This document shows positions 1 to 64,000 of a stretch of 64,000 nucleotides of DNA, piece after piece. The stretch comes from Fodinibius saliphilus (GTDB lineage: Bacteria; Bacteroidota; Rhodothermia; Balneolales; Balneolaceae). How positions within the stretch are numbered: the stretch's first letter is position 1; each line of letters starts with the position of its first letter. The translations under genes were made by a program, and so were the position numbers. Location of the stretch: the NCBI RefSeq assembly GCF_005869845.1, contig NZ_VAWF01000001.1, positions 1,240,001 through 1,304,000 on the forward strand, read 5' to 3'. The notes beneath the pieces were generated by a model. That model ran no database searches, was not told the DNA's origin, and was given only the letters and a program-made list of their open reading frames with translations.

Positions 1-162
1 AAACCAGAGCTTCATTTACAAGTAGGACGACCCGCAAAAATAAATGATAAGACTACCGGAGATGAAAGAACACGCCACTTTGAAAACACATTGGATAGCA
101 TCTTAGATGAGTTACATACAACTGCCGGATTTGACGATTCGGAATTCGAACGTTTTGTGTAA
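1..162 (+). CDS. C-terminal end of a protein, possibly a PlsC-type acyltransferase (partial)
   Basis: An open frame runs from the first base to a TAA at 160-162, giving the last 53 residues of a protein whose start lies outside the window. The segment HLQVGRPAKIND resembles the strand after the acyltransferase core in PlsC-like enzymes (an 'xIGxPIxI' pattern), followed by a helix and an acidic tail. It ends 2 bp from the convergent carotenoid hydratase. An acyltransferase would suit the neighbouring carotenoid genes, because salinixanthin-type pigments are acylated glycosides, but the fragment is too short to prove the family. The reading frame is well supported; the product is a weak inference. 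Confidence 0.5.
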   Translation, partial: KPELHLQVGRPAKINDKTTGDERTRHFENTLDSILDELHTTAGFDDSEFERFV

Positions 163-164
163 AA

Positions 165-1247
165 TTACCAAGTCCATTGATATAATCGCTTAGATTGCTG
201 TACCCAGTGGGGTTTCTCAGCTTTATATCGTATCCGCATATCGACAAATGGCCAAAAAAAACGGTTAAAAATACGATCGGGATGAATATACTCACATATT
301 CCCTGCTTCTTTTCCACAATTTCATCTTTAAAACGTAGAAAAGCATCGCTTTGGTACCGTTGGTAAAAGGGGCCATTATCAAGCAATCTGCTATGTTGGA
401 TATGAATTTCTCCTTGATCCGACCGCAACCCAATTTTCCGGGCAGGCTTTAGTCCAAACAAGGTCCACCCCTTGTCAGTTAATAATACTTCATCAAATGT
501 TTCTAGCACCATACCGTTATCCCTGCTAATAAGCCAGGCCCGGTGCTGCTCTTCTTCTTGACGATTCATCACATAGTATACCAAAGTAGCATAATCAAAA
601 TGAATTCGTCCCCAGTACCAATCCACAAACTCATTTCGCATCGGTTCATGCCCAATATTATGATCGTGGTAGCCTCTGCCCTCAAAAGAAATTGGTCGGA
701 GCTCTTCGCCACTGGGTGTTATCTGCATGTTAGCTTTTATGTGAGCTCGTGGTTGAACTAAATTCCAAAGATGTCCTTTTCCAGTATTAGATGTATTCTG
801 GAACAGTTGAGACTTCAAACTGGGGCTCTCAAAATGTATAGTTGCATTAAGCTGATCGCCGCAAGCTAATATTTCAGCAAGCCTTAACTCATATACGAGG
901 GTACTCTCGTGCTCTACCAACTTCATTTGGTGCGAACCTAGCTTCAGGTAAGGTAGATCTTCACTAAAATTACACTCAGCTTCTTCAAACTCTGTGAAAC
1001 TATAATATATTGGCGTACCATTCTCATAGATAGAAATACTGATGGCCGGATGGGCCGAAGGATCTGGCTCTTTACCCTCTTCAATAGCCCGATTATAACG
1101 AGTTGAAAAGGGATTTCCCTCATAAAAAATAATTACAAAACTATATTTCTCATCTTTTGAAAGACCATCAAAATACCACCACTCATAGCCACCCGAAATA
1201 TGAGGAAGGTGCCGTATATCTTCATTGGGATTGGATAATAATCTCAT
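165..1247 (-). CDS. CrtC-type carotenoid 1,2-hydratase
   Basis: This 360-residue protein matches the CrtC (hydroxyneurosporene synthase) family, which adds water across the terminal 1,2 double bond of acyclic carotenoid ends to give a tertiary hydroxyl. Visible signatures are GGYEWWYFDG near residue 19 and GRGYHDHNIGHEP near residue 190, followed by a Trp/Tyr-rich segment (DWYWGR); these belong to the lipocalin-like double domain of the family. There is no signal peptide. It lies head-to-head with a carotenoid-type glycosyltransferase across about 100 bp. A hydroxyl made here would be the natural acceptor for that sugar. The family call is firm; the exact substrate is inferred. Confidence 0.85.
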   Translation of the reverse strand: MRLLSNPNEDIRHLPHISGGYEWWYFDGLSKDEKYSFVIIFYEGNPFSTRYNRAIEEGKEPDPSAHPAISISIYENGTPIYYSFTEFEEAECNFSEDLPYLKLGSHQMKLVEHESTLVYELRLAEILACGDQLNATIHFESPSLKSQLFQNTSNTGKGHLWNLVQPRAHIKANMQITPSGEELRPISFEGRGYHDHNIGHEPMRNEFVDWYWGRIHFDYATLVYYVMNRQEEEQHRAWLISRDNGMVLETFDEVLLTDKGWTLFGLKPARKIGLRSDQGEIHIQHSRLLDNGPFYQRYQSDAFLRFKDEIVEKKQGICEYIHPDRIFNRFFWPFVDMRIRYKAEKPHWVQQSKRLYQWTW

Positions 1248-1346
1248 AAGTCGGCAATTAAATCAATTGAAACGATAGCTGCAACTCTTTGAGTTATAGC
1301 CTACTACAAAGTTTGATCTTTTTCTCTACAATCCTACATTTAAGTA

Positions 1347-2513
1347 ATGATCATAATATTTTACATAGCCTTGGTATATCTGCTTATTACAAGCGGTATA
1401 CTATTTTTGAATCGGATCGATTTTACCCCGCTGCCTCCTGTGCCCCATCATTACTTTGACCGCCAAGCTCCCAAAGTGAGTATTTGTATTCCAGCTCGTA
1501 ATGAAGCCAACTCTATTGAGCGTTGCGTCCGTTCCGCTGTTGACCAGCAATATCCAAATGTTGAAGTTGTTGTCCTGGATGATAACTCCACCGATCAAAC
1601 TCCCGAAATCCTTGCAAAGCTTGTTGATATATTTCCTGATACACTTACCGTCATATCAGGCCAACCCAAGCCAAAAGGATGGTTGGGTAAGTCTTGGGCC
1701 TGCCACCAACTCGCAGAACAGACGACCAGCGAAATAATTACCTTCATTGATGCAGACACCTGGATAGAACCGGAGGCTACAACCAAAATTGTACGAGCAA
1801 TGGGACGAGATATCGTCGACTTTATTACCCTCTGGCCAAAACAACAACTAGGTACCTTTTGGGAGAAAACGGTGATTCCTCTTGTATATTGGGGACTTTT
1901 AACCCTCCTTCCTACCCGCTATGTATACCGTCACCCAAAGTGGCTGCCTGTTTTTCTAAAAGATAAAATAGGGGCCAAATTTGCTGCTGCCTGTGGACAA
2001 TTCATGGCTTTTAAAAGAAACGTATACCAAAAAGTCGGAGGTCATAAATCCGTAAAAAGCAAAGTAGTTGAGGATGTAGAGCTTGCTAAAGAGATAAAGC
2101 GAAATGGGTATGCCATGAAAATGTATCACGGAGCAGATACCATAGGCTGCCGAATGTACCGTTCGGCAGATGAACTATGGCAGGGCTTTCGCAAGAATTT
2201 TTTAGCAGGTTTTGGAAATAATCTCCTCCTTTTTATCGGAATGGCTCTTCTTCAATTTGTAACTTTTATGCTCCCTGTAATTGCATTACCCTTTTTATTT
2301 TTCTTTGGCACATCAAAGCTATTTATTGTTTGTTTAATAGTAGTTGCTCTTATGATTATACAACGATTTATCGTAGATCGCTGGTTTGGTTGGAATCCTC
2401 TTTTTGGATTGCTACATCCCATTGCAGTTGGATGGTTTCAAGCACTGGGTATAAAGGTGCTCGCCGATTACTTAAAAAACAAACCTACTCAATGGAAGGG
2501 ACGTGATCTTTGA
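1347..2513 (+). CDS. Membrane family-2 glycosyltransferase, CruC/CrtQ-like
   Basis: The 388-residue protein has an N-terminal membrane helix (about 2-21), a GT-A glycosyltransferase domain (about 43-270) and two to three hydrophobic segments near 290-370. The GT-A core shows SICIPARNEANSIERC, the DDNSTD nucleotide-sugar segment at 78-83, the metal-binding DAD at 135-137 and a late VVEDVELAKEI acceptor-site motif. This arrangement is that of carotenoid glycosyltransferases (CruC, CrtQ) and related lipid glycosyltransferases. The divergent CrtC-type hydratase supports a carotenoid acceptor. A hopanoid or other lipid acceptor cannot be excluded from sequence alone. Confidence 0.75.
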   Translation: MIIIFYIALVYLLITSGILFLNRIDFTPLPPVPHHYFDRQAPKVSICIPARNEANSIERCVRSAVDQQYPNVEVVVLDDNSTDQTPEILAKLVDIFPDTLTVISGQPKPKGWLGKSWACHQLAEQTTSEIITFIDADTWIEPEATTKIVRAMGRDIVDFITLWPKQQLGTFWEKTVIPLVYWGLLTLLPTRYVYRHPKWLPVFLKDKIGAKFAAACGQFMAFKRNVYQKVGGHKSVKSKVVEDVELAKEIKRNGYAMKMYHGADTIGCRMYRSADELWQGFRKNFLAGFGNNLLLFIGMALLQFVTFMLPVIALPFLFFFGTSKLFIVCLIVVALMIIQRFIVDRWFGWNPLFGLLHPIAVGWFQALGIKVLADYLKNKPTQWKGRDL

Positions 2514-2585
2514 CCTTTGTCTACACCTAAAATTGATACAACTTCCTGTTTATTTTTACCATCAAAGTATCCATATTAGGGATAG

Positions 2586-3509
2586 ATGAAGAAAGCGATA
2601 GACAAATATTTACGCTATTTAAATATCGAGCGAAACGCCTCGTCGCATACCATCACTTCGTATGAAAATGATTTAACCCAATTTCTCAGTTTTTGTAGCG
2701 CTCATTTTGAACTCCCCCCCGAACAGTTAAGACCGGAACAAATTGAAAGAATTACAATACGTTTATGGTTGGGAGAGCTCTCGGAACGAGGCTTGGCAAA
2801 AAGCTCTATTGCACGCAAAGTGGCTGCAATCAGATCATTTTTCAAATACTGCTTTAAACGTGGAATAGTAGTGCAAAATCCGGCTCACCTGCTAGTGGTA
2901 CCCAAAAAAGATACGCCCTTACCTAAAACGGTTAGTCCCGAAGATATTTCTCGAATGATGGAATTGGCTGAAGGCGATTCTCCTCGCTCAACTCAAAACC
3001 GGGCTTTATTGGAACTGCTTTATGGAACTGGACTTCGCCTTAGCGAGTTGATAAATATTGATGTAAAAGATATTAATTTGAAGTTGAACCAACTTAAGGT
3101 TTTGGGCAAGGGCGCCAAACAGCGAATTGTCCCTTTTGGTAAGCAAGCTAAAAAGTGGCTAATAAATCATCTCGATACCAAAGCTGAACTTTATGGTGAA
3201 CGTACCGATGAAGATGCACGGCAGGCAGTATTTATTGCAGCAAGCGGTCAACGGATTTATGCCCGGGCGGTACAACGTATTGTTAAAGATTTTCTACAGC
3301 GGGCTAGTGAAGTAACCCAAAAAAGTCCCCATGTACTGCGCCACAGTTTTGCCACACATCTGCTCGACCAAGGCGCAGATATACGTATTATTAAAGAGCT
3401 ATTAGGACACGCTAATTTAGCAGCAACACAAGTTTACACACATACTTCAGTTGAAAGACTGAAAAACGTTTATAAACAGGCTCATCCGCGAGCCGAAAAT
3501 CAAAGTTAA
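2586..3509 (+). CDS. xerC: Tyrosine recombinase XerC/XerD family
   Basis: A 307-residue site-specific recombinase with an N-terminal SAM-like core-binding domain (about 1-100) and a catalytic domain. All catalytic positions can be read: Arg151 in GTGLRLSEL, Lys175 in the beta-hairpin GKGAKQR, His249 and Arg252 in HVLRH, His275 in LLGHANL and the nucleophile Tyr284 in YTHTS. The length and lack of extra domains match XerC/XerD, which resolve chromosome dimers at dif, rather than phage integrases. No attachment site or mobile-element genes flank it. It is followed after 14 bp by hpf and then hprK, so the three are probably cotranscribed. XerC versus XerD cannot be settled here. Confidence 0.88.
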   Translation: MKKAIDKYLRYLNIERNASSHTITSYENDLTQFLSFCSAHFELPPEQLRPEQIERITIRLWLGELSERGLAKSSIARKVAAIRSFFKYCFKRGIVVQNPAHLLVVPKKDTPLPKTVSPEDISRMMELAEGDSPRSTQNRALLELLYGTGLRLSELINIDVKDINLKLNQLKVLGKGAKQRIVPFGKQAKKWLINHLDTKAELYGERTDEDARQAVFIAASGQRIYARAVQRIVKDFLQRASEVTQKSPHVLRHSFATHLLDQGADIRIIKELLGHANLAATQVYTHTSVERLKNVYKQAHPRAENQS

Positions 3510-3523
3510 TTTAGGAGGTTCTT

Positions 3524-3823
3524 ATGAAAACAACATTCACAGCCAGACATTTTGATCCAAGTGCTGACCTACATGCTTATGCAGAGGATTCTGTACAGAA
3601 ACTGGATCAATTTTATGACCGTATTTTAACCTGCGATATCATCTTGGAACCTGTACCCAGCGATGATAATCCCCAGCAGGCAGAGCTGAATGTTAAAGTG
3701 CCTCAAAAACTATTGAATGCCAAAGAGCAGGCACCATCTTATGAACAGGCGATAAATATGGTCATTGATAATATTTCTCGACAACTTAAAAAGTACAAAC
3801 AAAAAACTTTACACCAACGATAA
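3524..3823 (+). CDS. hpf: Short-form ribosome hibernation promoting factor (HPF/RaiA family)
   Basis: A 99-residue protein of the S30AE/HPF family, which binds the decoding centre of idle 30S subunits and blocks initiation when growth slows. It has the usual basic beta-alpha fold: TFTARHFDPSADLHAYAEDSV at the start and the helix ending LKKYKQKTLHQR, rich in Lys. It lacks the C-terminal dimerisation domain of long HPF, so it is the short form. A strong ribosome site (AGGAGG) ends 8-10 bp before the ATG, which fixes the start. hprK begins 6 bp after its stop. Confidence 0.88.
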   Translation: MKTTFTARHFDPSADLHAYAEDSVQKLDQFYDRILTCDIILEPVPSDDNPQQAELNVKVPQKLLNAKEQAPSYEQAINMVIDNISRQLKKYKQKTLHQR

Positions 3824-3829
3824 TTAGTT

Positions 3830-4858
3830 ATGCCTTTCGGTGATAATGAAACTATTCCAAAAACAGAAAAGATAAGCGTTTCATACCTTATTGAACGGCT
3901 TAGTGAACGTGTTCAGCTAACATTGAACACCTTTGTTGCCGAAAGCGATAATAACCAACGTTTTGTGACCGAGGCGGAACTTCACCGCCCCGGTCTGGCG
4001 TTGGCCGGTTATGTTAAACTATTTACTCATCAACGCATACAGGTTATCGGCAATACGGAAAACCGTTATATCCATAACCTTTCAAAAGAGAAACAGATTG
4101 AAGCATTCAAGAATCTGACCCAATTCGAAATTCCCGTATTATTCCTTACCCACAATAACACCCTCCCCGATTACCTACTCGATATTGCCAAAGAAGCAAA
4201 TATTCCCATCTATGGCACTCCGATAGAAACCACCCGCTTCATGCACATTGTTCGGGATTTTCTGGAAGACCAGTTTGCCCTTCAAACAATGGTGCATGGC
4301 TCAATGGTTGATGTATATGGTATCGGTATTCTTATTGCCGGAAAATCAGGTATTGGCAAAAGTGAAGTTGCCCTTGATTTAGTTGAACGGGGACACCGGC
4401 TGGTAGCAGATGATGTGGTCATTCTCACTAAAAAGAATAATGTTCTCATGACCTCAGCTACAGAAATGAATAAACATTTTATGGAGATTCGAGGGCTGGG
4501 AATCATAGATATTATGTCAATGTTTGGAGTACGAGCAATTCGCTACCAGAAGAGATTGGAAGTAGTACTGGAACTATCGCTATGGGATGAATCAAAAGAT
4601 ATTGAACGAACCGGTTTAAACAGAGATACTGTTTCTATTATGGGCATTGAAATACCAATGATAAATCTGCCTATAACACCGGGTAAAAACATTACGGTTA
4701 TTGCCGAAGTTATTGCTATGAACTACCTATTACGACATTATGGATATGATGCAGCCGAAGCGTTCCAAGATAAAGTCAAAACCCATATCGCAGAAAAAGA
4801 ACACCCAGGTGCTATGCCCAAACGGGCCATAGAATATTTTGAGGGAGATATCGAATAG
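3830..4858 (+). CDS. hprK: HPr kinase/phosphorylase
   Basis: A 342-residue HprK, the enzyme that phosphorylates and dephosphorylates the phosphocarrier HPr (or an Npr-type homologue) on a serine in response to carbon and energy state. The N-terminal domain (about 1-135) is typical. The kinase domain has the P-loop GKSGIGKS at 171-178, VADD at 192-195 and the HprK signature EIRGLGIIDIMSMFGVRAI. It follows hpf by 6 bp. No HPr, enzyme I or EII gene is present in the window, so its partner must be elsewhere. The family is certain; the sugar-regulatory role is inferred from homologues. Confidence 0.92.
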   Translation: MPFGDNETIPKTEKISVSYLIERLSERVQLTLNTFVAESDNNQRFVTEAELHRPGLALAGYVKLFTHQRIQVIGNTENRYIHNLSKEKQIEAFKNLTQFEIPVLFLTHNNTLPDYLLDIAKEANIPIYGTPIETTRFMHIVRDFLEDQFALQTMVHGSMVDVYGIGILIAGKSGIGKSEVALDLVERGHRLVADDVVILTKKNNVLMTSATEMNKHFMEIRGLGIIDIMSMFGVRAIRYQKRLEVVLELSLWDESKDIERTGLNRDTVSIMGIEIPMINLPITPGKNITVIAEVIAMNYLLRHYGYDAAEAFQDKVKTHIAEKEHPGAMPKRAIEYFEGDIE

Positions 4859-4979
4859 TAAACAGTTCAAGTTTTCGAAAATTTATAAAATTTCCGTATC
4901 ATTCATTTCTTCTGTAACAAACGGCTCCTGCTGTTCTCTTGTAACTGTGTCGGGATCAGTTTGAATAAAAATATCATAT

Positions 4980-5954
4980 ATGGCTCTCAATAATTATTAC
5001 TACTACGACGAACAAAATTGCGAATTTGTTCCCGTCGAGTACAATGGCTTAGAACGTATTATATACACAGCATGTGTTTGGATACTTTGTGGAGTGGTAC
5101 TTGCAGGTGTAGGAATCTCTATTCTATCTTTTTCTGTAGGCACACCGGCAGAAATTGCCCTTAAAGCTGAAAACCAAGAATTGATTAATCAGCTCCAAAA
5201 AACCAAAAGTACCATTAAAAACCTTGACCAAGAGGTTGACCAACTTGCACAGGCCGATAATGAAATGTACCGTTCGGTTTTGGGAATGGACAAAATTTCA
5301 TACGACGAACGACAAGCAGGTGCCGGTGGTGCTGATGTTTATTCGGAATTCGATGTATATAGCCAAGAAACAGCTGATATCCTTAAATGGACTGCTGAGA
5401 ACCTGGAAACCCTTGAACGCAGTATCAATATTCAAAAGCTAAGCTTTAATGAGATTAAAAAGCATTACAATAAAAACAAACAAAAACTCAAGCATATACC
5501 CGCTATTAAACCAACAAAAGGGATAGTTTTAAGTGGTTTTGGGATGCGCATGCACCCTATCTTGGGATATCGTACTCCACATGAGGGACTTGATTTCAGA
5601 GCCAGTGTAGGCACCGAAATTGTTGCTACCGGTGATGGAACCGTCAAATATGCTGGTCTTAAAGGGACTTTTGGTCGTCTTATTATCATTGACCATGAGT
5701 TTGGGTATGAAACATACTATGCCCACCTCTCCTCATATGCCAAAGGCATTAAACCCGGAGCCAAAGTAAAGCGCGGCGACCTTATCGGGTTCTCGGGCCA
5801 AACGGGACGTGTTGAAGGCCCACACCTACATTATGAAGTTCATAAAAATGATAAATCAATTGATCCGCTTAGTTATATCTTTGCAGATACTACGCCGGAA
5901 GAATACATGATGTACAAAGATATTGTAGAAAATAACCACAAATCAATGGACTAG
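4980..5954 (+). CDS. Membrane-anchored M23 (LytM-type) metallopeptidase
   Basis: A 324-residue cell-wall peptidase. A short N-terminal cytoplasmic part is followed by one membrane helix (about 29-52), a predicted coiled coil (about 58-100) and a C-terminal M23 domain (about 185-300). All zinc and catalytic signatures are present: GMRMHPILG, HEGLDF and HLHYE, so unlike EnvC/NlpD-type activators it should be an active endopeptidase that cuts peptide cross-bridges in peptidoglycan. It starts about 120 bp after hprK and is followed by a hairpin terminator. A role in cell elongation or division is likely but not shown by context. Confidence 0.88.
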   Translation: MALNNYYYYDEQNCEFVPVEYNGLERIIYTACVWILCGVVLAGVGISILSFSVGTPAEIALKAENQELINQLQKTKSTIKNLDQEVDQLAQADNEMYRSVLGMDKISYDERQAGAGGADVYSEFDVYSQETADILKWTAENLETLERSINIQKLSFNEIKKHYNKNKQKLKHIPAIKPTKGIVLSGFGMRMHPILGYRTPHEGLDFRASVGTEIVATGDGTVKYAGLKGTFGRLIIIDHEFGYETYYAHLSSYAKGIKPGAKVKRGDLIGFSGQTGRVEGPHLHYEVHKNDKSIDPLSYIFADTTPEEYMMYKDIVENNHKSMD

Positions 5955-5979
5955 AATTTAATATTGATCTAAGGTATGA

Positions 5980-6008
5980 AAGGCTGCTCAATAAGGGTAG
6001 CCTTTTTT
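5980..6008 (+). terminator. Rho-independent terminator after the M23 peptidase gene
   Basis: AAGGCT (5980-5985) pairs with AGCCTT (5999-6004) around a 13-base loop, and the right arm runs into six T. It lies 25 bp after the M23 gene stop, so it probably ends that transcript. Confidence 0.7.
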
Positions 6009-6168
6009 GATTAACACCATCTTTAAGTCATATCTTTACGTATCTATGCAAGGGAAAGCTTTCAATAAATTAATACCAACCATGGCTTTTATGGATTATG
6101 TCTCGGCTGATCTACCTCAACAGATCCCCTTCTGAAAATAATTGAACAGTACTTTTGAAATTAAAACA

Positions 6169-6403
6169 ATGAAATTAGTAAAGAAATTGCATAACACTAT
6201 AACTGAGAAGGGAATTATGATTGATATTATTTACTCAAAAGTTCACTGGTCAGTATCATTCAAAAACAGATACTCTTAACGAAGCAGAAGGAATACATAT
6301 TCCTGTCCATTACGACCACCAAGTTAAGAACATATTTGATAAGACCACAGAGTTTTTAGTAATATCAGCTCCTTCAACCCACAGTGATCGTATATCTGTA
6401 TGT
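6169..6403 (+). pseudogene. Remnant of a small cupin-domain gene (frameshifted)
   Basis: Two frames together look like one small cupin. From the ATG at 6169 the first frame gives MKLVKKLHNTITEKGIMID and then stops. A second frame (from about 6221) continues with QYHSKTDTLNEAEGIHIPV, then HQVKNIFDKTTEFLVISAP and a terminal HSDRI. The order 'xxxGIHIP..H..KN......FLVISAP' is that of the second half of single-domain cupins used in sugar or aromatic metabolism. The metal-binding first half is missing or scrambled, so the gene has lost coding capacity. The surrounding 600 bp hold no intact gene. A sequencing error would be the alternative to decay. Confidence 0.5.
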
Positions 6404-6561
6404 TAAACCAGTTGGAGCATTTGGGATTCAAGATGCATATAAGGTTATTAGTGTCGATTTAATTCAACACTCAACATCCAAAGTCAAGCATTTATATTCC
6501 CGTATTACTTAGAAGCTTGACTATCTTACTATTTGATAGTTTAATCACTCATATAACCTTT

Positions 6562-7248
6562 CTATTTCCCTTTTTCCTGCATAAAGCGCTCTTCAAGCTT
6601 TTTAGGTGCTCGTACAGACTTCCGTACCCAATCTAGTTGAAGGTCTAACTTCTCTTCATCCGTTAATGCCCAATCTTGTTTACCTTTTCGAAGCCGACTA
6701 CTAAGATCATATAAACAAAGTGCAGCGCCAACTGAAATATTGAAACTCTCGCTAAAACCATGCATCGGTATTTTTGCATAACCATCAGCTTCATTCATGG
6801 CATAATCTGAAAGCCCGGTAAGTTCTGCACCAAAGAGAAGTGCGGTAGGTTTATCAAGCGATACTTCATCAATAGTAACATCATCATGATGGGGCGTTGT
6901 AGCAATAATTTGATATCCGTGATCTTTTAAAGAACGAAAGCATCGCTCGGTATTATTTACCCCCTCTTTATTATATTGGTAGTGAGAGATCCACTTGTCA
7001 GCACCTATAGTGACTCCCTTATTAGGATCAAAATCATTTTTATTCTCTATAATATGAACATCTTGAACGCCAAAGCCGTCGCAGCTTCGTAATACAGCAC
7101 TGGCATTATGAGGCTGGTATATATCTTCCAAAACTACAGTAAGGTAACGAGTTCGTGAATTTAGTACCTCATTTATCTTTTCCCACCGATTGGCAGTAAT
7201 GAACTCTTTAAGGTAGTTAAGCAATTGTAATTTAAGTGACTTATCCAT
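6562..7248 (-). CDS. trmH: SpoU/TrmH-family RNA 2'-O-methyltransferase
   Basis: A 228-residue SPOUT-class methyltransferase. Family motif 1 appears as NASAVLRSCDGFGV, motif 2 as TALLFGAELTGLS and motif 3 as IPMHGFSESFNISVGAALCLYDL, which forms the trefoil knot that binds S-adenosylmethionine. The basic C-terminal tail (residues about 195-228) is like that of TrmH, which methylates the ribose of G18 in tRNA. Its promoter region is shared with the divergent CBS gene, and a TAnnTTTG element lies 29-36 bp upstream on its own strand. tRNA rather than rRNA as substrate is likely but not certain. Confidence 0.82.
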   Translation of the reverse strand: MDKSLKLQLLNYLKEFITANRWEKINEVLNSRTRYLTVVLEDIYQPHNASAVLRSCDGFGVQDVHIIENKNDFDPNKGVTIGADKWISHYQYNKEGVNNTERCFRSLKDHGYQIIATTPHHDDVTIDEVSLDKPTALLFGAELTGLSDYAMNEADGYAKIPMHGFSESFNISVGAALCLYDLSSRLRKGKQDWALTDEEKLDLQLDWVRKSVRAPKKLEERFMQEKGK

Positions 7249-7276
7249 AAAATTATAAATACAAATGTTTTAGTCC

Positions 7277-7284
7277 CAAAGATA
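7277..7284 (-). promoter_or_regulatory. Candidate -7 promoter element of the trmH-like gene
   Basis: On the minus strand the octamer reads TATCTTTG, a perfect fit to the TAnnTTTG element bound by the primary sigma factor in Bacteroidota-type bacteria. It ends 29 bp upstream of the start codon at 7248. No clear upstream TTG element was found. Confidence 0.4.
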
Positions 7285-7292
7285 TCGTATAC

Positions 7293-7300
7293 TACTTTTG
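7293..7300 (+). promoter_or_regulatory. Candidate -7 promoter element of the CBS-domain gene
   Basis: TACTTTTG fits TAnnTTTG and ends 35 bp before the ATG at 7335. It lies back-to-back with the element for the divergent methyltransferase gene, so both genes could be served from this 86-bp gap. Confidence 0.4.
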
Positions 7301-7334
7301 TTATCTGATCTTTTTAATCAAAGAAGGAGGTCTT

Positions 7335-7778
7335 ATGCTTGTCCGTGACATTTTAAAAAATAAGGGTAGAGAAGTCTATTCGGTAGATCCCAACCAAACC
7401 GTATATGAAGCCATTGCTACAATGGATGAACTTGATATAGGTGCTTTAATTGTTTTAGAGGGTGAATCATTAGAAGGCATTCTCAGTGAACGCGATTACC
7501 GGAGTAAAGTAATTCTTAAAGGAAGAAGTTCCAAGAGTACAAAAGTTCATGAGATTATGAGCTCTAATGTTCACTGTGTAACTCCCTCAGATTCCGTACA
7601 ACGATGTATGGGAATTATGACCGAGAAGAAAATACGCCACCTGCCAGTAATAGAGCAAGATAAAGTAATTGGAGTTGTCTCAATTGGTGATCTGGTCAAG
7701 AGTATTATTTCCAAGCAGAAAAGTGAAATAAGCAACTTGAGGCACTACATCCAAGGCCAAGGCTCCTACCCAGGATAA
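7335..7778 (+). CDS. Two-CBS-domain protein
   Basis: A 147-residue stand-alone protein made of a CBS pair (about 8-65 and 73-130). The repeats are seen as IATMDELDIGALIVLEGESL...GILSERDYR and VQRCMGIMTEKKIRHLPVIE...GVVSIGDLVK. Such pairs bind adenosine nucleotides or S-adenosylmethionine and act as energy-state sensors; no effector domain is attached. A strong AAGGAGG site lies 6-12 bp before the ATG, suggesting good translation. The gene is monocistronic and ends 9 bp from the convergent response regulator. The partner or target is unknown. Confidence 0.85.
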   Translation: MLVRDILKNKGREVYSVDPNQTVYEAIATMDELDIGALIVLEGESLEGILSERDYRSKVILKGRSSKSTKVHEIMSSNVHCVTPSDSVQRCMGIMTEKKIRHLPVIEQDKVIGVVSIGDLVKSIISKQKSEISNLRHYIQGQGSYPG

Positions 7779-7787
7779 CCTAGTTAA

Positions 7788-8465
7788 TTAACTCTCACAA
7801 CGGATAATAAATCCCTTTTTACGGACAGTATCGATATACTCATTCTCTGAATTGCTACGAATTTTCTTTCGTAGATAACTGATATATACATTTATGTAAT
7901 TGGTTTGCGTATCGAAATGGATATCCCAAACATTTTCTGCAATCTCTTCCTGCGTAACAATTTTATTTTTCTTTTTAAGCAGGTATACCAACAGGTTGTA
8001 CTCATTATTTGTAAGATCAACCTTAGTGTTGTTAACAAAAAAGGTACGCTCCAACATATTTACTTTAAGTTCGCCACATTCTAATATACGATCACCATTA
8101 GAATCTGTACTACGACGACTAATAGCTTCAATGCGAGCCATTAACTCTTCGGTATCGAAGGGTTTGGTAATGTAGTCATCAGCTCCTACACGAAGACATT
8201 TAATTTTCACATCTGTCTCTTGTTCAGCGGATAAAATTAGTACGGGGGTAGTAATTTCATCATCCCGCATACTTTTACAAAGATCGAAACCATCCCCATC
8301 GGGTAATCCCAGATCTAAGATAATAATGTCATATGAATCTTCAGATGCATGCTTTTCACCATTAGTAGCAGTTTCTGCTACATCAACGGTGTGATTATTT
8401 TTCTCCAGTACCGCTTTCACCAGTGCACGAACTGAAGGATCGTCCTCGATAACTAATACATTCAT
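7788..8465 (-). CDS. OmpR/PhoB-type response regulator (orphan)
   Basis: A 225-residue two-domain regulator. The receiver (about 1-118) has the acidic pair in IEDDPS, the phosphoacceptor Asp51 in IIILDLGLPDGDG and the conserved Lys in YITKPFD. The C-terminal winged helix (about 128-225) shows LTNNEYNLLVYLLKKK and VYISYLRKKI, the DNA-contacting helix region of the OmpR class. No histidine kinase gene is adjacent, so its partner must be elsewhere. It lies downstream of, and on the same strand as, an esterase gene, with 104 bp between. Target genes cannot be read from this window. Confidence 0.88.
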   Translation of the reverse strand: MNVLVIEDDPSVRALVKAVLEKNNHTVDVAETATNGEKHASEDSYDIIILDLGLPDGDGFDLCKSMRDDEITTPVLILSAEQETDVKIKCLRVGADDYITKPFDTEELMARIEAISRRSTDSNGDRILECGELKVNMLERTFFVNNTKVDLTNNEYNLLVYLLKKKNKIVTQEEIAENVWDIHFDTQTNYINVYISYLRKKIRSNSENEYIDTVRKKGFIIRCES

Positions 8466-8569
8466 AGTAAGAGTATCTTCCTTCCCTGATTTAATCCCGT
8501 TGTTAGAATTAACTGATTATAAACATCTAAGCATAAATATGCTAAGATTTAATATAGAATTTTAAAAAC

Positions 8570-9262
8570 CTAACAATAACCGATATCAAACAGCCATTGT
8601 TTTATTTCTTTGAGAAATAAACTACTTAAAGCATGTGAATCTTCCAACTCCTTAAATGTTACATTTGCTCCCCATTTGGAAAGCTGATTACAGCACTTTC
8701 TCTGAGGGGTACTTTTCACACTCCGGTCGTTTGCACCATGCAGAGCCAACACATTCATATGATCAAACGGATGCTGTTGGCCTTCAAATATTTCCGTCTT
8801 AATACGAGCTCCTACTATAATCAAATTTTTTACATATTTCCACCGTGACAGCCCAAAATACCCTGCCAAATATCCTCCCATCGAATATCCCAATACCGTA
8901 ACATGCGTCGGTGAAACCTGTTTACGAATCTTATTAATAGTTTCTTCTAAAAACTCCGAAGTGGCTTCCAAAGAACTGGTAAACTGCTCTTGGCTGCCAT
9001 CGTACAAGTACCAAGCCCTCCCCCACTCTTTTACAGATTTCTCTCGGTTGCGATCATAAATAGGATATGGTGCCTGAATGAATAGGTGATAAGCATCAAT
9101 ATCCAATAGCTCTTCAACCAATCCCTCAAAAATCTTAATATTTTGTTTAAACCCGTGAAGATATACAATCAGCGGCTTCTCATCAGACTTCCCAGTTTCT
9201 AGCAGTTTAAAGGGTACCTCTATCTCAAAAGTGGTTTCTCCAGACATTAATAATTCTCGCAT
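8570..9262 (-). CDS. Alpha/beta hydrolase, phospholipase/carboxylesterase type
   Basis: A 230-residue cytoplasmic alpha/beta hydrolase. The oxyanion segment is YLHGFKQN, the nucleophile elbow is LGYSMGG (Ser about residue 127), the acid is in HGANDRSV and the catalytic His in EDSHAL. The short core without a lid domain matches the carboxylesterase/phospholipase group that includes lysophospholipase- and acyl-thioesterase-like enzymes. No signal peptide is visible. It may be cotranscribed with the following response regulator gene. The substrate is unknown. A second in-frame Met at residue 6 could be the real start. Confidence 0.8.
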   Translation of the reverse strand: MRELLMSGETTFEIEVPFKLLETGKSDEKPLIVYLHGFKQNIKIFEGLVEELLDIDAYHLFIQAPYPIYDRNREKSVKEWGRAWYLYDGSQEQFTSSLEATSEFLEETINKIRKQVSPTHVTVLGYSMGGYLAGYFGLSRWKYVKNLIIVGARIKTEIFEGQQHPFDHMNVLALHGANDRSVKSTPQRKCCNQLSKWGANVTFKELEDSHALSSLFLKEIKQWLFDIGYC

Positions 9263-9393
9263 ATCACTAGATCAAATCTTTAAGCTTTTTAACCGAAGGG
9301 CCAAAACCATAAAAATTATAATTAATCCCCGAAAGTACTTCTGTATCTTGCTATTCATACCATGAAGCATCACTTTAATATCTTTAAAGTCAT

Positions 9394-9420
9394 TACGAAG
9401 CTTCTAGTAGAACTTTCGTA
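9394..9420. promoter_or_regulatory. 27-bp interrupted palindrome, candidate operator
   Basis: TACGAAG, a mismatched C, and TTCTA are mirrored by TAGAA, C and TTTCGTA around a single central G at 9407; one G:T and one C:C pair break perfect symmetry. It sits about 130 bp upstream of the esterase start and 207 bp upstream of bioB. It could bind a dimeric regulator or form a hairpin; no T-run follows, so it is not a simple terminator. Confidence 0.35.
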
Positions 9421-9538
9421 GGGGTATAGTATAAGCTATGATTATCTTCTATTAGTTTAGTGACCACATGACTGCAAATATAAAAAAAATCTATACTCAT
9501 TAGTCATTTTTAACAAGAAATGCTAAGTAGTATAGGTT

Positions 9539-9546
9539 TATATTTG
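9539..9546 (+). promoter_or_regulatory. Candidate -7 promoter element of bioB
   Basis: TATATTTG matches TAnnTTTG and ends 80 bp before the bioB ATG. No convincing -33 TTG is present at the expected distance. Confidence 0.3.
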
Positions 9547-9626
9547 TGTAATTTTCTATTGGGATTTGTGATTCATCCTATTAGTTTTGGACAAATTGAA
9601 TTGCAGCTTGAAGAAAACCCATACTT

Positions 9627-10631
9627 ATGGCAGAAGTACGAACCGACTGGAGCAAAGATGAGATTTCTGAGATTTACCACACCCCATTAATGGAGCTGGT
9701 CTATCGCGCCGCGACAGTACACCGAGAACATCAAGAAACCGGAGAAGTACAAGTATGTACACTACTCTCTATCAAAACGGGCGGTTGCCCCGAAGACTGT
9801 GCCTATTGCCCCCAATCGGCACACCATGACACCGATGTAGAAGCAGAAAAAATGCTGGACAGAGATGAGATTATATCTGCCGCTAAACGAGCAAAAGAAG
9901 CCGGTAGTACTCGATTCTGTATGGGAGCTGCTTGGCGATGTGGTCGCGAAACAAAAGATTTTGATAAAGTGCTCGAAATGGTGAGTGACATTACCGACAT
10001 GAATATGGAAGTTTGCTGTACCTTGGGTATGCTATCTGATGAGCAGGCAGCCAAGCTCAAAGAAGCTGGTCTTTATGCTTATAACCACAACTTGGATAGC
10101 AGCGAAGATTTTTACAATCGTATTATTTCCACTCGTAAATACCAAGACCGCCTTGATACCATTGAAACCGTTCGGGAAAATGATATCAGTGTCTGCTCCG
10201 GCGGTATTATTGGAATGGGTGAAACAGACGAAGATCGAATAGAACTTATCCATAACCTTTCTACTATGCCCGAACATCCGGAATCTGTACCAGTAAATGC
10301 TCTTATTGCTGTTGAAGGTACCCCGCTGGAAGATCAGCCAAAAGTTCCCTGGTACGATATGGCCCGTATGATTGCTACCGCACGTATCACCATGCCCAAT
10401 TCTATGGTACGTCTCTCGGCCGGGCGTGTAGACATGAGCATGGAAGAACAAGCCTTCTGCTTTATGGCCGGTGCGAACTCAATCTTTACCGGGGAAAAGC
10501 TACTCACTACTGATAATAATGAGCTTGAGGAAGACAAAAAGATGTTTGATATCCTTGGCTTGCAACCACGTGAAGCATTTAAAGAGGCCAAAGAAAAGCA
10601 TGTGCCTGAGAAAGTAGAAGCTGCTGAATAA
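9627..10631 (+). CDS. bioB: Biotin synthase
   Basis: A 334-residue radical SAM enzyme that inserts sulfur into dethiobiotin, the last step of biotin synthesis. The radical [4Fe-4S] cluster cysteines are Cys54, Cys58 and Cys61 in GGCPEDCAYCPQSAHH. Other BioB signatures follow: FCMGAAWR, CCTLGML, YNHNLDSS and SGGIIGMGE. The C-terminal part retains the segment ending in RLSAGRVDMS that lines the auxiliary [2Fe-2S] site. It is alone: no bioA, bioD, bioF or birA gene is within the window. A strong terminator follows 20 bp after the stop. Confidence 0.96.
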   Translation: MAEVRTDWSKDEISEIYHTPLMELVYRAATVHREHQETGEVQVCTLLSIKTGGCPEDCAYCPQSAHHDTDVEAEKMLDRDEIISAAKRAKEAGSTRFCMGAAWRCGRETKDFDKVLEMVSDITDMNMEVCCTLGMLSDEQAAKLKEAGLYAYNHNLDSSEDFYNRIISTRKYQDRLDTIETVRENDISVCSGGIIGMGETDEDRIELIHNLSTMPEHPESVPVNALIAVEGTPLEDQPKVPWYDMARMIATARITMPNSMVRLSAGRVDMSMEEQAFCFMAGANSIFTGEKLLTTDNNELEEDKKMFDILGLQPREAFKEAKEKHVPEKVEAAE

Positions 10632-10651
10632 AAAATGCACCCATTTACAAA

Positions 10652-10688
10652 AAAGAGCTGCAGGGTAATCCTGCAGCTCTTTTATTTT
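10652..10688 (+). terminator. Rho-independent terminator of bioB
   Basis: AAAGAGCTGCAGG pairs perfectly with CCTGCAGCTCTTT across a five-base loop (10665-10669), followed by a T-rich tract. It lies directly after bioB. Confidence 0.9.
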
Positions 10689-10833
10689 TATAGGTGTTTA
10701 ATTGCCAAACCTATCATCTAACAGCTCCCAAACATAAACCACAAGAGAGTTATACGCCCTTTAAAATATATACGCGATACCGGAAGAACCTCCTCAGAAC
10801 GAGAATAAAAAAATTATAAGACCCTATATACCC

Positions 10834-11730
10834 TTATGGTATGCCATTTGTGTTCATTTTAAGCTTATAAACGGCATTCGGTGCTGTCATAAATAGCATC
10901 CCGTTGTTTGGTCCACCCCATGCCAGATTTGTAATTCTTGGTGTTTCAAATTGTTTAAGCAGCTCTCCATCAGCTGAGAAAATCCATAAACCGCCCGGGC
11001 CGGTAGAATATAGATTCCCCTCTTTATCAATTTTCATGCCATCAGCGGCACCGACGCCTTCTGCGTCCATTTTAGCGAATACTTCTCCACTGCCAAGGGT
11101 ACCATCACTTTTAACCGGAAATACTCGAATGTGATTATGCTTGCTATCATTGACGTATAGCTTATCTTCAGTGGGAGAAAATACGATGCCATTAGGTAAG
11201 GCAAAGTCCTTTACTAACAACTGTAACCCACTGCCCTTTGAATAGCGGTACACCCCTTGGAAATCCAGCTCTTTTTCTTCATCAGACACTCCAAATGAAG
11301 GATCCGTAAAATAGACAGAACCGTCAGATTTTACGACCAGATCATTGGGGCTATTTAATCGTTTTCCTTTATAATTATCAATAATTATCGTTATCTCTCC
11401 GTCATTATTCTCTTTAGCAATGGCTCCATCATGCTGTGCTAAAAGGAGTTGTCCCTGTCCATCAAAAGTAAGACCATTTGCGTGCCCACTGGGGTTCAGA
11501 TACTCAGTAGCGCCCTCCTCAGCAGTCCATTTATACACAGTATTTGCTGGAATATCACTAAATAAAAGATATCCTGAAGAGTGCCAAAGCGGACCTTCCG
11601 CAAACTCATAATCACTGGTTATTTTTTTCAGTTCAGCTCCCTCTTCAATTAATTGCTGTCCCATAGATATTGAACAAATCACCAATAAAAAACCCAGAAG
11701 TGCAATAGATTCTTTTACCAAAAGTCTCAT
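10834..11730 (-). CDS. Secreted SMP-30/gluconolactonase-like six-bladed propeller protein
   Basis: A protein of about 298 residues with a signal peptide (MRLLVKESIALLGFLLVICSISMG) and a six-bladed beta-propeller of the SMP-30/LRE family. Recognisable pieces are EFAEGPLWHSSGYLLFSDI, HANGLTFDGQGQL, LNSPNDLVVKSDGSVYFTDPSFG and GAADGMKIDKEGNL, which carry the Glu, Asn and Asp that hold the catalytic metal in gluconolactonases. I chose the Met at 11730, not the in-frame one 42 bp upstream, because it begins the signal peptide and has a GGGAA site before it. The natural lactone or ester substrate is unknown. Confidence 0.82.
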   Translation of the reverse strand: MRLLVKESIALLGFLLVICSISMGQQLIEEGAELKKITSDYEFAEGPLWHSSGYLLFSDIPANTVYKWTAEEGATEYLNPSGHANGLTFDGQGQLLLAQHDGAIAKENNDGEITIIIDNYKGKRLNSPNDLVVKSDGSVYFTDPSFGVSDEEKELDFQGVYRYSKGSGLQLLVKDFALPNGIVFSPTEDKLYVNDSKHNHIRVFPVKSDGTLGSGEVFAKMDAEGVGAADGMKIDKEGNLYSTGPGGLWIFSADGELLKQFETPRITNLAWGGPNNGMLFMTAPNAVYKLKMNTNGIP

Positions 11731-11964
11731 AATTATTCCCGTTTTGACAGTTAAAGATACCAGCAAATACAATACTAACAGGAAGAATTATGATATACAA
11801 AAACCTTAATTAAAAAAATTATTGAGGTTAATATTTAGCTGTTTCAAACAGACCTCTTCCTGTTAGCAAATTATAAAACAAATAAAACTATGTTATATGT
11901 TTTGTAATTTCTTACGGTTATTCTAAATTGGCAATCCGTTTAAAAATTAAAAAGATCTGATATA

Positions 11965-12336
11965 ATGAGATACTTGGTTTTGCTGTTATTAACTCTTACT
12001 GTATCATGCCAATCTAATGAACACAAACTGGAAGAAGGTCGTTGGGTGGGAGCTCTAAGTCCAATGAATCACCCAAAGATGGAGAACCCCGTTGCTTATG
12101 ACGTGTCTTATAATGAGTCAGATGAGCTGGAAATTATACTTATTGGTCCCAGTGGTGCCCCTATACAAACAAGAAAACCGAAGCTAAACGCTGATACACT
12201 CACCTTTTCTTTTAATGAGCCTGACAAGCAGGTCTATTTGAATTGTAAGCTAATCCAAGATAAAAACTCTTTTTCCGGAAAATGTACAGACATGGAAGGC
12301 AAATGGGCAAAGTTCACAATGAACCCGCCCCAATAG
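11965..12336 (+). CDS. Small lipoprotein of unknown function
   Basis: A 123-residue protein with a lipoprotein signal peptide: hydrophobic MRYLVLLLLTLTVSC with the lipidated Cys at residue 15. The mature part is short, beta-rich and ends with CKLIQDKNSFSGKCTDMEGKW, resembling the small beta-barrel tails of Bacteroidota lipoproteins that precede hydrolase domains. Two further Cys may form a disulfide. I do not recognise a functional family. It is read away from the divergent SMP-30-like gene and converges with the following membrane-protein gene. Confidence 0.7.
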   Translation: MRYLVLLLLTLTVSCQSNEHKLEEGRWVGALSPMNHPKMENPVAYDVSYNESDELEIILIGPSGAPIQTRKPKLNADTLTFSFNEPDKQVYLNCKLIQDKNSFSGKCTDMEGKWAKFTMNPPQ

Positions 12337-12344
12337 CCATATTA

Positions 12345-13445
12345 CTAATGGTTAGATAAATAATACGTAGCTTCTGTTATCTCAAGGATATACCATTTAA
12401 ACGCTCCCTCATCAAGCTGCCATGTAACACTAGCTTGAGTGGGAATCATTATACCATCTAATAATTGATAAGAAGAAGGATCAATATTGATAACCCATCT
12501 CTCTAATGTAGCCCTTTCCTGACGAGTATAATAACGTTCGGCCTTAAACCGAACCGGAAGCCCATCTTTATTAAACTCAAATATACCTGAAGTGGTAATT
12601 CCCCCATATTTTATGGTAGCCCGGGCGCTACTACTATCTAACTGTTCCCATCGTAAATATTCTTCTGTCACAGCACTGGGGTACCAAACCATTTCAGCCA
12701 AATATCTCACTAATGTTCCCTGATTCATTTCGGCCCCTTCAGCATTAACCACAGGAAACAGGGATAGCAACTTTATAAGCATGTGCCCTTTTCCATCTTT
12801 GTATTTATCACGTCCCGCTAAATGGATATAAGGAGCCATTTCAGCCTCCGCCACCCATAAAAATGATGGATTAGCTGTTTTAATAAACTGTTCAGCCTGA
12901 ACGGACATCCAACCACCATCTGGCGTGGTCTTCATCTTTCCTTTTTGTTTGAGTTGTATGGCTTGAACAAATTGCTGATCAGCGATATTCGTTTGATCTA
13001 TCCATCTGGATACAATAGGGGGTAAATCATATATCACTTTATCATGCACTTTCGTCTGCTTGGCAGGTATGCTATCCCAGAACTGTTTGACTTCCCTATC
13101 CACCATTGCATTAAAGCTCCAGTGTCCATAGCCCAATATGCATCCTGCCAGTATGATAACATTTGCTATAGTACCATACTTAGCATCTCCCCAGTATGTA
13201 ATAATGAGTGTTTGAGAAACAACAATTCCTACTGCAACAATCATCCACCACCAATCTATCCCAAACAAGTATGTAATTGCTGAAGCTAGAAATAATAAAA
13301 AAGCTCCAAACCAAACTACCCCTGCCGTTCTTGAAATAGGTATTGAAAGTTGATCAATAACTGCCAAGTCATATGCTTTTAAAAACCCCATTAAGTGGAT
13401 AAATCCGTGTAACAGGATTATAACACTCCACCCCACTTTTATCAT
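12345..13445 (-). CDS. DUF6544-like membrane protein
   Basis: A 366-residue protein with four N-terminal membrane helices (about residues 5-24, 42-61, 65-84 and 90-112) and a soluble beta-rich C-terminal domain. The latter contains GKMKTTPDGGWMSVQAEQF and FLWVAEAEMAP, then GRDKYKDGKGHMLIKLLSLFPVV and LVRYLAEMVWYPSA, the pattern of the DUF6544 (DUF6920) family of unknown role. A beta-lactamase-fold lipoprotein gene lies immediately upstream on the same strand (gap 37 bp), so they may be cotranscribed. No catalytic function can be assigned. Confidence 0.7.
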   Translation of the reverse strand: MIKVGWSVIILLHGFIHLMGFLKAYDLAVIDQLSIPISRTAGVVWFGAFLLFLASAITYLFGIDWWWMIVAVGIVVSQTLIITYWGDAKYGTIANVIILAGCILGYGHWSFNAMVDREVKQFWDSIPAKQTKVHDKVIYDLPPIVSRWIDQTNIADQQFVQAIQLKQKGKMKTTPDGGWMSVQAEQFIKTANPSFLWVAEAEMAPYIHLAGRDKYKDGKGHMLIKLLSLFPVVNAEGAEMNQGTLVRYLAEMVWYPSAVTEEYLRWEQLDSSSARATIKYGGITTSGIFEFNKDGLPVRFKAERYYTRQERATLERWVINIDPSSYQLLDGIMIPTQASVTWQLDEGAFKWYILEITEATYYLSNH

Positions 13446-13482
13446 AAATCGGTAACCAAATTAAGAATTCTATATTTTCCTT

Positions 13483-14598
13483 TTATTCCTGCAGGCTTTC
13501 AAGTAATATCCTAGCCAGCTTGTCAATTTTGCTGCTTTCTTTATGCCCGGCAGATATGTTTGATAATACAATCACTCCTTTCTTCTTTTCAATATTCAGT
13601 GTCATTGAAGACCGATACCCACCTGTACCTCCATTGTGCCAGTGCCACCGATCTCCGGAATCTCTTTTAAGAATAAACCAACCAAGACCAATATCCAATT
13701 TATCATTTACCGTAAACGTTTTCTGATGCATCTGATGATAGAAAGAATCCTGGGCATTAAAATTAGCAATCCCAAAATTTGATAAATCTTTAACCGTAGA
13801 AAGGATAGCCCCTGCTCCATTTAAAGCGGCTATATCCCAATTTGAGGTAACACTCCCCCTCTTAGATAAACCTAGCACCAGTTGTTCTTTAATCTTATTA
13901 CGTGCCGTTGTTGTACTCGTCATTTCCAGCGGAGAGGCAATATACTGCTGTAACATTGCTTCATATGGCTTTTGATCTACTTTAGATAGTACATAGCCAA
14001 GTATTCCTGCTCCTAAATTTGAATATTGATGTTCAACTCCCGGGGTAGTTTCAACTTCCATCTCAGTACTCATATATTCTCTGAGCATTGCCTCATCATA
14101 ATCTTTGTAGGGGTTGTCCATATGCCAAATTGATTCCCATATAAATCCTGACGGTAGATGCGGTAGCCCCGAAGTATGGTTCGCTAACTGTTTAAAAGCT
14201 ATATCCTCTTCAATATTTAGAGTGAAATTTAAATAGCGCTGAATAGAGTCACTGATTTTAATCTTCCCCTCATGAGACAGCTGAACCATTAAAGCAGAAG
14301 TAAACACCTTGGTTAAAGACCCAATCTCGAAAACCTTGTCTCTATTTTCTATAGTCTTTAGAGTATCTTGCTTCCTTATTGCCCCATAGAATGTTGTTAT
14401 ACTGTCATCAATGATTCCAATAGCCAACTGGGTATTATTGGGATAATATTTTAAAACAGATGCAATGGAATCTCTCTGTTCCCGACTAACCTTATTATCA
14501 GTCACTAGTCTATTAATTGCTATTAGTGGCTCACTAATACTACTACAAGCTACCACTAGAAACAAAATCCCGAAAGCCGCTAATAATCTCTTCAACAT
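13483..14598 (-). CDS. Serine hydrolase of the beta-lactamase/DD-peptidase fold, lipoprotein
   Basis: A 371-residue lipoprotein (lipobox VVAC, Cys18) with a class-C beta-lactamase-like domain. The catalytic SxxK is Ser94-Leu-Thr-Lys97 in EIGSLTKVF, the second motif is YSNLG (about residue 192) and the third is HNGGTGG, replacing KTG as in many esterase or DD-peptidase-like members. The predicted place is the outer surface or periplasmic face of a membrane. Likely activities are D-aminopeptidase, esterase or amidase; beta-lactam resistance should not be assumed. It heads a probable two-gene unit with the DUF6544-like gene. Confidence 0.82.
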   Translation of the reverse strand: MLKRLLAAFGILFLVVACSSISEPLIAINRLVTDNKVSREQRDSIASVLKYYPNNTQLAIGIIDDSITTFYGAIRKQDTLKTIENRDKVFEIGSLTKVFTSALMVQLSHEGKIKISDSIQRYLNFTLNIEEDIAFKQLANHTSGLPHLPSGFIWESIWHMDNPYKDYDEAMLREYMSTEMEVETTPGVEHQYSNLGAGILGYVLSKVDQKPYEAMLQQYIASPLEMTSTTTARNKIKEQLVLGLSKRGSVTSNWDIAALNGAGAILSTVKDLSNFGIANFNAQDSFYHQMHQKTFTVNDKLDIGLGWFILKRDSGDRWHWHNGGTGGYRSSMTLNIEKKKGVIVLSNISAGHKESSKIDKLARILLESLQE

Positions 14599-14777
14599 CT
14601 ATCCCCCGATGAATCTTTTAATACTTTTTCAATAAACCTAATAATGCGGTTAATTTAGATAATCGACGGCATATTTTTAAATATTCAGATCCGACTGGGA
14701 ATCTTAGTTAATAGCCAATTAAACATAAAGTCCCCAGATCTATTTTAATAAAAGGAATTTGCTCGCCCCATTCTCAC

Positions 14778-16856
14778 TCAGCCACTCATAAGCTGCTTAA
14801 TATCCTCCGGCTCTCCAATTACAGAAAGCTCATCACCTGGCTCTAACTTGGTATGTCCGTGAGGAATTACAAGTTCACCATGTCTGTATATGATAGCTAC
14901 CAAACATTCTCCCGGCAATGAAAGGCTCCGAATATTTTGACCGATTTTATCACGGAAATAAGGATTATGATCAACAAAAACATGAGAAAAATGCTCATCA
15001 CTCATTAATACTTCACGCAACTCTTTTTCAGTGGAAGCCTCTTTCCATCGGGTGTTAAACGTATCAACCTGGATAATTTCAGCCACATGACCAATTACAC
15101 GTAAATCAAGCCCTGGTTCATTCTGGGGTGTAATCAAAAATATAATAGCATGAACACCGGTATTCTTACCATTTAGTAATAGTTCATATCCTGCTGGTAA
15201 CCGATAAACAACCATCTCTGCTGTAGATACCTCTGGCAAACTCACATAACAAGAAACAACCCCATTTCCCAAGGATGAAAGCTGATATTCACTCCTCTTA
15301 GTTAACTCTCCGGATATTGTTTCATTATCCAGTATAACTCTTTCAGCAAAAATTTCGGCGGCATCCTTAGTCAGCTCATCCAACTCCTTATCTTCATCTT
15401 CAATATCAATTATTACACTTCGGGCCACAATTTCTTCATACGATAACCGCTTGGGTGCATTTTTTTCATTCACTATAGATAACAATTCATGTTCCAAGGC
15501 CTCATAGCGTTTACGCCCTAAGCGCTCATGGACATGAAATATAGCTCCCTGTCTTTGCACGTTTTTATCCACATAATAGTAGTACCATGCCACACAAAAC
15601 ACACTAATTACTCCCGTAAAGCTTACGGCCAGAAGTCCCATTTCAGCGATTAGCCACACCGATATTAACATCCCCGCAATTTGTACCCAGGGATAGAAAG
15701 GAGACTTAAAGCCCGGAGAATAGGCCGCTATCTTACTTTCTCTCATTACTATAACTGCAAAGCAGAGCAAACCAAATAGTAATAACTGAAATGCACTGGC
15801 AAGTTTTGCTACAGCTTGCACATCAAAAGTTAGAAGTATCACTATCATACAAACAACAGTTACCATAATAGCCACGGTGGGGGTTCCCGTTTTTCCCACA
15901 CGGCCAAAAGCCGGGCTCACCAACTTATCCCGAGCCATTGCAAATGGATACCGTGATGCCGACATAATTCCTGCATTACCTGTTGAAGCAAATGCTGCCA
16001 CAGCTGCTACCACCATAGCAATCACCCCCCATGAGCCGGGCAACCACGATAGAAATTGCTCTCCTGCATCAACAACAGGGGTAAGGCTTTTATAAAACTC
16101 ACCTGGCTCAAGCACACTCAACATTATATATACTCCCAGTACATAAATCAGTATAGCCGTAATTAACGACAGTCCCATGCCTAACGGGATGTTGCGATCA
16201 GGATTTTGGACCTCTTCAGCCACACTCGCCACTTTGGTTAACCCCGCATACGAAACAAATACAAGACCGATAGTTGCTACAAAACCATGCAAATCATTTC
16301 TAAAAAAATCACCATAACTATCAATCCCCCCACTAAGTTTAAAAGCTGGTACCGCGGTAAGCCCCTGAATAACAAAAATACCCATTATTACAACCAGAAT
16401 CGTTACCAAAACCCGCTGGAGCATCGTAGTTTCTTTGGCACCAAATACATTCAGTATCCCAAAAATCACTGTAAGTACTAATGCCAACAGGGTAAATGAG
16501 ATATCCAAATACAAGGAAAGGTATGCCCCCATTCCGATAAGTGCGAACGAGCTTTTAAACATCAATGCGATCCAGGATCCCAGTCCCCCAACAGTACCAA
16601 CCAATGGTCCCAAACTCCGATCCAGGAAATAATAAGCTCCTCCTGCTTTGGGCATAGCAGTGGAAAGTTCAGCTACACTTAACATCGCCGGCAGAATAAG
16701 TAACCCTGATGCAAGATAGGCCAGGTAAACGGATGGACCTGTTTGTGCTGCAGCTAAGCCGGGTAAAAGAAAAAAACCGGAACTGAACATTGCACCCGTA
16801 CTGATTGCAAAAATATCGAATAGACGTAATTGTTTCTTTAATGTCGTCTTAGCCAT
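14778..16856 (-). CDS. APC-family amino acid transporter with C-terminal RCK_C (TrkA-C) domain
   Basis: A 692-residue protein. Residues about 1-435 form a twelve-helix amino acid/polyamine/organocation permease: FAISTGAMFSSGFFLLPG near the start is the unwound TM1 substrate site and TM6 lies near residues 190-210. The remainder is cytoplasmic: an alpha/beta segment (about 480-600) and a TrkA-C-type domain (about 615-690) ending LEPGDELSVIGEPEDIKQL. RCK_C domains bind small ligands such as nucleotides and gate transport, so uptake may be regulated directly. Substrate is not evident. No close neighbours share its strand. Confidence 0.82.
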   Translation of the reverse strand: MAKTTLKKQLRLFDIFAISTGAMFSSGFFLLPGLAAAQTGPSVYLAYLASGLLILPAMLSVAELSTAMPKAGGAYYFLDRSLGPLVGTVGGLGSWIALMFKSSFALIGMGAYLSLYLDISFTLLALVLTVIFGILNVFGAKETTMLQRVLVTILVVIMGIFVIQGLTAVPAFKLSGGIDSYGDFFRNDLHGFVATIGLVFVSYAGLTKVASVAEEVQNPDRNIPLGMGLSLITAILIYVLGVYIMLSVLEPGEFYKSLTPVVDAGEQFLSWLPGSWGVIAMVVAAVAAFASTGNAGIMSASRYPFAMARDKLVSPAFGRVGKTGTPTVAIMVTVVCMIVILLTFDVQAVAKLASAFQLLLFGLLCFAVIVMRESKIAAYSPGFKSPFYPWVQIAGMLISVWLIAEMGLLAVSFTGVISVFCVAWYYYYVDKNVQRQGAIFHVHERLGRKRYEALEHELLSIVNEKNAPKRLSYEEIVARSVIIDIEDEDKELDELTKDAAEIFAERVILDNETISGELTKRSEYQLSSLGNGVVSCYVSLPEVSTAEMVVYRLPAGYELLLNGKNTGVHAIIFLITPQNEPGLDLRVIGHVAEIIQVDTFNTRWKEASTEKELREVLMSDEHFSHVFVDHNPYFRDKIGQNIRSLSLPGECLVAIIYRHGELVIPHGHTKLEPGDELSVIGEPEDIKQLMSG

Positions 16857-17406
16857 GCTGTATTTATTGTTAAATAATTTAGACCAATTTTTGGCCTTTT
16901 AAAATTCAATAATTTTTTCGAGTAAAAAAAGTTCCCTTGAAGAGTATCAATAAGTAGAAAATAACACCATACTTATCCCTATCATTTCAAGAAGGATCAC
17001 TATTTTAAAATATTGGTCTTCCTGTCTAACGTACTGATATAAGTAGAATTACAGATATTTTAACTGCATATTAATGTTCTAAAATATCCATTGAGTGATA
17101 GCTTAGATCGGCTTTCCGATATAACGAGATTGGCAAACGGTGATTTATTGATGTGAGAATCAGAAAGGTTAAGTAAAACATAGCCAGAGGCTGTTAATTA
17201 AAGCGTAATTGCAGTTTAGCTAATTCAAGGGAATTTACCGCTATTAATGAAATAAATACAACTTTTTTTGGGTCATTATTGTATTGATAACAATTTGTTA
17301 ATAATAAACCGACGTAATAAACATGGGTACTTAGAAACATGGTAAATGTTTATATCATATTTTCTGTTAGATTGTTTTATTATTTCTAAAGAACATTAGC
17401 TGAACC
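16857..17406. other. 550-bp divergent intergenic region upstream of tspO
   Basis: No open frame of interest and no RNA family recognised. Close to tspO there is a direct repeat AAACATGG (17319-17326 and 17335-17342, 16 bp apart start to start) overlapped by an inverted pair ATAAACAT (17317-17324) and ATGTTTAT (17346-17353), which could be a regulator site. A small hairpin (ATCGG/CCGAT) is present near 17107-17120. Confidence 0.4.
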
Positions 17407-17874
17407 ATGAAAAAATATAAATCCATTATTGGGCTGATAAGCTGGATTATTATTTGCAGCATGGCAGGTATATTTGGCGCACAGTTTGAGCCCGGCACCT
17501 GGTATGAAATTCTGCAAAAACCTACATGGACTCCCCCTAATTGGGTATTTCCAGTTGTTTGGCCCATTCTTTATATGATGATGGGAACGGCGGCATGGCT
17601 TTTATGGAAAAGAGAAACCGTCTCTGTCAGAGATCATGCTTTTACGTGGTTCTTTGTACAGTTAGTACTAAATGCACTCTGGTCTTGGTTATTTTTTGGA
17701 ATGCATCTTATTGGTACGGCTTTGGCAGAAATTTTCTTACTATGGATAGCTATCATTTTTACCATACTCCTATTTTGGAGACAAAAGCAGATAGCTGGTC
17801 TGCTACTCCTACCCTACTTGGGATGGGTTAGTTATGCATCAGCATTAAATTTCGCGATCTGGCAGCTCAATTAA
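17407..17874 (+). CDS. tspO: TspO/MBR family tryptophan-rich sensory protein
   Basis: A 155-residue five-helix membrane protein. The hallmark segment PTWTPPNWVFPVVWPILY lies in the first loop, followed by Trp-rich helices (LNALWSWLFFGMH, LGWVSYASALNFAIWQLN). TspO proteins bind porphyrins and other tetrapyrroles or cholesterol-like ligands and in Rhodobacter repress carotenoid and photopigment genes. The lycopene cyclase gene starts 30 bp after its stop, so the two are almost surely one transcript, which fits a link to pigment or oxidative stress. Function in this organism is inferred. Confidence 0.9.
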   Translation: MKKYKSIIGLISWIIICSMAGIFGAQFEPGTWYEILQKPTWTPPNWVFPVVWPILYMMMGTAAWLLWKRETVSVRDHAFTWFFVQLVLNALWSWLFFGMHLIGTALAEIFLLWIAIIFTILLFWRQKQIAGLLLLPYLGWVSYASALNFAIWQLN

Positions 17875-17904
17875 AATTAACACTGTAAATAATTTATTTG
17901 AGTA

Positions 17905-19071
17905 GTGAGTCATCAATACGACTATATCATTGCGGGAGCGGGTGCAGCGGGACTCAGTTTAGCCTGGGAGTTATTGCATTCCCCACTTAGAGATAAAGAA
18001 GTGCTAATTGTTGATTCTGACCTGGAGCCAAAAAATGAAAAAACATGGTGTTTCTGGGATTCAGGCGCTCCCCCATTTGAAGACATAATATATAAAAAAT
18101 GGAATCAGATTGAACTCAGTATTTTTGGTGAGCACGTTGTACAATATCTTGATCATTATCCATACTACTGCCTGCGAAGTATTGATTTTAAAATGAAGGT
18201 GTTCGAGGCATTAGAATCGGTACAAAATTTCACTTTGAAAGAAATGGATATCGTGGATATAACACCCACATCTGCTGGTGCAACTCTGGTAACATCAGAT
18301 CATTCTTATACTGCAGAATATATCTTTCAGAGCTGTTTTCTTCCTCACGAGCATCTTCAATCTACTCCCAACTATCCTTTAGTACAACATTTCTTGGGAT
18401 GGGAGATTCAATGCCAAAAGGCAATTTTTGATGATTCCATACTTACCTTAATGGATTTCGATGAGACTGTTGATGATTATCTCGCCTTTATGTATTTGTT
18501 ACCTTGGTCAACCAAAACCGGGCTTATAGAATACACCGTTTTTTCAGATCAATTATTAGAGAAAAAAGAGTATGAAGAAAAAATATCTCTATACCTCAAT
18601 AACAGATTTGGTCTACAGCCTATTCATTATAATATAACACGTCGAGAGTTTGGGAAAATACCAATGCAAGACCGGCCGTTCGTGCCTTGGTATAAACCCA
18701 ACATCCTTAATATTGGCACTGTTGGTGGCCGGACTAAACCATCTACTGGTTACACTTTCAAACGCATTCAGCAACAGGTAAAAGATATTGTTGCGGGGCT
18801 TTCCACAGATGAACACCCCAAAGCAGATCCGCCTTCACAAAAACGGTATCGAGCCTACGATCTTTGGTTGCTACATATTATTCACAATCATCCTGAAGAA
18901 GCTCGAAAAGTTTTTAATCATCTATTTAAGAATAATTCCATTGATGAAATTTTCAGATTCCTTGGTGAAGAGACAACCATAATGCAGGATCTACATATTA
19001 TGAGCAGTGTCCCTTACCTCCCCTTTTTACACGCCATTTGGGAAAGTCGAGATAGAATTTGGGAGATATAA
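17905..19071 (+). CDS. crtY: Lycopene cyclase, CrtY/CrtL family
   Basis: A 388-residue flavoprotein that closes the beta-ionone ring of lycopene. It starts at a GTG with a dinucleotide-binding YDYIIAGAGAAGLSLAWELL, followed by KTWCFWDSG (the conserved 'TWxFW' region), DFDETVDDYLAFMYLLPWS and YTVFS, then IPMQDRPFVPWY and the GTVGGRTKPSTGYTFKRI motif typical of bacterial lycopene beta-cyclases. It lies in a likely operon with tspO and ends 4 bp from the convergent permease. With the hydratase and glycosyltransferase near 0.2-2.5 kb it suggests a ring at one end and hydroxylated glycoside at the other. Confidence 0.9.
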   Translation: MSHQYDYIIAGAGAAGLSLAWELLHSPLRDKEVLIVDSDLEPKNEKTWCFWDSGAPPFEDIIYKKWNQIELSIFGEHVVQYLDHYPYYCLRSIDFKMKVFEALESVQNFTLKEMDIVDITPTSAGATLVTSDHSYTAEYIFQSCFLPHEHLQSTPNYPLVQHFLGWEIQCQKAIFDDSILTLMDFDETVDDYLAFMYLLPWSTKTGLIEYTVFSDQLLEKKEYEEKISLYLNNRFGLQPIHYNITRREFGKIPMQDRPFVPWYKPNILNIGTVGGRTKPSTGYTFKRIQQQVKDIVAGLSTDEHPKADPPSQKRYRAYDLWLLHIIHNHPEEARKVFNHLFKNNSIDEIFRFLGEETTIMQDLHIMSSVPYLPFLHAIWESRDRIWEI

Positions 19072-19075
19072 CTAT

Positions 19076-20152
19076 TCATTCTTCCGTTTCTAAATGGGCT
19101 GCATTATAGTCAGGATGATCACCAAAGAGGTATCCGTATGGTTTAAGTCCGTCAACCTGGTCAAAAACACATTTTAGAATACCGAGAAAAGGAACAAATA
19201 AAATCATTCCGGAAATCCCCCAAAGTTGACCACCGATAATTAAGGCAATCAGTGCCATAAAAGGGTTAATGCTTACACTAGAACCAATAATATTCGGGGT
19301 AATAAAGTTGCCCTCTAAAAATTGTACTGCTGCAAAAACGCCCATAACAGCCAGTGGATTTAATAAAGAATCCGTAAATAATAACGCAAAAAGGATTGCC
19401 GGCAAACTCCCAATAATGATACCGATATAGGGAATAATAGCCAACACAGCTGCAAAAACAGCAAAAAAGAGCACATGATCAATGCCCACAATCCAGAGAC
19501 CTATGGCATTTAGTAAAGCTAAAATGCTAATCACCATCATCATTCCCACTAAATAGCTCTGTGTTACATGCTGTATACCGTCAAGCACCGAATCTATCTC
19601 ATCATTCTTCCCCTCCACTGCCTTGTGTAAAAAGGTACGATACATCTTTTTATAATACATCATAAAGAATACAAAAAACGGCAACAGCCCAATAGTTGTA
19701 AACACACTGGTAGTAGCCCCTAGGGCCGTACTTATATACTGTCCACTTTTATCAACTACAGTCTCCAATCCTCGTTCTAAAAATTCAACCTGTCTGTTGG
19801 GCGATAGGTTAAATTTTACCTGTAAAAACTGAATTAAATCATTACTTACAGCCTGAATTTTTGCATTCGCCTCAGGCAGACGATCAGCAAATTGCACCAG
19901 CTGAAACGACAATAATGAGATAATTCCTCCCAATATTATTGTTACCAACAGCATACTAGTAATAATAGCCAACACCCTGTTAAATTTATATTTCTGCAGC
20001 CAGTTACTAATGGGTTGCAATAGCATGGCCAAAAGTGCAGAAAAAGCCAGAGGCATCAGAATAAACTTACCATATGAGAAGAGCAAAAACACCAGGAAAA
20101 TACCTAATAAAATAGTCGTTCCTTTTAGCCAAAATGGATACGATTTACCCAT
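19076..20152 (-). CDS. AI-2E/PerM family membrane permease
   Basis: A 358-residue polytopic protein: two to three helices at 12-85, a long extracytoplasmic-like region (about 90-145) and further helices to residue 345. The family pattern FAVFAAVLAIIPYIGIIIGSLPAILFALL and the conserved LEGNFITPNIIGSSVSINPF are present. Members have been linked to autoinducer-2 export or Na+/H+ exchange, so the substrate is open. It sits downstream of a PIG-L deacetylase gene on the same strand, 41 bp apart, and may be cotranscribed. Confidence 0.85.
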   Translation of the reverse strand: MGKSYPFWLKGTTILLGIFLVFLLFSYGKFILMPLAFSALLAMLLQPISNWLQKYKFNRVLAIITSMLLVTIILGGIISLLSFQLVQFADRLPEANAKIQAVSNDLIQFLQVKFNLSPNRQVEFLERGLETVVDKSGQYISTALGATTSVFTTIGLLPFFVFFMMYYKKMYRTFLHKAVEGKNDEIDSVLDGIQHVTQSYLVGMMMVISILALLNAIGLWIVGIDHVLFFAVFAAVLAIIPYIGIIIGSLPAILFALLFTDSLLNPLAVMGVFAAVQFLEGNFITPNIIGSSVSINPFMALIALIIGGQLWGISGMILFVPFLGILKCVFDQVDGLKPYGYLFGDHPDYNAAHLETEE

Positions 20153-20193
20153 GCTTTGTCACCTGCCTCATCTATTTGACAATTTAATCATTA

Positions 20194-20904
20194 TTACTTC
20201 TTTAACTGCTCATCCAGTGCCTGCAATGGCGGATCAAAGTTTTCTTGAAAAATTTCAAACGGCACTCGGTATCCCACTTCTTCTTTTACATTGCTCTCCT
20301 CTATTACTTGCTGATAGGTTTCATAACAATCAAGTGCATCCTCAAACTTCTGATAGTCTTCATCATTTGCCTCTACCCAGCAATCAATTTCTGCTTGCTT
20401 TGAAGAGCTGAGATTAAATTTCCCTCCACTATCATCCTCGCTAAAACGTGTAAAAAAGGCAAGCCGGCGGGGGTAAGATTCACCTGATCTCCTTAAATCA
20501 CAATATACGTTCTTTACCACCGCATGGCTTACTAAATGATCTTCGAATCCACTAATCCCATGAACAGCGTAAGTGACCAGTATATCCGGCTTGATTTCTT
20601 CCACATGATCACGAATTACAATTTCTATCTCTTGGGGATCTAACTCTTTTAGCCCGTCATCAGGAAGGTCACAAACCTTCATCCCATTCAGATCCAAAAC
20701 ATTTTCAACACACTGCATCTCCTTATACCGGATCTGCCCCATCTCCTCTTTGTCAACCCCCAAGCGAAACCGTTGCTTGGTAGCTTCTCCTTTAGTCAGG
20801 GTCAACAAGTATACCTCATCTCCCTTTCTGCGTTGTGCTGCAATCGCCGGCGCCGGACCAAATGACTCATCATCGGGATGTGGGAAAACGTATAGAATTT
20901 TCAT
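20194..20904 (-). CDS. PIG-L/LmbE family deacetylase
   Basis: A 236-residue zinc enzyme that removes N-acetyl from glucosamine-type sugars or cleaves related amides. The zinc motif PHPDDE lies at residues 8-13 and the third ligand His is in GFEDHLVSH. It differs in sequence from the BshB1 copy at 29704. Because bacillithiol users often carry a second PIG-L enzyme that acts as a bacillithiol S-conjugate amidase or BshB2, that is a reasonable but unproven role. The AI-2E-like permease gene follows. Confidence 0.78.
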   Translation of the reverse strand: MKILYVFPHPDDESFGPAPAIAAQRRKGDEVYLLTLTKGEATKQRFRLGVDKEEMGQIRYKEMQCVENVLDLNGMKVCDLPDDGLKELDPQEIEIVIRDHVEEIKPDILVTYAVHGISGFEDHLVSHAVVKNVYCDLRRSGESYPRRLAFFTRFSEDDSGGKFNLSSSKQAEIDCWVEANDEDYQKFEDALDCYETYQQVIEESNVKEEVGYRVPFEIFQENFDPPLQALDEQLKK

Positions 20905-20966
20905 AATCGATTGTTACTAAATTAAATAATAATGAGTACCTCGATTTTAACCATATTTTATGCAAC

Positions 20967-20997
20967 AAAAAAACCCCAACATTTCCAAGTGTTGAGG
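20967..20997 (-). terminator. Terminator at the end of the exporter operon
   Basis: Read on the minus strand, CCTCAACA pairs with TGTTGGGG (one G:T) around an eight-base loop and is followed by seven T. It lies 23 bp beyond the stop of the ABC ATPase gene. Confidence 0.8.
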
Positions 20998-21019
20998 CTT
21001 TAAACTCTTATGGTGAACA

Positions 21020-21754
21020 TTACCCGGCTTTGGGTACTCTTATCTCTATACCCTCCAAAGCAGGCTTTTCCACTCCTTCGTCACTTTCAATCTCACCATC
21101 TCTCAGTCTTATAATACGACGGGCATGATCAGCGATATCCTGCTCATGAGTAACAACAAGAATGGTATTTCCCATTCTATATAGCTCTTCGAAGAGCATC
21201 ATTATTTCATTACCGGTTTCAGTGTCAAGATTACCGGTCGGTTCATCAGCCAGAAGAATGGATGGATTGTTTACAAGAGCTCTTGCAATAGCCACGCGTT
21301 GGCGCTGCCCACCGGATAGCTCATTGGGTTTATGGTCAATACGATCTCCCAGTCCTACCCTTCGGAGCGTTTCAGCAGCTCGTCTATGACGTTCTGCAGT
21401 CCTTATCCCGGAATAAATAAGTGGAAGCTCAACATTTGATAAACAGTCTGTCCGCGGTAGCAGATTAAAAGTTTGAAAGACAAACCCAATTTCACGGTTG
21501 CGAACCTCAGCAAGATCAGCATCTTCAAACTCACTCACATCCTGCTTGTTAAGAATATAGGTTCCCGATGTAGGTGTATCCAGACAACCAATAAGATTCA
21601 TGAGCGTTGACTTTCCGGAACCTGATGGCCCCATAATGGCGATATACTCGTTTTCCTGGACATCAAATGAAACTCCATCAAGAGCACGAACCTCTTGGGT
21701 TCCCATCTGGTACACTTTCGTCAGATCGTTCACAGTAATAACTGAATTTGACAT
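21020..21754 (-). CDS. MacB/LolD-type ABC transporter ATPase
   Basis: A 244-residue ATP-binding subunit. Walker [10 protein letters not shown] is at 42-50, the Q-loop is in [12 protein letters not shown], the signature [15 protein letters not shown] precedes Walker [13 protein letters not shown], and the switch His is in VVTHE. The sequence is of the type VII (MacB, LolD, FtsE) class that powers mechanotransmission by FtsX-like permeases. A membrane-fusion gene begins 8 bp upstream and TolC and two FtsX-like permeases are farther upstream on the same strand, so it probably drives the tripartite exporter. It is the last gene of the run and a terminator follows. Confidence 0.9.
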
Positions 21755-21762
21755 GCTTACCT

Positions 21763-23127
21763 TTAATTTGAAACCAGGTCGCTATAGATCTGGTTATTAA
21801 CTTTTACTTTGTCTCCATCCGAAAGTTTCTTTGATAACGTCCGATAGCTCCCGGTAACAATTGTATCTCCCGCCTCAACTCCATTTAAAATCTGAATATG
21901 TGTATTGTCACTAATTCCCGTCTTTACCTCGCGCCGTTTAGCAATGCCATCCTCGACTACAAAAACGATCTTCCGGAGGTCCTCTTTTGGAATAACAACT
22001 TGCTTGGTAGTATCCGTTTTTGTTGAGTCATCACTAGCTGAGGAGTCAGCAAAATCGCGTACTGTAACCGCCTGTATAGGAACCGATACCACATTTCGCG
22101 CTGTCTCAGTCTGCACATCTACCGATGCGGACATCCCCGGCTTAAAAGATGGTGTAAACGTGCCCTCAGGCACTTCTCGAGAGGCTTTTGGAACAATACG
22201 CTTATTGCCCGCCATATTGAGGTTGTGGGGTGTTAAAACCCGAATTTTCACTTCATAGTTGGTCACCTGTTCTGCCGTGCCGGAACCCGATACATCCGCA
22301 GAATTAGCAATTTCTGTCACTAATCCTTTAAAAGTTTTATCCGGGTAAGCATCCACCTCGATATTTGCCGTATCTTCTACCGATACATTCACAATATCAT
22401 TTTCGTTTACCTGTACCTGTACTTCCATCTGGTCCATCTTGGCAATGCGAAGCAGTTCGGTACCGATCGATTGGGTATTACCGAGCACGCGTTCGCCAAC
22501 TTCTACCGGAAGCTTGCTTATGGTTCCTTTTCGAGGTGCTCTAATAATAGTCTTTTGAAGCTCTTCTTTGGCCTGCTCTAACTGCGCCTCAATGCTTTGC
22601 ACTTGGTATTTTGCGGCCTTAAAGCTCGCTTTACGCGCCTCAAAAGCCGTTTTAGTACGAATATATTCCGACTCTGAGATAGCCTCAGACTCATATAATT
22701 TCTTGTTCTGCTGATAGGTATTCTTAGCTTCTAACAAGTTTGCCTTAGCCTCTTCCAATCGAGCTTTTTGCGTCAGCATTGAAGCATTAATCTCATCAAT
22801 ACGAGCCTGGTAAATATCTGGTTTGATACGAACAAGCAAATCCCCTTTGGCAACATAGTCTCCCTCTTTAATTGGTAGTTCAATAATTTCACCGGATACT
22901 TCGGGACGCAGAATAACTTCTACCTCTGGCTGTATCTTTCCTGACGCTGAAACTTCCTGAGTAATTATTTTCAACTTTGCCTCTGAGGTTTCAACTTCTG
23001 TTTTAACTCCGCTTCCACCCAACCATCCCATCGATTTAGCAACCACCAGCCCCACTCCCAGCGTAATAACAAGTCCCCCAACTACATATAGTAACTTTTT
23101 TGTAGCTGATTTTTTTTGTTTAGCCAT
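21763..23127 (-). CDS. MacA/HlyD-type periplasmic adaptor of an efflux system
   Basis: A 454-residue membrane-fusion protein. It has an N-terminal anchor helix (about 12-32), a first lipoyl half (about 62-105, [24 protein letters not shown]), a long coiled coil (about 115-195), the second lipoyl half with [19 protein letters not shown] and beta-barrel plus membrane-proximal domains. Residues about 355-385 form an inserted Ser/Asp/Thr-rich stretch ([14 protein letters not shown]). It would connect the inner-membrane permeases with TolC. Gaps to its neighbours are 8 and 12 bp. The exported compound is unknown. Confidence 0.88.
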
Positions 23128-23139
23128 CCTTCTCGCTAT

Positions 23140-24513
23140 TTAATTTAAAGATATATCTTGATCAATCTTACCTAAATAATAGTCTAACAACTTCTCTTGA
23201 AACACATATCGGAAAATAGCTTGGGCTCTGTTAGATTGAGCTTCAATATATTGTGCATTAGCATCACTAAGCTCAACTAAAGTTCCGGCGCCAACCTCAT
23301 ATCGTTCTTTTTGTGTTTGATACGATCGTTCAGCAGCCTGTAAAGCCTTTTGAGTTGAACTAAGTTGTTTTACATATGATTGATAATCATTATAAGCCTG
23401 TCGTACCTCTTTAAGTACTGTATACTTCAGATTCTGATATTCTAATTTGCTATTCTTATACGTTATCTTTGAGCTCTGAACATTAATGCGACTATTCAAA
23501 TTGTTGAAAATCGGAATATTTACTGAAAACCCTACGTATTTATTTACACTTTGATCAAAAAACTGATCTGAGAAATTTACTGCTTCAGCAGTTTGGGGAC
23601 CTGTTCGCAATCTGTAGGTATCATAATAGCTACTACTTATACCTATATTTGCAGAAAGCGAAGGATAGTAGCTGGCACGTGCCAATCCTAAATCCTCCCG
23701 ATTACGTTTAATCAATAATTGTTGTGCCTGCAAATCTTTCCGTTCACTTAATGCTTGGTTGATCAATTCAGAAAGTTCTAAAGATTTTGCAGCAGGTGTT
23801 AAATCCCTGAGGTCTGGAGCAATAAACTCATACTCTTTTTGAGGATCAAGTTGCAGTGTACCAATAAGTTGTGTTTTACTGTATGACAAATCATTCTCAC
23901 GTTGAGTAACTGTTAGTTCGTTGCTTGCAACAGTAGACTCTTGATTATATAGATCTACAGTAGGACGGGATCCAACCTCTACTTGAGCTTTAACCTGCTT
24001 TAATTGTTCTCGCGCCGATTCCAAATTTCGTCGGGCAATCTTAAGTAATTCTTTATTTAAAACAACCTGTAAAAACCCACTAGCTGAATTGAAGATAACA
24101 GTTTGTCTTGCCCGATTTTTATTAGCCTGCTGATACTTTTCATTCAACTGGTTACGACGAAGATTGATGATATTCGTAAACCCCTCAAATATTGTAAGAC
24201 TAGCACTAACTCCCCCACTAAGAGAATTACGGATCGTATTCTCAAGCTGCAAAGTAGTGTTGTTAAACTGCTGACCTTGGGTACTACGACCACTAAACTG
24301 TCCATTAATAGAAGGCAAAAAATCAGCTTTAGCACCTAATATCTGCTTTTCAGCAAAATTCAAATTATTATTTGCCTGCTTCAGCTGATAATTATTTTCC
24401 AGAGCGATATCAATAGCGTCTTGCAGCGATATTTTTTTAGTCTCTTGAGCGATTGTGGTAGTTGCCAGACACAGACTTACAAATAAGAATAGAATCCCTT
24501 TGCGCATATCCAT
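23140..24513 (-). CDS. TolC-family outer membrane efflux protein
   Basis: A 457-residue outer-membrane channel with a signal peptide (cleavage about residue 22, ending IAQE). Two homologous halves carry the long helices of TolC: DAIDIALENNYQLKQANNNL and AEKQILGAKADFLPSI open the first half, LGLARASYYPSLSANIG the second. Tyr, Gln and Asn richness suits an outer-membrane barrel. It precedes the adaptor gene by 12 bp, completing a tripartite exporter. An alternative start two codons later is equally plausible. Confidence 0.9.
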   Translation of the reverse strand: MDMRKGILFLFVSLCLATTTIAQETKKISLQDAIDIALENNYQLKQANNNLNFAEKQILGAKADFLPSINGQFSGRSTQGQQFNNTTLQLENTIRNSLSGGVSASLTIFEGFTNIINLRRNQLNEKYQQANKNRARQTVIFNSASGFLQVVLNKELLKIARRNLESAREQLKQVKAQVEVGSRPTVDLYNQESTVASNELTVTQRENDLSYSKTQLIGTLQLDPQKEYEFIAPDLRDLTPAAKSLELSELINQALSERKDLQAQQLLIKRNREDLGLARASYYPSLSANIGISSSYYDTYRLRTGPQTAEAVNFSDQFFDQSVNKYVGFSVNIPIFNNLNSRINVQSSKITYKNSKLEYQNLKYTVLKEVRQAYNDYQSYVKQLSSTQKALQAAERSYQTQKERYEVGAGTLVELSDANAQYIEAQSNRAQAIFRYVFQEKLLDYYLGKIDQDISLN

Positions 24514-24618
24514 AAAAAATTGGTTGTAAATTATTTGATTTGTGCAATTACACGAACAACATTAGTAATTGTTACAGTGAGATGTGGCTTTAGTAAGTAA
24601 AAAAATAAAAAGGAGTTG

Positions 24619-25002
24619 TTATTCTTCTTCAGTACCGTTTGAAACTGATAAATGCTCCTCGGCTTTCTCTTCTAAAAGCTCCTCAACATAATCTGTTGCA
24701 TAATTGATCGCTTTACGAGTTGCCAGCCTTTTTAGTTCAGACAGCAAAGCACCGCTGAATTCTCCGGCTGATGAACTTTTGCCGGATGAGCGGCCCCGGT
24801 GTCCCAATAAAAATCCAATAACTGCAGCGCTCCCTACAATCGGCAGTGGATGCTCCCTAATAATTGATTTGGGATCCAGTTTGGTACTCACATCATCACG
24901 TACACGGTCAATAGAATCGTCCAGCTCTTCCTGGATCTCTCCCAGCTCTTGTTCCAGTTCTTTCTTCTTCTGTTCAAGTTCATCTATTTGATCTTTAGCC
25001 AT
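24619..25002 (-). CDS. Small coiled-coil membrane-associated protein (DUF3618/YtxH-like)
   Basis: A 127-residue protein. Residues about 1-45 form a highly charged helix (DELEQKKKELEQELGEIQEE), followed by a region IIREHPLPIVGSAAVIGFLLGHRGR that looks like the short hydrophobic hairpin of the DUF3618/DUF883 proteins, and a helical C-terminus. No enzyme motif is present. It is the third of three adjacent small envelope genes (gaps 4 and 1 bp), a set resembling yqjD-yqjE-yqjK, and is followed by tolC after 105 bp. The function is unknown. Confidence 0.6.
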   Translation of the reverse strand: MAKDQIDELEQKKKELEQELGEIQEELDDSIDRVRDDVSTKLDPKSIIREHPLPIVGSAAVIGFLLGHRGRSSGKSSSAGEFSGALLSELKRLATRKAINYATDYVEELLEEKAEEHLSVSNGTEEE

Positions 25003-25006
25003 AATA

Positions 25007-25447
25007 CTAATCGTCTTTCTGAGTTTTTGATCGAGCAGATTCTGTTGTGTCTAATTTCTTTTGAGGAAGCTCTCCATTCTGATTAATAGCCTTAATCACC
25101 TCGGCCTCAAACATCTGCTGCAGACGTTTAAATAGTCCATCCGGCTTTAAATAAACAAACAAGAGGCCGGTCAATAGCAGGGGCAACGAAACGAGTACAT
25201 ATCCAAGGCTATCACTTCCCAGCAGATCTCCCAAATAGATCGCCAGCGCAAAAAGAAGGAAGCAGACGCCACCCAATATCAACAAAGCACCCGCCCCCCG
25301 ATGTAGTGATGCTGCTATCCAACCGGACAAATATTCCCCGGTATTAAGCATCATTAACTCAATACGTTTTTCAATATATAGCTTTAGATCTGCGGAAATT
25401 CGTCGAAACTGATTTCCCAATCGATCTTTGCTCTTTTCCTTTTTCAT
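25007..25447 (-). CDS. YqjE/holin-X-like small membrane protein
   Basis: A 146-residue protein with two adjacent membrane helices (about residues 49-76 and 80-102) and charged termini, the arrangement of YqjE/'putative actin-holin' family proteins despite their phage-like name. The N-terminal part KSKDRLGNQFRRISADLKLYIEKRIELM is amphipathic. It sits between two other small charged proteins, with 1- and 4-bp gaps. There is no phage context, so a lysis role is unlikely; an envelope or stationary-phase role like that of E. coli YqjE is the better guess. Confidence 0.65.
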   Translation of the reverse strand: MKKEKSKDRLGNQFRRISADLKLYIEKRIELMMLNTGEYLSGWIAASLHRGAGALLILGGVCFLLFALAIYLGDLLGSDSLGYVLVSLPLLLTGLLFVYLKPDGLFKRLQQMFEAEVIKAINQNGELPQKKLDTTESARSKTQKDD

Positions 25448-25448
25448 A

Positions 25449-25661
25449 TTAATCGTCTGAACTCAATAACTTACCTAAAATATATCCGGCTAATAATCCC
25501 CCTGCCACACTCTTTACCGGGTGCTTTCGGATTATTTTCTCAGCTCGTAACTTTAGTTCATCAATACGTTCGGCCAATTCTTCCTCTTCTACCATACGTC
25601 GACCGCGATCAAGTGTCTTATCTAAACGTTCATTAATATTTTCAAGTATCTCTTCGTCCAT
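25449..25661 (-). CDS. YqjD/ElaB-like tail-anchored protein (DUF883-like)
   Basis: A 70-residue protein: a charged helix (about 1-42) and a C-terminal hydrophobic segment IRKHPVKSVAGGLLAGYILGKL. This is the DUF883 pattern of YqjD and ElaB, inner-membrane proteins that in E. coli bind stationary-phase ribosomes. It is first in a set of three small genes. The assignment rests on the C-terminal motif and overall size only. Confidence 0.65.
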   Translation of the reverse strand: MDEEILENINERLDKTLDRGRRMVEEEELAERIDELKLRAEKIIRKHPVKSVAGGLLAGYILGKLLSSDD

Positions 25662-25738
25662 AATTATATGATTTCTTAATATCTGATATCAGCGTCTGCT
25701 TAATTATAAGGAAATAATTTCAGACAAAATACTGTCAC

Positions 25739-26983
25739 CTATAGACTATTTTTCTCTTCAATCCATCGTGACATATACTTAGTACTGGCCATCGTATGGT
25801 GTTCTAACATGCGGCCGGTAAAGTTTTGGAGGCGATGGGTATCTAACTCTTCAACTAATTCAGTGATCCTACGAATAAAACGATCGCCATATTCCGGCTT
25901 CGCAAATCGCTCATTTATAATTCTAATACCCTCTTTTTGCTTTTTATACCAAGCCGTCTCATTTTGGTATAATTCTACTGCAGCATCAGCAATATCTGTA
26001 GCCTTATCCTGTATGCTTCCACTCCACTCAAATTTTCCGGAAATGCCCTCGGCACCAATCGTAGTAGTTATACTGGGAGTGCCGCACTGCATGGCTTCTA
26101 CAAGCTTCCCCTTGAGTCCGGCCCCAAAACGTAGCGGTGCCAGACATACACGAGCTTCTGAAACCACTTGTTGAGCATCAGATGCCCTTCCATCAATATA
26201 AAAGCCTTCTTCGGGTTTATGAAGCTGTTTGGCCTTCTGCGTAACGTATGACCCATAAATATGAAGTTCTGCCTCAGGCAATTTATTCCTAATCAATGGC
26301 CAAACCTCAGCTCGTAAAAACCTCACAGCATCCCAATTTGGGGGATGTCTGAAGTTGCCAACCATCACAAAATGGTTACGTTCAGAAAAATCAGACCATT
26401 GATCAATAACCCGTTTGTCTATCTTCGAAAGCATGAAAGGCAGATAATATAATAGCTTCTCATCTATGCCGAATAAATTGGTTAACAGCTGCATCTCATA
26501 TTCTGATATTATGAGAGAAAGATCACTTCGATAAATGCTGGCAATCTCACGTTTGGTAGTCTCTTCATGCAATAGATCTGCTTTCTCAAAAGGTCGTCCC
26601 TGCCTCACAGCCGTTTCCCGGGCCCGGCGCAAGAAATGCAGATCTTCGGTGTCTAAAATACGCAAGGCACCCGGGCACTGCTCCGCCACCCGCCATCCAA
26701 ACTGTTCTTCCGTCAAGAAACGATCGAATAGTACAAAAGAGGGTTGTAATTCTTTAATAAACAAATCAAAACTGGAATCGTTAACTGCAATGCGGACGGT
26801 ATTGATGTTTCGTGATTTGAGATCAGCTTGATACTCACTTTCTGCAGCTGAGGTCGCGAAAGTGATCTTCCACCCTTGCTGTTGGAATAATTTGATGAGA
26901 TTCATCATCCGCCCTCCCGCTGCAGAGGAGTTGGGTTCAGGCCATACAAGACCAATAATCAGTATCTGTTTTTTCTCTTTCAT
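25739..26983 (-). CDS. Glycosyltransferase of the GT4 (GT-B) fold
   Basis: A protein of about 414 residues of the group-1 glycosyltransferase class. The start at 26983 (MKEKKQILIIGLVWPEPNSS) is chosen over an in-frame Met 75 bp upstream because family proteins begin there. N-terminal domain: SAAGGRMMNLIKLFQQQGWKI. C-terminal nucleotide-sugar domain: LHIYGS...RASDAQQVVSEARVCLAPLRFGAGLKGKLVEAMQCGTPSITT, containing the EX7E-like KLVEAM region. It lies between the permeases and the small envelope genes on the same strand. It could modify a surface polymer; the acceptor is not known. Confidence 0.82.
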   Translation of the reverse strand: MKEKKQILIIGLVWPEPNSSAAGGRMMNLIKLFQQQGWKITFATSAAESEYQADLKSRNINTVRIAVNDSSFDLFIKELQPSFVLFDRFLTEEQFGWRVAEQCPGALRILDTEDLHFLRRARETAVRQGRPFEKADLLHEETTKREIASIYRSDLSLIISEYEMQLLTNLFGIDEKLLYYLPFMLSKIDKRVIDQWSDFSERNHFVMVGNFRHPPNWDAVRFLRAEVWPLIRNKLPEAELHIYGSYVTQKAKQLHKPEEGFYIDGRASDAQQVVSEARVCLAPLRFGAGLKGKLVEAMQCGTPSITTTIGAEGISGKFEWSGSIQDKATDIADAAVELYQNETAWYKKQKEGIRIINERFAKPEYGDRFIRRITELVEELDTHRLQNFTGRMLEHHTMASTKYMSRWIEEKNSL

Positions 26984-27092
26984 AGCTTCGAATATAGCCA
27001 GCCCCAAGCATGTTATAAAATCATTTACAATCTGCTTGGTATCACACCATATTAGCAATCAAAATTGTTAAAACCGACCCGATCCAAATCGT

Positions 27093-28316
27093 TTACTCGT
27101 ATCGTAAACTTTCGATAGGATCAAGCTGTGCCGCTTTATAAGCGGGATAAACCCCGAATAACAATCCAATTACAAACATCCCCATAAAACCAGTTACTAC
27201 AGCCCAAATAGGTACTACAGGTTCGGTTTCAATCCAAAGTGCCATTCCATTACCAGCCAATACACCAAGTATAATACCGATAAGTCCCCCCAGCTGGCAG
27301 ATAAAAATCGTTTCTGCCAAAAATTGTGAAACAATGGCTTTTTTTGTGGCACCAACTGCTTTTCGAATTCCAATCTCACGGGTCCGTTCGGTAACCGACA
27401 CCAACATAATATTCATAACCCCGATGCCCGCCCCAAAGAGCGTAATTCCACCAATAATAAAACCTACGGCATAAAGGATAAAGGTGAACTGATCAAAGGT
27501 TCCGGCCAGCGTATCATTGGTTTCTATTTCAAAATCATTTTCCATTCCCGGTGCCACTCTGCGAACCACACGCATTATACCGGTCACTTCATCTATGGTT
27601 GCGTCAATCAAATCCATCGCCGGGGCCTTTACCATAATATCAATATTACGATCTCCTCCATAGACATTTAATGCCGTCGTATATGGAATAATGACCATCT
27701 CATCCATCGACTGCCCCATAATACTCCCTTTGCTATCTAAAGCCCCAATAACCTGGTATCGGTGACCGGCAATGCGAATACCTTTTCCTATGGGATGCTC
27801 ATTTTTAAACAGTTTATCTCGAATATCTTTTCCAATAATTGCATAGGGGCGTCGGTATTGTATATCCTCTGAAGAAAAATTACGTCCATCTTTTAAATCA
27901 TAGGCATTATTGTCTAGATAATTTTCATTACTACCAATAATTCGCACCGTAGGATCGGTCTCCTCATCCTCATAAACCACTTTGGTATAATCAAAGGTTT
28001 CATCGGGACTCATTTTTTTACCCAATCGCATCTGCTCCTGCAGTTCTTCAGCTATATCGAAGGTAATATCTTCCCGATTTCTTTTACTCCGATCACTTTC
28101 ACCAATCTGGACAGACGGTGTTCGTGAAACATTCACTACATCCCCGCCCATAATACTCATGGTATTCTGGAAGAAGTTATCCAGCACGGCAACAGCCGTT
28201 GTTGAAACGATCACAGAGAATACTCCTACCACCAAGGCTAATAAGGTAAGCGAGGAGCGTAACTTATTTGCCCATAGCGAATCGAGAGCCTGTTTAAATA
28301 CCTCTATTAAGTTCAT
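27093..28316 (-). CDS. MacB-type ABC transporter permease (second of two)
   Basis: A 407-residue FtsX-like permease. It has one N-terminal helix (about 20-45), a periplasmic MacB-like domain (about 46-265), and three C-terminal helices (about 280-400). Conserved tail features are GIGVMNIMLVSVTERTREIGIRKAVGA and PAYKAAQLDPIESLRYE. It begins 1 bp after the first permease stop. The pair is related but divergent, which suggests a heterodimer rather than a homodimer. It lacks a fused ATPase; the ATPase at 21020 is the likely motor. Confidence 0.9.
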   Translation of the reverse strand: MNLIEVFKQALDSLWANKLRSSLTLLALVVGVFSVIVSTTAVAVLDNFFQNTMSIMGGDVVNVSRTPSVQIGESDRSKRNREDITFDIAEELQEQMRLGKKMSPDETFDYTKVVYEDEETDPTVRIIGSNENYLDNNAYDLKDGRNFSSEDIQYRRPYAIIGKDIRDKLFKNEHPIGKGIRIAGHRYQVIGALDSKGSIMGQSMDEMVIIPYTTALNVYGGDRNIDIMVKAPAMDLIDATIDEVTGIMRVVRRVAPGMENDFEIETNDTLAGTFDQFTFILYAVGFIIGGITLFGAGIGVMNIMLVSVTERTREIGIRKAVGATKKAIVSQFLAETIFICQLGGLIGIILGVLAGNGMALWIETEPVVPIWAVVTGFMGMFVIGLLFGVYPAYKAAQLDPIESLRYE

Positions 28317-28317
28317 A

Positions 28318-29559
28318 CTATTCGTACCTCAATGATTCTATAGGATCTGATTTTGCAGCCTTGTAAGCAGGGATAAAACCAAATACCAATCCAACCAGAG
28401 AGCATAGTATAAAAGCTGAGAATACCACACTCAGATCGATACTAGCTATAAAAAGCTGGTTCAGTAACAAGCTCAGGGGATAAGAAATTGCCAGCCCTAT
28501 CAAACCTCCCAACAAACACATAACCACCGCCTCAATTAAAAACTGGTAGAGAATTTCCCACGCCTTAGCCCCCACCGCCTTTCTGATTCCAATTTCTTTG
28601 GTCCTCTCACGTACTGATACAAACATAATATTCATCACACCTATACCCCCGATAATAAGTGATAAAGCCGTCAAGGCTCCACCTACGATATAAAGACCGG
28701 TTTTAAAAGACTCCAGCTGTGCTTTAAAGGCCTGTGGTTTATTAATCGAAAAATCATTTTCCTCTGTAGCTTCTAAACCACGAATACGCCTCATAATACC
28801 TTCAACTTCATATTCTCCTTCCTTCATGATTTCCTCATTAGGAAACTTCACCGCCAACTGGATACCGCTACGTAATCCGTATATCTGTCCGTAAACTGTA
28901 ATAGGGGTTATCGCCCGACGATCCATATCTGCCAATCCCAAAAACTTTCCTTGTTTCTCCAAAATACCTATTACAGTAAACTCTTGTCCACTAATACGTA
29001 TTTCTTTGCCTAAAGGGGTTCCCCGTTCAAACAATTTATCTGCCAACGTAGCACCCAGTACAGTCACCTTTTGACCTCGGCGAACCTCTTCAGTAGTAAA
29101 CACTCTTCCTTGTTCGACATCCAATCCAGCTGTATCAAAATATTTTTGCGTAACCCCAGCTAAAAACACCCCCTCTGTACTGGTATCTTTATACCGTATT
29201 GTTGCAGATTGTGCAACCGTTGCCGATACTTCAGAAGCTAACCTGCTGGCCTCCTTAATTTCTTCAACATAATCCAGCTTCATATCGCGCCGGTTCCGGT
29301 ATTCCCACCATTTATAATCAGGACCGCGATTCCAAGGTTGGGTCTCCACATAAATAACATTCTGTCCCATCATGGCCATGCTTTTATCGAACTCGGAGTC
29401 CATCCCATTACTGACCGCATTCATCAGTGTTACCATCACAATACCGATAATAATACAGAGTGTTGTAAGAACTGATCGCGTTTTATTAATCCTTAATGCA
29501 TTTAAAGAAATTTTTAACCCTTCCCAGCTACTATTGATAAATCGATTTAATCTGGACAT
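28318..29559 (-). CDS. MacB-type ABC transporter permease (first of two)
   Basis: A 413-residue FtsX-like permease with the same plan as the next gene: N-terminal helix (about 25-50), periplasmic domain, then three helices from about 285. GGIGVMNIMFVSVRERTKEIGIRKAVGAKAWE and PAYKAAKSDPIESLRYE mark the family ends. It heads the minus-strand run that ends at 21020; the divergent bshB1 gene lies 144 bp away. Homologous MacB systems export antibiotics, siderophores, peptides or lipoproteins; the substrate here is open. Confidence 0.9.
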   Translation of the reverse strand: MSRLNRFINSSWEGLKISLNALRINKTRSVLTTLCIIIGIVMVTLMNAVSNGMDSEFDKSMAMMGQNVIYVETQPWNRGPDYKWWEYRNRRDMKLDYVEEIKEASRLASEVSATVAQSATIRYKDTSTEGVFLAGVTQKYFDTAGLDVEQGRVFTTEEVRRGQKVTVLGATLADKLFERGTPLGKEIRISGQEFTVIGILEKQGKFLGLADMDRRAITPITVYGQIYGLRSGIQLAVKFPNEEIMKEGEYEVEGIMRRIRGLEATEENDFSINKPQAFKAQLESFKTGLYIVGGALTALSLIIGGIGVMNIMFVSVRERTKEIGIRKAVGAKAWEILYQFLIEAVVMCLLGGLIGLAISYPLSLLLNQLFIASIDLSVVFSAFILCSLVGLVFGFIPAYKAAKSDPIESLRYE

Positions 29560-29703
29560 TTCCTCTTGTTATTTTCTTTGACAATAGCCTCAATACGATA
29601 TATAAACAAAATCGTTTCACTTAATTTATAATGCATAGTATAATTTTAATGATCCCACAATTTTAAGCTATATTGTACCGAAAAATAACCTGACAAAACT
29701 TTT

Positions 29704-30447
29704 ATGAAACTCGACGTACTAGCGCTTTCTGCACATCCCGATGATACCGAACTTTGCTGTGGCGGTACTCTTGCTGCCCTTGTTAGACAAGGTCGAAAAG
29801 TAGGTGTCATAGATTTTACTCGTGGTGAAATGGGCAGCCGTGGCACTCCCGAAACACGACTTCAGGAAGCTTCAGAAGCAGCAAAAATTATTGGGGTATC
29901 AGTTCGTGAGAACCTAGGATTACCAGACACCCAGCTCGAAAGCACGAGAGAATATCAGAAAAAGATTATACAAAAAATTCGAACCCACCGTCCTCATATC
30001 TGCTTTATTGGGGCGCCTTCAGACCGCCACCCCGATCACGGTAATGCTACTCAATTGGCTCTGGATTCCATTTTCTTCAGTGGATTGACTAAAATTGAAA
30101 CTGTCGATACCGACGGTAATCCCCAAGAGCGTTGGCGCCCATCGCATGTACTTCACTTTATGCAAGATCGGCCCTTTGAACCCGACCTGGTCTTTGATAT
30201 CTCCGACACTTTTGAGATAAAGAAAGAAGCACTGCTCGCTTTTAAAACGCAGTTTAATGTTCAAAATCCTACAGAAGAACCGGGAACCTATATTTCCAAC
30301 GAACAGTTCTTTGAAGGCATTGAAGCACGTGCCCAACATTATGGACATTTAATTGGTGCTACCTATGGTGAACCGTTTAAGTACCACAACGGCCCCATAC
30401 CGATGGCTGCATTCAATGACTTATTTGAGACAAGTCCTCAGCGATAG
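29704..30447 (+). CDS. bshB1: Bacillithiol biosynthesis deacetylase BshB1
   Basis: A 247-residue PIG-L-type zinc deacetylase. The zinc motif AHPDDTE begins at residue 10 (His11, Asp14) and the second motif DRHPDHGNA holds His109 and His112. The pattern DFTRGEMGSRGTPETRLQEA and a C-terminal EGIEARAQHYGHLIGATYGEPF are distinctive of BshB1, which deacetylates N-acetylglucosaminyl malate in bacillithiol synthesis. This points to bacillithiol as the low-molecular-weight thiol; bshA and bshC are not in the window. The gene is divergent from the exporter run. Confidence 0.92.
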   Translation: MKLDVLALSAHPDDTELCCGGTLAALVRQGRKVGVIDFTRGEMGSRGTPETRLQEASEAAKIIGVSVRENLGLPDTQLESTREYQKKIIQKIRTHRPHICFIGAPSDRHPDHGNATQLALDSIFFSGLTKIETVDTDGNPQERWRPSHVLHFMQDRPFEPDLVFDISDTFEIKKEALLAFKTQFNVQNPTEEPGTYISNEQFFEGIEARAQHYGHLIGATYGEPFKYHNGPIPMAAFNDLFETSPQR

Positions 30448-30462
30448 AATGGGTCAAGGTTT

Positions 30463-31302
30463 CTAGGTGATATCTCTTTTTTCTTTATAAGGGGTATCAA
30501 TTTCACCTTCTTCAAAATAATTACTGATTTCTTTAAGTAAGAAATCGTGCATAACGGGATTACCCGCAACAATTCGTTCACCAAATAGCCAGTCATCACC
30601 CCCTTGCCAGTCAGAAACCTTACCTCCAGCTTCTTTAACGATAAGCGCTGCTGCTGCCACATCCCACGGGTTTAGTGCATATTCATAGAATCCGTCAAAG
30701 CGCCCACTTGCAACACAGCACAGATCATACGAAGCGGCACCCGGTCGTCTTACCCCTCGTATATTGTCCATCAACATGCGAAAAAACTTCAGGTAGTTGT
30801 CCACTAAACTCATATCGTTATAGGGGAAACCTGTGCCAACCAACGCATCTTTGGGATCACTAAGCTTTGATACTGTAATGGGATTGCCATCCAGATATGC
30901 CCCCTTGCCCGCTAAAGCAGTAAATATTTCTCCCCCCGATACTTCAAGTACAACAGCCATCTTCGGCTCTTTTTGTTCCCAAAGGGCTATTGAAACACAA
31001 TAAACCGGAAATCCATGTGTAAAGTTAGTGGTTCCGTCAATAGGATCCACAAGCCAAGTTCGTTCTTCAGGTAATCGCAGCTCTCCTCCCGTTTCCTCGG
31101 CAAGGATATGATCATCCGGAAATTCCTTCTCTATTACAGAAAGCACCTTTTGTTCCGCTTTTATATCCACCTCGGTAACCAAGTCATTCTTCCCCTTATA
31201 ATCCACTGAAAAATTACGGTCGCGCTGGTATTTTTTAATAATTTCAGCAGCTGACTTTGCTGCTTGCTTAGCAATATTTAGCTCAGCTGTGTAGTTAGAC
31301 AT
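30463..31302 (-). CDS. suhB: Inositol monophosphatase family protein (SuhB-like)
   Basis: A 279-residue magnesium-dependent phosphatase. Metal-site motifs are present in order: the Glu in ILAEETGGE, WLVDPIDGTTNFTHGFP with its DPIDGT, and NPWDVAAAALIVKEAGG. The family covers inositol-1-phosphatase, fructose-1,6-bisphosphatase and SuhB-like enzymes; in bacteria they often supply inositol or act with RNA polymerase. The lysine-rich C-terminal tail is a little longer than usual. It follows dnaG on the same strand (gap 34 bp) and ends 15 bp from the convergent bshB1. Confidence 0.88.
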   Translation of the reverse strand: MSNYTAELNIAKQAAKSAAEIIKKYQRDRNFSVDYKGKNDLVTEVDIKAEQKVLSVIEKEFPDDHILAEETGGELRLPEERTWLVDPIDGTTNFTHGFPVYCVSIALWEQKEPKMAVVLEVSGGEIFTALAGKGAYLDGNPITVSKLSDPKDALVGTGFPYNDMSLVDNYLKFFRMLMDNIRGVRRPGAASYDLCCVASGRFDGFYEYALNPWDVAAAALIVKEAGGKVSDWQGGDDWLFGERIVAGNPVMHDFLLKEISNYFEEGEIDTPYKEKRDIT

Positions 31303-31336
31303 GAGTTTTTTGGTTTAAAAATAAAATTAGAGTGGC

Positions 31337-33382
31337 TTATTCCCGTTCATGCTTCATTTTATATTCAAATACTTTGTCTGATACTTTTTTGGCAGCATCA
31401 GAATCCGGATCAGGGAAGAGTTCATCAATGGGTGATTGCTGTAAGAGCGATCGCTGACGCCCTGCTTCTTTCATCGCCTTCATCACTTTTTTTCGTTGTT
31501 CTTTATCTACAGCATTATACCTTTTGTACAGGTCTACCTGCAAGCGGTCAAGATAATGAATTTTAAGGGCTTTCATTGCCCCTTTCGCTGTCCGGTATGG
31601 ATTTTTATCCTTTTGATATTTCACACCTACCATTTCGTGATGTCGTTCACTCACCGTATGCTCATCTATCACAATTTCCCCTATTAATTTGGGGTAGGGA
31701 TGCTCCCGGGCTGCATAAGCTTCAACGGAAACTTCCTTTTCTTCTTTATAACGTTCAATAATATCTTCATAAAACTGCCTGAGTTGCTTATCCTCAAACT
31801 GTGTTTCATTACAGTACGAGCCGATATAATCAATCATATCCCGATCATAAACTAACATGAGACGAATAAGCTCTTTTTCATAGTTAGGCCGCTTCTGGGG
31901 TTGTTTGGGGGCTCTTCTTTGGGCAGCACTGGGCTTACGCTGCTCATTAAACCCTACCGTATGTGGACGTGGGGCCTGCGGTCGCTGCCCCTGACCATCT
32001 GTTTCCTGATCTCTTCTGCGAGCTTCTCGTTCTCTGCGACGCTGCTCCCGTTTTTTAGCTTTTTTGCGTTCTTCTTTAAGTCTACTATTTATTTTCCCCA
32101 GCTCATCAAAAAGAGCTCGATCACCAATTTTCGAAACCTTATTAAGTTTCTGTACTTCTACTTCTTGTTTTATCTGATCGGGAATATGAGCAATAGACTC
32201 AAGGATTTCTGTAACGACCTTATCTTTTTCCTCATTCCATCGCCCTGAGCTTCTGGCCTTATGCACCGTATAATCAAGAAATCCTTCCGATTCGTCCTTC
32301 TTGAGTTCGCGAAAGGCCTCTTTGCCAAACTGTCTCACAAAAGAATCGGGGTCTTCTCCTTCAGGCAACTCCAGCAGTTTTACGTCCATTCCTTCATGCA
32401 ATGCAATATTGATACCGCGCTTCATTGCCCGTTTCCCGGCCGAATCAGAATCATAGATCATCGTAATCGTATCTCCATAACGATGCAACAGCTTCATCTG
32501 ATCAGGCGTCAACGATGTTCCGCTGGAGGCAGCTACATTATTTATACCTGCCTGCTGTAATGAAATAACATCTGTATATCCCTCTACTAAGATAACTTCA
32601 TTCTTTTTACGGATATCATTTTTAGCAAAATTGATACCATAGAGTACCTTGCTCTTATTATATACTTTTGTCTGAGGTGAATTGATATACTTAGCAGCCT
32701 TTTTCTTACCTAAAATGCGACCCGCATAAGCAATAACTTTACCCGAGGGATTAAAAATCGGGAACATCAATCGCCCACGAAAAGCATCATAAAAACCATC
32801 ATCGCGCTTACTGGGTTTTATAAGCCCGGCCTCCAGCAGGTACTCCTCATTAATTCCTGAATCAATGGCCGTCTTGTAGAGTTTCTCACCATCAGGTGGT
32901 GCATATCCCAACCCGTACTTTTTAATAATCTGGCGATTATAGCCCCTCTTCTGGAGATAGTCGCGAGCCTTTTTGGCTTGATCAGTTTCCATCAGATGCC
33001 GAAAAAAGAACACACCCGCATATTTAAGAGCGTGATAAATCCCCTCTCTCAGATTATGTTCTTCTGTAAGTTCTTCTTCGTCTTCTTCGGGTAGGGATAC
33101 ACCGTATCGATCAGCAAGCGAGCGCATGGCTTCAACAAAACCTACCCCTTCCATCTCCATCACAAAATTGAAGACATCCCCGGACTCGCCACATCCAAAA
33201 CATTTGTAAATACCCAGATCAGGAGTCACATGAAATGAAGGTGTGTTCTCATCATGAAAAGGACAAAGCCCTTTCCAACTGCGTCCGGAACGCTTCAATT
33301 TAACATAGTCTTCGACTACTTCGACGATATCCGCCGCTCCGCGCACTTCTTCTTTTTTTTCATCTGGAATCATTGTTGCCAT
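31337..33382 (-). CDS. dnaG: DNA primase
   Basis: A 681-residue DnaG that makes RNA primers for replication. The N-terminal zinc domain has CPFHDENTPSFHV and YKCFGCGESGDVFNFV (Cys-His-Cys-Cys). The Toprim core shows VILVEGYTDVISL and MIYDSDSAGKRAM with the metal-binding acidic residues. The C-terminal helicase-binding part is linked by a long basic, Arg/Lys/Gln/Pro-rich stretch (about residues 430-505), larger than in E. coli. An alternative start is Met4. A divergent sucD gene lies 212 bp away. The rpoD gene often seen next to dnaG is absent here. Confidence 0.95.
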   Translation of the reverse strand: MATMIPDEKKEEVRGAADIVEVVEDYVKLKRSGRSWKGLCPFHDENTPSFHVTPDLGIYKCFGCGESGDVFNFVMEMEGVGFVEAMRSLADRYGVSLPEEDEEELTEEHNLREGIYHALKYAGVFFFRHLMETDQAKKARDYLQKRGYNRQIIKKYGLGYAPPDGEKLYKTAIDSGINEEYLLEAGLIKPSKRDDGFYDAFRGRLMFPIFNPSGKVIAYAGRILGKKKAAKYINSPQTKVYNKSKVLYGINFAKNDIRKKNEVILVEGYTDVISLQQAGINNVAASSGTSLTPDQMKLLHRYGDTITMIYDSDSAGKRAMKRGINIALHEGMDVKLLELPEGEDPDSFVRQFGKEAFRELKKDESEGFLDYTVHKARSSGRWNEEKDKVVTEILESIAHIPDQIKQEVEVQKLNKVSKIGDRALFDELGKINSRLKEERKKAKKREQRRREREARRRDQETDGQGQRPQAPRPHTVGFNEQRKPSAAQRRAPKQPQKRPNYEKELIRLMLVYDRDMIDYIGSYCNETQFEDKQLRQFYEDIIERYKEEKEVSVEAYAAREHPYPKLIGEIVIDEHTVSERHHEMVGVKYQKDKNPYRTAKGAMKALKIHYLDRLQVDLYKRYNAVDKEQRKKVMKAMKEAGRQRSLLQQSPIDELFPDPDSDAAKKVSDKVFEYKMKHERE

Positions 33383-33516
33383 AGCAGTGAAATGATAACA
33401 GAATTACGAATGATAATCATCCTGCTATTTGGGGAATAGGAAGAAAAACTGGCTGTTAACGGATAAATTTTAGTCATTCCAGAGCATTCTATTCAAAATT
33501 ATTTTTTATCAGCTGT

Positions 33517-33524
33517 TATCTTTG
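33517..33524 (+). promoter_or_regulatory. Candidate -7 promoter element of sucD
   Basis: TATCTTTG fits TAnnTTTG and lies about 70 bp before the sucD start in the dnaG-sucD gap. No good TTG box is visible at about -33, so this is a partial match. Confidence 0.3.
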
Positions 33525-33594
33525 CCAAATCATGATGATGTCGGTATATTCCGTCCGACTTACGAAAATCATTTAACTTAATTTAGAAAAGTTC

Positions 33595-34470
33595 ATGAGC
33601 GTACTTGTAGGGAATGATACTCGACTAGTTGTACAAGGAATTACAGGCAGCGAAGGCAGCTTCCATGCTGAGCAGATGATAGAATACGGCACTAATGTAG
33701 TAGCCGGTGTTACCCCCGGAAAAGGTGGGCAAACACATCACGATCTGCCGGTTTATAACACGGTAGCTGACGCTGTAGAAAAAGAAGATGCTAACACTTC
33801 GGTTATTTTTGTACCGCCTGCATTCGCCGGTGATGCAATTTCGGAAGCCGCTTTTGCCGGTATTGAAGTTATCATCTGTATTACAGAAGGTATTCCGGTT
33901 AAAGATATGGTTGTAGCCAAGCAGATCGTTGATAGTCATGATGCTACGCTTGTCGGACCCAACTGCCCCGGTGTAATCACTCCCGGCGAAGCGAAAATCG
34001 GTATTATGCCCGGCAACATTTTTACGCCCGGCAAAGTAGGACTGATATCACGCTCAGGAACACTCACCTATGAAGCTGTTGATCAGCTCACGAAAGCAGA
34101 CTTGGGACAAAGTACTGCTATCGGTATTGGCGGTGATCCTGTAATTGGCACCACACATACCGATGCCGTGAAACTCTTTGAAAATGACGATGACACTGAA
34201 GCCATTGTTCTGATTGGTGAAATTGGTGGAACAGCTGAAGAAGAAGCAGCCGCTTATATCGAAGAAAATGTTGATAAACCGGTTGTTGCATTTATTGCCG
34301 GAAGCACAGCACCTCCCGGCCGACGAATGGGCCACGCCGGTGCTATTATTTCTGGCGGCGAAGGTGGAGCTGATGCCAAGAAAGAGGCACTGCGTAATGC
34401 TGGAGTTACTGTAGTAGACAGTCCTGCTGAAATCGGGATTACGCTCAAAAACCTTTTAGAAACAGCCTAA
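33595..34470 (+). CDS. sucD: Succinate-CoA ligase (ADP/GDP-forming), alpha subunit
   Basis: A 291-residue alpha subunit of succinyl-CoA synthetase, the TCA step that makes ATP or GTP. The CoA-binding Rossmann domain starts [13 protein letters not shown], and the conserved [24 protein letters not shown] follows. The phosphorylated active-site His is in [13 protein letters not shown] (about residue 246). The beta subunit gene sucC is not adjacent, so the two subunits are encoded separately. A terminator follows. An operon with dnaG is excluded by opposite strands. Confidence 0.94.
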
Positions 34471-34481
34471 TACCCTATTTT

Positions 34482-34519
34482 AACTGATCCGATCACTCTC
34501 AAATGGTCGGATCAGTTTT
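34482..34519 (+). terminator. Rho-independent terminator of sucD
   Basis: AACTGATCCGA (34482-34492) pairs with TCGGATCAGTT (34507-34517) around a 14-base loop with extra pairing, and is followed by TTAT. It lies 12 bp after sucD. Confidence 0.8.
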
Positions 34520-34555
34520 ATAATACCCATATTCAAGTAAGTAAGCCTTCCGACT

Positions 34556-34735
34556 ATGCATTACCTTATCTTTGGATTTGCCATCGGTACTTTCGTATGC
34601 GGGCTTATTGAACATTTCCACAAACCAGATGAGTCAGGCTGGATAAAACCCTCTTACCTTTTTGCCTTAAGTGGTGCCATATTCTTAGTCTTTATCTATG
34701 TAGCCTGGCCCCTGCTTATTCAGGTCTTTTCTTAA
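34556..34735 (+). CDS. Small membrane protein, 59 residues
   Basis: A short open frame begins ATG CAT TAC and ends TAA at 34733-34735, giving a protein with two hydrophobic segments (about 2-17 and 34-56) joined by a charged loop EHFHKPDESGWIKPS. The hydrophobic pattern and length suit a real two-helix membrane protein, and it lies between sucD's terminator and a convergent flavoprotein gene with no overlap. No family is recognised. The start lacks a clear ribosome site, so confidence is modest. Confidence 0.5.
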   Translation: MHYLIFGFAIGTFVCGLIEHFHKPDESGWIKPSYLFALSGAIFLVFIYVAWPLLIQVFS

Positions 34736-34775
34736 TTCCCCTTTTCGCGAGATCTAAGTCTTCCCCAGCCATTTA

Positions 34776-36254
34776 TTATACAATTCTATCGGGATCGCTG
34801 AAATCGGGAACCTCTCCACGATAGCCAAATATTTTTTTGACAAGTTTCACCTGCCATTCCGATTGATTCTTGATATACCATTGATCAGCAGCACGCCGAG
34901 CTCCGAGCCCATAAGTTGGATACGGATGTATCGTATCCGCAAAATTTCGTAGTGAAATCCCATTTTTCATTGCCAGAGCATATTCTGAAATAAGCTCCCC
35001 TGCATGAGCCCCATAAATACTGACCCCATAAATTTTCCCATCCCATTTTCTTGCATGGATTTTGATGAGTCCTTCTTCTTCTGAATCGGTTAGTGCGCGG
35101 TCAATTTTTGAAAAGGGGAAACGATAGGTTTCATAGCTTGTTCCCTCTAGTTGGAGCTGCTTTTCTGTGGCTCCTACATGACCTAATTCCGGATCGGTAT
35201 AGGTAACCCAAGGTACATGATCCACATCAATCTTCATAGGAAATTTCAATAACGCATTGGTAGTAGCCATTTTAGCCATATGCTCACTCATATGAGTAAG
35301 CTGATACCGCCCTGTAATATCTCCACAGGCATAAATATGAGATTGATTAGTACGACACTTTTCATTTACTTCAATGCCGTCAGCCGAATATTTGATACCC
35401 GCTTCATCCAACCCCAAACCATTAATATTCGGACTCCTTCCTGTGGCCATCAATAGCTGATCTCCTGTAATTTCTTTCAGCCCCCCATCTGATGATATTA
35501 TTGCCGTTACTCCGTTTTTACTACTAACTTTTTTTACTTCTACTCCCAGCTCAAAGATAATACCTTCACTTTCAAGTTTTTCACGCAACATGGCAGCTAA
35601 TTCGGGATCATCGTTCAACATAATACGATCTGCCATATCAATAACTGTTACCTGGGTCCCCAACCGATTCATTGCCTGGGCCATCTCTGTACCAATGGGC
35701 CCTGCCCCGATAATGATCATTTTTTCAGACAAATTTTCAATCTCAAAAAGGGATTCATTTGTCAGATAAGGCACTTCATCAATACCATCAATGGGCGGAA
35801 CCAATGCACTGGCACCTGCACAAATGATAAAGTACCGTGAAGACACTTCCCGAACGGTGCCATCTGAGTAATCTATTTCTATATTATGATTATCTGTGAA
35901 CTTTGCAGAACCTGGTACCACCTCAATACCCATATCCTCAAATATTACCGGATCATCAGCATCCTCATAGATCTTTTGCCGGGTTTCATGTACATGTTCA
36001 ATTACATTTTGAAAATTGATTTCTGGTTCCTGGTCTATCAAACCGTAGTTGCTTGCTTCCCGAATTTTCTGAGCCACTTTACCGGCTTTAAGCAAAACCT
36101 TACTGGGCACACAACCCGTCCATGTACAATCCCCCCCCAATCGATTCTGTTCTACCATCATTGTTTTAGCTCCAAAGTTAGCAGCAATGCCTGAAGCCGT
36201 AAGACCTGCAGCCCCACCACCGATAATAATTGCGTCGAAATCGTATTTACTCAT
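34776..36254 (-). CDS. Pyridine nucleotide-disulfide oxidoreductase, mercuric-reductase-like
   Basis: A 492-residue FAD- and NAD(P)H-dependent oxidoreductase. It has the FAD motif AIIIGGGAAGLTASGIAANFGA, the redox disulfide in GGDCTWTGCVPSKVLL, the NAD motif MIIIGAGPIGTEMAQAMNRLG, the second FAD motif HIYACGDITGRYQLTHMSEH and the dimer interface domain with IHPYPTYGLG. The C-terminus carries no vicinal Cys pair and there is no N-terminal metal-binding domain, so mercury reduction is unlikely. It may reduce a disulfide such as bacillithiol disulfide or another thiol, which is only a guess. It overlaps the upstream membrane-protein gene by 8 bp. Confidence 0.82.
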   Translation of the reverse strand: MSKYDFDAIIIGGGAAGLTASGIAANFGAKTMMVEQNRLGGDCTWTGCVPSKVLLKAGKVAQKIREASNYGLIDQEPEINFQNVIEHVHETRQKIYEDADDPVIFEDMGIEVVPGSAKFTDNHNIEIDYSDGTVREVSSRYFIICAGASALVPPIDGIDEVPYLTNESLFEIENLSEKMIIIGAGPIGTEMAQAMNRLGTQVTVIDMADRIMLNDDPELAAMLREKLESEGIIFELGVEVKKVSSKNGVTAIISSDGGLKEITGDQLLMATGRSPNINGLGLDEAGIKYSADGIEVNEKCRTNQSHIYACGDITGRYQLTHMSEHMAKMATTNALLKFPMKIDVDHVPWVTYTDPELGHVGATEKQLQLEGTSYETYRFPFSKIDRALTDSEEEGLIKIHARKWDGKIYGVSIYGAHAGELISEYALAMKNGISLRNFADTIHPYPTYGLGARRAADQWYIKNQSEWQVKLVKKIFGYRGEVPDFSDPDRIV

Positions 36255-36600
36255 CTGTAGATTGTTCCTGATTAATATCTTTTATACGCTTTTTAACATT
36301 CGTATACGTTGAATACACTCCACACAGTACCATCAATAATACAATTCCATATACCCACCACGGAACATTTTGTCCCACAACAATTAAATATAGGTATGCT
36401 GATATAAAAAAGAAGGTAGCCAAAAGCGAAGGTAGAACTATTGATTTTTGCAGCCGATAGTTTCTCACTAACCATCCGATGCTTAGTGAGAAAAATGGAA
36501 TAGCACCTATATAAATACTGCCAAAAATAATGGGATTTACACCATACTGCTGTCCAAGTCCAAAAAACCATACTTTTACTAACTCTAAATAATCTGCCAT
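36247..36600 (-). CDS. Small three-helix membrane protein
   Basis: A 117-residue protein with three membrane helices (about residues 22-43, 51-71 and 78-98) and a charged C-terminal tail KKRIKDINQEQSTDE. Its stop codon overlaps the start of the flavoprotein gene by 8 bp, so the two are translationally coupled. I do not recognise the family. Members of this gene pair may share a redox or membrane task, but nothing in the sequence says which. Confidence 0.65.
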   Translation of the reverse strand: MADYLELVKVWFFGLGQQYGVNPIIFGSIYIGAIPFFSLSIGWLVRNYRLQKSIVLPSLLATFFFISAYLYLIVVGQNVPWWVYGIVLLMVLCGVYSTYTNVKKRIKDINQEQSTDE

Positions 36601-36761
36601 TAAATCACGGATATGAATTTCTATTTCTTAACTGAATGCAACAAACTTACAAACCTTACCTTCATAACGCCTCCAGACTAAGAATTAAAATATCTTTTTA
36701 CTTCCTCCAGTTTGGCAGGCTTGGATTAATAACATAACTTTATACCGAATAAATTCAGTTC

Positions 36762-37085
36762 ATGTTGAAGTATAGATTAAAAATATTCGTAGGCTTTTTT
36801 CTGTTAATGCTCATGAGCATTGGCCTTACTATATCTACGCTTCACTCTCACCATGATCTGGACCTCCACAATTCAACTGATTTTGCAGACACAGGTCAAT
36901 GTCTCACTTCTGACACCACGGTATGTCCAATATGTGCACATTTGATCGATGTAGAAACGCTGAATTATTCTCAGTCAGCTAATTCTTTATCTAAAGTTGA
37001 TGGGAATATCTTATTAGTGGATAGTAATAAAAATTCTGTTACTTTATTTGCTAATAGAGGCCGTTCTCCCCCCTTTACTGTTTGA
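36762..37085 (+). CDS. Secreted His/Cys small protein A, possible metal-handling protein
   Basis: A 107-residue protein with a signal-anchor-like segment (about 8-26), then HSHHDLDLHNS, CPICAHLIDVE and a C-terminal RGRSPPFTV. It shares this plan with the protein encoded 184 bp downstream. The histidine-rich stretch and CxxCxH suggest metal or haem binding. In Bacteroidota, small proteins of this sort with an 'RxPP' tail often precede TonB receptors or metal exporters. The function is inferred from composition and neighbours only. Confidence 0.6.
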   Translation: MLKYRLKIFVGFFLLMLMSIGLTISTLHSHHDLDLHNSTDFADTGQCLTSDTTVCPICAHLIDVETLNYSQSANSLSKVDGNILLVDSNKNSVTLFANRGRSPPFTV

Positions 37086-37269
37086 CTACCCATCATCCCG
37101 TAGCAGTGTAATGAAATAATATGTCTCCCTGCTGTAAATTTTAAAGGCAGAAAGACAATTTATTCTACACTCTATTCTATTCACTATAAAGAGCTACGTA
37201 TTCCCTGCCGGTGATTGCAGTTAGTATTTTTAATCGATCGGTTGGATCCTACGTCATTAGTTAAGGATT

Positions 37270-37581
37270 ATGTTCAATCATAAAACCCAAGAGCTAAGTA
37301 AGTTCGTAATACTATTAGCTAGTATTTGCCTGATTGGATCTACATTCCATATCCATCAGTTTCACCCTGACTACAGTTTACATGACCACGATCTCAACCA
37401 CCATATCAGTGTTGAGAAACCGGATTGTATTGCCTGTCTACATCTTATTAAAGCTCCAAATACTGTACAGGAAACAACGATCAAGAAATACCCTGATACC
37501 GACCGGCATTTCTCTGCCAGTGATCCTGTTTCAAAAATATTCATAAACTCGGACCTTAATAACAAATCGCCCCCGACATAA
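37270..37581 (+). CDS. Secreted His/Cys small protein B, paralogue of the upstream gene
   Basis: A 103-residue protein with a signal peptide (about residues 10-28, ending GSTFHIH), then HPDYSLHDHDLNHH, CIACLHLIKAP and a terminal NKSPPT. The order of His cluster, CxxCxH and C-terminal SPP matches the preceding protein, so they are likely duplicates that have diverged. The gene is 54 bp before a TonB-dependent receptor. A periplasmic or cell-surface metal-binding role fits, but is not shown. Confidence 0.6.
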   Translation: MFNHKTQELSKFVILLASICLIGSTFHIHQFHPDYSLHDHDLNHHISVEKPDCIACLHLIKAPNTVQETTIKKYPDTDRHFSASDPVSKIFINSDLNNKSPPT

Positions 37582-37635
37582 ACGTATGATTTCTTGCCGC
37601 CAACTCACCCATGATTCATAAAGACTATATTATAT

Positions 37636-40056
37636 ATGAAGAATAATCGATCTAATTTTTTTCAGTTACTTTTACTTACAAGTTGCTTGATTCTCCTTGT
37701 TGGCTCAACAATAAGTTTCGCTCAATCAACAGATAAGGCAACAATTAAAGGCACTGTAATTAGCCAAGAAAACGATCAACCACTGTCAGGTGTTAATGTT
37801 GCTTTTCCCCAATTAAATCGGGGGACTTTTACAAAAGCAGACGGTTCATTTACAATTCAAAATCTTCCATCGGGAACCTATTCCATTGTGTTTTCCTTTG
37901 TTGGCTATGAAAGTAAAAGCCGGCAAATCATTTTGAATTCTGGAGAAGCAGCAACGCTGAATATCTCTCTAAAGCAAACACTTATTCAGAATGAAACAAT
38001 AACTGTAACAGGAACCCCCTTTGCTTCAGATCCATTAACAACCCCTGCGGATGTTGATGTACTGACAGGAAACAACAAGTTATCAAAACAGCAAACCTCT
38101 TTGGGAGCTTCACTTGACGATCTTGCAGGTGTTTCCAGCATCTCAACCGGTAGCCAGATGGGGAAACCCGTTATCCGGGGGCTCAGCGGCAGCCGGGTTC
38201 GTGTTCTTGATGACGGTGTGGCGATGGACTACCAACAATATGGAGTACGGCACGGTCCTAATGTAGATCCTTTTACTTCTGAACGTATTGAAGTACTTCG
38301 GGGCGCAGCCAGTGTTCAATATGGTTCAGATGCCTTGGGAGGTGCTGTAAATGTAATCTCTAATTCCCTACCGGATGCTATAGATTCAGATTCTTTTTTA
38401 AAAGGGCAAATGCTCGGTGAATTCGCCACTAACAATAACGAACTGGTAGGTGGCCTCCACCTTAATGGTGCCACCGGTCCATGGGGTTTTACCGGTACCA
38501 TTATTCGCCGTTCTGCCGGCAATATGACAGTACCTGATGTACCCACTTTCCCAAAAGCAGCTGATCCTGCAGCACCTAAATTTTCGGGAGAACTTGATCA
38601 TACTGACTATGATCAGTTAAACGGAAGTTTTGGTGTTGGTTACCAAACTTCGATAGGCCAAATTACCGCTGAATATACCCGCTGGCAAAATAACCATAAC
38701 TTCTTGTTACCGAATGGTAAGGGATTAGGACAAAATCTCGAAAATAATTCGCTGCAGTTTGAAGGGAACCTTCAGCTGGGTAACAATTTCATTCTAAAAC
38801 CCAGTTTTACCTACGCCAGCAATCTTCGCCAATCTAACCCGGGCGGTGCACAGGCTGACCCCCGTGATGAACTTCCTGAAAATGGCTATGCTCATCTAGA
38901 TATATTAACCAAAAACTATACCGGTAAGCTGGATTTGGAACATGCTGTAGCAGGCCCTTTTTCGGGAACTATTGGACTGGAATACAAACAAAAACACCAA
39001 GACAGCCGGGGCGTTGAACCTCTCGTTCCCTCAGCTACAATACAAAATATTGCAGCTTTTATATTTGAAAAAGCAGAACTTGGTGATCTTACTCTTTCTT
39101 TAGGAGCCAGAACTGATGCCCGTTTCCAAGAAGCAGCCTCCAACAGTGAACTAAATCTGCCTGATTACCCAGCAGGAGAAACGGCAGATGTCCTGGAACA
39201 GTCCTATTTTGAGTTTAGCGGATCAATGGGCGCTACATACCAAATTACCAATTCATTTGCTGTTGCAACAAATATCGGCCGTGGATTCCGCGCCCCCAGC
39301 CTCTTCAACCTTCATGTAGACGGCGTTCATGGTGGTATTGCGGCCTATCAAATCGGTAATCCCTACCTTGAGCCTGAAAGGTCGTTAAATACAGATTTAT
39401 CGCTACGATGGCGATCAACAAAGGTGAAAGCGAAAGCAACAGTCTATAGAAATGCGATACAGAACTACATCTTCTTGGTAAACACCGGACAGTTTGCAGG
39501 CCCCAATAATGGCGGACCGCCTATCCTAAAAACCGTACAAGGAGATGCGCGTTTAATAGGTGCCAATGCCGATGTAACGGCCCAACTGTTACCATGGCTA
39601 CAATTTTCAGGAACATTTGAAACCGTAGCCGGAAAAAATGTAGATGATAAGATATCACAAGTTGATGATCTTCCGCTACTTCCCCCCACAAAAATTAGCG
39701 GCAACATCAAACTCATCCAAAAAGAGTTGGGGGAATTTCAGAATGTCTTTGTTGATTTTGGAATAAGCCACACTTCTTCAAAAAAAGCGGCCGGACGCTA
39801 TGAACCATTCTGGCAGTTCGGCAATGCTCCTCAGTTCGATAACTTTGGAGTAGCCTCTACAGATGCCTATACCTTGGTAAATACTACCATAGGCGGTGAA
39901 ATTTCGCTGTGGAATCGTGCAATATCGGTCCAGATTTCTGCTAAAAATCTACTTAATGAAGACTATCGCAATTTTCTTGATACCTATAAGGGCTATGCTT
40001 TAAGCCCGGGTAGAAACATCACCTTTCGACTAAAGGTTCCTTTTACTATTCTTTAA
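37636..40056 (+). CDS. TonB-dependent outer membrane receptor with carboxypeptidase-like N-terminal domain
   Basis: An 806-residue receptor: signal peptide (about 1-30), CarboxypepD_reg-like domain (about 35-112, TIKGTVISQENDQPLSGVNV), plug domain (about 115-230, including GMGKPVIRGLSG-like MGKPVIRGLSGSRVRVL and EVLRGAASVQYGSDALGGAVNV) and a 22-strand barrel ending in FRLKVPFTIL. It lacks a SusD partner, so it is not a typical polysaccharide-uptake pair. The two upstream small His/Cys proteins suggest a metal or metallophore substrate. A terminator follows. Confidence 0.9.
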   Translation: MKNNRSNFFQLLLLTSCLILLVGSTISFAQSTDKATIKGTVISQENDQPLSGVNVAFPQLNRGTFTKADGSFTIQNLPSGTYSIVFSFVGYESKSRQIILNSGEAATLNISLKQTLIQNETITVTGTPFASDPLTTPADVDVLTGNNKLSKQQTSLGASLDDLAGVSSISTGSQMGKPVIRGLSGSRVRVLDDGVAMDYQQYGVRHGPNVDPFTSERIEVLRGAASVQYGSDALGGAVNVISNSLPDAIDSDSFLKGQMLGEFATNNNELVGGLHLNGATGPWGFTGTIIRRSAGNMTVPDVPTFPKAADPAAPKFSGELDHTDYDQLNGSFGVGYQTSIGQITAEYTRWQNNHNFLLPNGKGLGQNLENNSLQFEGNLQLGNNFILKPSFTYASNLRQSNPGGAQADPRDELPENGYAHLDILTKNYTGKLDLEHAVAGPFSGTIGLEYKQKHQDSRGVEPLVPSATIQNIAAFIFEKAELGDLTLSLGARTDARFQEAASNSELNLPDYPAGETADVLEQSYFEFSGSMGATYQITNSFAVATNIGRGFRAPSLFNLHVDGVHGGIAAYQIGNPYLEPERSLNTDLSLRWRSTKVKAKATVYRNAIQNYIFLVNTGQFAGPNNGGPPILKTVQGDARLIGANADVTAQLLPWLQFSGTFETVAGKNVDDKISQVDDLPLLPPTKISGNIKLIQKELGEFQNVFVDFGISHTSSKKAAGRYEPFWQFGNAPQFDNFGVASTDAYTLVNTTIGGEISLWNRAISVQISAKNLLNEDYRNFLDTYKGYALSPGRNITFRLKVPFTIL

Positions 40057-40081
40057 CCTCCCAATGATCCTCTTAATTATC

Positions 40082-40115
40082 CCCTGTCAGTATTCAAAGC
40101 TGGCAGGGTTTTTTT
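40082..40115 (+). terminator. Rho-independent terminator of the TonB receptor gene
   Basis: CCCTGTCAG (40082-40090) pairs with CTGGCAGGG (40100-40108, one G:T) and is followed by seven T. It lies 26 bp after the receptor stop. Confidence 0.88.
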
Positions 40116-40149
40116 ATAATATTGTGGAACGATTTGCCCATTCATTTTC

Positions 40150-41361
40150 TTGATATTCACTCTCAATAATTTCCAAAAACTCATATATAACTTTATCACT
40201 CAACGTACTCCTCTTCTCAAAGATCTGAACCTCTATGTCATTTTTGGCATCACCCTTTCGGCCGTAATGGGGGTAGCAAGTATTGCACCGGCCCTTCCAA
40301 AAATGGCACATGTATTGGAGGTTTCTAATGAGAAAATTGGATTACTAATTACGGCTTTTACTATTCCGGGTGTTTTTTTAACCCCTCTTCTTGGTGTTTT
40401 CGCTGACCGAATTGGACGAAAAGCTATACTTGTACCCTCCCTTTTTATCTTTGGTATCGCAGGAACAGCATGCGCTTTTGCAACCGACTTTAGCTGGCTT
40501 TTAATATTACGATTTATTCAAGGAATAGGAGGAGCCTCACTCGGTGCCTTAAACGTTACGCTGATTGGTGATCTCTACGAAGCTAACAGGCGTGCTACGG
40601 CAATGGGATATAATGGGAGCATCCTTAGTATAGGTACGGCATCCTATCCTGCCATCGGTGGAGGATTGGCATTGCTGGGATGGTTCTACCCTTTCTTTCT
40701 TTCCTTGTTAGCTATTCCCGTAGGGATTTTCGTGCTCATAAAACTTGACAACCCCGAACCTGACAATCACAAAGATTTAAAAACCTATGTTGAAAATGTA
40801 TTTGATTCCCTGAAATCTAAAAAAGTAATTGGCCTCTTTGCCGCCAACTTTCTCACCTTTATCATCCTCTACGGTGGCTACCTTACCTATTTTCCAATAC
40901 TACTCGATGAACAGTTTGGAAAATCATCATTTTTTATTGGGTTAATGTTGTCGGGATCTTCATTAGTGACGGCTGCGGTCTCCTCTCAATTGGGAAATCT
41001 CACTGAAATATTTAAGGAATCATCCCTCATCATAACTGCCGCATTTTTATACCTAGGAGTTTTTATTAGTCTGCCTTTTATAAATAATATTTGGTTATTT
41101 ACGCTACCAATTATTGTATTTGGATTTGCCCAGGGTATCAACATTCCCAGTATATTAAACCTGTTAACCCATCAAGCTCCAAAAGAGTACCGAGCTGCAT
41201 TTCTTTCAGTAAACTGGACCATATTACGAAGTGGACAAGCCGTAGGACCTTTTTTACTGGGAATAGTTTATGGTTTAGTGGGGATTGCAGGCACATTTTG
41301 GGTATCAGCAGTAACGGCAGCCTGCTTAATCGGTGTCGGTATTCTTTTAATTCGAGAATAG
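40150..41361 (+). CDS. Major facilitator superfamily transporter
   Basis: A protein of about 403 residues with twelve membrane helices. The MFS motif A after TM2 is GVFADRIGRKAILVPS and the first half also shows RFIQGIGGASLGALN. Proton-linked drug or sugar-phosphate efflux transporters of this size are common, but the substrate cannot be read. No ATG precedes the first helix in frame; the start is placed at a TTG (40150), and weak ribosome pairing leaves this uncertain. It is probably monocistronic. Confidence 0.8.
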   Translation: MIFTLNNFQKLIYNFITQRTPLLKDLNLYVIFGITLSAVMGVASIAPALPKMAHVLEVSNEKIGLLITAFTIPGVFLTPLLGVFADRIGRKAILVPSLFIFGIAGTACAFATDFSWLLILRFIQGIGGASLGALNVTLIGDLYEANRRATAMGYNGSILSIGTASYPAIGGGLALLGWFYPFFLSLLAIPVGIFVLIKLDNPEPDNHKDLKTYVENVFDSLKSKKVIGLFAANFLTFIILYGGYLTYFPILLDEQFGKSSFFIGLMLSGSSLVTAAVSSQLGNLTEIFKESSLIITAAFLYLGVFISLPFINNIWLFTLPIIVFGFAQGINIPSILNLLTHQAPKEYRAAFLSVNWTILRSGQAVGPFLLGIVYGLVGIAGTFWVSAVTAACLIGVGILLIRE

Positions 41362-41412
41362 AGATAGGAATCCAAGGTAAAAGATGAATAGCTCTTTTTA
41401 ATTCTATATATT

Positions 41413-41454
41413 ACTAAAAACAAAAAGGACCTCAGAAGTATCAGTTCCGAGGCC
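41413..41454 (-). terminator. Minus-strand terminator-like hairpin without a minus-strand gene
   Basis: On the minus strand a hairpin of about 11 pairs (two mismatches), GGGCCTCGGAA with TTCTGAGGTCC, is followed by TTTTTGTTTTT. No annotated minus-strand gene feeds it, since the gap 41362-41599 is flanked by plus-strand genes. It may end a small RNA or antisense transcript. Confidence 0.45.
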
Positions 41455-41485
41455 CTGTGCTTTAGGTTTCAGCATTTAGGAGTGA

Positions 41486-41501
41486 CTAGTTGACTAACTA
41501 G
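41486..41501. promoter_or_regulatory. Short palindrome CTAGTT-N4-AACTAG
   Basis: A perfect 6-bp inverted repeat with a 4-bp centre lies in the gap between the MFS gene and ogt, about 100 bp before ogt. It could be an operator, but repeats of this size can arise by chance. Confidence 0.2.
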
Positions 41502-41599
41502 ATTAGGTCTAGAGAGACAATAATAGTGCGTTCTGTTAACAAGAGTAATGCGAACGGTATTTGTTACAAAAAAATTAAATTAATTTCTCCCCCCCTCTT

Positions 41600-42070
41600 T
41601 TGGACATCATAAAAAGCCATTACAAGTCACCTTTAGGCTGGTTGGAATTGGTTAGCTGCAAGGGCTCTTTGCTTAGTCTTACTATGTTAGATGCGGTCCC
41701 CAATCCCCTGTTAAAAGCTAAGAATAGTATTCAAAAACAGGTAAAGAGTGAGCTAAAAGAATATTTCGACGGAGAGCGCAACCGATTCTCCATTCCCGTA
41801 ATGCCCAGCGGTACAATCTTTCAAAAATCTGTATGGAATAAGCTTCAACAGCTTCCTTTTGGGCAAACAATAACCTATGGTGAACTTGCAAAACGGCTTG
41901 GAGATACAAATAAAGTTCGTGCAGTAGGGCGGGCAAGTGGTAAAAATCCCATTCCAATCATTATACCTTGTCATCGGGTAATAGGTATAAACAACAATCT
42001 TATAGGATATGCGGGAGGCGTCAATAGAAAAAAGTTTTTGCTCAAACACGAAGGGACTCTACTATTATAA
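41600..42070 (+). CDS. ogt: Methylated-DNA-[protein]-cysteine S-methyltransferase
   Basis: A 156-residue DNA repair protein that moves a methyl group from O6-methylguanine onto its own cysteine. The active site is PIIIPCHRVIG, within the typical sequence ITYGELAKRLGDTNKVRAVGRASGKNPIPIIIPCHR. The N-terminal half is the usual short degenerate domain, with no Ada-type zinc site. It begins with a TTG because the frame has a stop 24 bp upstream and no ATG. No partner genes are adjacent. Confidence 0.92.
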   Translation: MDIIKSHYKSPLGWLELVSCKGSLLSLTMLDAVPNPLLKAKNSIQKQVKSELKEYFDGERNRFSIPVMPSGTIFQKSVWNKLQQLPFGQTITYGELAKRLGDTNKVRAVGRASGKNPIPIIIPCHRVIGINNNLIGYAGGVNRKKFLLKHEGTLLL

Positions 42071-42151
42071 TCATCTTAAAAACTTTTTACTGTCGGATGG
42101 CTGTGCAATTTGTACATTCCAGTAATCTTCACTTTAAGAAAGTTTTATTTT

Positions 42152-43747
42152 ATGGTAATATATCGACGCTTAATCGCTTTATTGGTCTGTATCATCGGGA
42201 TTGTAACCACTGTTTCGGGCCAAATTCAAGAGGCTCCTGAACGAACAATAGGCGACGGGCCCTATGAAAAACTGATTATCAGAGGTGTTATGCTCGTTGA
42301 TGGTACGGGATCCCCACCACGCGGACCGGTGGATATTGTTGTACAAGGCAATAGAATTACCTCAATTCGCTCGGTAGGATATCCAGGAATTCCTATTGAT
42401 GAAGACCAACGTCCCAAAGCAAATGCCAATACCAAAGAAATTGAAGCTAAAGGCATGTATCTGCTGCCCGGCTTTATCGATATGCATGCCCATACAGGCG
42501 GCGTTGAACAAGGTACCCCTGCAGAATATGTGTATAAACTATGGATGGCCCATGGTATAACCACCGTTCGCGAACCAGGCTCATTTAATGGGATGGATTG
42601 GACCTTGCGCCAGAAAAAACGAAGTAAAAACAACGAGATTACTGCGCCCAGAATCTATTCATACATCGGTTTTGGGATGGGGCATGACGAACCTATTACT
42701 ACTCCTGAAGAAGCACGCAAATGGGTACAGATGATACACGATGAAGGTGCTGATGGCATCAAGTTTTTCGGGGCCAGCAAGCCGGTGTATGCCGCTGCTA
42801 TTGATGAAGCTAAGAAGCTCGGTCTGGGAACAATGACACACCATGCCCAAACGCGCGTTGTCTACAATAATGCCCTGAAGTCGGCCCGGCTGGGACTTTC
42901 CAGCATCACACACTGGTACGGCATTCCAGAAGCCTTATTTACTGATCAAATTATCCAAGATTATCCCCTCGATTATAACTACAGTAATGAGCAGCATCGT
43001 TTTGAAGAGGCCGGCAAACTCTGGCAACAGGCTGCTGAACCCTATAGTGATAAATGGAACAGCGTGATGAACGAGATGCTTGAACTGGATATAACGCTCA
43101 ACCCCACTTTTACGATATATGAAGCCAGTCGGGACTTAAGTGCCCAACGACGCGCCGAGTGGCACAAACGATACACCCTGCCCTCTCTTTGGGATTTCTA
43201 TAAACCCAGCCGTAAATCTCATGGTTCGTACTGGCTCAACTGGGGAACCGAACAAGAGGTAGCATGGAAAGAAAACTTTGACCTATGGTTTGAGTTTGTC
43301 AACGAATTCAAGAATCGAGGAGGACGAGTTACTCTGGGCTCCGATTCCGGCTATATCTATAAGCTCTATGGCTTTGGTTATATCCAAGAAATGGAGCTGT
43401 TTCGGGAAGCCGGCTTTCATCCTCTCGAAATATTCCAGTCGGCTTCACTGAAAGCAGCAGAAGTGCTGAATATGGATGACAAGCTAGGCACTATTGAGGT
43501 AGGTAAGCTGGCTGATATGGTGCTGGTAGATGCCAATCCATTGAAAAACCTTAAAACATTATACGGAACCGGCGCTATCCACGTTAATGATGATAACAAA
43601 CCGGTCCGCATCGGCGGTGTTGAGTATACGATCAAAGATGGTATTGTCTATGATGCCGAAGAAATGCTTCAGGATGTAGCCGAAATGGTTAAAAAGTCAA
43701 AAGCTGAGAAAAATTATGAGATTACTCAGCCGGGCCTTGATTATTAA
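42152..43747 (+). CDS. Secreted amidohydrolase family protein
   Basis: A protein of about 531 residues with a signal peptide (MVIYRRLIALLVCIIGIVTTVSG). The metal-dependent TIM-barrel hydrolase motifs are all seen: FIDMHAHTGG (HxH), TMTHHAQT, SSITHWYG and the final Asp in TLGSDSGY. It resembles imidazolonepropionase- and prolidase-like amidohydrolases acting on cyclic amides or dipeptides. The ATG at 42152 is chosen over a TTG 42 bp upstream because it begins the signal peptide. The substrate is unknown. It is the first of three amidohydrolase genes in the window. Confidence 0.85.
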   Translation: MVIYRRLIALLVCIIGIVTTVSGQIQEAPERTIGDGPYEKLIIRGVMLVDGTGSPPRGPVDIVVQGNRITSIRSVGYPGIPIDEDQRPKANANTKEIEAKGMYLLPGFIDMHAHTGGVEQGTPAEYVYKLWMAHGITTVREPGSFNGMDWTLRQKKRSKNNEITAPRIYSYIGFGMGHDEPITTPEEARKWVQMIHDEGADGIKFFGASKPVYAAAIDEAKKLGLGTMTHHAQTRVVYNNALKSARLGLSSITHWYGIPEALFTDQIIQDYPLDYNYSNEQHRFEEAGKLWQQAAEPYSDKWNSVMNEMLELDITLNPTFTIYEASRDLSAQRRAEWHKRYTLPSLWDFYKPSRKSHGSYWLNWGTEQEVAWKENFDLWFEFVNEFKNRGGRVTLGSDSGYIYKLYGFGYIQEMELFREAGFHPLEIFQSASLKAAEVLNMDDKLGTIEVGKLADMVLVDANPLKNLKTLYGTGAIHVNDDNKPVRIGGVEYTIKDGIVYDAEEMLQDVAEMVKKSKAEKNYEITQPGLDY

Positions 43748-43798
43748 AACTGACCGCCTGTTACCTATATTTATTGCCTAGCTATATCTCTCCTGCTG

Positions 43799-43806
43799 TA
43801 TCTTTG
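43799..43806 (+). promoter_or_regulatory. Candidate -7 promoter element of the PepSY-type gene
   Basis: TATCTTTG matches TAnnTTTG exactly and ends 50 bp before the ATG at 43856. A TTG at 43774-43776 is 22 bp upstream, near the expected -33 spacing, making this the best two-part promoter in the window. Confidence 0.5.
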
Positions 43807-43855
43807 ATAATTACATTACAGTAGGAGTAAAATATTTTTAAAGTTTCAATTCTTG

Positions 43856-44431
43856 ATGGATTTCGATCTACGTAAAGATTCACGAAAATTACACCGTTGG
43901 GGTGCTATCTTGATAGCACTTCCTTTTTTGATTGTTCTATTATCGGGACTCCTTCTTCAAGTAAAAAAGGAGTTCGCCTGGATACAACCCTCTACACAAT
44001 CCGGCAGTCAAGTGGGAGCTTCCCTCCCTTTCGATAGTATTTTGAACACTGCTAAATCAATTCCCGAACTTGCCGTCAGCAAATGGGAAGATATCGACCG
44101 GCTGGATGTACGCCCGGATGATGGAGTCATTAAAATCCGCGGAGCCAACGGATGGGAAGCCCAAATTGATGCCCATACTGGTGAAAAGCTACAAGTGGCC
44201 AACCGTCGATCTGATGTTATTGAAGCTATACATGACGGATCATGGTTCCATGATAAGGCCAAACTGTGGCTGTTTTTACCCTCAGCAGTTGTTGTGCTCA
44301 TTCTTTGGCTTACAGGTATCTACCTATTTTTCTACCCCTACTTTGCTAAATGGCAAAACCGGAAACGACTCAAAGAGCGTAAGTTAGAACGCCGAAGGAA
44401 ACAAAAAGCATCGGACGAGATAACTGCTTAG
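43856..44431 (+). CDS. PepSY-associated membrane protein
   Basis: A 191-residue protein with two membrane helices (about 17-37 and 144-165) around a periplasmic PepSY-like domain (about 45-135). The sequence LRKDSRKLHRWGAILIALPFLIVLLSGLLLQVKKEFAWIQP and the closing KLWLFLPSAVVVLILWLTGIYLFFYPYF carry the HRW and His-Pro/aromatic residues typical of PepSY-TM proteins, some of which reduce ferric siderophores or act in copper homeostasis. The C-terminal tail is very basic. It is alone, and the next gene is 313 bp away. The ATG one codon after a TTG was chosen. Confidence 0.78.
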   Translation: MDFDLRKDSRKLHRWGAILIALPFLIVLLSGLLLQVKKEFAWIQPSTQSGSQVGASLPFDSILNTAKSIPELAVSKWEDIDRLDVRPDDGVIKIRGANGWEAQIDAHTGEKLQVANRRSDVIEAIHDGSWFHDKAKLWLFLPSAVVVLILWLTGIYLFFYPYFAKWQNRKRLKERKLERRRKQKASDEITA

Positions 44432-44744
44432 TTTTCAAGATATAGAACCATTTAATTGGTCCATAAAGCTTATAGGCCAGCAAACCAGTCTCTTGTATGG
44501 TACTGTTGGGGGATTTAATCAAACTCCCATGATAATGACGGATCCTGTACGTTTTCTTATAGATCATTATTAGCAGTATTCAAAAAGCTACCCACATCTT
44601 CTTTCGATAATTTTTGCCACGACCAAAAACAGACAGGGCCAACAACCGGGACAAGACAGAAGTTATGAGCTAATAAATTTCCGATCTCACCTTAAAAATT
44701 CGTATCATTGGATCATTCTAAAATGGAAGAATTGAAAATAAAAA
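44432..44744. other. 313-bp intergenic region with nothing recognised
   Basis: No ORF, RNA motif or clear terminator stands out. A minus-strand open frame in the region overlaps the preceding gene's end and has no family features. Confidence 0.4.
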
Positions 44745-45122
44745 ATGGCTCAGACACCCAGCGATAAAGCAGAAGAACTACATGTCGACGAAATACAACG
44801 ACATATTTTCCTATGTGCCGACCAGACCAAACCCAAGTGCTGTAAAAAGGAATGGAGTATACGTGCGTGGAATTTCCTGAAAATGAGGCTAAGGGAACTG
44901 GGGTTAGATGGAACCGGTGGAGTATATCGTACCAAAGCAAATTGCCTGCGTATCTGCAAAAAAGGTCCGGTAGCAGTCGTCTATCCCGAGGGTACCTGGT
45001 ACCACTCTTGCAAACCAGAAGTGCTGGAACGTATTATCCAAGAACACCTTATTAATGGTAATCCTGTGGAAGAATATATGTTTGCTGAAAATCCCCTCCA
45101 AGAGGAAGATGAAGTAACCTAG
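44745..45122 (+). CDS. Thioredoxin-like [2Fe-2S] ferredoxin
   Basis: A 125-residue cytosolic protein with the thioredoxin-fold ferredoxin pattern. [17 protein letters not shown] supplies the first cluster Cys and [24 protein letters not shown] the last two, spaced by about 40 residues that contain LKMRLRELG. Such ferredoxins carry electrons to reductases or donate sulfur-cluster electrons in stress. The C-terminal tail is acidic. It is monocistronic and no partner reductase is next to it. Confidence 0.82.
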
Positions 45123-45468
45123 TTTTCTGTAATATATAGCAACACCAAGTAAACGTATCGCTCACGAAAAAGTCTGATTTAATAAACTATTTTTCTCTAC
45201 CTCCCAATAACTACAAGAGAGTTATAACCCATCTGACATACCTAACATCCTATTAGACGCATTTTCTCATCTTCCTGTAACAGGATAGGTATCCTACAGA
45301 TTGCTTATTTCTTCAGGTGTGCAACTCCTTCAGTACTTAATAGCTATTATAAACATTCCCAGATTCTCACAACTGAAATACTTGTGCAGCGTATCATATA
45401 ACTAACGATGGCATCACTTGGAGTGATGCCATCGTTTAAGTAAATACCTAGCTTAAAAACCAATTTTC
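45123..45468. other. 346-bp convergent intergenic region
   Basis: No open frame is credible. The only clear element is the long hairpin at 45404-45436, which likely ends both converging transcripts. An AGGATA/TATCCT inverted repeat lies near 45285-45298. Confidence 0.5.
45404..45436 (-). terminator. Long hairpin, terminator of the M14 peptidase gene
   Basis: AACGATGGCATCACT (45404-45418) is perfectly complementary to AGTGATGCCATCGTT (45422-45436) with a three-base loop. On the minus strand it lies 33 bp after the M14 stop and is followed by TTAGTTAT, so termination there is likely, possibly in both directions. Confidence 0.65.
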
Positions 45469-48099
45469 TCACATATCATGCAAAATCATAACCGCATTTT
45501 GCATCATGCGTGCTGGACCTACCCAGAACATGCGGTATTGGGTATTATCCAACAAAAAGACTACCTGTCCGGATCCCATGGGTTTTACTCCAGCAAAAGC
45601 ATTACCAGCCACCTGCTCTTTATTTTCAGGAGAGGCATATCCTGACGCCAGTACCGATTGTGGATCCTTACCATAATGACCGACTACCTGCCAGTTCGTA
45701 GAGGGTACCAATGATTCATCACTAAACTTTAGTGAGAATAACTTATTGGGCATTCCAAAGGCAAGTGGATTGGTATTATCAATATGTCCCTGGAAAGCTG
45801 AACCGGGAATACGTTTAAGTCCGGATGAATCTTCACGGGCAGCATATGTCGTATAGGCCGCTGGTTTAATCGTGTCCTCATCTTTATCTCCTTTTGAAGG
45901 TTCATCAGTAAGCTCTACAGAAGTAAACCCAGAATTGTCTTTACTCATAAATTCTGCAGCATTTTCTGTAGCAACAAGAGTACCACCGTCTCTCACCCAT
46001 CCTTTTAGTATATCCAGAGCAGTAGAATCAAGGGTCGAAGAAAATCCGCCCCAGGCACCGGGCAGTACTAATACATCATATTCTTCCAGATCTAAGTATG
46101 GAAGTCGATCACTTCGAATTCGGTTGATCCCAAATTCGGTCCACTGATCGAATAAAAACCAAATCTGGCCAGCTGTATACGAGCTAAAGGGGCTATCAAC
46201 CATAAGCCCTACACTGGGCCTATCAACCGGCTCGCTGTCCCGTGAGGCCAAGTCCATGCCGCTGACCATGCGTCCGGTATCAAAACCTTCGATCGTAACT
46301 TTGGCCTCTTTAGCAATACGCTCCATATCCGAGACGATGGTATCGCGCTTTTCATAATTACGACCAAGAAGAACTACCAGACTGCCCCGGCTATATCGTT
46401 GTCCATCGTAGGTAAAATATTTTTTGGCAACACGTACACGATAACCAGCATCCCATAGTTTAGCCAGTGCATTGGGAGTATATCGCTGCTTTCCATCAAC
46501 TACATAAGCATAACCTGCCCCACTATTTTTTACTCCATATTCATACGCTGAAACTTCTGATACCGGAGTGGTTTCTACTTTTACCTCATCATTTGACCAG
46601 GCGGCATCCAGATTATATGCCATCGGGGCCGACCAAGTTGACATGTCGTACATCACCGAATCGCCGATTGCCAACTGGCGCTTCATAAGTGTATTCAAAA
46701 ATATATGACGTGGCTGATTCATAGAAATAATGAAACTACCTTTATTGAACTGGCGGGTTTCTGCTTCTCCATCCCAATAACTATAGGCATCATCTATTTC
46801 AAAATCTTTCGTTGCCTGCCCTACTTCAACTCCATGCTGCAACATAATATTGATCAACTCACCGGTGTAGGCCCGATCATTATTGGGGACAATAAATGCC
46901 TCCACATCCCCTTTCTTTGCTTCCTCCCTAAAAGCATTTTGAAAATAATCAAGCAGTGGCTTCCGATGTTCAATGGAAGTCCGGACTGTTGCAATCGAGT
47001 TCGTATAATGATCAAATACACGCTGCCGAAGGGTCAATTTATAGCCATCTTCAGTTTCAACGGAGCGCCCCCCGCGGCTATGTCCCCCTTGTTCTGCCAA
47101 CATCCCGATAGCTCCCATATTGCTGGGATAAGAAGATCCATAACCGGGGTAAAAGAAATCAAAAGCCTCACGGGTGGCATAATTAATATTGTGATCATCA
47201 AACTCCGCGATCACACCACGTCCAAAAACATCCGCCCACTTTTTATAATCATTTGGCAACTCATGATTTCGTGGTGTAGTTCCGGGCATCGTAAAGTAAT
47301 TACTGTTGAACCCCTGCTCATGCAGATCTAAATGAACCTGGGGCATCCATTTCTGGTAAGTGGCTATGCGACCTCTAGACTCCGGATGAACCAACCAAAC
47401 CCAATCGCGATTCAGGTCAAACCAATAATGATTGGTACGTCCACCGGGCCAGATCTCATCATGCTCCAGGTCATCCGCGTTAGAGTTTAACACTGCACTT
47501 CGTGAAGATTTATACCAGTACACATATCGATCTCGCCCATCAGGGTTGAGCATCGGATCAATAATAGTAATAGCATCACTCCTCATCTTTTTGGTCTCTG
47601 CATCCATCCCCGCAACCAAACGGTAGGCCGTCTGCATAGCTGCTTCACTACTAGACGGTTCATTGCCATGGACATTATAACTCAACCATACCATAACAGG
47701 CTGATCGCCCTTTATAGATTCCGCTGTATTATCCTCCAATTTTTCCGGATCAGTAAGCTGGAGGTTATTATTACGCAGCTGATCGATATTTGACTGATTT
47801 TCTTCAGAACTGATAACCGCAAAGTAGAGGCCTCTACCTTCATAGGTTTCAGCATACTTTTCTAAATTGATACGATCAGACGTTTCAGCCAAATACTTGA
47901 GATAAGCTACCACATCTGAATGGAAACTAAATTCAGTGCCCAACTCATAACCCAGGAATTCTGCCGGAGATGAGATCTCAGAATCATAAGAGATATCCGG
48001 ATCAAACTGGAAGCGTTCTTCTTGAGCATGTAAAATGCTAGAATTTATAAAAAGGAAAGCAACAGCAAAAAGGAGGTATCGAAATCGAAATTCGAACAT
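45469..48099 (-). CDS. Secreted M14-family zinc carboxypeptidase
   Basis: An 876-residue exported peptidase. It has a signal peptide (about 1-25, ending ILHAQ), then an M14 catalytic domain (about 55-385) with the zinc pair His144 and Glu147 in YNVHGNEPSSSEA, the third His in VHLDLHEQGFNSNYF and a likely catalytic Glu in GMLAEQGGHSRGG. The C-terminal half (about 400-870) includes a glutamine-amidotransferase-like flavodoxin segment (YDVLVLPGAWGGFSS). It should release C-terminal residues from exogenous peptides. It forms a single-gene unit with a hairpin terminator. Confidence 0.85.
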   Translation of the reverse strand: MFEFRFRYLLFAVAFLFINSSILHAQEERFQFDPDISYDSEISSPAEFLGYELGTEFSFHSDVVAYLKYLAETSDRINLEKYAETYEGRGLYFAVISSEENQSNIDQLRNNNLQLTDPEKLEDNTAESIKGDQPVMVWLSYNVHGNEPSSSEAAMQTAYRLVAGMDAETKKMRSDAITIIDPMLNPDGRDRYVYWYKSSRSAVLNSNADDLEHDEIWPGGRTNHYWFDLNRDWVWLVHPESRGRIATYQKWMPQVHLDLHEQGFNSNYFTMPGTTPRNHELPNDYKKWADVFGRGVIAEFDDHNINYATREAFDFFYPGYGSSYPSNMGAIGMLAEQGGHSRGGRSVETEDGYKLTLRQRVFDHYTNSIATVRTSIEHRKPLLDYFQNAFREEAKKGDVEAFIVPNNDRAYTGELINIMLQHGVEVGQATKDFEIDDAYSYWDGEAETRQFNKGSFIISMNQPRHIFLNTLMKRQLAIGDSVMYDMSTWSAPMAYNLDAAWSNDEVKVETTPVSEVSAYEYGVKNSGAGYAYVVDGKQRYTPNALAKLWDAGYRVRVAKKYFTYDGQRYSRGSLVVLLGRNYEKRDTIVSDMERIAKEAKVTIEGFDTGRMVSGMDLASRDSEPVDRPSVGLMVDSPFSSYTAGQIWFLFDQWTEFGINRIRSDRLPYLDLEEYDVLVLPGAWGGFSSTLDSTALDILKGWVRDGGTLVATENAAEFMSKDNSGFTSVELTDEPSKGDKDEDTIKPAAYTTYAAREDSSGLKRIPGSAFQGHIDNTNPLAFGMPNKLFSLKFSDESLVPSTNWQVVGHYGKDPQSVLASGYASPENKEQVAGNAFAGVKPMGSGQVVFLLDNTQYRMFWVGPARMMQNAVMILHDM

Positions 48100-48254
48100 G
48101 AGTTACATTGTTTGTTTACTTTTTTATGTTGTAATAGTTAATCATGGTACAAAAATTGAAAGTAAAATGGCGTAAAAAAAAGTCGTGATTAGCTATAATA
48201 AGGCCTGTTAAGCGATTTGGCGAATAATCCTGTTCACTTTATGCATCTATTCCT

Positions 48255-49853
48255 ATGAAAGGCTATCAAAAAATGCTACTCGGCATATGCATAGCCATCA
48301 TTATATTGGTCGGCAGTATTCAGATCTATTTTAGTTTCTTTTTAGATACCCAGATTAAACAAACGCTCACAAACCATTTTCAGGAGTCTACAAACCATAG
48401 GATTCGATTCACAATTAATGATCTAGACCTTCAATTGCTGGGAAGGCGTATTAATATTTCCGGTACTACTATTTCTTCAAATAAACAAGACGAAAAAAAT
48501 ACTTTTTATGCTAAAATAGAAGGTATCCAAATTCGAGGAATTAGCTTTTGGCAGTTATTAGTGCATCAAAAGCTTAAACTAAAAGAGGTCCGGATTAACA
48601 ACCCGAATATTTCACTGGCCAAAGCTCCCTCCTCAAATCCCTCTACTACTCCTCGACATATCCGGAAGCAATTTTCAAATGTCAAGATGCTACAGCAACT
48701 GTCAATCCCAAAACTCTCAATCACCGGACTATCCCTTCGTTTTACGACGAAAACCAAAAATGACAAATCATCTTTTAGCTTCCGCAACAGTGATATCCAT
48801 TTCTATAAAATATCTCTTGACTCCGCCGCTCTAACAAGTAACGAGATTATCCCTGCTAAAAATATGGTAGCTGACTTTCGTGATCTTCAGTACCATACAG
48901 CAAATGGTGTATATAAACTTTCTACCCACAAAATAGCCTTTTCATCCTTTGACAGTAGTATGGACATTCGTTCCCTACAACTCCAACCGAAATTTGATAA
49001 AACTACTTTTCCCAACCAGTTTGATCACGAAGCAGACCGGATAAAAATAAAAATGAGCCAAATTTATTGGTCCGGCATTGACAGCCATAAACTAAATTCC
49101 AGACAAATACTCAGAGTAAAAAATATTCTGATCCGTAAGCCCGACTTTGACATTTATCGTGATAAACGGCTTCCCTTTCCTCCGAATAACAACCCACCAT
49201 TGCCCCAAGAGATAATACAAAGTATTCCATTTCCTACTACTGTCAATCGCATTACTCTTACTGATGGTAAAATCCGGTACAGTGAACGGATGCCGAGTGC
49301 TCAAAAAGCCGGGTATATAATTTTTGCTGATCTCACAGCTATTTTTCAAAACTTGTCCAATATTAAAAAAGAATGGCGTGCTCATTCCCCAACCCTGCAG
49401 GTTAAAACTGAAGTAATGGACCATGCAGAACTTAAGGCCTCATTTCGTTTCCCTATGGGTTCTCAACAACAATATATCTTCGGCCATTTATCATCAATGC
49501 CAATAAAGCCCCTGAACAAAGCATTGACTCCCCTGGCCTTTGTACGCATAGAGGATGGGCATATTCTGGGAATGGATTTTAATATGACTTTAGATGAAAA
49601 GAAAGCCAAAGGTTCCATGACCTTTACATACCAAGACTTAAAAATATCACTGTTGAATAAAGGAAATAAAGACCAAAACTTTGGTAATAAAATAAAATCG
49701 TTTCTTGCTAACGCTTTCAAAGTTAATACTCATAACAAAGGCGAAAACCTCAAAAAAGCACCAATTAAATTTGAACGAGATACAAATAAATCAGTTTTTA
49801 ACTACTGGTGGAAAAGCCTTTTATCAGGACTTAAAACGAGCATTGGAATCTAA
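48255..49853 (+). CDS. AsmA-like envelope protein
   Basis: A 532-residue protein with an N-terminal membrane helix (about 7-28) and a long extracytoplasmic beta-rich part. The opening pattern INDLDLQLLGRRINISGTTI and the later FYAKIEGIQIRGISFWQLLVHQKLKLKEVRINNPNI matches the AsmA/TamB superfamily of bridge-like lipid transport and membrane-assembly proteins. The C-terminal helix and short basic tail (about 500-532) are less usual. It is translated 12 bp before the serine-racemase-like gene, so the genes may be cotranscribed, though no functional link is obvious. Confidence 0.7.
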   Translation: MKGYQKMLLGICIAIIILVGSIQIYFSFFLDTQIKQTLTNHFQESTNHRIRFTINDLDLQLLGRRINISGTTISSNKQDEKNTFYAKIEGIQIRGISFWQLLVHQKLKLKEVRINNPNISLAKAPSSNPSTTPRHIRKQFSNVKMLQQLSIPKLSITGLSLRFTTKTKNDKSSFSFRNSDIHFYKISLDSAALTSNEIIPAKNMVADFRDLQYHTANGVYKLSTHKIAFSSFDSSMDIRSLQLQPKFDKTTFPNQFDHEADRIKIKMSQIYWSGIDSHKLNSRQILRVKNILIRKPDFDIYRDKRLPFPPNNNPPLPQEIIQSIPFPTTVNRITLTDGKIRYSERMPSAQKAGYIIFADLTAIFQNLSNIKKEWRAHSPTLQVKTEVMDHAELKASFRFPMGSQQQYIFGHLSSMPIKPLNKALTPLAFVRIEDGHILGMDFNMTLDEKKAKGSMTFTYQDLKISLLNKGNKDQNFGNKIKSFLANAFKVNTHNKGENLKKAPIKFERDTNKSVFNYWWKSLLSGLKTSIGI

Positions 49854-49865
49854 AGAATTCAATTC

Positions 49866-50834
49866 ATGTCAGAATTAAACACGGTTGCCATTCCCAGTTA
49901 TGAGGATGTAAAAAGTGCCTATCTTAAAATTCGAAATAACGTTCACAGAACACCGGTTTTAAGTAGCAAAAAAGTAAATGAGCGCGCTGGCGGCGAACTC
50001 TACTTTAAGTGTGAAAATTTTCAAAAGGTAGGTGCCTTTAAATTTCGGGGAGCAACACATGCGATAGGAACACTCTCTGAGAAGGAAGCGAAAAATGGCG
50101 TTGCCACACACTCCTCTGGCAACCATGCACAAGCAGTAGCACTAGCAGCTAAACTTCGCGGTATCCCCGCTCATATTGTGATGCCTGAAAATGCTCCAAA
50201 AGTTAAAGTCAATGCCGTGCGGGACTACGGGGCTAATATTACGTTTAGCAAATCTACACAAGAAGGGCGGGAAGCAACCCTGCAAAAAGTAGTCAAAAAA
50301 ACCGGGGCTACTTTTATTCATCCCTATGACAATCCGAATATTATCATGGGACAAGGTAGTGCCGCCATAGAACTGCTGGAGGAGAAGGCCGACCTCGATC
50401 TCATCATTGCTCCTATTGGCGGTGGTGGTCTTATGAGCGGGACAGCTATTGCAGCATCTGGTTTATCTCCGGAGACAAAAATTATTGGCACAGAACCAGA
50501 AGTAGCTAATGATGCATACCTTTCCTTCAAAACGGGGGAACTTCATCCTGTCCAAAGCACTAATACGGTAGCAGATGGACTACGAACCTCTCTGAGTCCC
50601 CTCACCTTTTCCTGCATACAGAAACATGTAGATGCTATTTACACTGTAACAGAACAAGAAATTGTCGAGGCTATGCGCTTTATTTGGGAACGCATGAAGA
50701 TAATTATTGAACCTTCGTGTGCGGTTCCGGCAGCTGCAATTTTTAACGGAAAAATTGATGTTGAAGGGAAAAAAGCTGGGATTATTATAACAGGCGGCAA
50801 TATTGATTTAGATAAACTGCCGTGGCAAAGTTAA
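49866..50834 (+). CDS. Serine racemase-like PLP enzyme (threonine dehydratase fold)
   Basis: A 322-residue fold-type II PLP enzyme. Lys59 in GAFKFRG forms the Schiff base and GGGG at 185-188 holds the phosphate. Diagnostic for serine racemase is Ser84 in THSSGNH, the re-face acid/base that is Ala in threonine deaminases, and the metal pair Glu210 and Asp216 in EPEVAND, at the same spacing as in the mammalian enzyme. The C-terminus ends IIITGGNIDLDKL. No ACT domain is present. A D-amino-acid oxidase gene follows 27 bp downstream. Serine/threonine dehydratase activity may coexist, as in known racemases. Confidence 0.82.
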   Translation: MSELNTVAIPSYEDVKSAYLKIRNNVHRTPVLSSKKVNERAGGELYFKCENFQKVGAFKFRGATHAIGTLSEKEAKNGVATHSSGNHAQAVALAAKLRGIPAHIVMPENAPKVKVNAVRDYGANITFSKSTQEGREATLQKVVKKTGATFIHPYDNPNIIMGQGSAAIELLEEKADLDLIIAPIGGGGLMSGTAIAASGLSPETKIIGTEPEVANDAYLSFKTGELHPVQSTNTVADGLRTSLSPLTFSCIQKHVDAIYTVTEQEIVEAMRFIWERMKIIIEPSCAVPAAAIFNGKIDVEGKKAGIIITGGNIDLDKLPWQS

Positions 50835-50861
50835 AAATCAAAAATTGAGACCTAGGCATAA

Positions 50862-52010
50862 ATGTCAGAGCAGATCATTATTATTGGCAGTGGCGTATCG
50901 GGACTTACTACAGCCCTTACCCTACAATTGCTGGGTTATGAGACTGCAATTTATACTGAGAAAACCATTACAGACATTTCAAATAAAAATGGACACCCGG
51001 AATTTGCCAGTCTCTTTCCATCCGCTTCAATAATTCCCCACTCGGTATACTCCAATCAATTGGAGAAGCTATTCAAACGGTCTCAGTATATATTTTATGA
51101 GCTTCGCAAACTAGCTTTCCCGGGCATTACCATCAATAAACACTATGAGCTTTGGGAGTCTGAACCCAACCGCCCCGATTACTGTAATTGGATGTTGAAT
51201 TTTGAAGCTGTTTCTAATACAGAGATAGAAAAACTACCACATCGACCGGTAGTTGATAAATTGTACGGCTGGAGTTTCAACTGTATTTTCGCTGATTGGT
51301 CACTATACTTACCGGCACTGCTCCATACCTATTTACAAAATGGTGGAACAATCAGGCAGCAAAAAGTTAACCGGGAAACAATTTCTGACCTGCCGGCGGA
51401 AATCATTATTAACTGTAGCAGCACCGGTAGCCCTTATTTATTTGATGACCCCAGCAATAAGCAACTTGTTGTCCGTGGCCATCTGCTCCACAAGGCGGAT
51501 GCCCCTTTACTCACAAATTCAAACGGGGAAATTGTATCTTACAATTATACCCCAAAAGCAGAGATCTATTCCGATAGTAAGGGCAAAGCTGCTGATGTAT
51601 ATTGCTACCCCCGAAAAGATGGTTGGATACTTGGAGGGAGCCGCCAAGTTGGAACCCTTGAAAACGAAGAATGGCAAGTCAGTGAAGATTACTATGAAAT
51701 TGATGGTATTAGATTTCCTAAACAGATCATCGATCTCAATAGTAGGATCATTAACACCTTTTTTGAAACCGAACTGAGCATAAAGAATGAGCTTACTCCA
51801 TCGGTAGGTTATCGATATATCCGAAATAAAAAGAATGGCCTTCGGCTTGAATCAGAAACTGTAGCAAATAAAAAAGTAATACATAACTATGGCCATGGGG
51901 GCGCCGGGGTTACGCTTTCCTGGGGATGTGCCCTAGCGGTAACCTCGCATGTAAACAACAACTCTGCTGACGAAAACAAACAAACCTTATTAAAAGAGAT
52001 ACAACAATAA
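50862..52010 (+). CDS. D-amino-acid oxidase (FAD-dependent)
   Basis: A 382-residue flavoenzyme. IIIIGSGVSGLTTALTLQLLG is the FAD-binding fold. The C-terminal KVIHNYGHGGAGVTLSWGCAL is almost the same as the signature of eukaryotic D-amino-acid oxidase, and GYRYIR followed by NGLRLE corresponds to the region that contains the substrate-carboxylate Arg. It would oxidise neutral D-amino acids to keto acids, ammonia and peroxide. It is 27 bp after the serine racemase-like gene. No peroxisomal signal is expected. A related glycine or aspartate oxidase is the main alternative. Confidence 0.85.
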   Translation: MSEQIIIIGSGVSGLTTALTLQLLGYETAIYTEKTITDISNKNGHPEFASLFPSASIIPHSVYSNQLEKLFKRSQYIFYELRKLAFPGITINKHYELWESEPNRPDYCNWMLNFEAVSNTEIEKLPHRPVVDKLYGWSFNCIFADWSLYLPALLHTYLQNGGTIRQQKVNRETISDLPAEIIINCSSTGSPYLFDDPSNKQLVVRGHLLHKADAPLLTNSNGEIVSYNYTPKAEIYSDSKGKAADVYCYPRKDGWILGGSRQVGTLENEEWQVSEDYYEIDGIRFPKQIIDLNSRIINTFFETELSIKNELTPSVGYRYIRNKKNGLRLESETVANKKVIHNYGHGGAGVTLSWGCALAVTSHVNNNSADENKQTLLKEIQQ

Positions 52011-52040
52011 CCACAAGTATACTTTTAAAGGACAATGGAA

Positions 52041-52379
52041 TCAGCTTTGAATCTGTTTTTCGGCACAATCAGGGCAATCCAGCCAATGCTCTGATGGCAT
52101 TGATGGCAGAGCTTTCGGACTACTGCCTTTTTCAAACACCGGCCGATATAACACATCACCTTTTTTATGTGATTCTCCACAACTGTGACAGCTTTCCGCT
52201 CCATCAAGTTCTTTAGGAGTATAGCCTGCGATCACCCAACCTTCATGACCAGCATGCACTGCCAAACTTTCTAAAGCAGCACGTACTGTTTGGGATTTAT
52301 TGCCGTTATAATATTTCTCAGATAATTCCTCCAAAAGTTGAACGGTCTCATTATCTAGGGTAAAGTTCAACCGTTTCAT
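52041..52379 (-). CDS. Ribbon-helix-helix protein with C-terminal four-Cys zinc-site region
   Basis: A 112-residue protein. Residues 1-42 read as a ribbon-helix-helix DNA-binding domain (MKRLNFTLDNETVQLLEEL, then KSQTVRAALESLAV). The C-terminal half has two CxxC pairs, Cys64/Cys67 in CHSCGE and Cys102/Cys105 in CPDCAE, joined by a segment with GDVLYRP and a His; this looks like a zinc-knuckle sensor or rubredoxin-like site. It starts 28 bp downstream of the ZIP-like transporter stop on the same strand. A metal-sensing repressor is an attractive inference; no known family name is assigned. Confidence 0.65.
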   Translation of the reverse strand: MKRLNFTLDNETVQLLEELSEKYYNGNKSQTVRAALESLAVHAGHEGWVIAGYTPKELDGAESCHSCGESHKKGDVLYRPVFEKGSSPKALPSMPSEHWLDCPDCAEKQIQS

Positions 52380-52407
52380 AACATCTTTTCTTATTCAAAG
52401 TTTCCTT

Positions 52408-53229
52408 TTAATACACAATATACCAAGCTGCAAACACGATTAATCCTCCAATAAATGTATTAAGGACAGCCCAACGGCGATACCGATCTAATTCGTGATG
52501 TTCATGATTATCTAAATCAGTTTCTTGATGAATATTACCACCCACCTCACACTCTGGTAAAAAGTCGATAGCCACATGAAAGAAAACCCCCGTTGCAAAG
52601 CCAAATATGATAGCATTTATAAGAGCATTCTCCGGGATATCTAACAAGCTCACCGGGAGAGCAGTAAGTCCAATAGCCGAAGCCGGTAGTAGTATCAACA
52701 TCGGGGATTTACCCTTAATCGCAAGCCGCCGTGAAGCAGCATAACCGGCTGGTGCTTTATGTGAAACAATAGCAATTCCCAGCAATAATCCCAGTTCAGG
52801 CATTGCTGCATATACCATCCCGATAATAAGTCCCGCAGAAAGAGCATGGGAGGTTAACTCTAACACTACGGGTGGCAATGACGAAGAAGCATGAGTTAAA
52901 TCATGATTAAGAGTATGAATGGCAAAGCCCGCCATGATACCAATCGCAATTCCTAATCCCCCATAGACCGGATGATGATTAATAGCAGTAGGTACCAAAA
53001 AGATAGCTGCACTCGTAATCATCGCCCCACTTGCCAATCCATATCCAATAACCAAGTGATTGACCTTATTTTTTTTGGCTGCTTTCGTTCCTATGGGAAT
53101 AGCTAGAGCCATAGAAGCAAAAGCAATCCCAGAAATACCAATAATCTTCCAACTAGACTCCAGCGCTGCCAAAAAAGTGAATACACACAGAATAAATAGC
53201 GTTCCGTAAATAATAGATTTATTAGACAT
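52408..53229 (-). CDS. ZIP-like divalent metal transporter
   Basis: A 273-residue protein with eight membrane helices. The ZIP hallmarks are altered but in the expected places: HTLNHDLTHAS in a loop, HALSAGLIIGMVYA in helix 4 and SHKAPAGYAASRRL in helix 5, where classical ZIPs have HExPHE. A cytoplasmic loop near residues 226-250 is His/Asp/Glu-rich (GGNIHQETDLDNHEHHELD). It probably moves zinc, iron or manganese, with the altered ligand positions making the exact metal uncertain. The RHH/Cys4 gene follows and a palindrome lies 114 bp upstream. Confidence 0.75.
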   Translation of the reverse strand: MSNKSIIYGTLFILCVFTFLAALESSWKIIGISGIAFASMALAIPIGTKAAKKNKVNHLVIGYGLASGAMITSAAIFLVPTAINHHPVYGGLGIAIGIMAGFAIHTLNHDLTHASSSLPPVVLELTSHALSAGLIIGMVYAAMPELGLLLGIAIVSHKAPAGYAASRRLAIKGKSPMLILLPASAIGLTALPVSLLDIPENALINAIIFGFATGVFFHVAIDFLPECEVGGNIHQETDLDNHEHHELDRYRRWAVLNTFIGGLIVFAAWYIVY

Positions 53230-53581
53230 AATTCATTTTACATTATCTTGTAATTGTGCCATCAATTGTAGAACAGTACCTCAGGCAACCTTTAACTGCT
53301 CTGTATAAAATCACCGGATAGCGGAATACCAAGCAACTTTATTAGTGTGTATCATGATACACACTATCATACTCAAAAACAACTTCTCTATTAACACAAG
53401 AATATATCTGATTAGCTTAAAAGCTATGGCCGAGAGGTATAAATCAATATCAAACCGGGCCAGTAAAAAACTGATTGGCGCTCATATCACCTCTACTTAG
53501 TTGGTATGAGCAGTAAGCCCTTACATACTTTCTTTATTTTAATATATTAGGACTAATAACTCTTTAATTCACAAGTGTCTT
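53230..53581. other. 352-bp divergent region between ZIP-like and S15 hydrolase genes
   Basis: No ORF or RNA family is recognised. The striking element is the 24-bp palindrome at 53343-53366; the rest is A+T-rich and may hold both divergent promoters. Confidence 0.5.
53343..53366. promoter_or_regulatory. 24-bp perfect palindrome, candidate operator
   Basis: The half-site TAGTGTGTATCA (53343-53354) is followed directly by its reverse complement TGATACACACTA (53355-53366), with no mismatch or spacer. A perfect palindrome of this length is not expected by chance in 64 kb. It is 114 bp upstream of the ZIP-like gene and 216 bp upstream of the S15 hydrolase gene. A dimeric repressor, perhaps the RHH/Cys4 protein or another metal regulator, may bind. 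Confidence 0.6.
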
Positions 53582-55447
53582 ATGAAAAAGTTTTCACTTC
53601 TCTTCTGCGTTATTCTGCTAACCACTTGGTCAGCTTTATTTGCACAAAGCGGATCCAAAAAGTTAACTTCGGACGATTATTCTAAATCACAATATAATAT
53701 CGAAATGCGTGACGGGGTAAAACTGCACACTGTGGTTTATACCCCAAATGATACCAGCGAAACGTATCCAATCATATTAAAACGTACTCCCTATAGCTGT
53801 CGGCCCTACAATAAACAAGTACCCGAGCGCATCATTTCTAATCCCTATATGCAACAAGAAGGATTTATTATTGTTTGCCAAGATGTTCGCGGACGGTGGA
53901 TGTCGGAAGGCAGCTATACCACAATGACCCCTAATAAAGAGGGAAAAAACAATATTGATGAAAGCTCTGACACCTACGATACTGTAGAAAGGCTGGTTAA
54001 AAATATCCCCAATAATAATGGTAAGGTGGGACAATGGGGTATTTCCTATCCCGGATTTTACACTACCGCTGGCCTGCCGGATGCCCATCCTGCCATGGCT
54101 GCATCTTCACCACAGGCACCAATTTCAGACTTTTTCTTCGATGACTTTCATCATCACGGGGCATACTTTATGAGCTACTGGTTTGTCACTCCTCTCTTTG
54201 GCATTCAACATGATGCACCTACAAATACTGCGTGGTACAGTTTTGCGGATCTTGAAACGAATGACATGTACAAGTTTTATAACAGTATCACTCCACTGAA
54301 AAAAGCGGATAACTATTACTCTGATGAAAACTTTTTTTGGCAAGAACTTAAAAACCATCCCAATTATGATGATTTTTGGCAAAAACGAAACATATTGCCT
54401 CACCTAGATGACATTAATCATCCTGTAATGACTGTTGGCGGTTGGTTTGATGCTGAAGACCTCTATGGCCCCTTAAATACCTATCGATCTATTGAAGAAA
54501 AAAATCCGGATCTCCAAAATACGATCGTCATGGGGCCCTGGAGTCATGGACAATGGGCCAGCAATAAATCCCATCAAATGGTAGGAGAAATATATTTTGG
54601 GGAAGGCATTTCCGATTTTTATCAAAAAGAAATTGAGTACCCGTTCTTTATGAAGCACCTAAAGGGAGCCAAGACAAAAAAACTTCCTGAAGCCTATATG
54701 TTTGATACAGGAACAAAAGCATGGAGTCAATTTCAAGACTGGCCTCCTCGAAAAGCTACCCAAGAGAATTGGTATATCCACCATGACGGTTCTTTAAAAG
54801 ACCAAAAGCCAGACAATGCCGATGCCAACTATACCGAGTATACCAGTGATATTGACAATCCTGTACCATATCGAGAAGAAAATAGTCTCGTTTTTATTCC
54901 CCAGGATTATATGACGGATGATCAACGATTTTCCGCTCGTCGTCCCGATGTTATTACTTTTGAGACAAACGTATTGAAAGAGGATGTAACCCTAGCCGGT
55001 GATATGTTGGCCAATCTCTATGTTTCAACTTCCGGAACAGCTTCTGATTGGATTGTAAAAGTCGTTGATATCTATCCTGCCAAGACTGAAGAAGGAAAAC
55101 ATACTCCTGAAGGTGTGGAGCTGGACAATTATCACCAGATGGTCCGCAGTGAAGTGATACGGGGAAGATTTCGGGAAAGCTACTCAACACCTAAACCCTT
55201 CGAGCCCAACAAGGTAACTTATATCGACCTTCCCCTACAAGATATATTCCACACCTTTAAAAAAGGCCATAAAATTCAGGTTCAGATTCAAAGTACGTGG
55301 TTCCCGCTTATAGATCTGAACCCCCAAAAATATGTGCCAAATATTTTCAAAGCTGAAGAGAGTGATTTCAGAGATGCTGTCCAGCGGGTATACCACACCG
55401 AAAAACATCCAACCAATATTGAAATAAAGGTATTAGAAAAAGAATAA
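53582..55447 (+). CDS. Secreted CocE/NonD family hydrolase (S15-like, alpha-amino acid ester hydrolase type)
   Basis: A 621-residue exported alpha/beta hydrolase. Signal peptide 1-22 ends ALFAQ. The catalytic Ser155 lies in QWGISYPGFY, Asp290 in GGWFDAED and His322 in GPWSHGQW; a cap domain and a C-terminal jelly-roll domain (about 420-621) complete the family plan of X-Pro dipeptidyl peptidases and amino acid ester hydrolases. The substrate could be dipeptides, esters or acylated antibiotics. The start codon follows a 352-bp regulatory region and a bidirectional terminator lies downstream. Confidence 0.88.
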   Translation: MKKFSLLFCVILLTTWSALFAQSGSKKLTSDDYSKSQYNIEMRDGVKLHTVVYTPNDTSETYPIILKRTPYSCRPYNKQVPERIISNPYMQQEGFIIVCQDVRGRWMSEGSYTTMTPNKEGKNNIDESSDTYDTVERLVKNIPNNNGKVGQWGISYPGFYTTAGLPDAHPAMAASSPQAPISDFFFDDFHHHGAYFMSYWFVTPLFGIQHDAPTNTAWYSFADLETNDMYKFYNSITPLKKADNYYSDENFFWQELKNHPNYDDFWQKRNILPHLDDINHPVMTVGGWFDAEDLYGPLNTYRSIEEKNPDLQNTIVMGPWSHGQWASNKSHQMVGEIYFGEGISDFYQKEIEYPFFMKHLKGAKTKKLPEAYMFDTGTKAWSQFQDWPPRKATQENWYIHHDGSLKDQKPDNADANYTEYTSDIDNPVPYREENSLVFIPQDYMTDDQRFSARRPDVITFETNVLKEDVTLAGDMLANLYVSTSGTASDWIVKVVDIYPAKTEEGKHTPEGVELDNYHQMVRSEVIRGRFRESYSTPKPFEPNKVTYIDLPLQDIFHTFKKGHKIQVQIQSTWFPLIDLNPQKYVPNIFKAEESDFRDAVQRVYHTEKHPTNIEIKVLEKE

Positions 55448-55576
55448 TTTATTGGTTCAATTGTCTGATTCGTGCAAGCGTCTAGCTTGTAGGATAGTAA
55501 AAGTATGAATTAATTATACTTTTCCATCCAGCATAATCAATCCTGCATACGAAGATCATATCTCCCTTAAAAATAG

Positions 55577-55603
55577 AAAGGCCCCGAGAAATCGGGGCCT
55601 TTT
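55577..55603. terminator. Bidirectional terminator between S15 hydrolase and aconitase genes
   Basis: AAAGGCCCCGA (55577-55587) pairs perfectly with TCGGGGCCTTT (55592-55602) around a GAAA tetraloop, with A-rich sequence to the left and T to the right. It sits between two converging genes and can serve both. Confidence 0.85.
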
Positions 55604-55632
55604 AATGATAATTCTAAAAAAATGATAAACAC

Positions 55633-57597
55633 TTAGCTACCATTCTTTTTCGCTTTAAAGCGATTAATAACGCCACCATGGAGAACAGCCTCTTTCTGCC
55701 GTTCACTGAAAGTATGCTTAACAGTATACTTTTTGTCTTTGGTCTTGTTATGAATAACAACTTCATTACCATTCTTGATGGCACTACGAATGTCGTTCAC
55801 AGCTAAGACATCTCCTTGGTCGATATCTTCGTAATCCGCTTCGTTTTCAAATTCTAACGGAGGAATACCGAAATTAATCAGGTTTTGCCAACCAATACGA
55901 GCATAGCTTTTAGCAATCACTGCACGCATACCCAAATAACGGGGAGCAATAGCAGCATGCTCACGGCTGGAACCCTGCGCATAGTTTTCACCGGCAATAA
56001 CAACATGTCCGCCATGTTCTTCTTTTGCATCCATAGCTCGATCGTGGAAATTCTCATCCACTACATCGAGAGTAAACTTACTGATTTCGGGAATATTACT
56101 TCGGAATGGAAGCACTTCAGCTCCTGCACGTAATATCTCATCTGTAGAAATATCATCACCCATTTTAAGTAATACCGGCACATCAAAGTCTTTGAGTTCA
56201 TCAAAGTCGGGCATAGTAGATATATTGGGCCCCTTCTTGATTTCACCGCGCTCTTCTTTAGGCTTTGGTGGAGTAAGCATCTCGGTATTAACATGAATTT
56301 CATCCGGATGCTCAAACTCAGGATACTTCATATTATATAGATCTTCGAGATCTCGAGGATCTGTAATCTTCCCCGTCAGTGCCGAAGCAGCTGCCGTTTC
56401 AGGACTTACCAAGAAGACAGAATCTTCTGGGGTTCCTGAGCGATCCGGGAAGTTACGTGGCACAGTACGCAGACTGTTTTGCCCTGATGCAGGTGCCTGC
56501 CCCATCCCGATACAGCCGTTACATCCTGCTTGGTGGATGCGTGCACCTGATTGTACCAAGTTAAACATCACATTATTTTTGACCATATTTTCGATAATCT
56601 GTCGTGATGTGGGGTTAATATCCCAAGAGACATTATCATTAACTGTTTTATCTTTTACAATTTCCGAGGCAATCCAGAAATCTCGATAGCCCGGGTTTGC
56701 TGAAGATCCTACATAAGATTGGTAGATATCCTGTCCTTCGACCTCACGTACAGGTACTACATTACCGGGACTGCTTGGCAGAGCAATCAGCGGCTCTACA
56801 TCATCAAGTACAAGCTCTTCATACTTATCATATTCAGCTCCTTCATCAGCTTTCAACTCTACAAATTCATGGCCCCGTTCTTGCGATTCCATGAAGCGGC
56901 GAATCTCACCATCTGCCGGGAATACCGTACTTGTTGCTCCCATCTCGGTACCCATATTGGCAATCACATGGCGATCCATAGTTGAAAGATTTTTCAACCC
57001 TTCACCAAAGTATTCAATAACATAACCGGTAGCACCATCAACATCGTAACGGCGCAACATTTCGAGTACAACATCTTTTGCACTTACCCAGTCAGGCAGT
57101 TCTCCTTTAAGTTCAACTCCCAATACTTTGGGCATTTTTATGTATAATGGTTCTCCGGCAATAGCAAAAGCAACATCCAGACCACCTGAACCAATTGCTA
57201 ACATTCCCATACAGCCTGCTGCTGGAGTATGACTGTCAGAACCGGCCAGTGTTTTACCCGGAATAGCAAAGCGTTCCGTTTCAATCGGGTGACTTACTCC
57301 GTTACCCGGACGACTATACCACATTCCGAACCTTTCAGCAGCAGATTTTAAAAATACATGGTCATCAGGGTTCTTAAAATCCGTCTGAATCAGATTGTGA
57401 TCAACATACTGACAAGATAGTTCTGTTTGAGCTTCATCAAGTTCCATCGCCTCTAACTCAAGCATCACCATTGTACCAGTGGCATCTTGAGTAAGGGTTT
57501 GATCAATCTTAAGCCCAATTTCTTCGCCGGGAACCATTTCACCATCCTCAAGATGGCTTTTAATCAGTTTTTCCGTAACATTTAGTGGTTTACTCAT
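55633..57597 (-). CDS. acnA: Aconitate hydratase (short, LeuC/LeuD-like type)
   Basis: A 654-residue enzyme converting citrate to isocitrate. The large domain (about 1-430) has SDSHTPAAGCMGMLAIGSGG and cluster-binding Cys359 and Cys362 in QAGCNGCIGMGQAP; the swivel domain (about 465-650) has GDDISTDEILRAGAE and YAQGSSREHAAIAPRYLG. At the position where most aconitases have a third cluster Cys (SCTN) this protein reads SSAN (298-301). The size matches the short aconitase family rather than the roughly 900-residue AcnA. It is the only gene in its unit. Homoaconitase activity is an alternative. Confidence 0.88.
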   Translation of the reverse strand: MSKPLNVTEKLIKSHLEDGEMVPGEEIGLKIDQTLTQDATGTMVMLELEAMELDEAQTELSCQYVDHNLIQTDFKNPDDHVFLKSAAERFGMWYSRPGNGVSHPIETERFAIPGKTLAGSDSHTPAAGCMGMLAIGSGGLDVAFAIAGEPLYIKMPKVLGVELKGELPDWVSAKDVVLEMLRRYDVDGATGYVIEYFGEGLKNLSTMDRHVIANMGTEMGATSTVFPADGEIRRFMESQERGHEFVELKADEGAEYDKYEELVLDDVEPLIALPSSPGNVVPVREVEGQDIYQSYVGSSANPGYRDFWIASEIVKDKTVNDNVSWDINPTSRQIIENMVKNNVMFNLVQSGARIHQAGCNGCIGMGQAPASGQNSLRTVPRNFPDRSGTPEDSVFLVSPETAAASALTGKITDPRDLEDLYNMKYPEFEHPDEIHVNTEMLTPPKPKEERGEIKKGPNISTMPDFDELKDFDVPVLLKMGDDISTDEILRAGAEVLPFRSNIPEISKFTLDVVDENFHDRAMDAKEEHGGHVVIAGENYAQGSSREHAAIAPRYLGMRAVIAKSYARIGWQNLINFGIPPLEFENEADYEDIDQGDVLAVNDIRSAIKNGNEVVIHNKTKDKKYTVKHTFSERQKEAVLHGGVINRFKAKKNGS

Positions 57598-57838
57598 AAA
57601 TAATTATATGTTTTGATTTCCGCTAAATTCTTATTTATCTAAAGTTTAACTCCCGTAAATAGTTCCATAAAATACTATAGCATTACCCTACCCATCAAGT
57701 TAATAGCTCAAAAAGCACTATTTATAAGTATTCTAAGCTGTATTAGGATTCTTACTTAGTTTTTAAAAGTTTTTTTTCTTAATTAAGGGTGTGAGGGTAA
57801 AAGAATTTGTTTAAACATCAACACAGGCGTCAGACATT

Positions 57839-58132
57839 ATGAATACAAGTGATCTGGTTAAAGCACTTGCAGATAATTGGGATATGAGCCAAGCCGAAAC
57901 GCGCCGGTTGTTGGATACTATTGTCGAACGGTTAACAGAGAATTTGGCTAATGGTAATACTTTTACAATCCCGGACCTTGGCACTTTTAGATTATCAACA
58001 CGTGGAGAGCGGGAGTCATACAATCCTCATTATGAACAGTATATGAAATTACCGCCCAAAAGAGTTGTTGATTTTTCGCCCAGCAAGGGGTTAAAAGAAG
58101 ATTTAAAACAAGTGGAGTCTGACAATGAGTGA
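57839..58132 (+). CDS. HU-family DNA-binding protein
   Basis: A 97-residue HU/IHF-type protein. It has the HU fold with NTSDLVKALADNWDMSQAET at the start, a short arm region with FTIPDLGTFRLSTRGERESYNPHYEQYMKLPP, and a C-terminal VVDFSPSKGLKEDL instead of the usual 'xFKPGKxLK'. Its stop overlaps the next gene's ATG by 8 bp, so the two HU-like proteins are translationally coupled and may form heterodimers. The gene is preceded by 241 bp that include a T-rich stretch and holds no visible terminator. Confidence 0.85.
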   Translation: MNTSDLVKALADNWDMSQAETRRLLDTIVERLTENLANGNTFTIPDLGTFRLSTRGERESYNPHYEQYMKLPPKRVVDFSPSKGLKEDLKQVESDNE

Positions 58133-59660
58133 GAAAGTAACATTTCAGGAACTCATTGAGTCAATTGCCGAAGAAAGCGATAACACAAAGCAATTTACTC
58201 ACGATTTCCTCAAAGATTTTGTCGATGTCATTAATAACGGTCTTGAACAAGACGGAAATGTAAGCATTGCCGGTTTTGGTAAATTTAAGCTGCGTCATGT
58301 AACAGAACGTGAGGGGTACAATCCCCAAACAGAAGAAAAAATGACCATTCCTGCACATAACAAGGTGGTGTTCAAGCCTTATAAGGGCGTTAGAGAACTC
58401 GTCAATGCACCCTATGCTCATCTAGAATCTGAACTTATTGAGACTGATGAAAGTGAAGATACCACCACAGAACCTACACCTAAGGAAGACGACACTTCTG
58501 AAAAGTCGCCTTCTACCTCAGAAGAATCAACAGAAAAAACGACTGAAGAAAAATATAGAGAAGAAGATCCTTTCGGTTTTGAAGCGATGAGTTCCAAACC
58601 TTCATCAAAATTTTCATTAGAAGAAGGTGAGGAAGTTACTGATGAGGAAGAAGATATTGTGGAATTTAAAGCAGAAACTACCGAAGAACAGCCTGATGAA
58701 TCGGCCGAAGACCTTGAAGAGTTTATAGGAGCAACGCAAGAGGCTGAAGAAATTTCGGAATCACGAGAAAAGTCTGATAAACAACAAGAAGAGATTACAG
58801 CTGAGTCGAATACGTCTGAACCTATTGAAGCCGAAGACAAAGAGGCTGAACCGTCGAACAAGCAAATAGAGGAATCTCCTTTTGCGCCTATGAGCACAAC
58901 ATCAGATGAAGAATCTACTGATTCAGATGATCAGGAAACACAAAAGGACGATCGTCGGGCATTTGATCGGAAACTTCCCGATCGTAAAAGTAGCTCATCT
59001 CTACCTTTGGTAGTAGCGGCAATTTCGATTTTGGTGTTATTAGCTGTTGGGGCTTGGTATTTTGGGATGTTTTCAACAAATAATCCTTCTCAGCTAGCTA
59101 GCCAAAAAAATATATCATCAGCCAAAGCGAACCTACAACAGGGGCCTAATCAAGAAACACCTTCTCAAAAATCATCTACAAACAACAGACAACAATCTCA
59201 AAAAACCAACAGTCAAAAACAGTCGGCACAAAACCAAACGACAAGCAACAAATCTCAACAAGCAACGAATACAAACTCATCAGCTTCACAGAAAAGAGAA
59301 CAGCACGCTATTACTAAAGGGCAGACCCTTTGGAGTATAGCTGAAGACAAGTATGGCAACCCACGGCTCTGGCCTTGGATATACGGTAATAACGGATCAC
59401 TAAATGATCCGGACCTTATTATTGCCGGTAGTTCTCTTGCTGTACCCCTACCCTCGGGACCTCGGAATAACTTAACGTCTTCCGATTCGGTCGGTGTTGC
59501 CAAAGGTTTTCTATCTACCTACCAGTGGTATAAAAAACAGGATTCTCCGAAAGCTAAGAATCATTTGTGGGGAGCTAAAGTATACCATAGTAACATTAAG
59601 AACCTGGCTGACATCCCAATTGATGAAGCTGACCTTTCATACGCTAATAAAGCCCAATAA
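58125..59660 (+). CDS. HU-domain protein with membrane helix and periplasmic LysM domain
   Basis: A 511-residue protein with an unusual domain chain: HU-like DNA-binding domain (about 1-93), a long acidic Glu/Ser/Thr-rich region (about 95-280), a basic patch and a single membrane helix (about 293-316), a Gln/Ser/Asn-rich linker (about 318-390) and a LysM peptidoglycan-binding domain (about 394-443, HAITKGQTLWSIAEDKYGN), then a C-terminal helix-rich tail. The topology predicts the HU part in the cytoplasm and LysM outside, which would tether DNA to the cell wall. It overlaps the HU gene by 8 bp. Related HU-SPOR/LysM fusions occur in Bacteroidota, but the role is unproven. Confidence 0.8.
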   Translation: MSEKVTFQELIESIAEESDNTKQFTHDFLKDFVDVINNGLEQDGNVSIAGFGKFKLRHVTEREGYNPQTEEKMTIPAHNKVVFKPYKGVRELVNAPYAHLESELIETDESEDTTTEPTPKEDDTSEKSPSTSEESTEKTTEEKYREEDPFGFEAMSSKPSSKFSLEEGEEVTDEEEDIVEFKAETTEEQPDESAEDLEEFIGATQEAEEISESREKSDKQQEEITAESNTSEPIEAEDKEAEPSNKQIEESPFAPMSTTSDEESTDSDDQETQKDDRRAFDRKLPDRKSSSSLPLVVAAISILVLLAVGAWYFGMFSTNNPSQLASQKNISSAKANLQQGPNQETPSQKSSTNNRQQSQKTNSQKQSAQNQTTSNKSQQATNTNSSASQKREQHAITKGQTLWSIAEDKYGNPRLWPWIYGNNGSLNDPDLIIAGSSLAVPLPSGPRNNLTSSDSVGVAKGFLSTYQWYKKQDSPKAKNHLWGAKVYHSNIKNLADIPIDEADLSYANKAQ

Positions 59661-59737
59661 AGGTCATACATTCAAGGTCTAACTACTTTTAAGAATTTAA
59701 ATTCGCAATAAAACCACACTTAACAGGAGAAATATTT

Positions 59738-60058
59738 ATGATTCGTCATATAGTAATGTGGAAATTAAAAGATGAAGCAGAAGGAGCCACAAAAGAAAAA
59801 AATGCTGAAAAAATGAAGCTTATTCTTGAAGGGCTCAAAACCAATATCGATGAAATAAAAAATGTAGAAGTCGGTATTAACATCAGTGAAGACGATGAAG
59901 AGGCGGGATCTCCGCACGATGTCGTACTAATTTCTGATTTTGAAACCGAACTCGACTATACGATGTATACTCGTAATGATCATCATAAAAAAGCAGTTAA
60001 ATTTATTAACTCGGTAATAGAAGATCGTCACTTTGTAGACTATAAAGTAGACACTTAA
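59738..60058 (+). CDS. Dabb (stress-responsive alpha/beta barrel) domain protein
   Basis: A 106-residue single-domain protein. It opens MIRHIVMWKLKDEA, continues with NVEVGINISEDDEEAGSPHDVVLISDFE and ends near YKVDT, the dimeric ferredoxin-like fold of the Dabb family. A ribosome site AGGAGA lies 9 bp before the ATG. The family includes small oxygenase-like and stress proteins of largely unknown role. It is 78 bp after the HU-LysM gene and is followed by a terminator. Confidence 0.85.
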   Translation: MIRHIVMWKLKDEAEGATKEKNAEKMKLILEGLKTNIDEIKNVEVGINISEDDEEAGSPHDVVLISDFETELDYTMYTRNDHHKKAVKFINSVIEDRHFVDYKVDT

Positions 60059-60082
60059 TCTTTTCAGTATGTTATTTATCAG

Positions 60083-60118
60083 AAAAGGGATTTGTGCTTA
60101 CAAATCCCTTTTTCTTTT
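60083..60118 (+). terminator. Rho-independent terminator of the Dabb gene
   Basis: AAAAGGGATTTGT (60083-60095) pairs with ACAAATCCCTTTT (60100-60112) across a GCTT loop, and more T follow. It sits 25 bp after the Dabb stop and just before the stop of the converging amidotransferase gene, so it may end both transcripts. Confidence 0.88.
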
Positions 60119-60121
60119 GCC

Positions 60122-60928
60122 CTATTTTTGGTTTTTCACAAACCCATGAGCTTCTTCTAACATTCGTTTAAAAATTTGTCGCTGCGATGGTACCTGGGGC
60201 ATGTATTCGGGATGCCATTGTACCCCCAACATAAAGTTATGGTACTGGTGTTCAATCGCCTGAACGACTCCAGTTTCTTCCCGAGCTACTATCGTCATAT
60301 AATCTCCCACTTCATCCACAGCTTGCCGATGCATGGCATTAACCCATACCGTCCCAAAACCTAACACATCAAACAGTTTACTCTGCTCGTCAATTTTTAC
60401 TTTCTTTTTGGGCCAAACACTATGCGGCCGAGGAACTTCTGTATAGTAGTTTTCAATATCCTGATGCAGGGTCCCCCCGAAATAGATATTCATTAATTGG
60501 GCTCCACGACATATACCTAAAATGGGAATTCCCTTTTCCACTGCCCTGCCTAACAGGTCTAGCTCCATCTCGTCGCGATCATTATCAATACCCACCGATG
60601 TAGTTGAAAACAGCTTGCGCAGAAAAAAGATAAAGGGAAAAAATAAGATAGTTGCAATACGAATCAACAGTTGCCGGATGCCGGATACTTTCTGATCTTC
60701 CGAAAATAGTTCCCCTAGCTGGGATTTGCCATACCTTTTAGGATTAACATCAGCTCCCCCTCCAATTACTAATCCATGAATATCTGCATCCGGTATGCCC
60801 TCTTTAGGACATATATGAATTGCTCGCCCCCCCTGAATAAGTATAGCAAACCACGTAAACCACCAAGCGGCCCTTCCTCCTTTGTCCGGCCCTGTTACAC
60901 CAATATTAGGTCGCTTACTATTCATCAA
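60122..60928 (-). CDS. Class I glutamine amidotransferase (peptidase C26/PuuD-like)
   Basis: A 268-residue protein with a catalytic triad of Cys140 in LGICRGAQLMN and His239/Glu241 in QWHPEY, and an N-terminal HGLVIGGGADVNPKRYG typical of gamma-glutamyl-GABA hydrolase-like proteins. An unusual hydrophobic insertion (about 84-106, with IRIATILFFPFIFFLRKLF) may contact the membrane. It overlaps the amidoligase gene by 11 bp and should be translated from the same message. The pair probably makes and trims, or supplies ammonia for, a gamma-glutamyl-like or other amide linkage. Confidence 0.82.
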   Translation of the reverse strand: MMNSKRPNIGVTGPDKGGRAAWWFTWFAILIQGGRAIHICPKEGIPDADIHGLVIGGGADVNPKRYGKSQLGELFSEDQKVSGIRQLLIRIATILFFPFIFFLRKLFSTTSVGIDNDRDEMELDLLGRAVEKGIPILGICRGAQLMNIYFGGTLHQDIENYYTEVPRPHSVWPKKKVKIDEQSKLFDVLGFGTVWVNAMHRQAVDEVGDYMTIVAREETGVVQAIEHQYHNFMLGVQWHPEYMPQVPSQRQIFKRMLEEAHGFVKNQK

Positions 60929-61916
60929 GGTCTAATAGTATGTTTACGGTGCTTACCCATTCCTTTTTGAAAGAGATAACCGTTTCTTTCTTACGAAAAA
61001 TATATAACCGACTTAACTTGTTTAACATTTCTTTGTTTTCTGCTAACAATTCTACCTGTAGCCAATACTCCCATTCTGTCTCAAATCGCCAAGCCGGATT
61101 ATCAATACGGCTGTTTGGCAAACGATAGTGAAAAGTAGGCCGTGGATCATTTTTTTCTCCCTCCATTACGGGATTAACCAGCTCCGGTTCTAACAATTCA
61201 AAAATTGGCATCATATCAACCGGGCGATTTCTTGTCGGATTCTTATCGATATAATCGTTCACCATCTCCCGTTGAGTGGGACTATAGTCCGGGTTTAATA
61301 CTTTTCGAACAAACTTATCGGGAAACGGATCAACAAAAGGAGAAATACGTCGTGACATATCAATATTCAATACTTCTAACAACCACGGGTATAAAATCAT
61401 AAAAGAACGCAGGTAGTCGACCAGCGTTGATACGTTCAGATCCGGGGACTCTATGTTAATATGCATTCCAAACGCATTTACGAAAGAAGCATAGGTACCC
61501 TTGGCTTTCGCTTCTTGAAGCCCTTTTCGTATTTTTTCAAGCTCATGAAGTTCATTAATTGCTAAGGGAGGCATTACAATCTCCATAGGCACAACTGATC
61601 GTGCCATTTTATCAATTACATCCTCAATAGACTGGCGCAAAGAATCCTCCTCCAATTTAATGCCCAACTTGTCAAAAATATTATGTTCGGCCATCTTTTG
61701 TAGGATACGGGCATCAAGCTCTACCCGAAAATCTCCCAAAGAGGTATCATGTATCCTGTAATGATACCGATGTTCCTTTTCTATAGTACCTCCATAGAGT
61801 GAAGTTATAATTTCAGCAGCTTTTTGAGGTTCTATGCCAGCAAACTCAAGTTCAAGACCAACCTTTCGCTGCTTCCCATCAGCATTTATTTTCGTAGGAG
61901 GAAATTGATAACTCAT
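60918..61916 (-). CDS. Amidoligase family protein (GCS-like carboxylate-amine ligase)
   Basis: A 332-residue protein of the 'putative amidoligase enzyme' family, related to glutamine synthetase and glutamate-cysteine ligase. The first metal/nucleotide motif GLELEF is at 20-25, a second element VVPMEIVMPPL is near 108-118 and FGMHINIE is at 149-156. These enzymes join a carboxyl group to an amine with ATP. Such genes are commonly next to a class I amidotransferase, as here with an 11-bp overlap; the product is unknown. The gene heads the two-gene unit and has about 130 bp to the divergent amidohydrolase. Confidence 0.8.
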   Translation of the reverse strand: MSYQFPPTKINADGKQRKVGLELEFAGIEPQKAAEIITSLYGGTIEKEHRYHYRIHDTSLGDFRVELDARILQKMAEHNIFDKLGIKLEEDSLRQSIEDVIDKMARSVVPMEIVMPPLAINELHELEKIRKGLQEAKAKGTYASFVNAFGMHINIESPDLNVSTLVDYLRSFMILYPWLLEVLNIDMSRRISPFVDPFPDKFVRKVLNPDYSPTQREMVNDYIDKNPTRNRPVDMMPIFELLEPELVNPVMEGEKNDPRPTFHYRLPNSRIDNPAWRFETEWEYWLQVELLAENKEMLNKLSRLYIFRKKETVISFKKEWVSTVNILLDLDE

Positions 61917-62079
61917 ATCAGTCTAATTAAAAGCTAATTTAAAAATGCCGTTGAAAAATTGTTCGTATTGTAAAAGATTGAAAATGGGAACCAGTTAAAT
62001 TTGCCAACCGTTAATGTTCTTAACATAATCATATTCAGTTTATATGAAAGATATTATTAACAAAATACAGGGACAATCT

Positions 62080-63378
62080 ATGAAACGTTTTATTCAGCTT
62101 AGTATACTGCTGATCTTTTGCATCCCCACTCTTCTGTTAGCACAACAACCAAAAGTATTTACAGGCGGTAAAATAATTCCAATCAGTGGCGATCCTATTG
62201 ATAATGGGGTATTAGTAATCCAGAATGGTGAAATTATTGCTGTAGGTACTCAGGGGAAAGTTGACATTCCATCTGATGCTAAAACTTATGATGTTTCGGG
62301 TAAAGTAATAATGCCCGGACTGGTAGATTCTCACTCTCATGTTGGCGGAGGTGATGGTGGTGATCAATCTTCGGCCCTCCATCCGGATACACGTATAATG
62401 GATAGTATTGACCCCCGCAGCGACACCTTTAAAAAAGCACTGGCCGGTGGCATTACTACCGTTAATGTAATGCCGGGCTCTGGTCATTTAATGAGTGGCC
62501 AAACTGTTTATCTAAAGCTACGAAAAGCTAATAAAATTGAGGATATGCTGCTTGTTGAAGACCCTCAAGAAGAAGTGGCAGGCGGTCTAAAAATGGCAAA
62601 TGGTACGAATCCTATTGGTAAGGGGCCCTTTCCCGGTACACGAGCAAAATCGGCCTCAATGGTTCGCGAACTCTTTATTAAAGCCCAAAACTATAAAGGT
62701 AAAGTAGAGAAAGCCGATGGCGACCCGGAAAAAATGCCGACCCGTGATATCGGTATGGAAACACTGGTAGATGTATTAAATGGAAAACGCATTGTTCATC
62801 ATCATACGCATCGCCATGATGATATTTTAACAGCTATTCGCCTCGCTGAAGAGTTCGATTACCGACTAGTTCTACACCATGTAAGCGAAGCTTGGAAAGT
62901 AGCTGATGAAATTGCTGAAGCTGATATCCCTGCTTCAATTATTGTACTGGATTCTCCCGGAGGTAAAATGGAGGCGGTAGATATTAAATATAAAAATGGG
63001 GCAGTCTTGGAAGACGCAGGCGTTACTGTAGGATATCATACCGATGCTTCTATTACCGACACTCGCTTATTTCTACGTTCAGGTGCCTTCGGTGTACGAG
63101 CCGGCATGAGTCGTAAAGGAGCACTCAAAGCACTTACTATTGAAAATGCGAAGATGCTGGATGCCCAAAACCGTGTAGGAACCCTTGAAAAAGGTAAGGA
63201 TGCTGATTTTATCATTCTTTCCGGTGATCCATTGAGCGTGTACACCCGTGTGCAACAAACGTGGGTTGAGGGAAAGAAAAGGTTCGATATCTCAAATCCT
63301 AAAGATCGAAAGTACGCTACCGGCGGCTATAACGTCTTTGAACGGACGACCCAAAATCACAACCACGGACGCAAGTAA
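62080..63378 (+). CDS. Secreted amidohydrolase (second copy)
   Basis: A protein of about 432 residues with a signal peptide (MKRFIQLSILLIFCIPTLLLAQ). Metal ligand motifs are GLVDSHSHVGG (HxH), HHHTHRHDD, HHVSEAWK and the Asp in YHTDASITD; it also has a late NPSDLIL-like DADFIILSGDPL typical of imidazolonepropionase-like amidohydrolases. The ATG at 62080 is chosen, not the one 36 bp upstream, since it starts the signal peptide and follows an AGGGA site. It precedes a related, cut-off gene by 70 bp. The natural substrate is not clear. Confidence 0.85.
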   Translation: MKRFIQLSILLIFCIPTLLLAQQPKVFTGGKIIPISGDPIDNGVLVIQNGEIIAVGTQGKVDIPSDAKTYDVSGKVIMPGLVDSHSHVGGGDGGDQSSALHPDTRIMDSIDPRSDTFKKALAGGITTVNVMPGSGHLMSGQTVYLKLRKANKIEDMLLVEDPQEEVAGGLKMANGTNPIGKGPFPGTRAKSASMVRELFIKAQNYKGKVEKADGDPEKMPTRDIGMETLVDVLNGKRIVHHHTHRHDDILTAIRLAEEFDYRLVLHHVSEAWKVADEIAEADIPASIIVLDSPGGKMEAVDIKYKNGAVLEDAGVTVGYHTDASITDTRLFLRSGAFGVRAGMSRKGALKALTIENAKMLDAQNRVGTLEKGKDADFIILSGDPLSVYTRVQQTWVEGKKRFDISNPKDRKYATGGYNVFERTTQNHNHGRK

Positions 63379-63448
63379 TGCTCTTTACTGCTGACTTTAT
63401 ACTAAAAAAGGTTAGTTCAAAGAAATTAAGACAAAAAATCATCCAACT

Positions 63449-64000
63449 ATGAAGAACCGAATTACACTATTTCTTTTTACGCTGCTTCTTGGTATTTCTA
63501 TGAGCAGTTATTCGCAAGTAGCCGTACAGGCGGATACTATTTACACTATGGACGGCGATAAAATTATTGATGGCATCGTCTTAGTAAAAGGAGAAAAAAT
63601 TGAAGCGATCGGCCCGGCAACTGATGTTCAAGTTCCTTCTGATTACCAGATGCATAAGACCTCTGTGGTAACACCGGGCTTCATTGATGCCCACACGGTG
63701 GTTGGTTTAGCTGGAATATTTAACCAAGACAGCGATCAAGACCAGCTGGAAACATCGTCTGCGATACAACCCCATTTACGTGCCTTTGATGCTTACAATG
63801 CCCGAGAAGAACTCGTGAAATTTGTACTCGACAAAGGGGTAACCACAGTTCATACCGGTCATGGTCCCGGGGCATTAGCCAGCGGACAAACGATGATCGC
63901 TAAAACAGCATATAATACTGTCAAAAAAGCAGTTTTAGACTCAAAAACTACTGTCTCCTTTACCCTCGGCTCAACAGTAGAACGTTATTTTGATAAACCC
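63449..64000 (+). CDS. Secreted amidohydrolase-like protein (third copy, 3' end beyond the window)
   Basis: An open frame from the ATG at 63449 runs past the window end, giving the first 184 residues. A signal peptide (MKNRITLFLFTLLLGISMSS) is followed by the family start ADTIYTMDGDKIIDGIVLVKGEKIEAIG and FIDAHTVVGLAG. The HxH metal pair is replaced by HTV, so the first zinc site differs from the upstream copy, as seen in some paired amidohydrolases. Further out, TTVHTGHGPGALASGQTMIAKT resembles the neighbouring gene. It probably forms an operon with the preceding gene. Confidence 0.75.
   Translation, partial: MKNRITLFLFTLLLGISMSSYSQVAVQADTIYTMDGDKIIDGIVLVKGEKIEAIGPATDVQVPSDYQMHKTSVVTPGFIDAHTVVGLAGIFNQDSDQDQLETSSAIQPHLRAFDAYNAREELVKFVLDKGVTTVHTGHGPGALASGQTMIAKTAYNTVKKAVLDSKTTVSFTLGSTVERYFDKP

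Follow-up and report, generated by a model that had tools for sequence, protein, structure and literature searches.

Results

Two overlapping genes at the locus

The window, by which we mean the whole stretch of 64,000 nucleotides of Fodinibius saliphilus DNA that was analysed, carries two overlapping genes on the forward strand. The first gene (57839..58132, + strand) encodes HU-A, a stand-alone HU protein of 97 amino acids that matches PF00216 (E 6.9e-22, 77.9 bits with a cut-off of 22.4) and that is predicted, from this match, its arm tip and its adjacency to HU-B, to be the DNA-binding half of a pair. The second open reading frame (58125-59660, + strand) encodes a fusion protein of 511 amino acids, HU-B/TM/LysM. 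According to the ORF coordinates, the HU-A stop and the HU-B start share an overlap of 8 bp (ATGAGTGA, 58125..58132, + strand). A first-pass annotation of this DNA had described an HU/TM/LysM fusion coupled through 8 bp to a stand-alone HU protein, and both ORFs and their overlap were confirmed. The fusion that it had put forward as the unit of interest stands, but is incomplete: the unit is a two-protein cassette of HU-A and HU-B/TM/LysM that extends beyond the family Balneolaceae. An 8-bp overlap was observed in 27 of 30 extracted loci. The offset between the genes is the same as in the window for 42 of the 70 pairs that share a contig, while the spacing of the others ranges from 3 bp less to 37 bp more.

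Genes flanking the cassette differ between lineages. In the window these are an aconitase-like gene (identified by eye) and a Dabb gene, and at locus L095 genes for a MoxR-like ATPase and a RimO-like radical SAM protein. The Dabb gene (PF07876; 59738-60058, + strand) lies 77 bp downstream of the fusion and is co-oriented with it. Several relatives have a similar ORF behind the fusion, and the neighbours are different in other lineages.

A chance fusion of reading frames was considered and rejected, as the architecture is conserved both within the family and in a second order and dN of the domains is low. Routine cutting of the fusion into two parts was likewise rejected. Separation of the HU and LysM parts, the case that the first-pass annotation had set against its own reading, was found only as a frame change in the draft locus L017. 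In this draft genome (G037), HU/TM and LysM lie in different frames, for which a sequencing error or a natural separation are both possible.

Domain architecture of the fusion protein

The fusion consists, in this order, of an HU domain, an acidic linker, a membrane helix, a Q/S/N-rich linker, a LysM domain and a helical tail. We modelled it with AlphaFold2 from an alignment of 21 sequences (A1), resulting in a mean pLDDT of 61.7 and a pTM of 0.36. The HU-B domain with its full beta-arm EREGYNPQTEEKMTIP covers residues 1-96 (58125..58412, + strand), as delimited by Pfam, conservation in A1 and Foldseek. Residues 7-94 match PF00216 with an E of 2.9e-25 and 88.7 bits (cut-off 22.4), and G64, P67, T69, I75 and P76 are invariant in 21/21 rows of A1. 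AlphaFold2 places an HU fold at 7-97, with block mean pLDDT up to 89. The top Foldseek match in the PDB is the Anabaena HU-DNA structure 1p71, and the best matches are HU and IHF structures, among them several DNA complexes (HU-DNA and IHF-DNA included). A profile of HU-A (A6) also matches HU/IHF chains in the PDB.

The HU domain is followed by an acidic disordered linker at residues about 100-285 (58422..58979, + strand), which is predicted to be cytoplasmic and in which D+E make up 37% of the 173 residues counted. A single membrane helix at residues about 292-319 (58998..59081, + strand) was identified by hydropathy and AlphaFold2: the hydrophobic segment 292-310 has a Kyte-Doolittle value of 2.55, with no second segment above 1.6, and the modelled helix spans 293-319. 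Behind it lies a Q/S/N-rich disordered linker, predicted to be periplasmic (59082..59288, + strand), with a dN of 0.48 (see below). In the model, residues 106-292 and 320-386 nearly all have pLDDT <50. The LysM domain occupies residues about 389-443 (59289..59453, + strand), and a C-terminal helical module residues 446-511 (59460..59657, + strand), with pLDDT of about 91-96 over 451-510. The Balneolaceae rows of A1 contain this tail, in some genera in a shortened form, and it is shorter or absent in the other order. By eye, the helical module (window 59460-59657) looks like a TPR-like hairpin in some genera. The parts proposed by the first-pass annotation (HU at 1-93, acidic linker, membrane helix at 293-316 and Gln/Ser/Asn linker) agree with Pfam, hydropathy and AlphaFold2; all parts that it named were recovered, and the helical tail was missing from its list.

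By sequence, LysM is the weakest part of the fusion. No Pfam match to PF01476 (LysM) was obtained at E ≤ 1 for the whole fusion protein, and the C-terminal piece alone gave a partial match of 15.4 bits, below the Pfam cut-off of 20.9. At E ≤ 0.1, LysM was matched in 3/10 members of the family. Residues 381-441 match an NCBIfam LysM protein model with an E of 2.5e-7, yet with only 31 bits compared to an equivalog cut-off of 134. The nearest LysM in the PDB by sequence is that of TsaP (6ve2, 3jc8) with an E of 0.0011, where chance matches to antibodies begin at 0.015. AlphaFold2 shows a beta-alpha-alpha-beta element over 391-440 with a mean pLDDT of at least 90 per block, and a biosensor of the LysM protein Kbp ranks 47 among the best 50 Foldseek PDB matches. 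The domain thus shows the LysM fold and sequence kinship while scoring below the Pfam cut-off, and the LysM that had been annotated at 394-443 held, at about 389-443, through fold, NCBIfam and TsaP, though weak by sequence. We infer that this part binds peptidoglycan.

Membrane topology

Topology was assessed by hydropathy and charge counts. The window fusion carries 7 K+R residues in the 20 residues before the helix and 1 after it. Across both lineages, K+R before the helix exceed those after it in 39/44 fusions (20-residue flanks); the bias fails in 5/44, namely in two Balneolaceae fusions and in three of the 11 fusions that belong to the other order. When judged by this hydropathy measure, a second hydrophobic segment is absent from all 44 fusions. 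Because the excess of K+R precedes the helix, an N-in, C-out orientation is favoured, which supports HU inside and LysM outside. The inverse orientation, with HU outside and LysM inside, was rejected, as the charge bias opposes it and no signal peptide was seen by eye.

Distribution of the cassette and co-occurrence of its two genes

The fusion is present in 74/92 Balneolaceae genomes, three of the 74 being cut by contig ends. It was counted by a gap in the scores, with the best E at 9e-25 or better in 74 genomes and at 7e-13 or worse in the other 18. In these 18, the match positions printed cover HU only, or LysM only in G015. At least 90% completeness applies to 11 of the 18 genomes lacking the cassette, four of which belong to the genus of the window. 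For the genome of the window, one full-length fusion was found among the matches listed. In one of the cut fusions (G071), the LysM part alone is visible. Altogether, 4/12 genomes of the genus (G011, G012, G015 and G016) are without the HU/LysM cassette; for G011, G012 and G015, matches of the HU/SPOR profile that cover the HU part were printed.

A profile of HU-A found this protein in 71/92 family genomes at E ≤ 1e-14, and in 55/66 genomes of good quality. In 70 cases HU-A and the fusion share contig and strand and are no more than 60 bp apart; the seventy-first pair (G062) is split into pieces that each run to a contig end. Three fusions are without a detected HU-A: G027 and G071 run into contig ends, and in G078 the upstream HU was missed by the profile. 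HU-A is therefore directly upstream in 71/71 family fusions not cut by a contig end. In contrast, it was not found at E ≤ 1e-14 in any of the 18 family genomes that lack the fusion. A Fisher test of this co-occurrence gives p 2e-16, a value that ignores shared ancestry and is descriptive only. HU-A is a co-inherited partner of the HU-B fusion.

Among 36 genomes from the remaining families of the order, the matches listed span the HU part (best E 3.2e-21), with one reading through a stop as far as position 130, and a single genome is without a match; diverged fusions in these families could escape the fusion profile. A search of 395 genomes of the phylum with the Balneolaceae profile gave mostly HU-only matches outside the family, together with three long ORFs (G428, G331 and G324). 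A profile of these three ORFs matched 16/119 genomes of the order of G331, which we guess to be Bacteroidales; this count includes the three query genomes and some partial matches. We parsed 11 of 12 loci from this order (all except L111), three of the 11 being the query loci. Each of the 11 has a membrane segment and an HU gene just upstream, with a junction that overlaps by 4-11 bp in 8 and leaves a small gap in 3. The LysM pattern was detected by script in 6/11, and the other 5 were judged by eye. The check suggested by the first-pass annotation, a search for HU plus LysM architectures in relatives, thus yielded the fusion in most of the family and in a further order.

Phylogeny and sequence conservation

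A tree of 62 HU domains was calculated from 99 columns, in which 28/59 inner branches are well supported. The cassette HU-B domains of both lineages form one clade (98/98), as do those of HU-A (95/94). For HU-A, the two lineages are separate (98/93 and 95/87). For HU-B, the sequences of the other order group on a single branch (94/95, narrowly short of the threshold for good support), next to which the Balneolaceae rows are unresolved. Because the pair occurs in another order and each subunit is one clade, the cassette looks old and co-inherited. The simplest reading of the tree would be one old cassette that was inherited as a pair; transfer between lineages is possible.

In comparison with F. 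halophilus (L008), dN is 0.044 for HU-B, 0.047 for LysM and 0.054 for HU-A. The corresponding values are 0.30 for the acidic linker, 0.16 for the membrane segment, 0.48 for the Q/S/N linker and 0.10 for the tail. No ratios are quoted, since several parts have a high dS and no dS value could be computed for LysM.

DNA-binding features of the HU pair

In HU and IHF, a proline at the tip of the beta-arm intercalates into DNA. Both HU-A and HU-B of the window carry a proline at this position, the arm tip of HU-A reading YNPHY. We surveyed the arms of 25 pairs, 14 from Balneolaceae and 11 from the other order. The tip proline of HU-A is present in 25/25 sampled rows. In HU-B it is found in 14/14 Balneolaceae and in 0/11 of the other order, where V (10) or E (1) takes its place. 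The mean net charge of HU-A in the other order is +6.7. HU-A and HU-B of Balneolaceae have a mean net charge of about -1, with a positive arm region; the canonical HU of the genome has 0. Outside the 25 sampled pairs, the cassette of G078 (L122, reverse strand 1493-2876) has altered arms in both subunits and keeps the pair and the 8-bp overlap, which makes it a natural test of whether the arm is necessary.

We read HU-A as the probably more constant DNA-facing half of the pair. Since the arm is altered in some members, not every one of them can be presumed to bind DNA, and the presence of an HU domain is no guarantee of this activity across this group. The DNA-binding role that had been assigned to the fused HU domain fits Balneolaceae; among the loci sampled from the other order, it is the free HU-A that retains the tip proline and not the fused HU-B. 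We infer that HU-A and HU-B may form a DNA-binding heterodimer.

A second HU module in the same genome

On contig C2 of the same genome, a short HU-like ORF of 66 amino acids (L005:1286-1486, + strand; PF00216 4.5e-7) precedes a gene for an HU/TM/SPOR protein of 360 amino acids (L103:7640-8722, + strand) in which a membrane segment lies between HU (2.7e-7) and SPOR (2e-10). Directly behind it come exbB/tolQ-, exbD/tolR- and tonB-like genes with matches to MotA_ExbB, ExbD and TonB_C, and FtsK is encoded about 3.7 kb upstream of the module. HU2 of this sister SPOR module is armless in 5/5 cases. The HU/SPOR protein scores 21.9 bits against PF18175 (cut-off 35), and PF18174 (HU-CCDC81_bac_1) gave no match in this genome (G000). 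Short HUs of relatives match PF18174 at E ≤ 0.001 in 4/38 genomes, none of them over the cut-off, whereas elsewhere in the phylum the cut-off is exceeded in 18/118 genomes. An order-wide HU/SPOR search matched 124/128 genomes, many by SPOR alone, so that this number is not a count of modules.

From 20 loci, nine usable chains were obtained, each with two HU-like units in one chain (HU2 assigned by eye). Eight of the nine have a clear hydrophobic segment and most, except L091 and L092, end by eye in a SPOR-like part. We regard the HU/SPOR pair of the window genome as a probable split form of the HU-CCDC81_bac/SPOR kind. The presence of two HU-like units before one membrane segment in several Bacteroidota chains is expected if such pairs work together.

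Discussion

Proposed function and alternative explanations

We propose, with a probability of roughly 0.55, that an HU-A/HU-B heterodimer tethers nucleoid DNA at the envelope via the membrane helix and LysM. HU-A and HU-B would form an IHF/HU-like heterodimer that sits on DNA through the beta-arms. The single transmembrane helix of HU-B would hold the heterodimer at the cytoplasmic membrane, its LysM would bind periplasmic peptidoglycan, and the long acidic linker could be a flexible spacer by which the DNA head is kept off the membrane. The cassette would tether or position the nucleoid at the envelope, likely aiding chromosome organisation or segregation, and would be dispensable in some species. 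The topology and the DNA-to-wall link suggested by the first-pass annotation agree with the architecture, the charge bias, the conservation and the analogy with known systems; binding to DNA and to the wall are the predicted steps of this link. On the other hand, the score of LysM below the Pfam cut-off, the failure of the charge bias in 5/44 fusions, the varied neighbours and the 18/92 genomes without a cassette count against a tether, as do the absence of the tip proline from HU-B in the other order, the arms of G078, the armless sister HU2 and the net charge of about -1.

These last four features also speak for a different role, in which the HU pair is a dimerisation or protein-interaction module and the wall-bound fusion a scaffold that recruits proteins inside the cell, with DNA binding being incidental or lost. 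We consider such a scaffold rather unlikely, since few parts of the fusion are as conserved as the arm block of HU-B, the proline of HU-A is retained in every sampled row and HU-A of the other order is strongly basic. A function in division, similar to HU/SPOR, would couple the last steps of segregation to constriction rather than act as a general tether. The position of the sister module, close behind ftsK and just before the exbB/tolQ-, exbD/tolR- and tonB-like genes, would be in line with this, but no division gene lies beside the LysM cassette in the two places inspected (window and L095). Moreover, we know of no septum specificity of LysM, unlike SPOR, and overall a division-stage factor appears unlikely to us. 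It is also conceivable that, at the membrane, the pair targets DNA that is invading or of a particular kind (plasmid, phage or uptake intermediates) rather than the resident chromosome in general. Expanded HU clades were reportedly proposed to recognise invasive DNA by Burroughs et al. 2017, and the incomplete distribution of the cassette, with losses inside genera, would suit this function. However, PADLOC gave no match for HU-B and one weak match for HU-A (E 0.0056), the genome of the window has a single full-length fusion among the matches listed, and dN is low in HU, LysM and HU-A. We therefore regard recognition of invading DNA as improbable.

Returning to the tether of nucleoid DNA, a more specific version can be put forward tentatively and as a whole. 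Here the cassette would be a dedicated mechanical link between chromosome and wall in which HU-A reads and bends the DNA and HU-B is mainly the half anchored in membrane and wall. The HU/SPOR module beside the Tol-like genes would be a septal coupler, giving these bacteria two parallel trans-envelope couplers of DNA to peptidoglycan. The pair would then represent an ancient IHF-like clamp whose fused subunit can lose the intercalating proline while the partner keeps it. To our knowledge, the placement of the chromosome with respect to the envelope is little understood in Bacteroidota and related bacteria. If the tether is true, the cassette would connect DNA directly with peptidoglycan through protein and offer a two-gene system for testing wall-anchored nucleoid organisation. 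HU-A and HU-B would clearly exemplify a division of labour between the subunits of a histone-like heterodimer.

Comparison with known systems

The HU-CCDC81_bac/SPOR proteins (PF18174, PF18175, SPOR) share with the cassette two HU-type domains, one membrane helix and an outer peptidoglycan-binding domain. Burroughs et al. 2017 are said to have predicted a role in chromosome partition for these proteins. They carry both HUs in one chain, with an armless HU2, and end in SPOR, whereas the cassette has separate genes for full-armed HU-A and HU-B and ends in LysM. By Pfam, the cut-offs of PF18174 and PF18175 are not reached by the cassette, with 18 bits for HU-B and 31.1 bits for HU-A against PF18175 (cut-off 35), and SPOR is absent.

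With IHF and HU heterodimers, the pair has in common two paralogous HU-fold subunits and, in the sampled Balneolaceae, an arm-tip proline in both. IHF and HU heterodimers are soluble and lack a membrane or wall domain, which distinguishes them from the cassette. The scores against the NCBIfam IHF-alpha equivalog (56.4 bits for HU-B and 50.5 for HU-A) lie below its cut-off of 111. TsaP, whose LysM is the nearest in the PDB, is a pilus-associated LysM protein; it belongs to the type IV pilus and is unlinked to DNA. According to the abstract of PMC8233713, the mycobacterial Rv3852 is a nucleoid-associated protein anchored by a membrane helix, and its loss disturbs nascent peptidoglycan synthesis. 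Rv3852 thus shows that membrane anchoring and an effect on wall synthesis can come together in a nucleoid protein. Its helix is located at the C-terminal end, the protein is described as distinct from other NAPs, and this abstract names no wall-binding domain (PMC8233713).

The nearest functional model is HubP/FimV. As described in excerpts of PMC12918733, the LysM of FimV binds peptidoglycan and its cytoplasmic part is acidic and disordered; HubP localises oriC in Vibrio and Shewanella, and FimV of P. putida is without effect on segregation. A periplasmic LysM, a membrane region and a long acidic, disordered cytoplasmic region would, as far as these excerpts go, be common to HubP/FimV and the cassette if the locations predicted for the latter hold. 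The order of the parts is reversed, and the cytoplasmic end is FimV (TPR) in HubP/FimV and HU in the fusion. No FimV or TPR domain was matched in the fusion by Pfam and NCBIfam at E ≤ 1. The cassette would thus resemble a mirror image of HubP/FimV with a DNA-binding head of its own.

Judged by titles and the starts of abstracts, no HU/LysM fusion was among the matches listed from the full-text literature, a collection that most subscription journals lie outside. The arrangement of HU, membrane helix and wall domain is known for SPOR, and its combination of LysM with a free HU partner is not previously described in the literature listed. What is added here is the pairing, the spread and the likely age of the cassette formed by HU-A and HU-B/TM/LysM.
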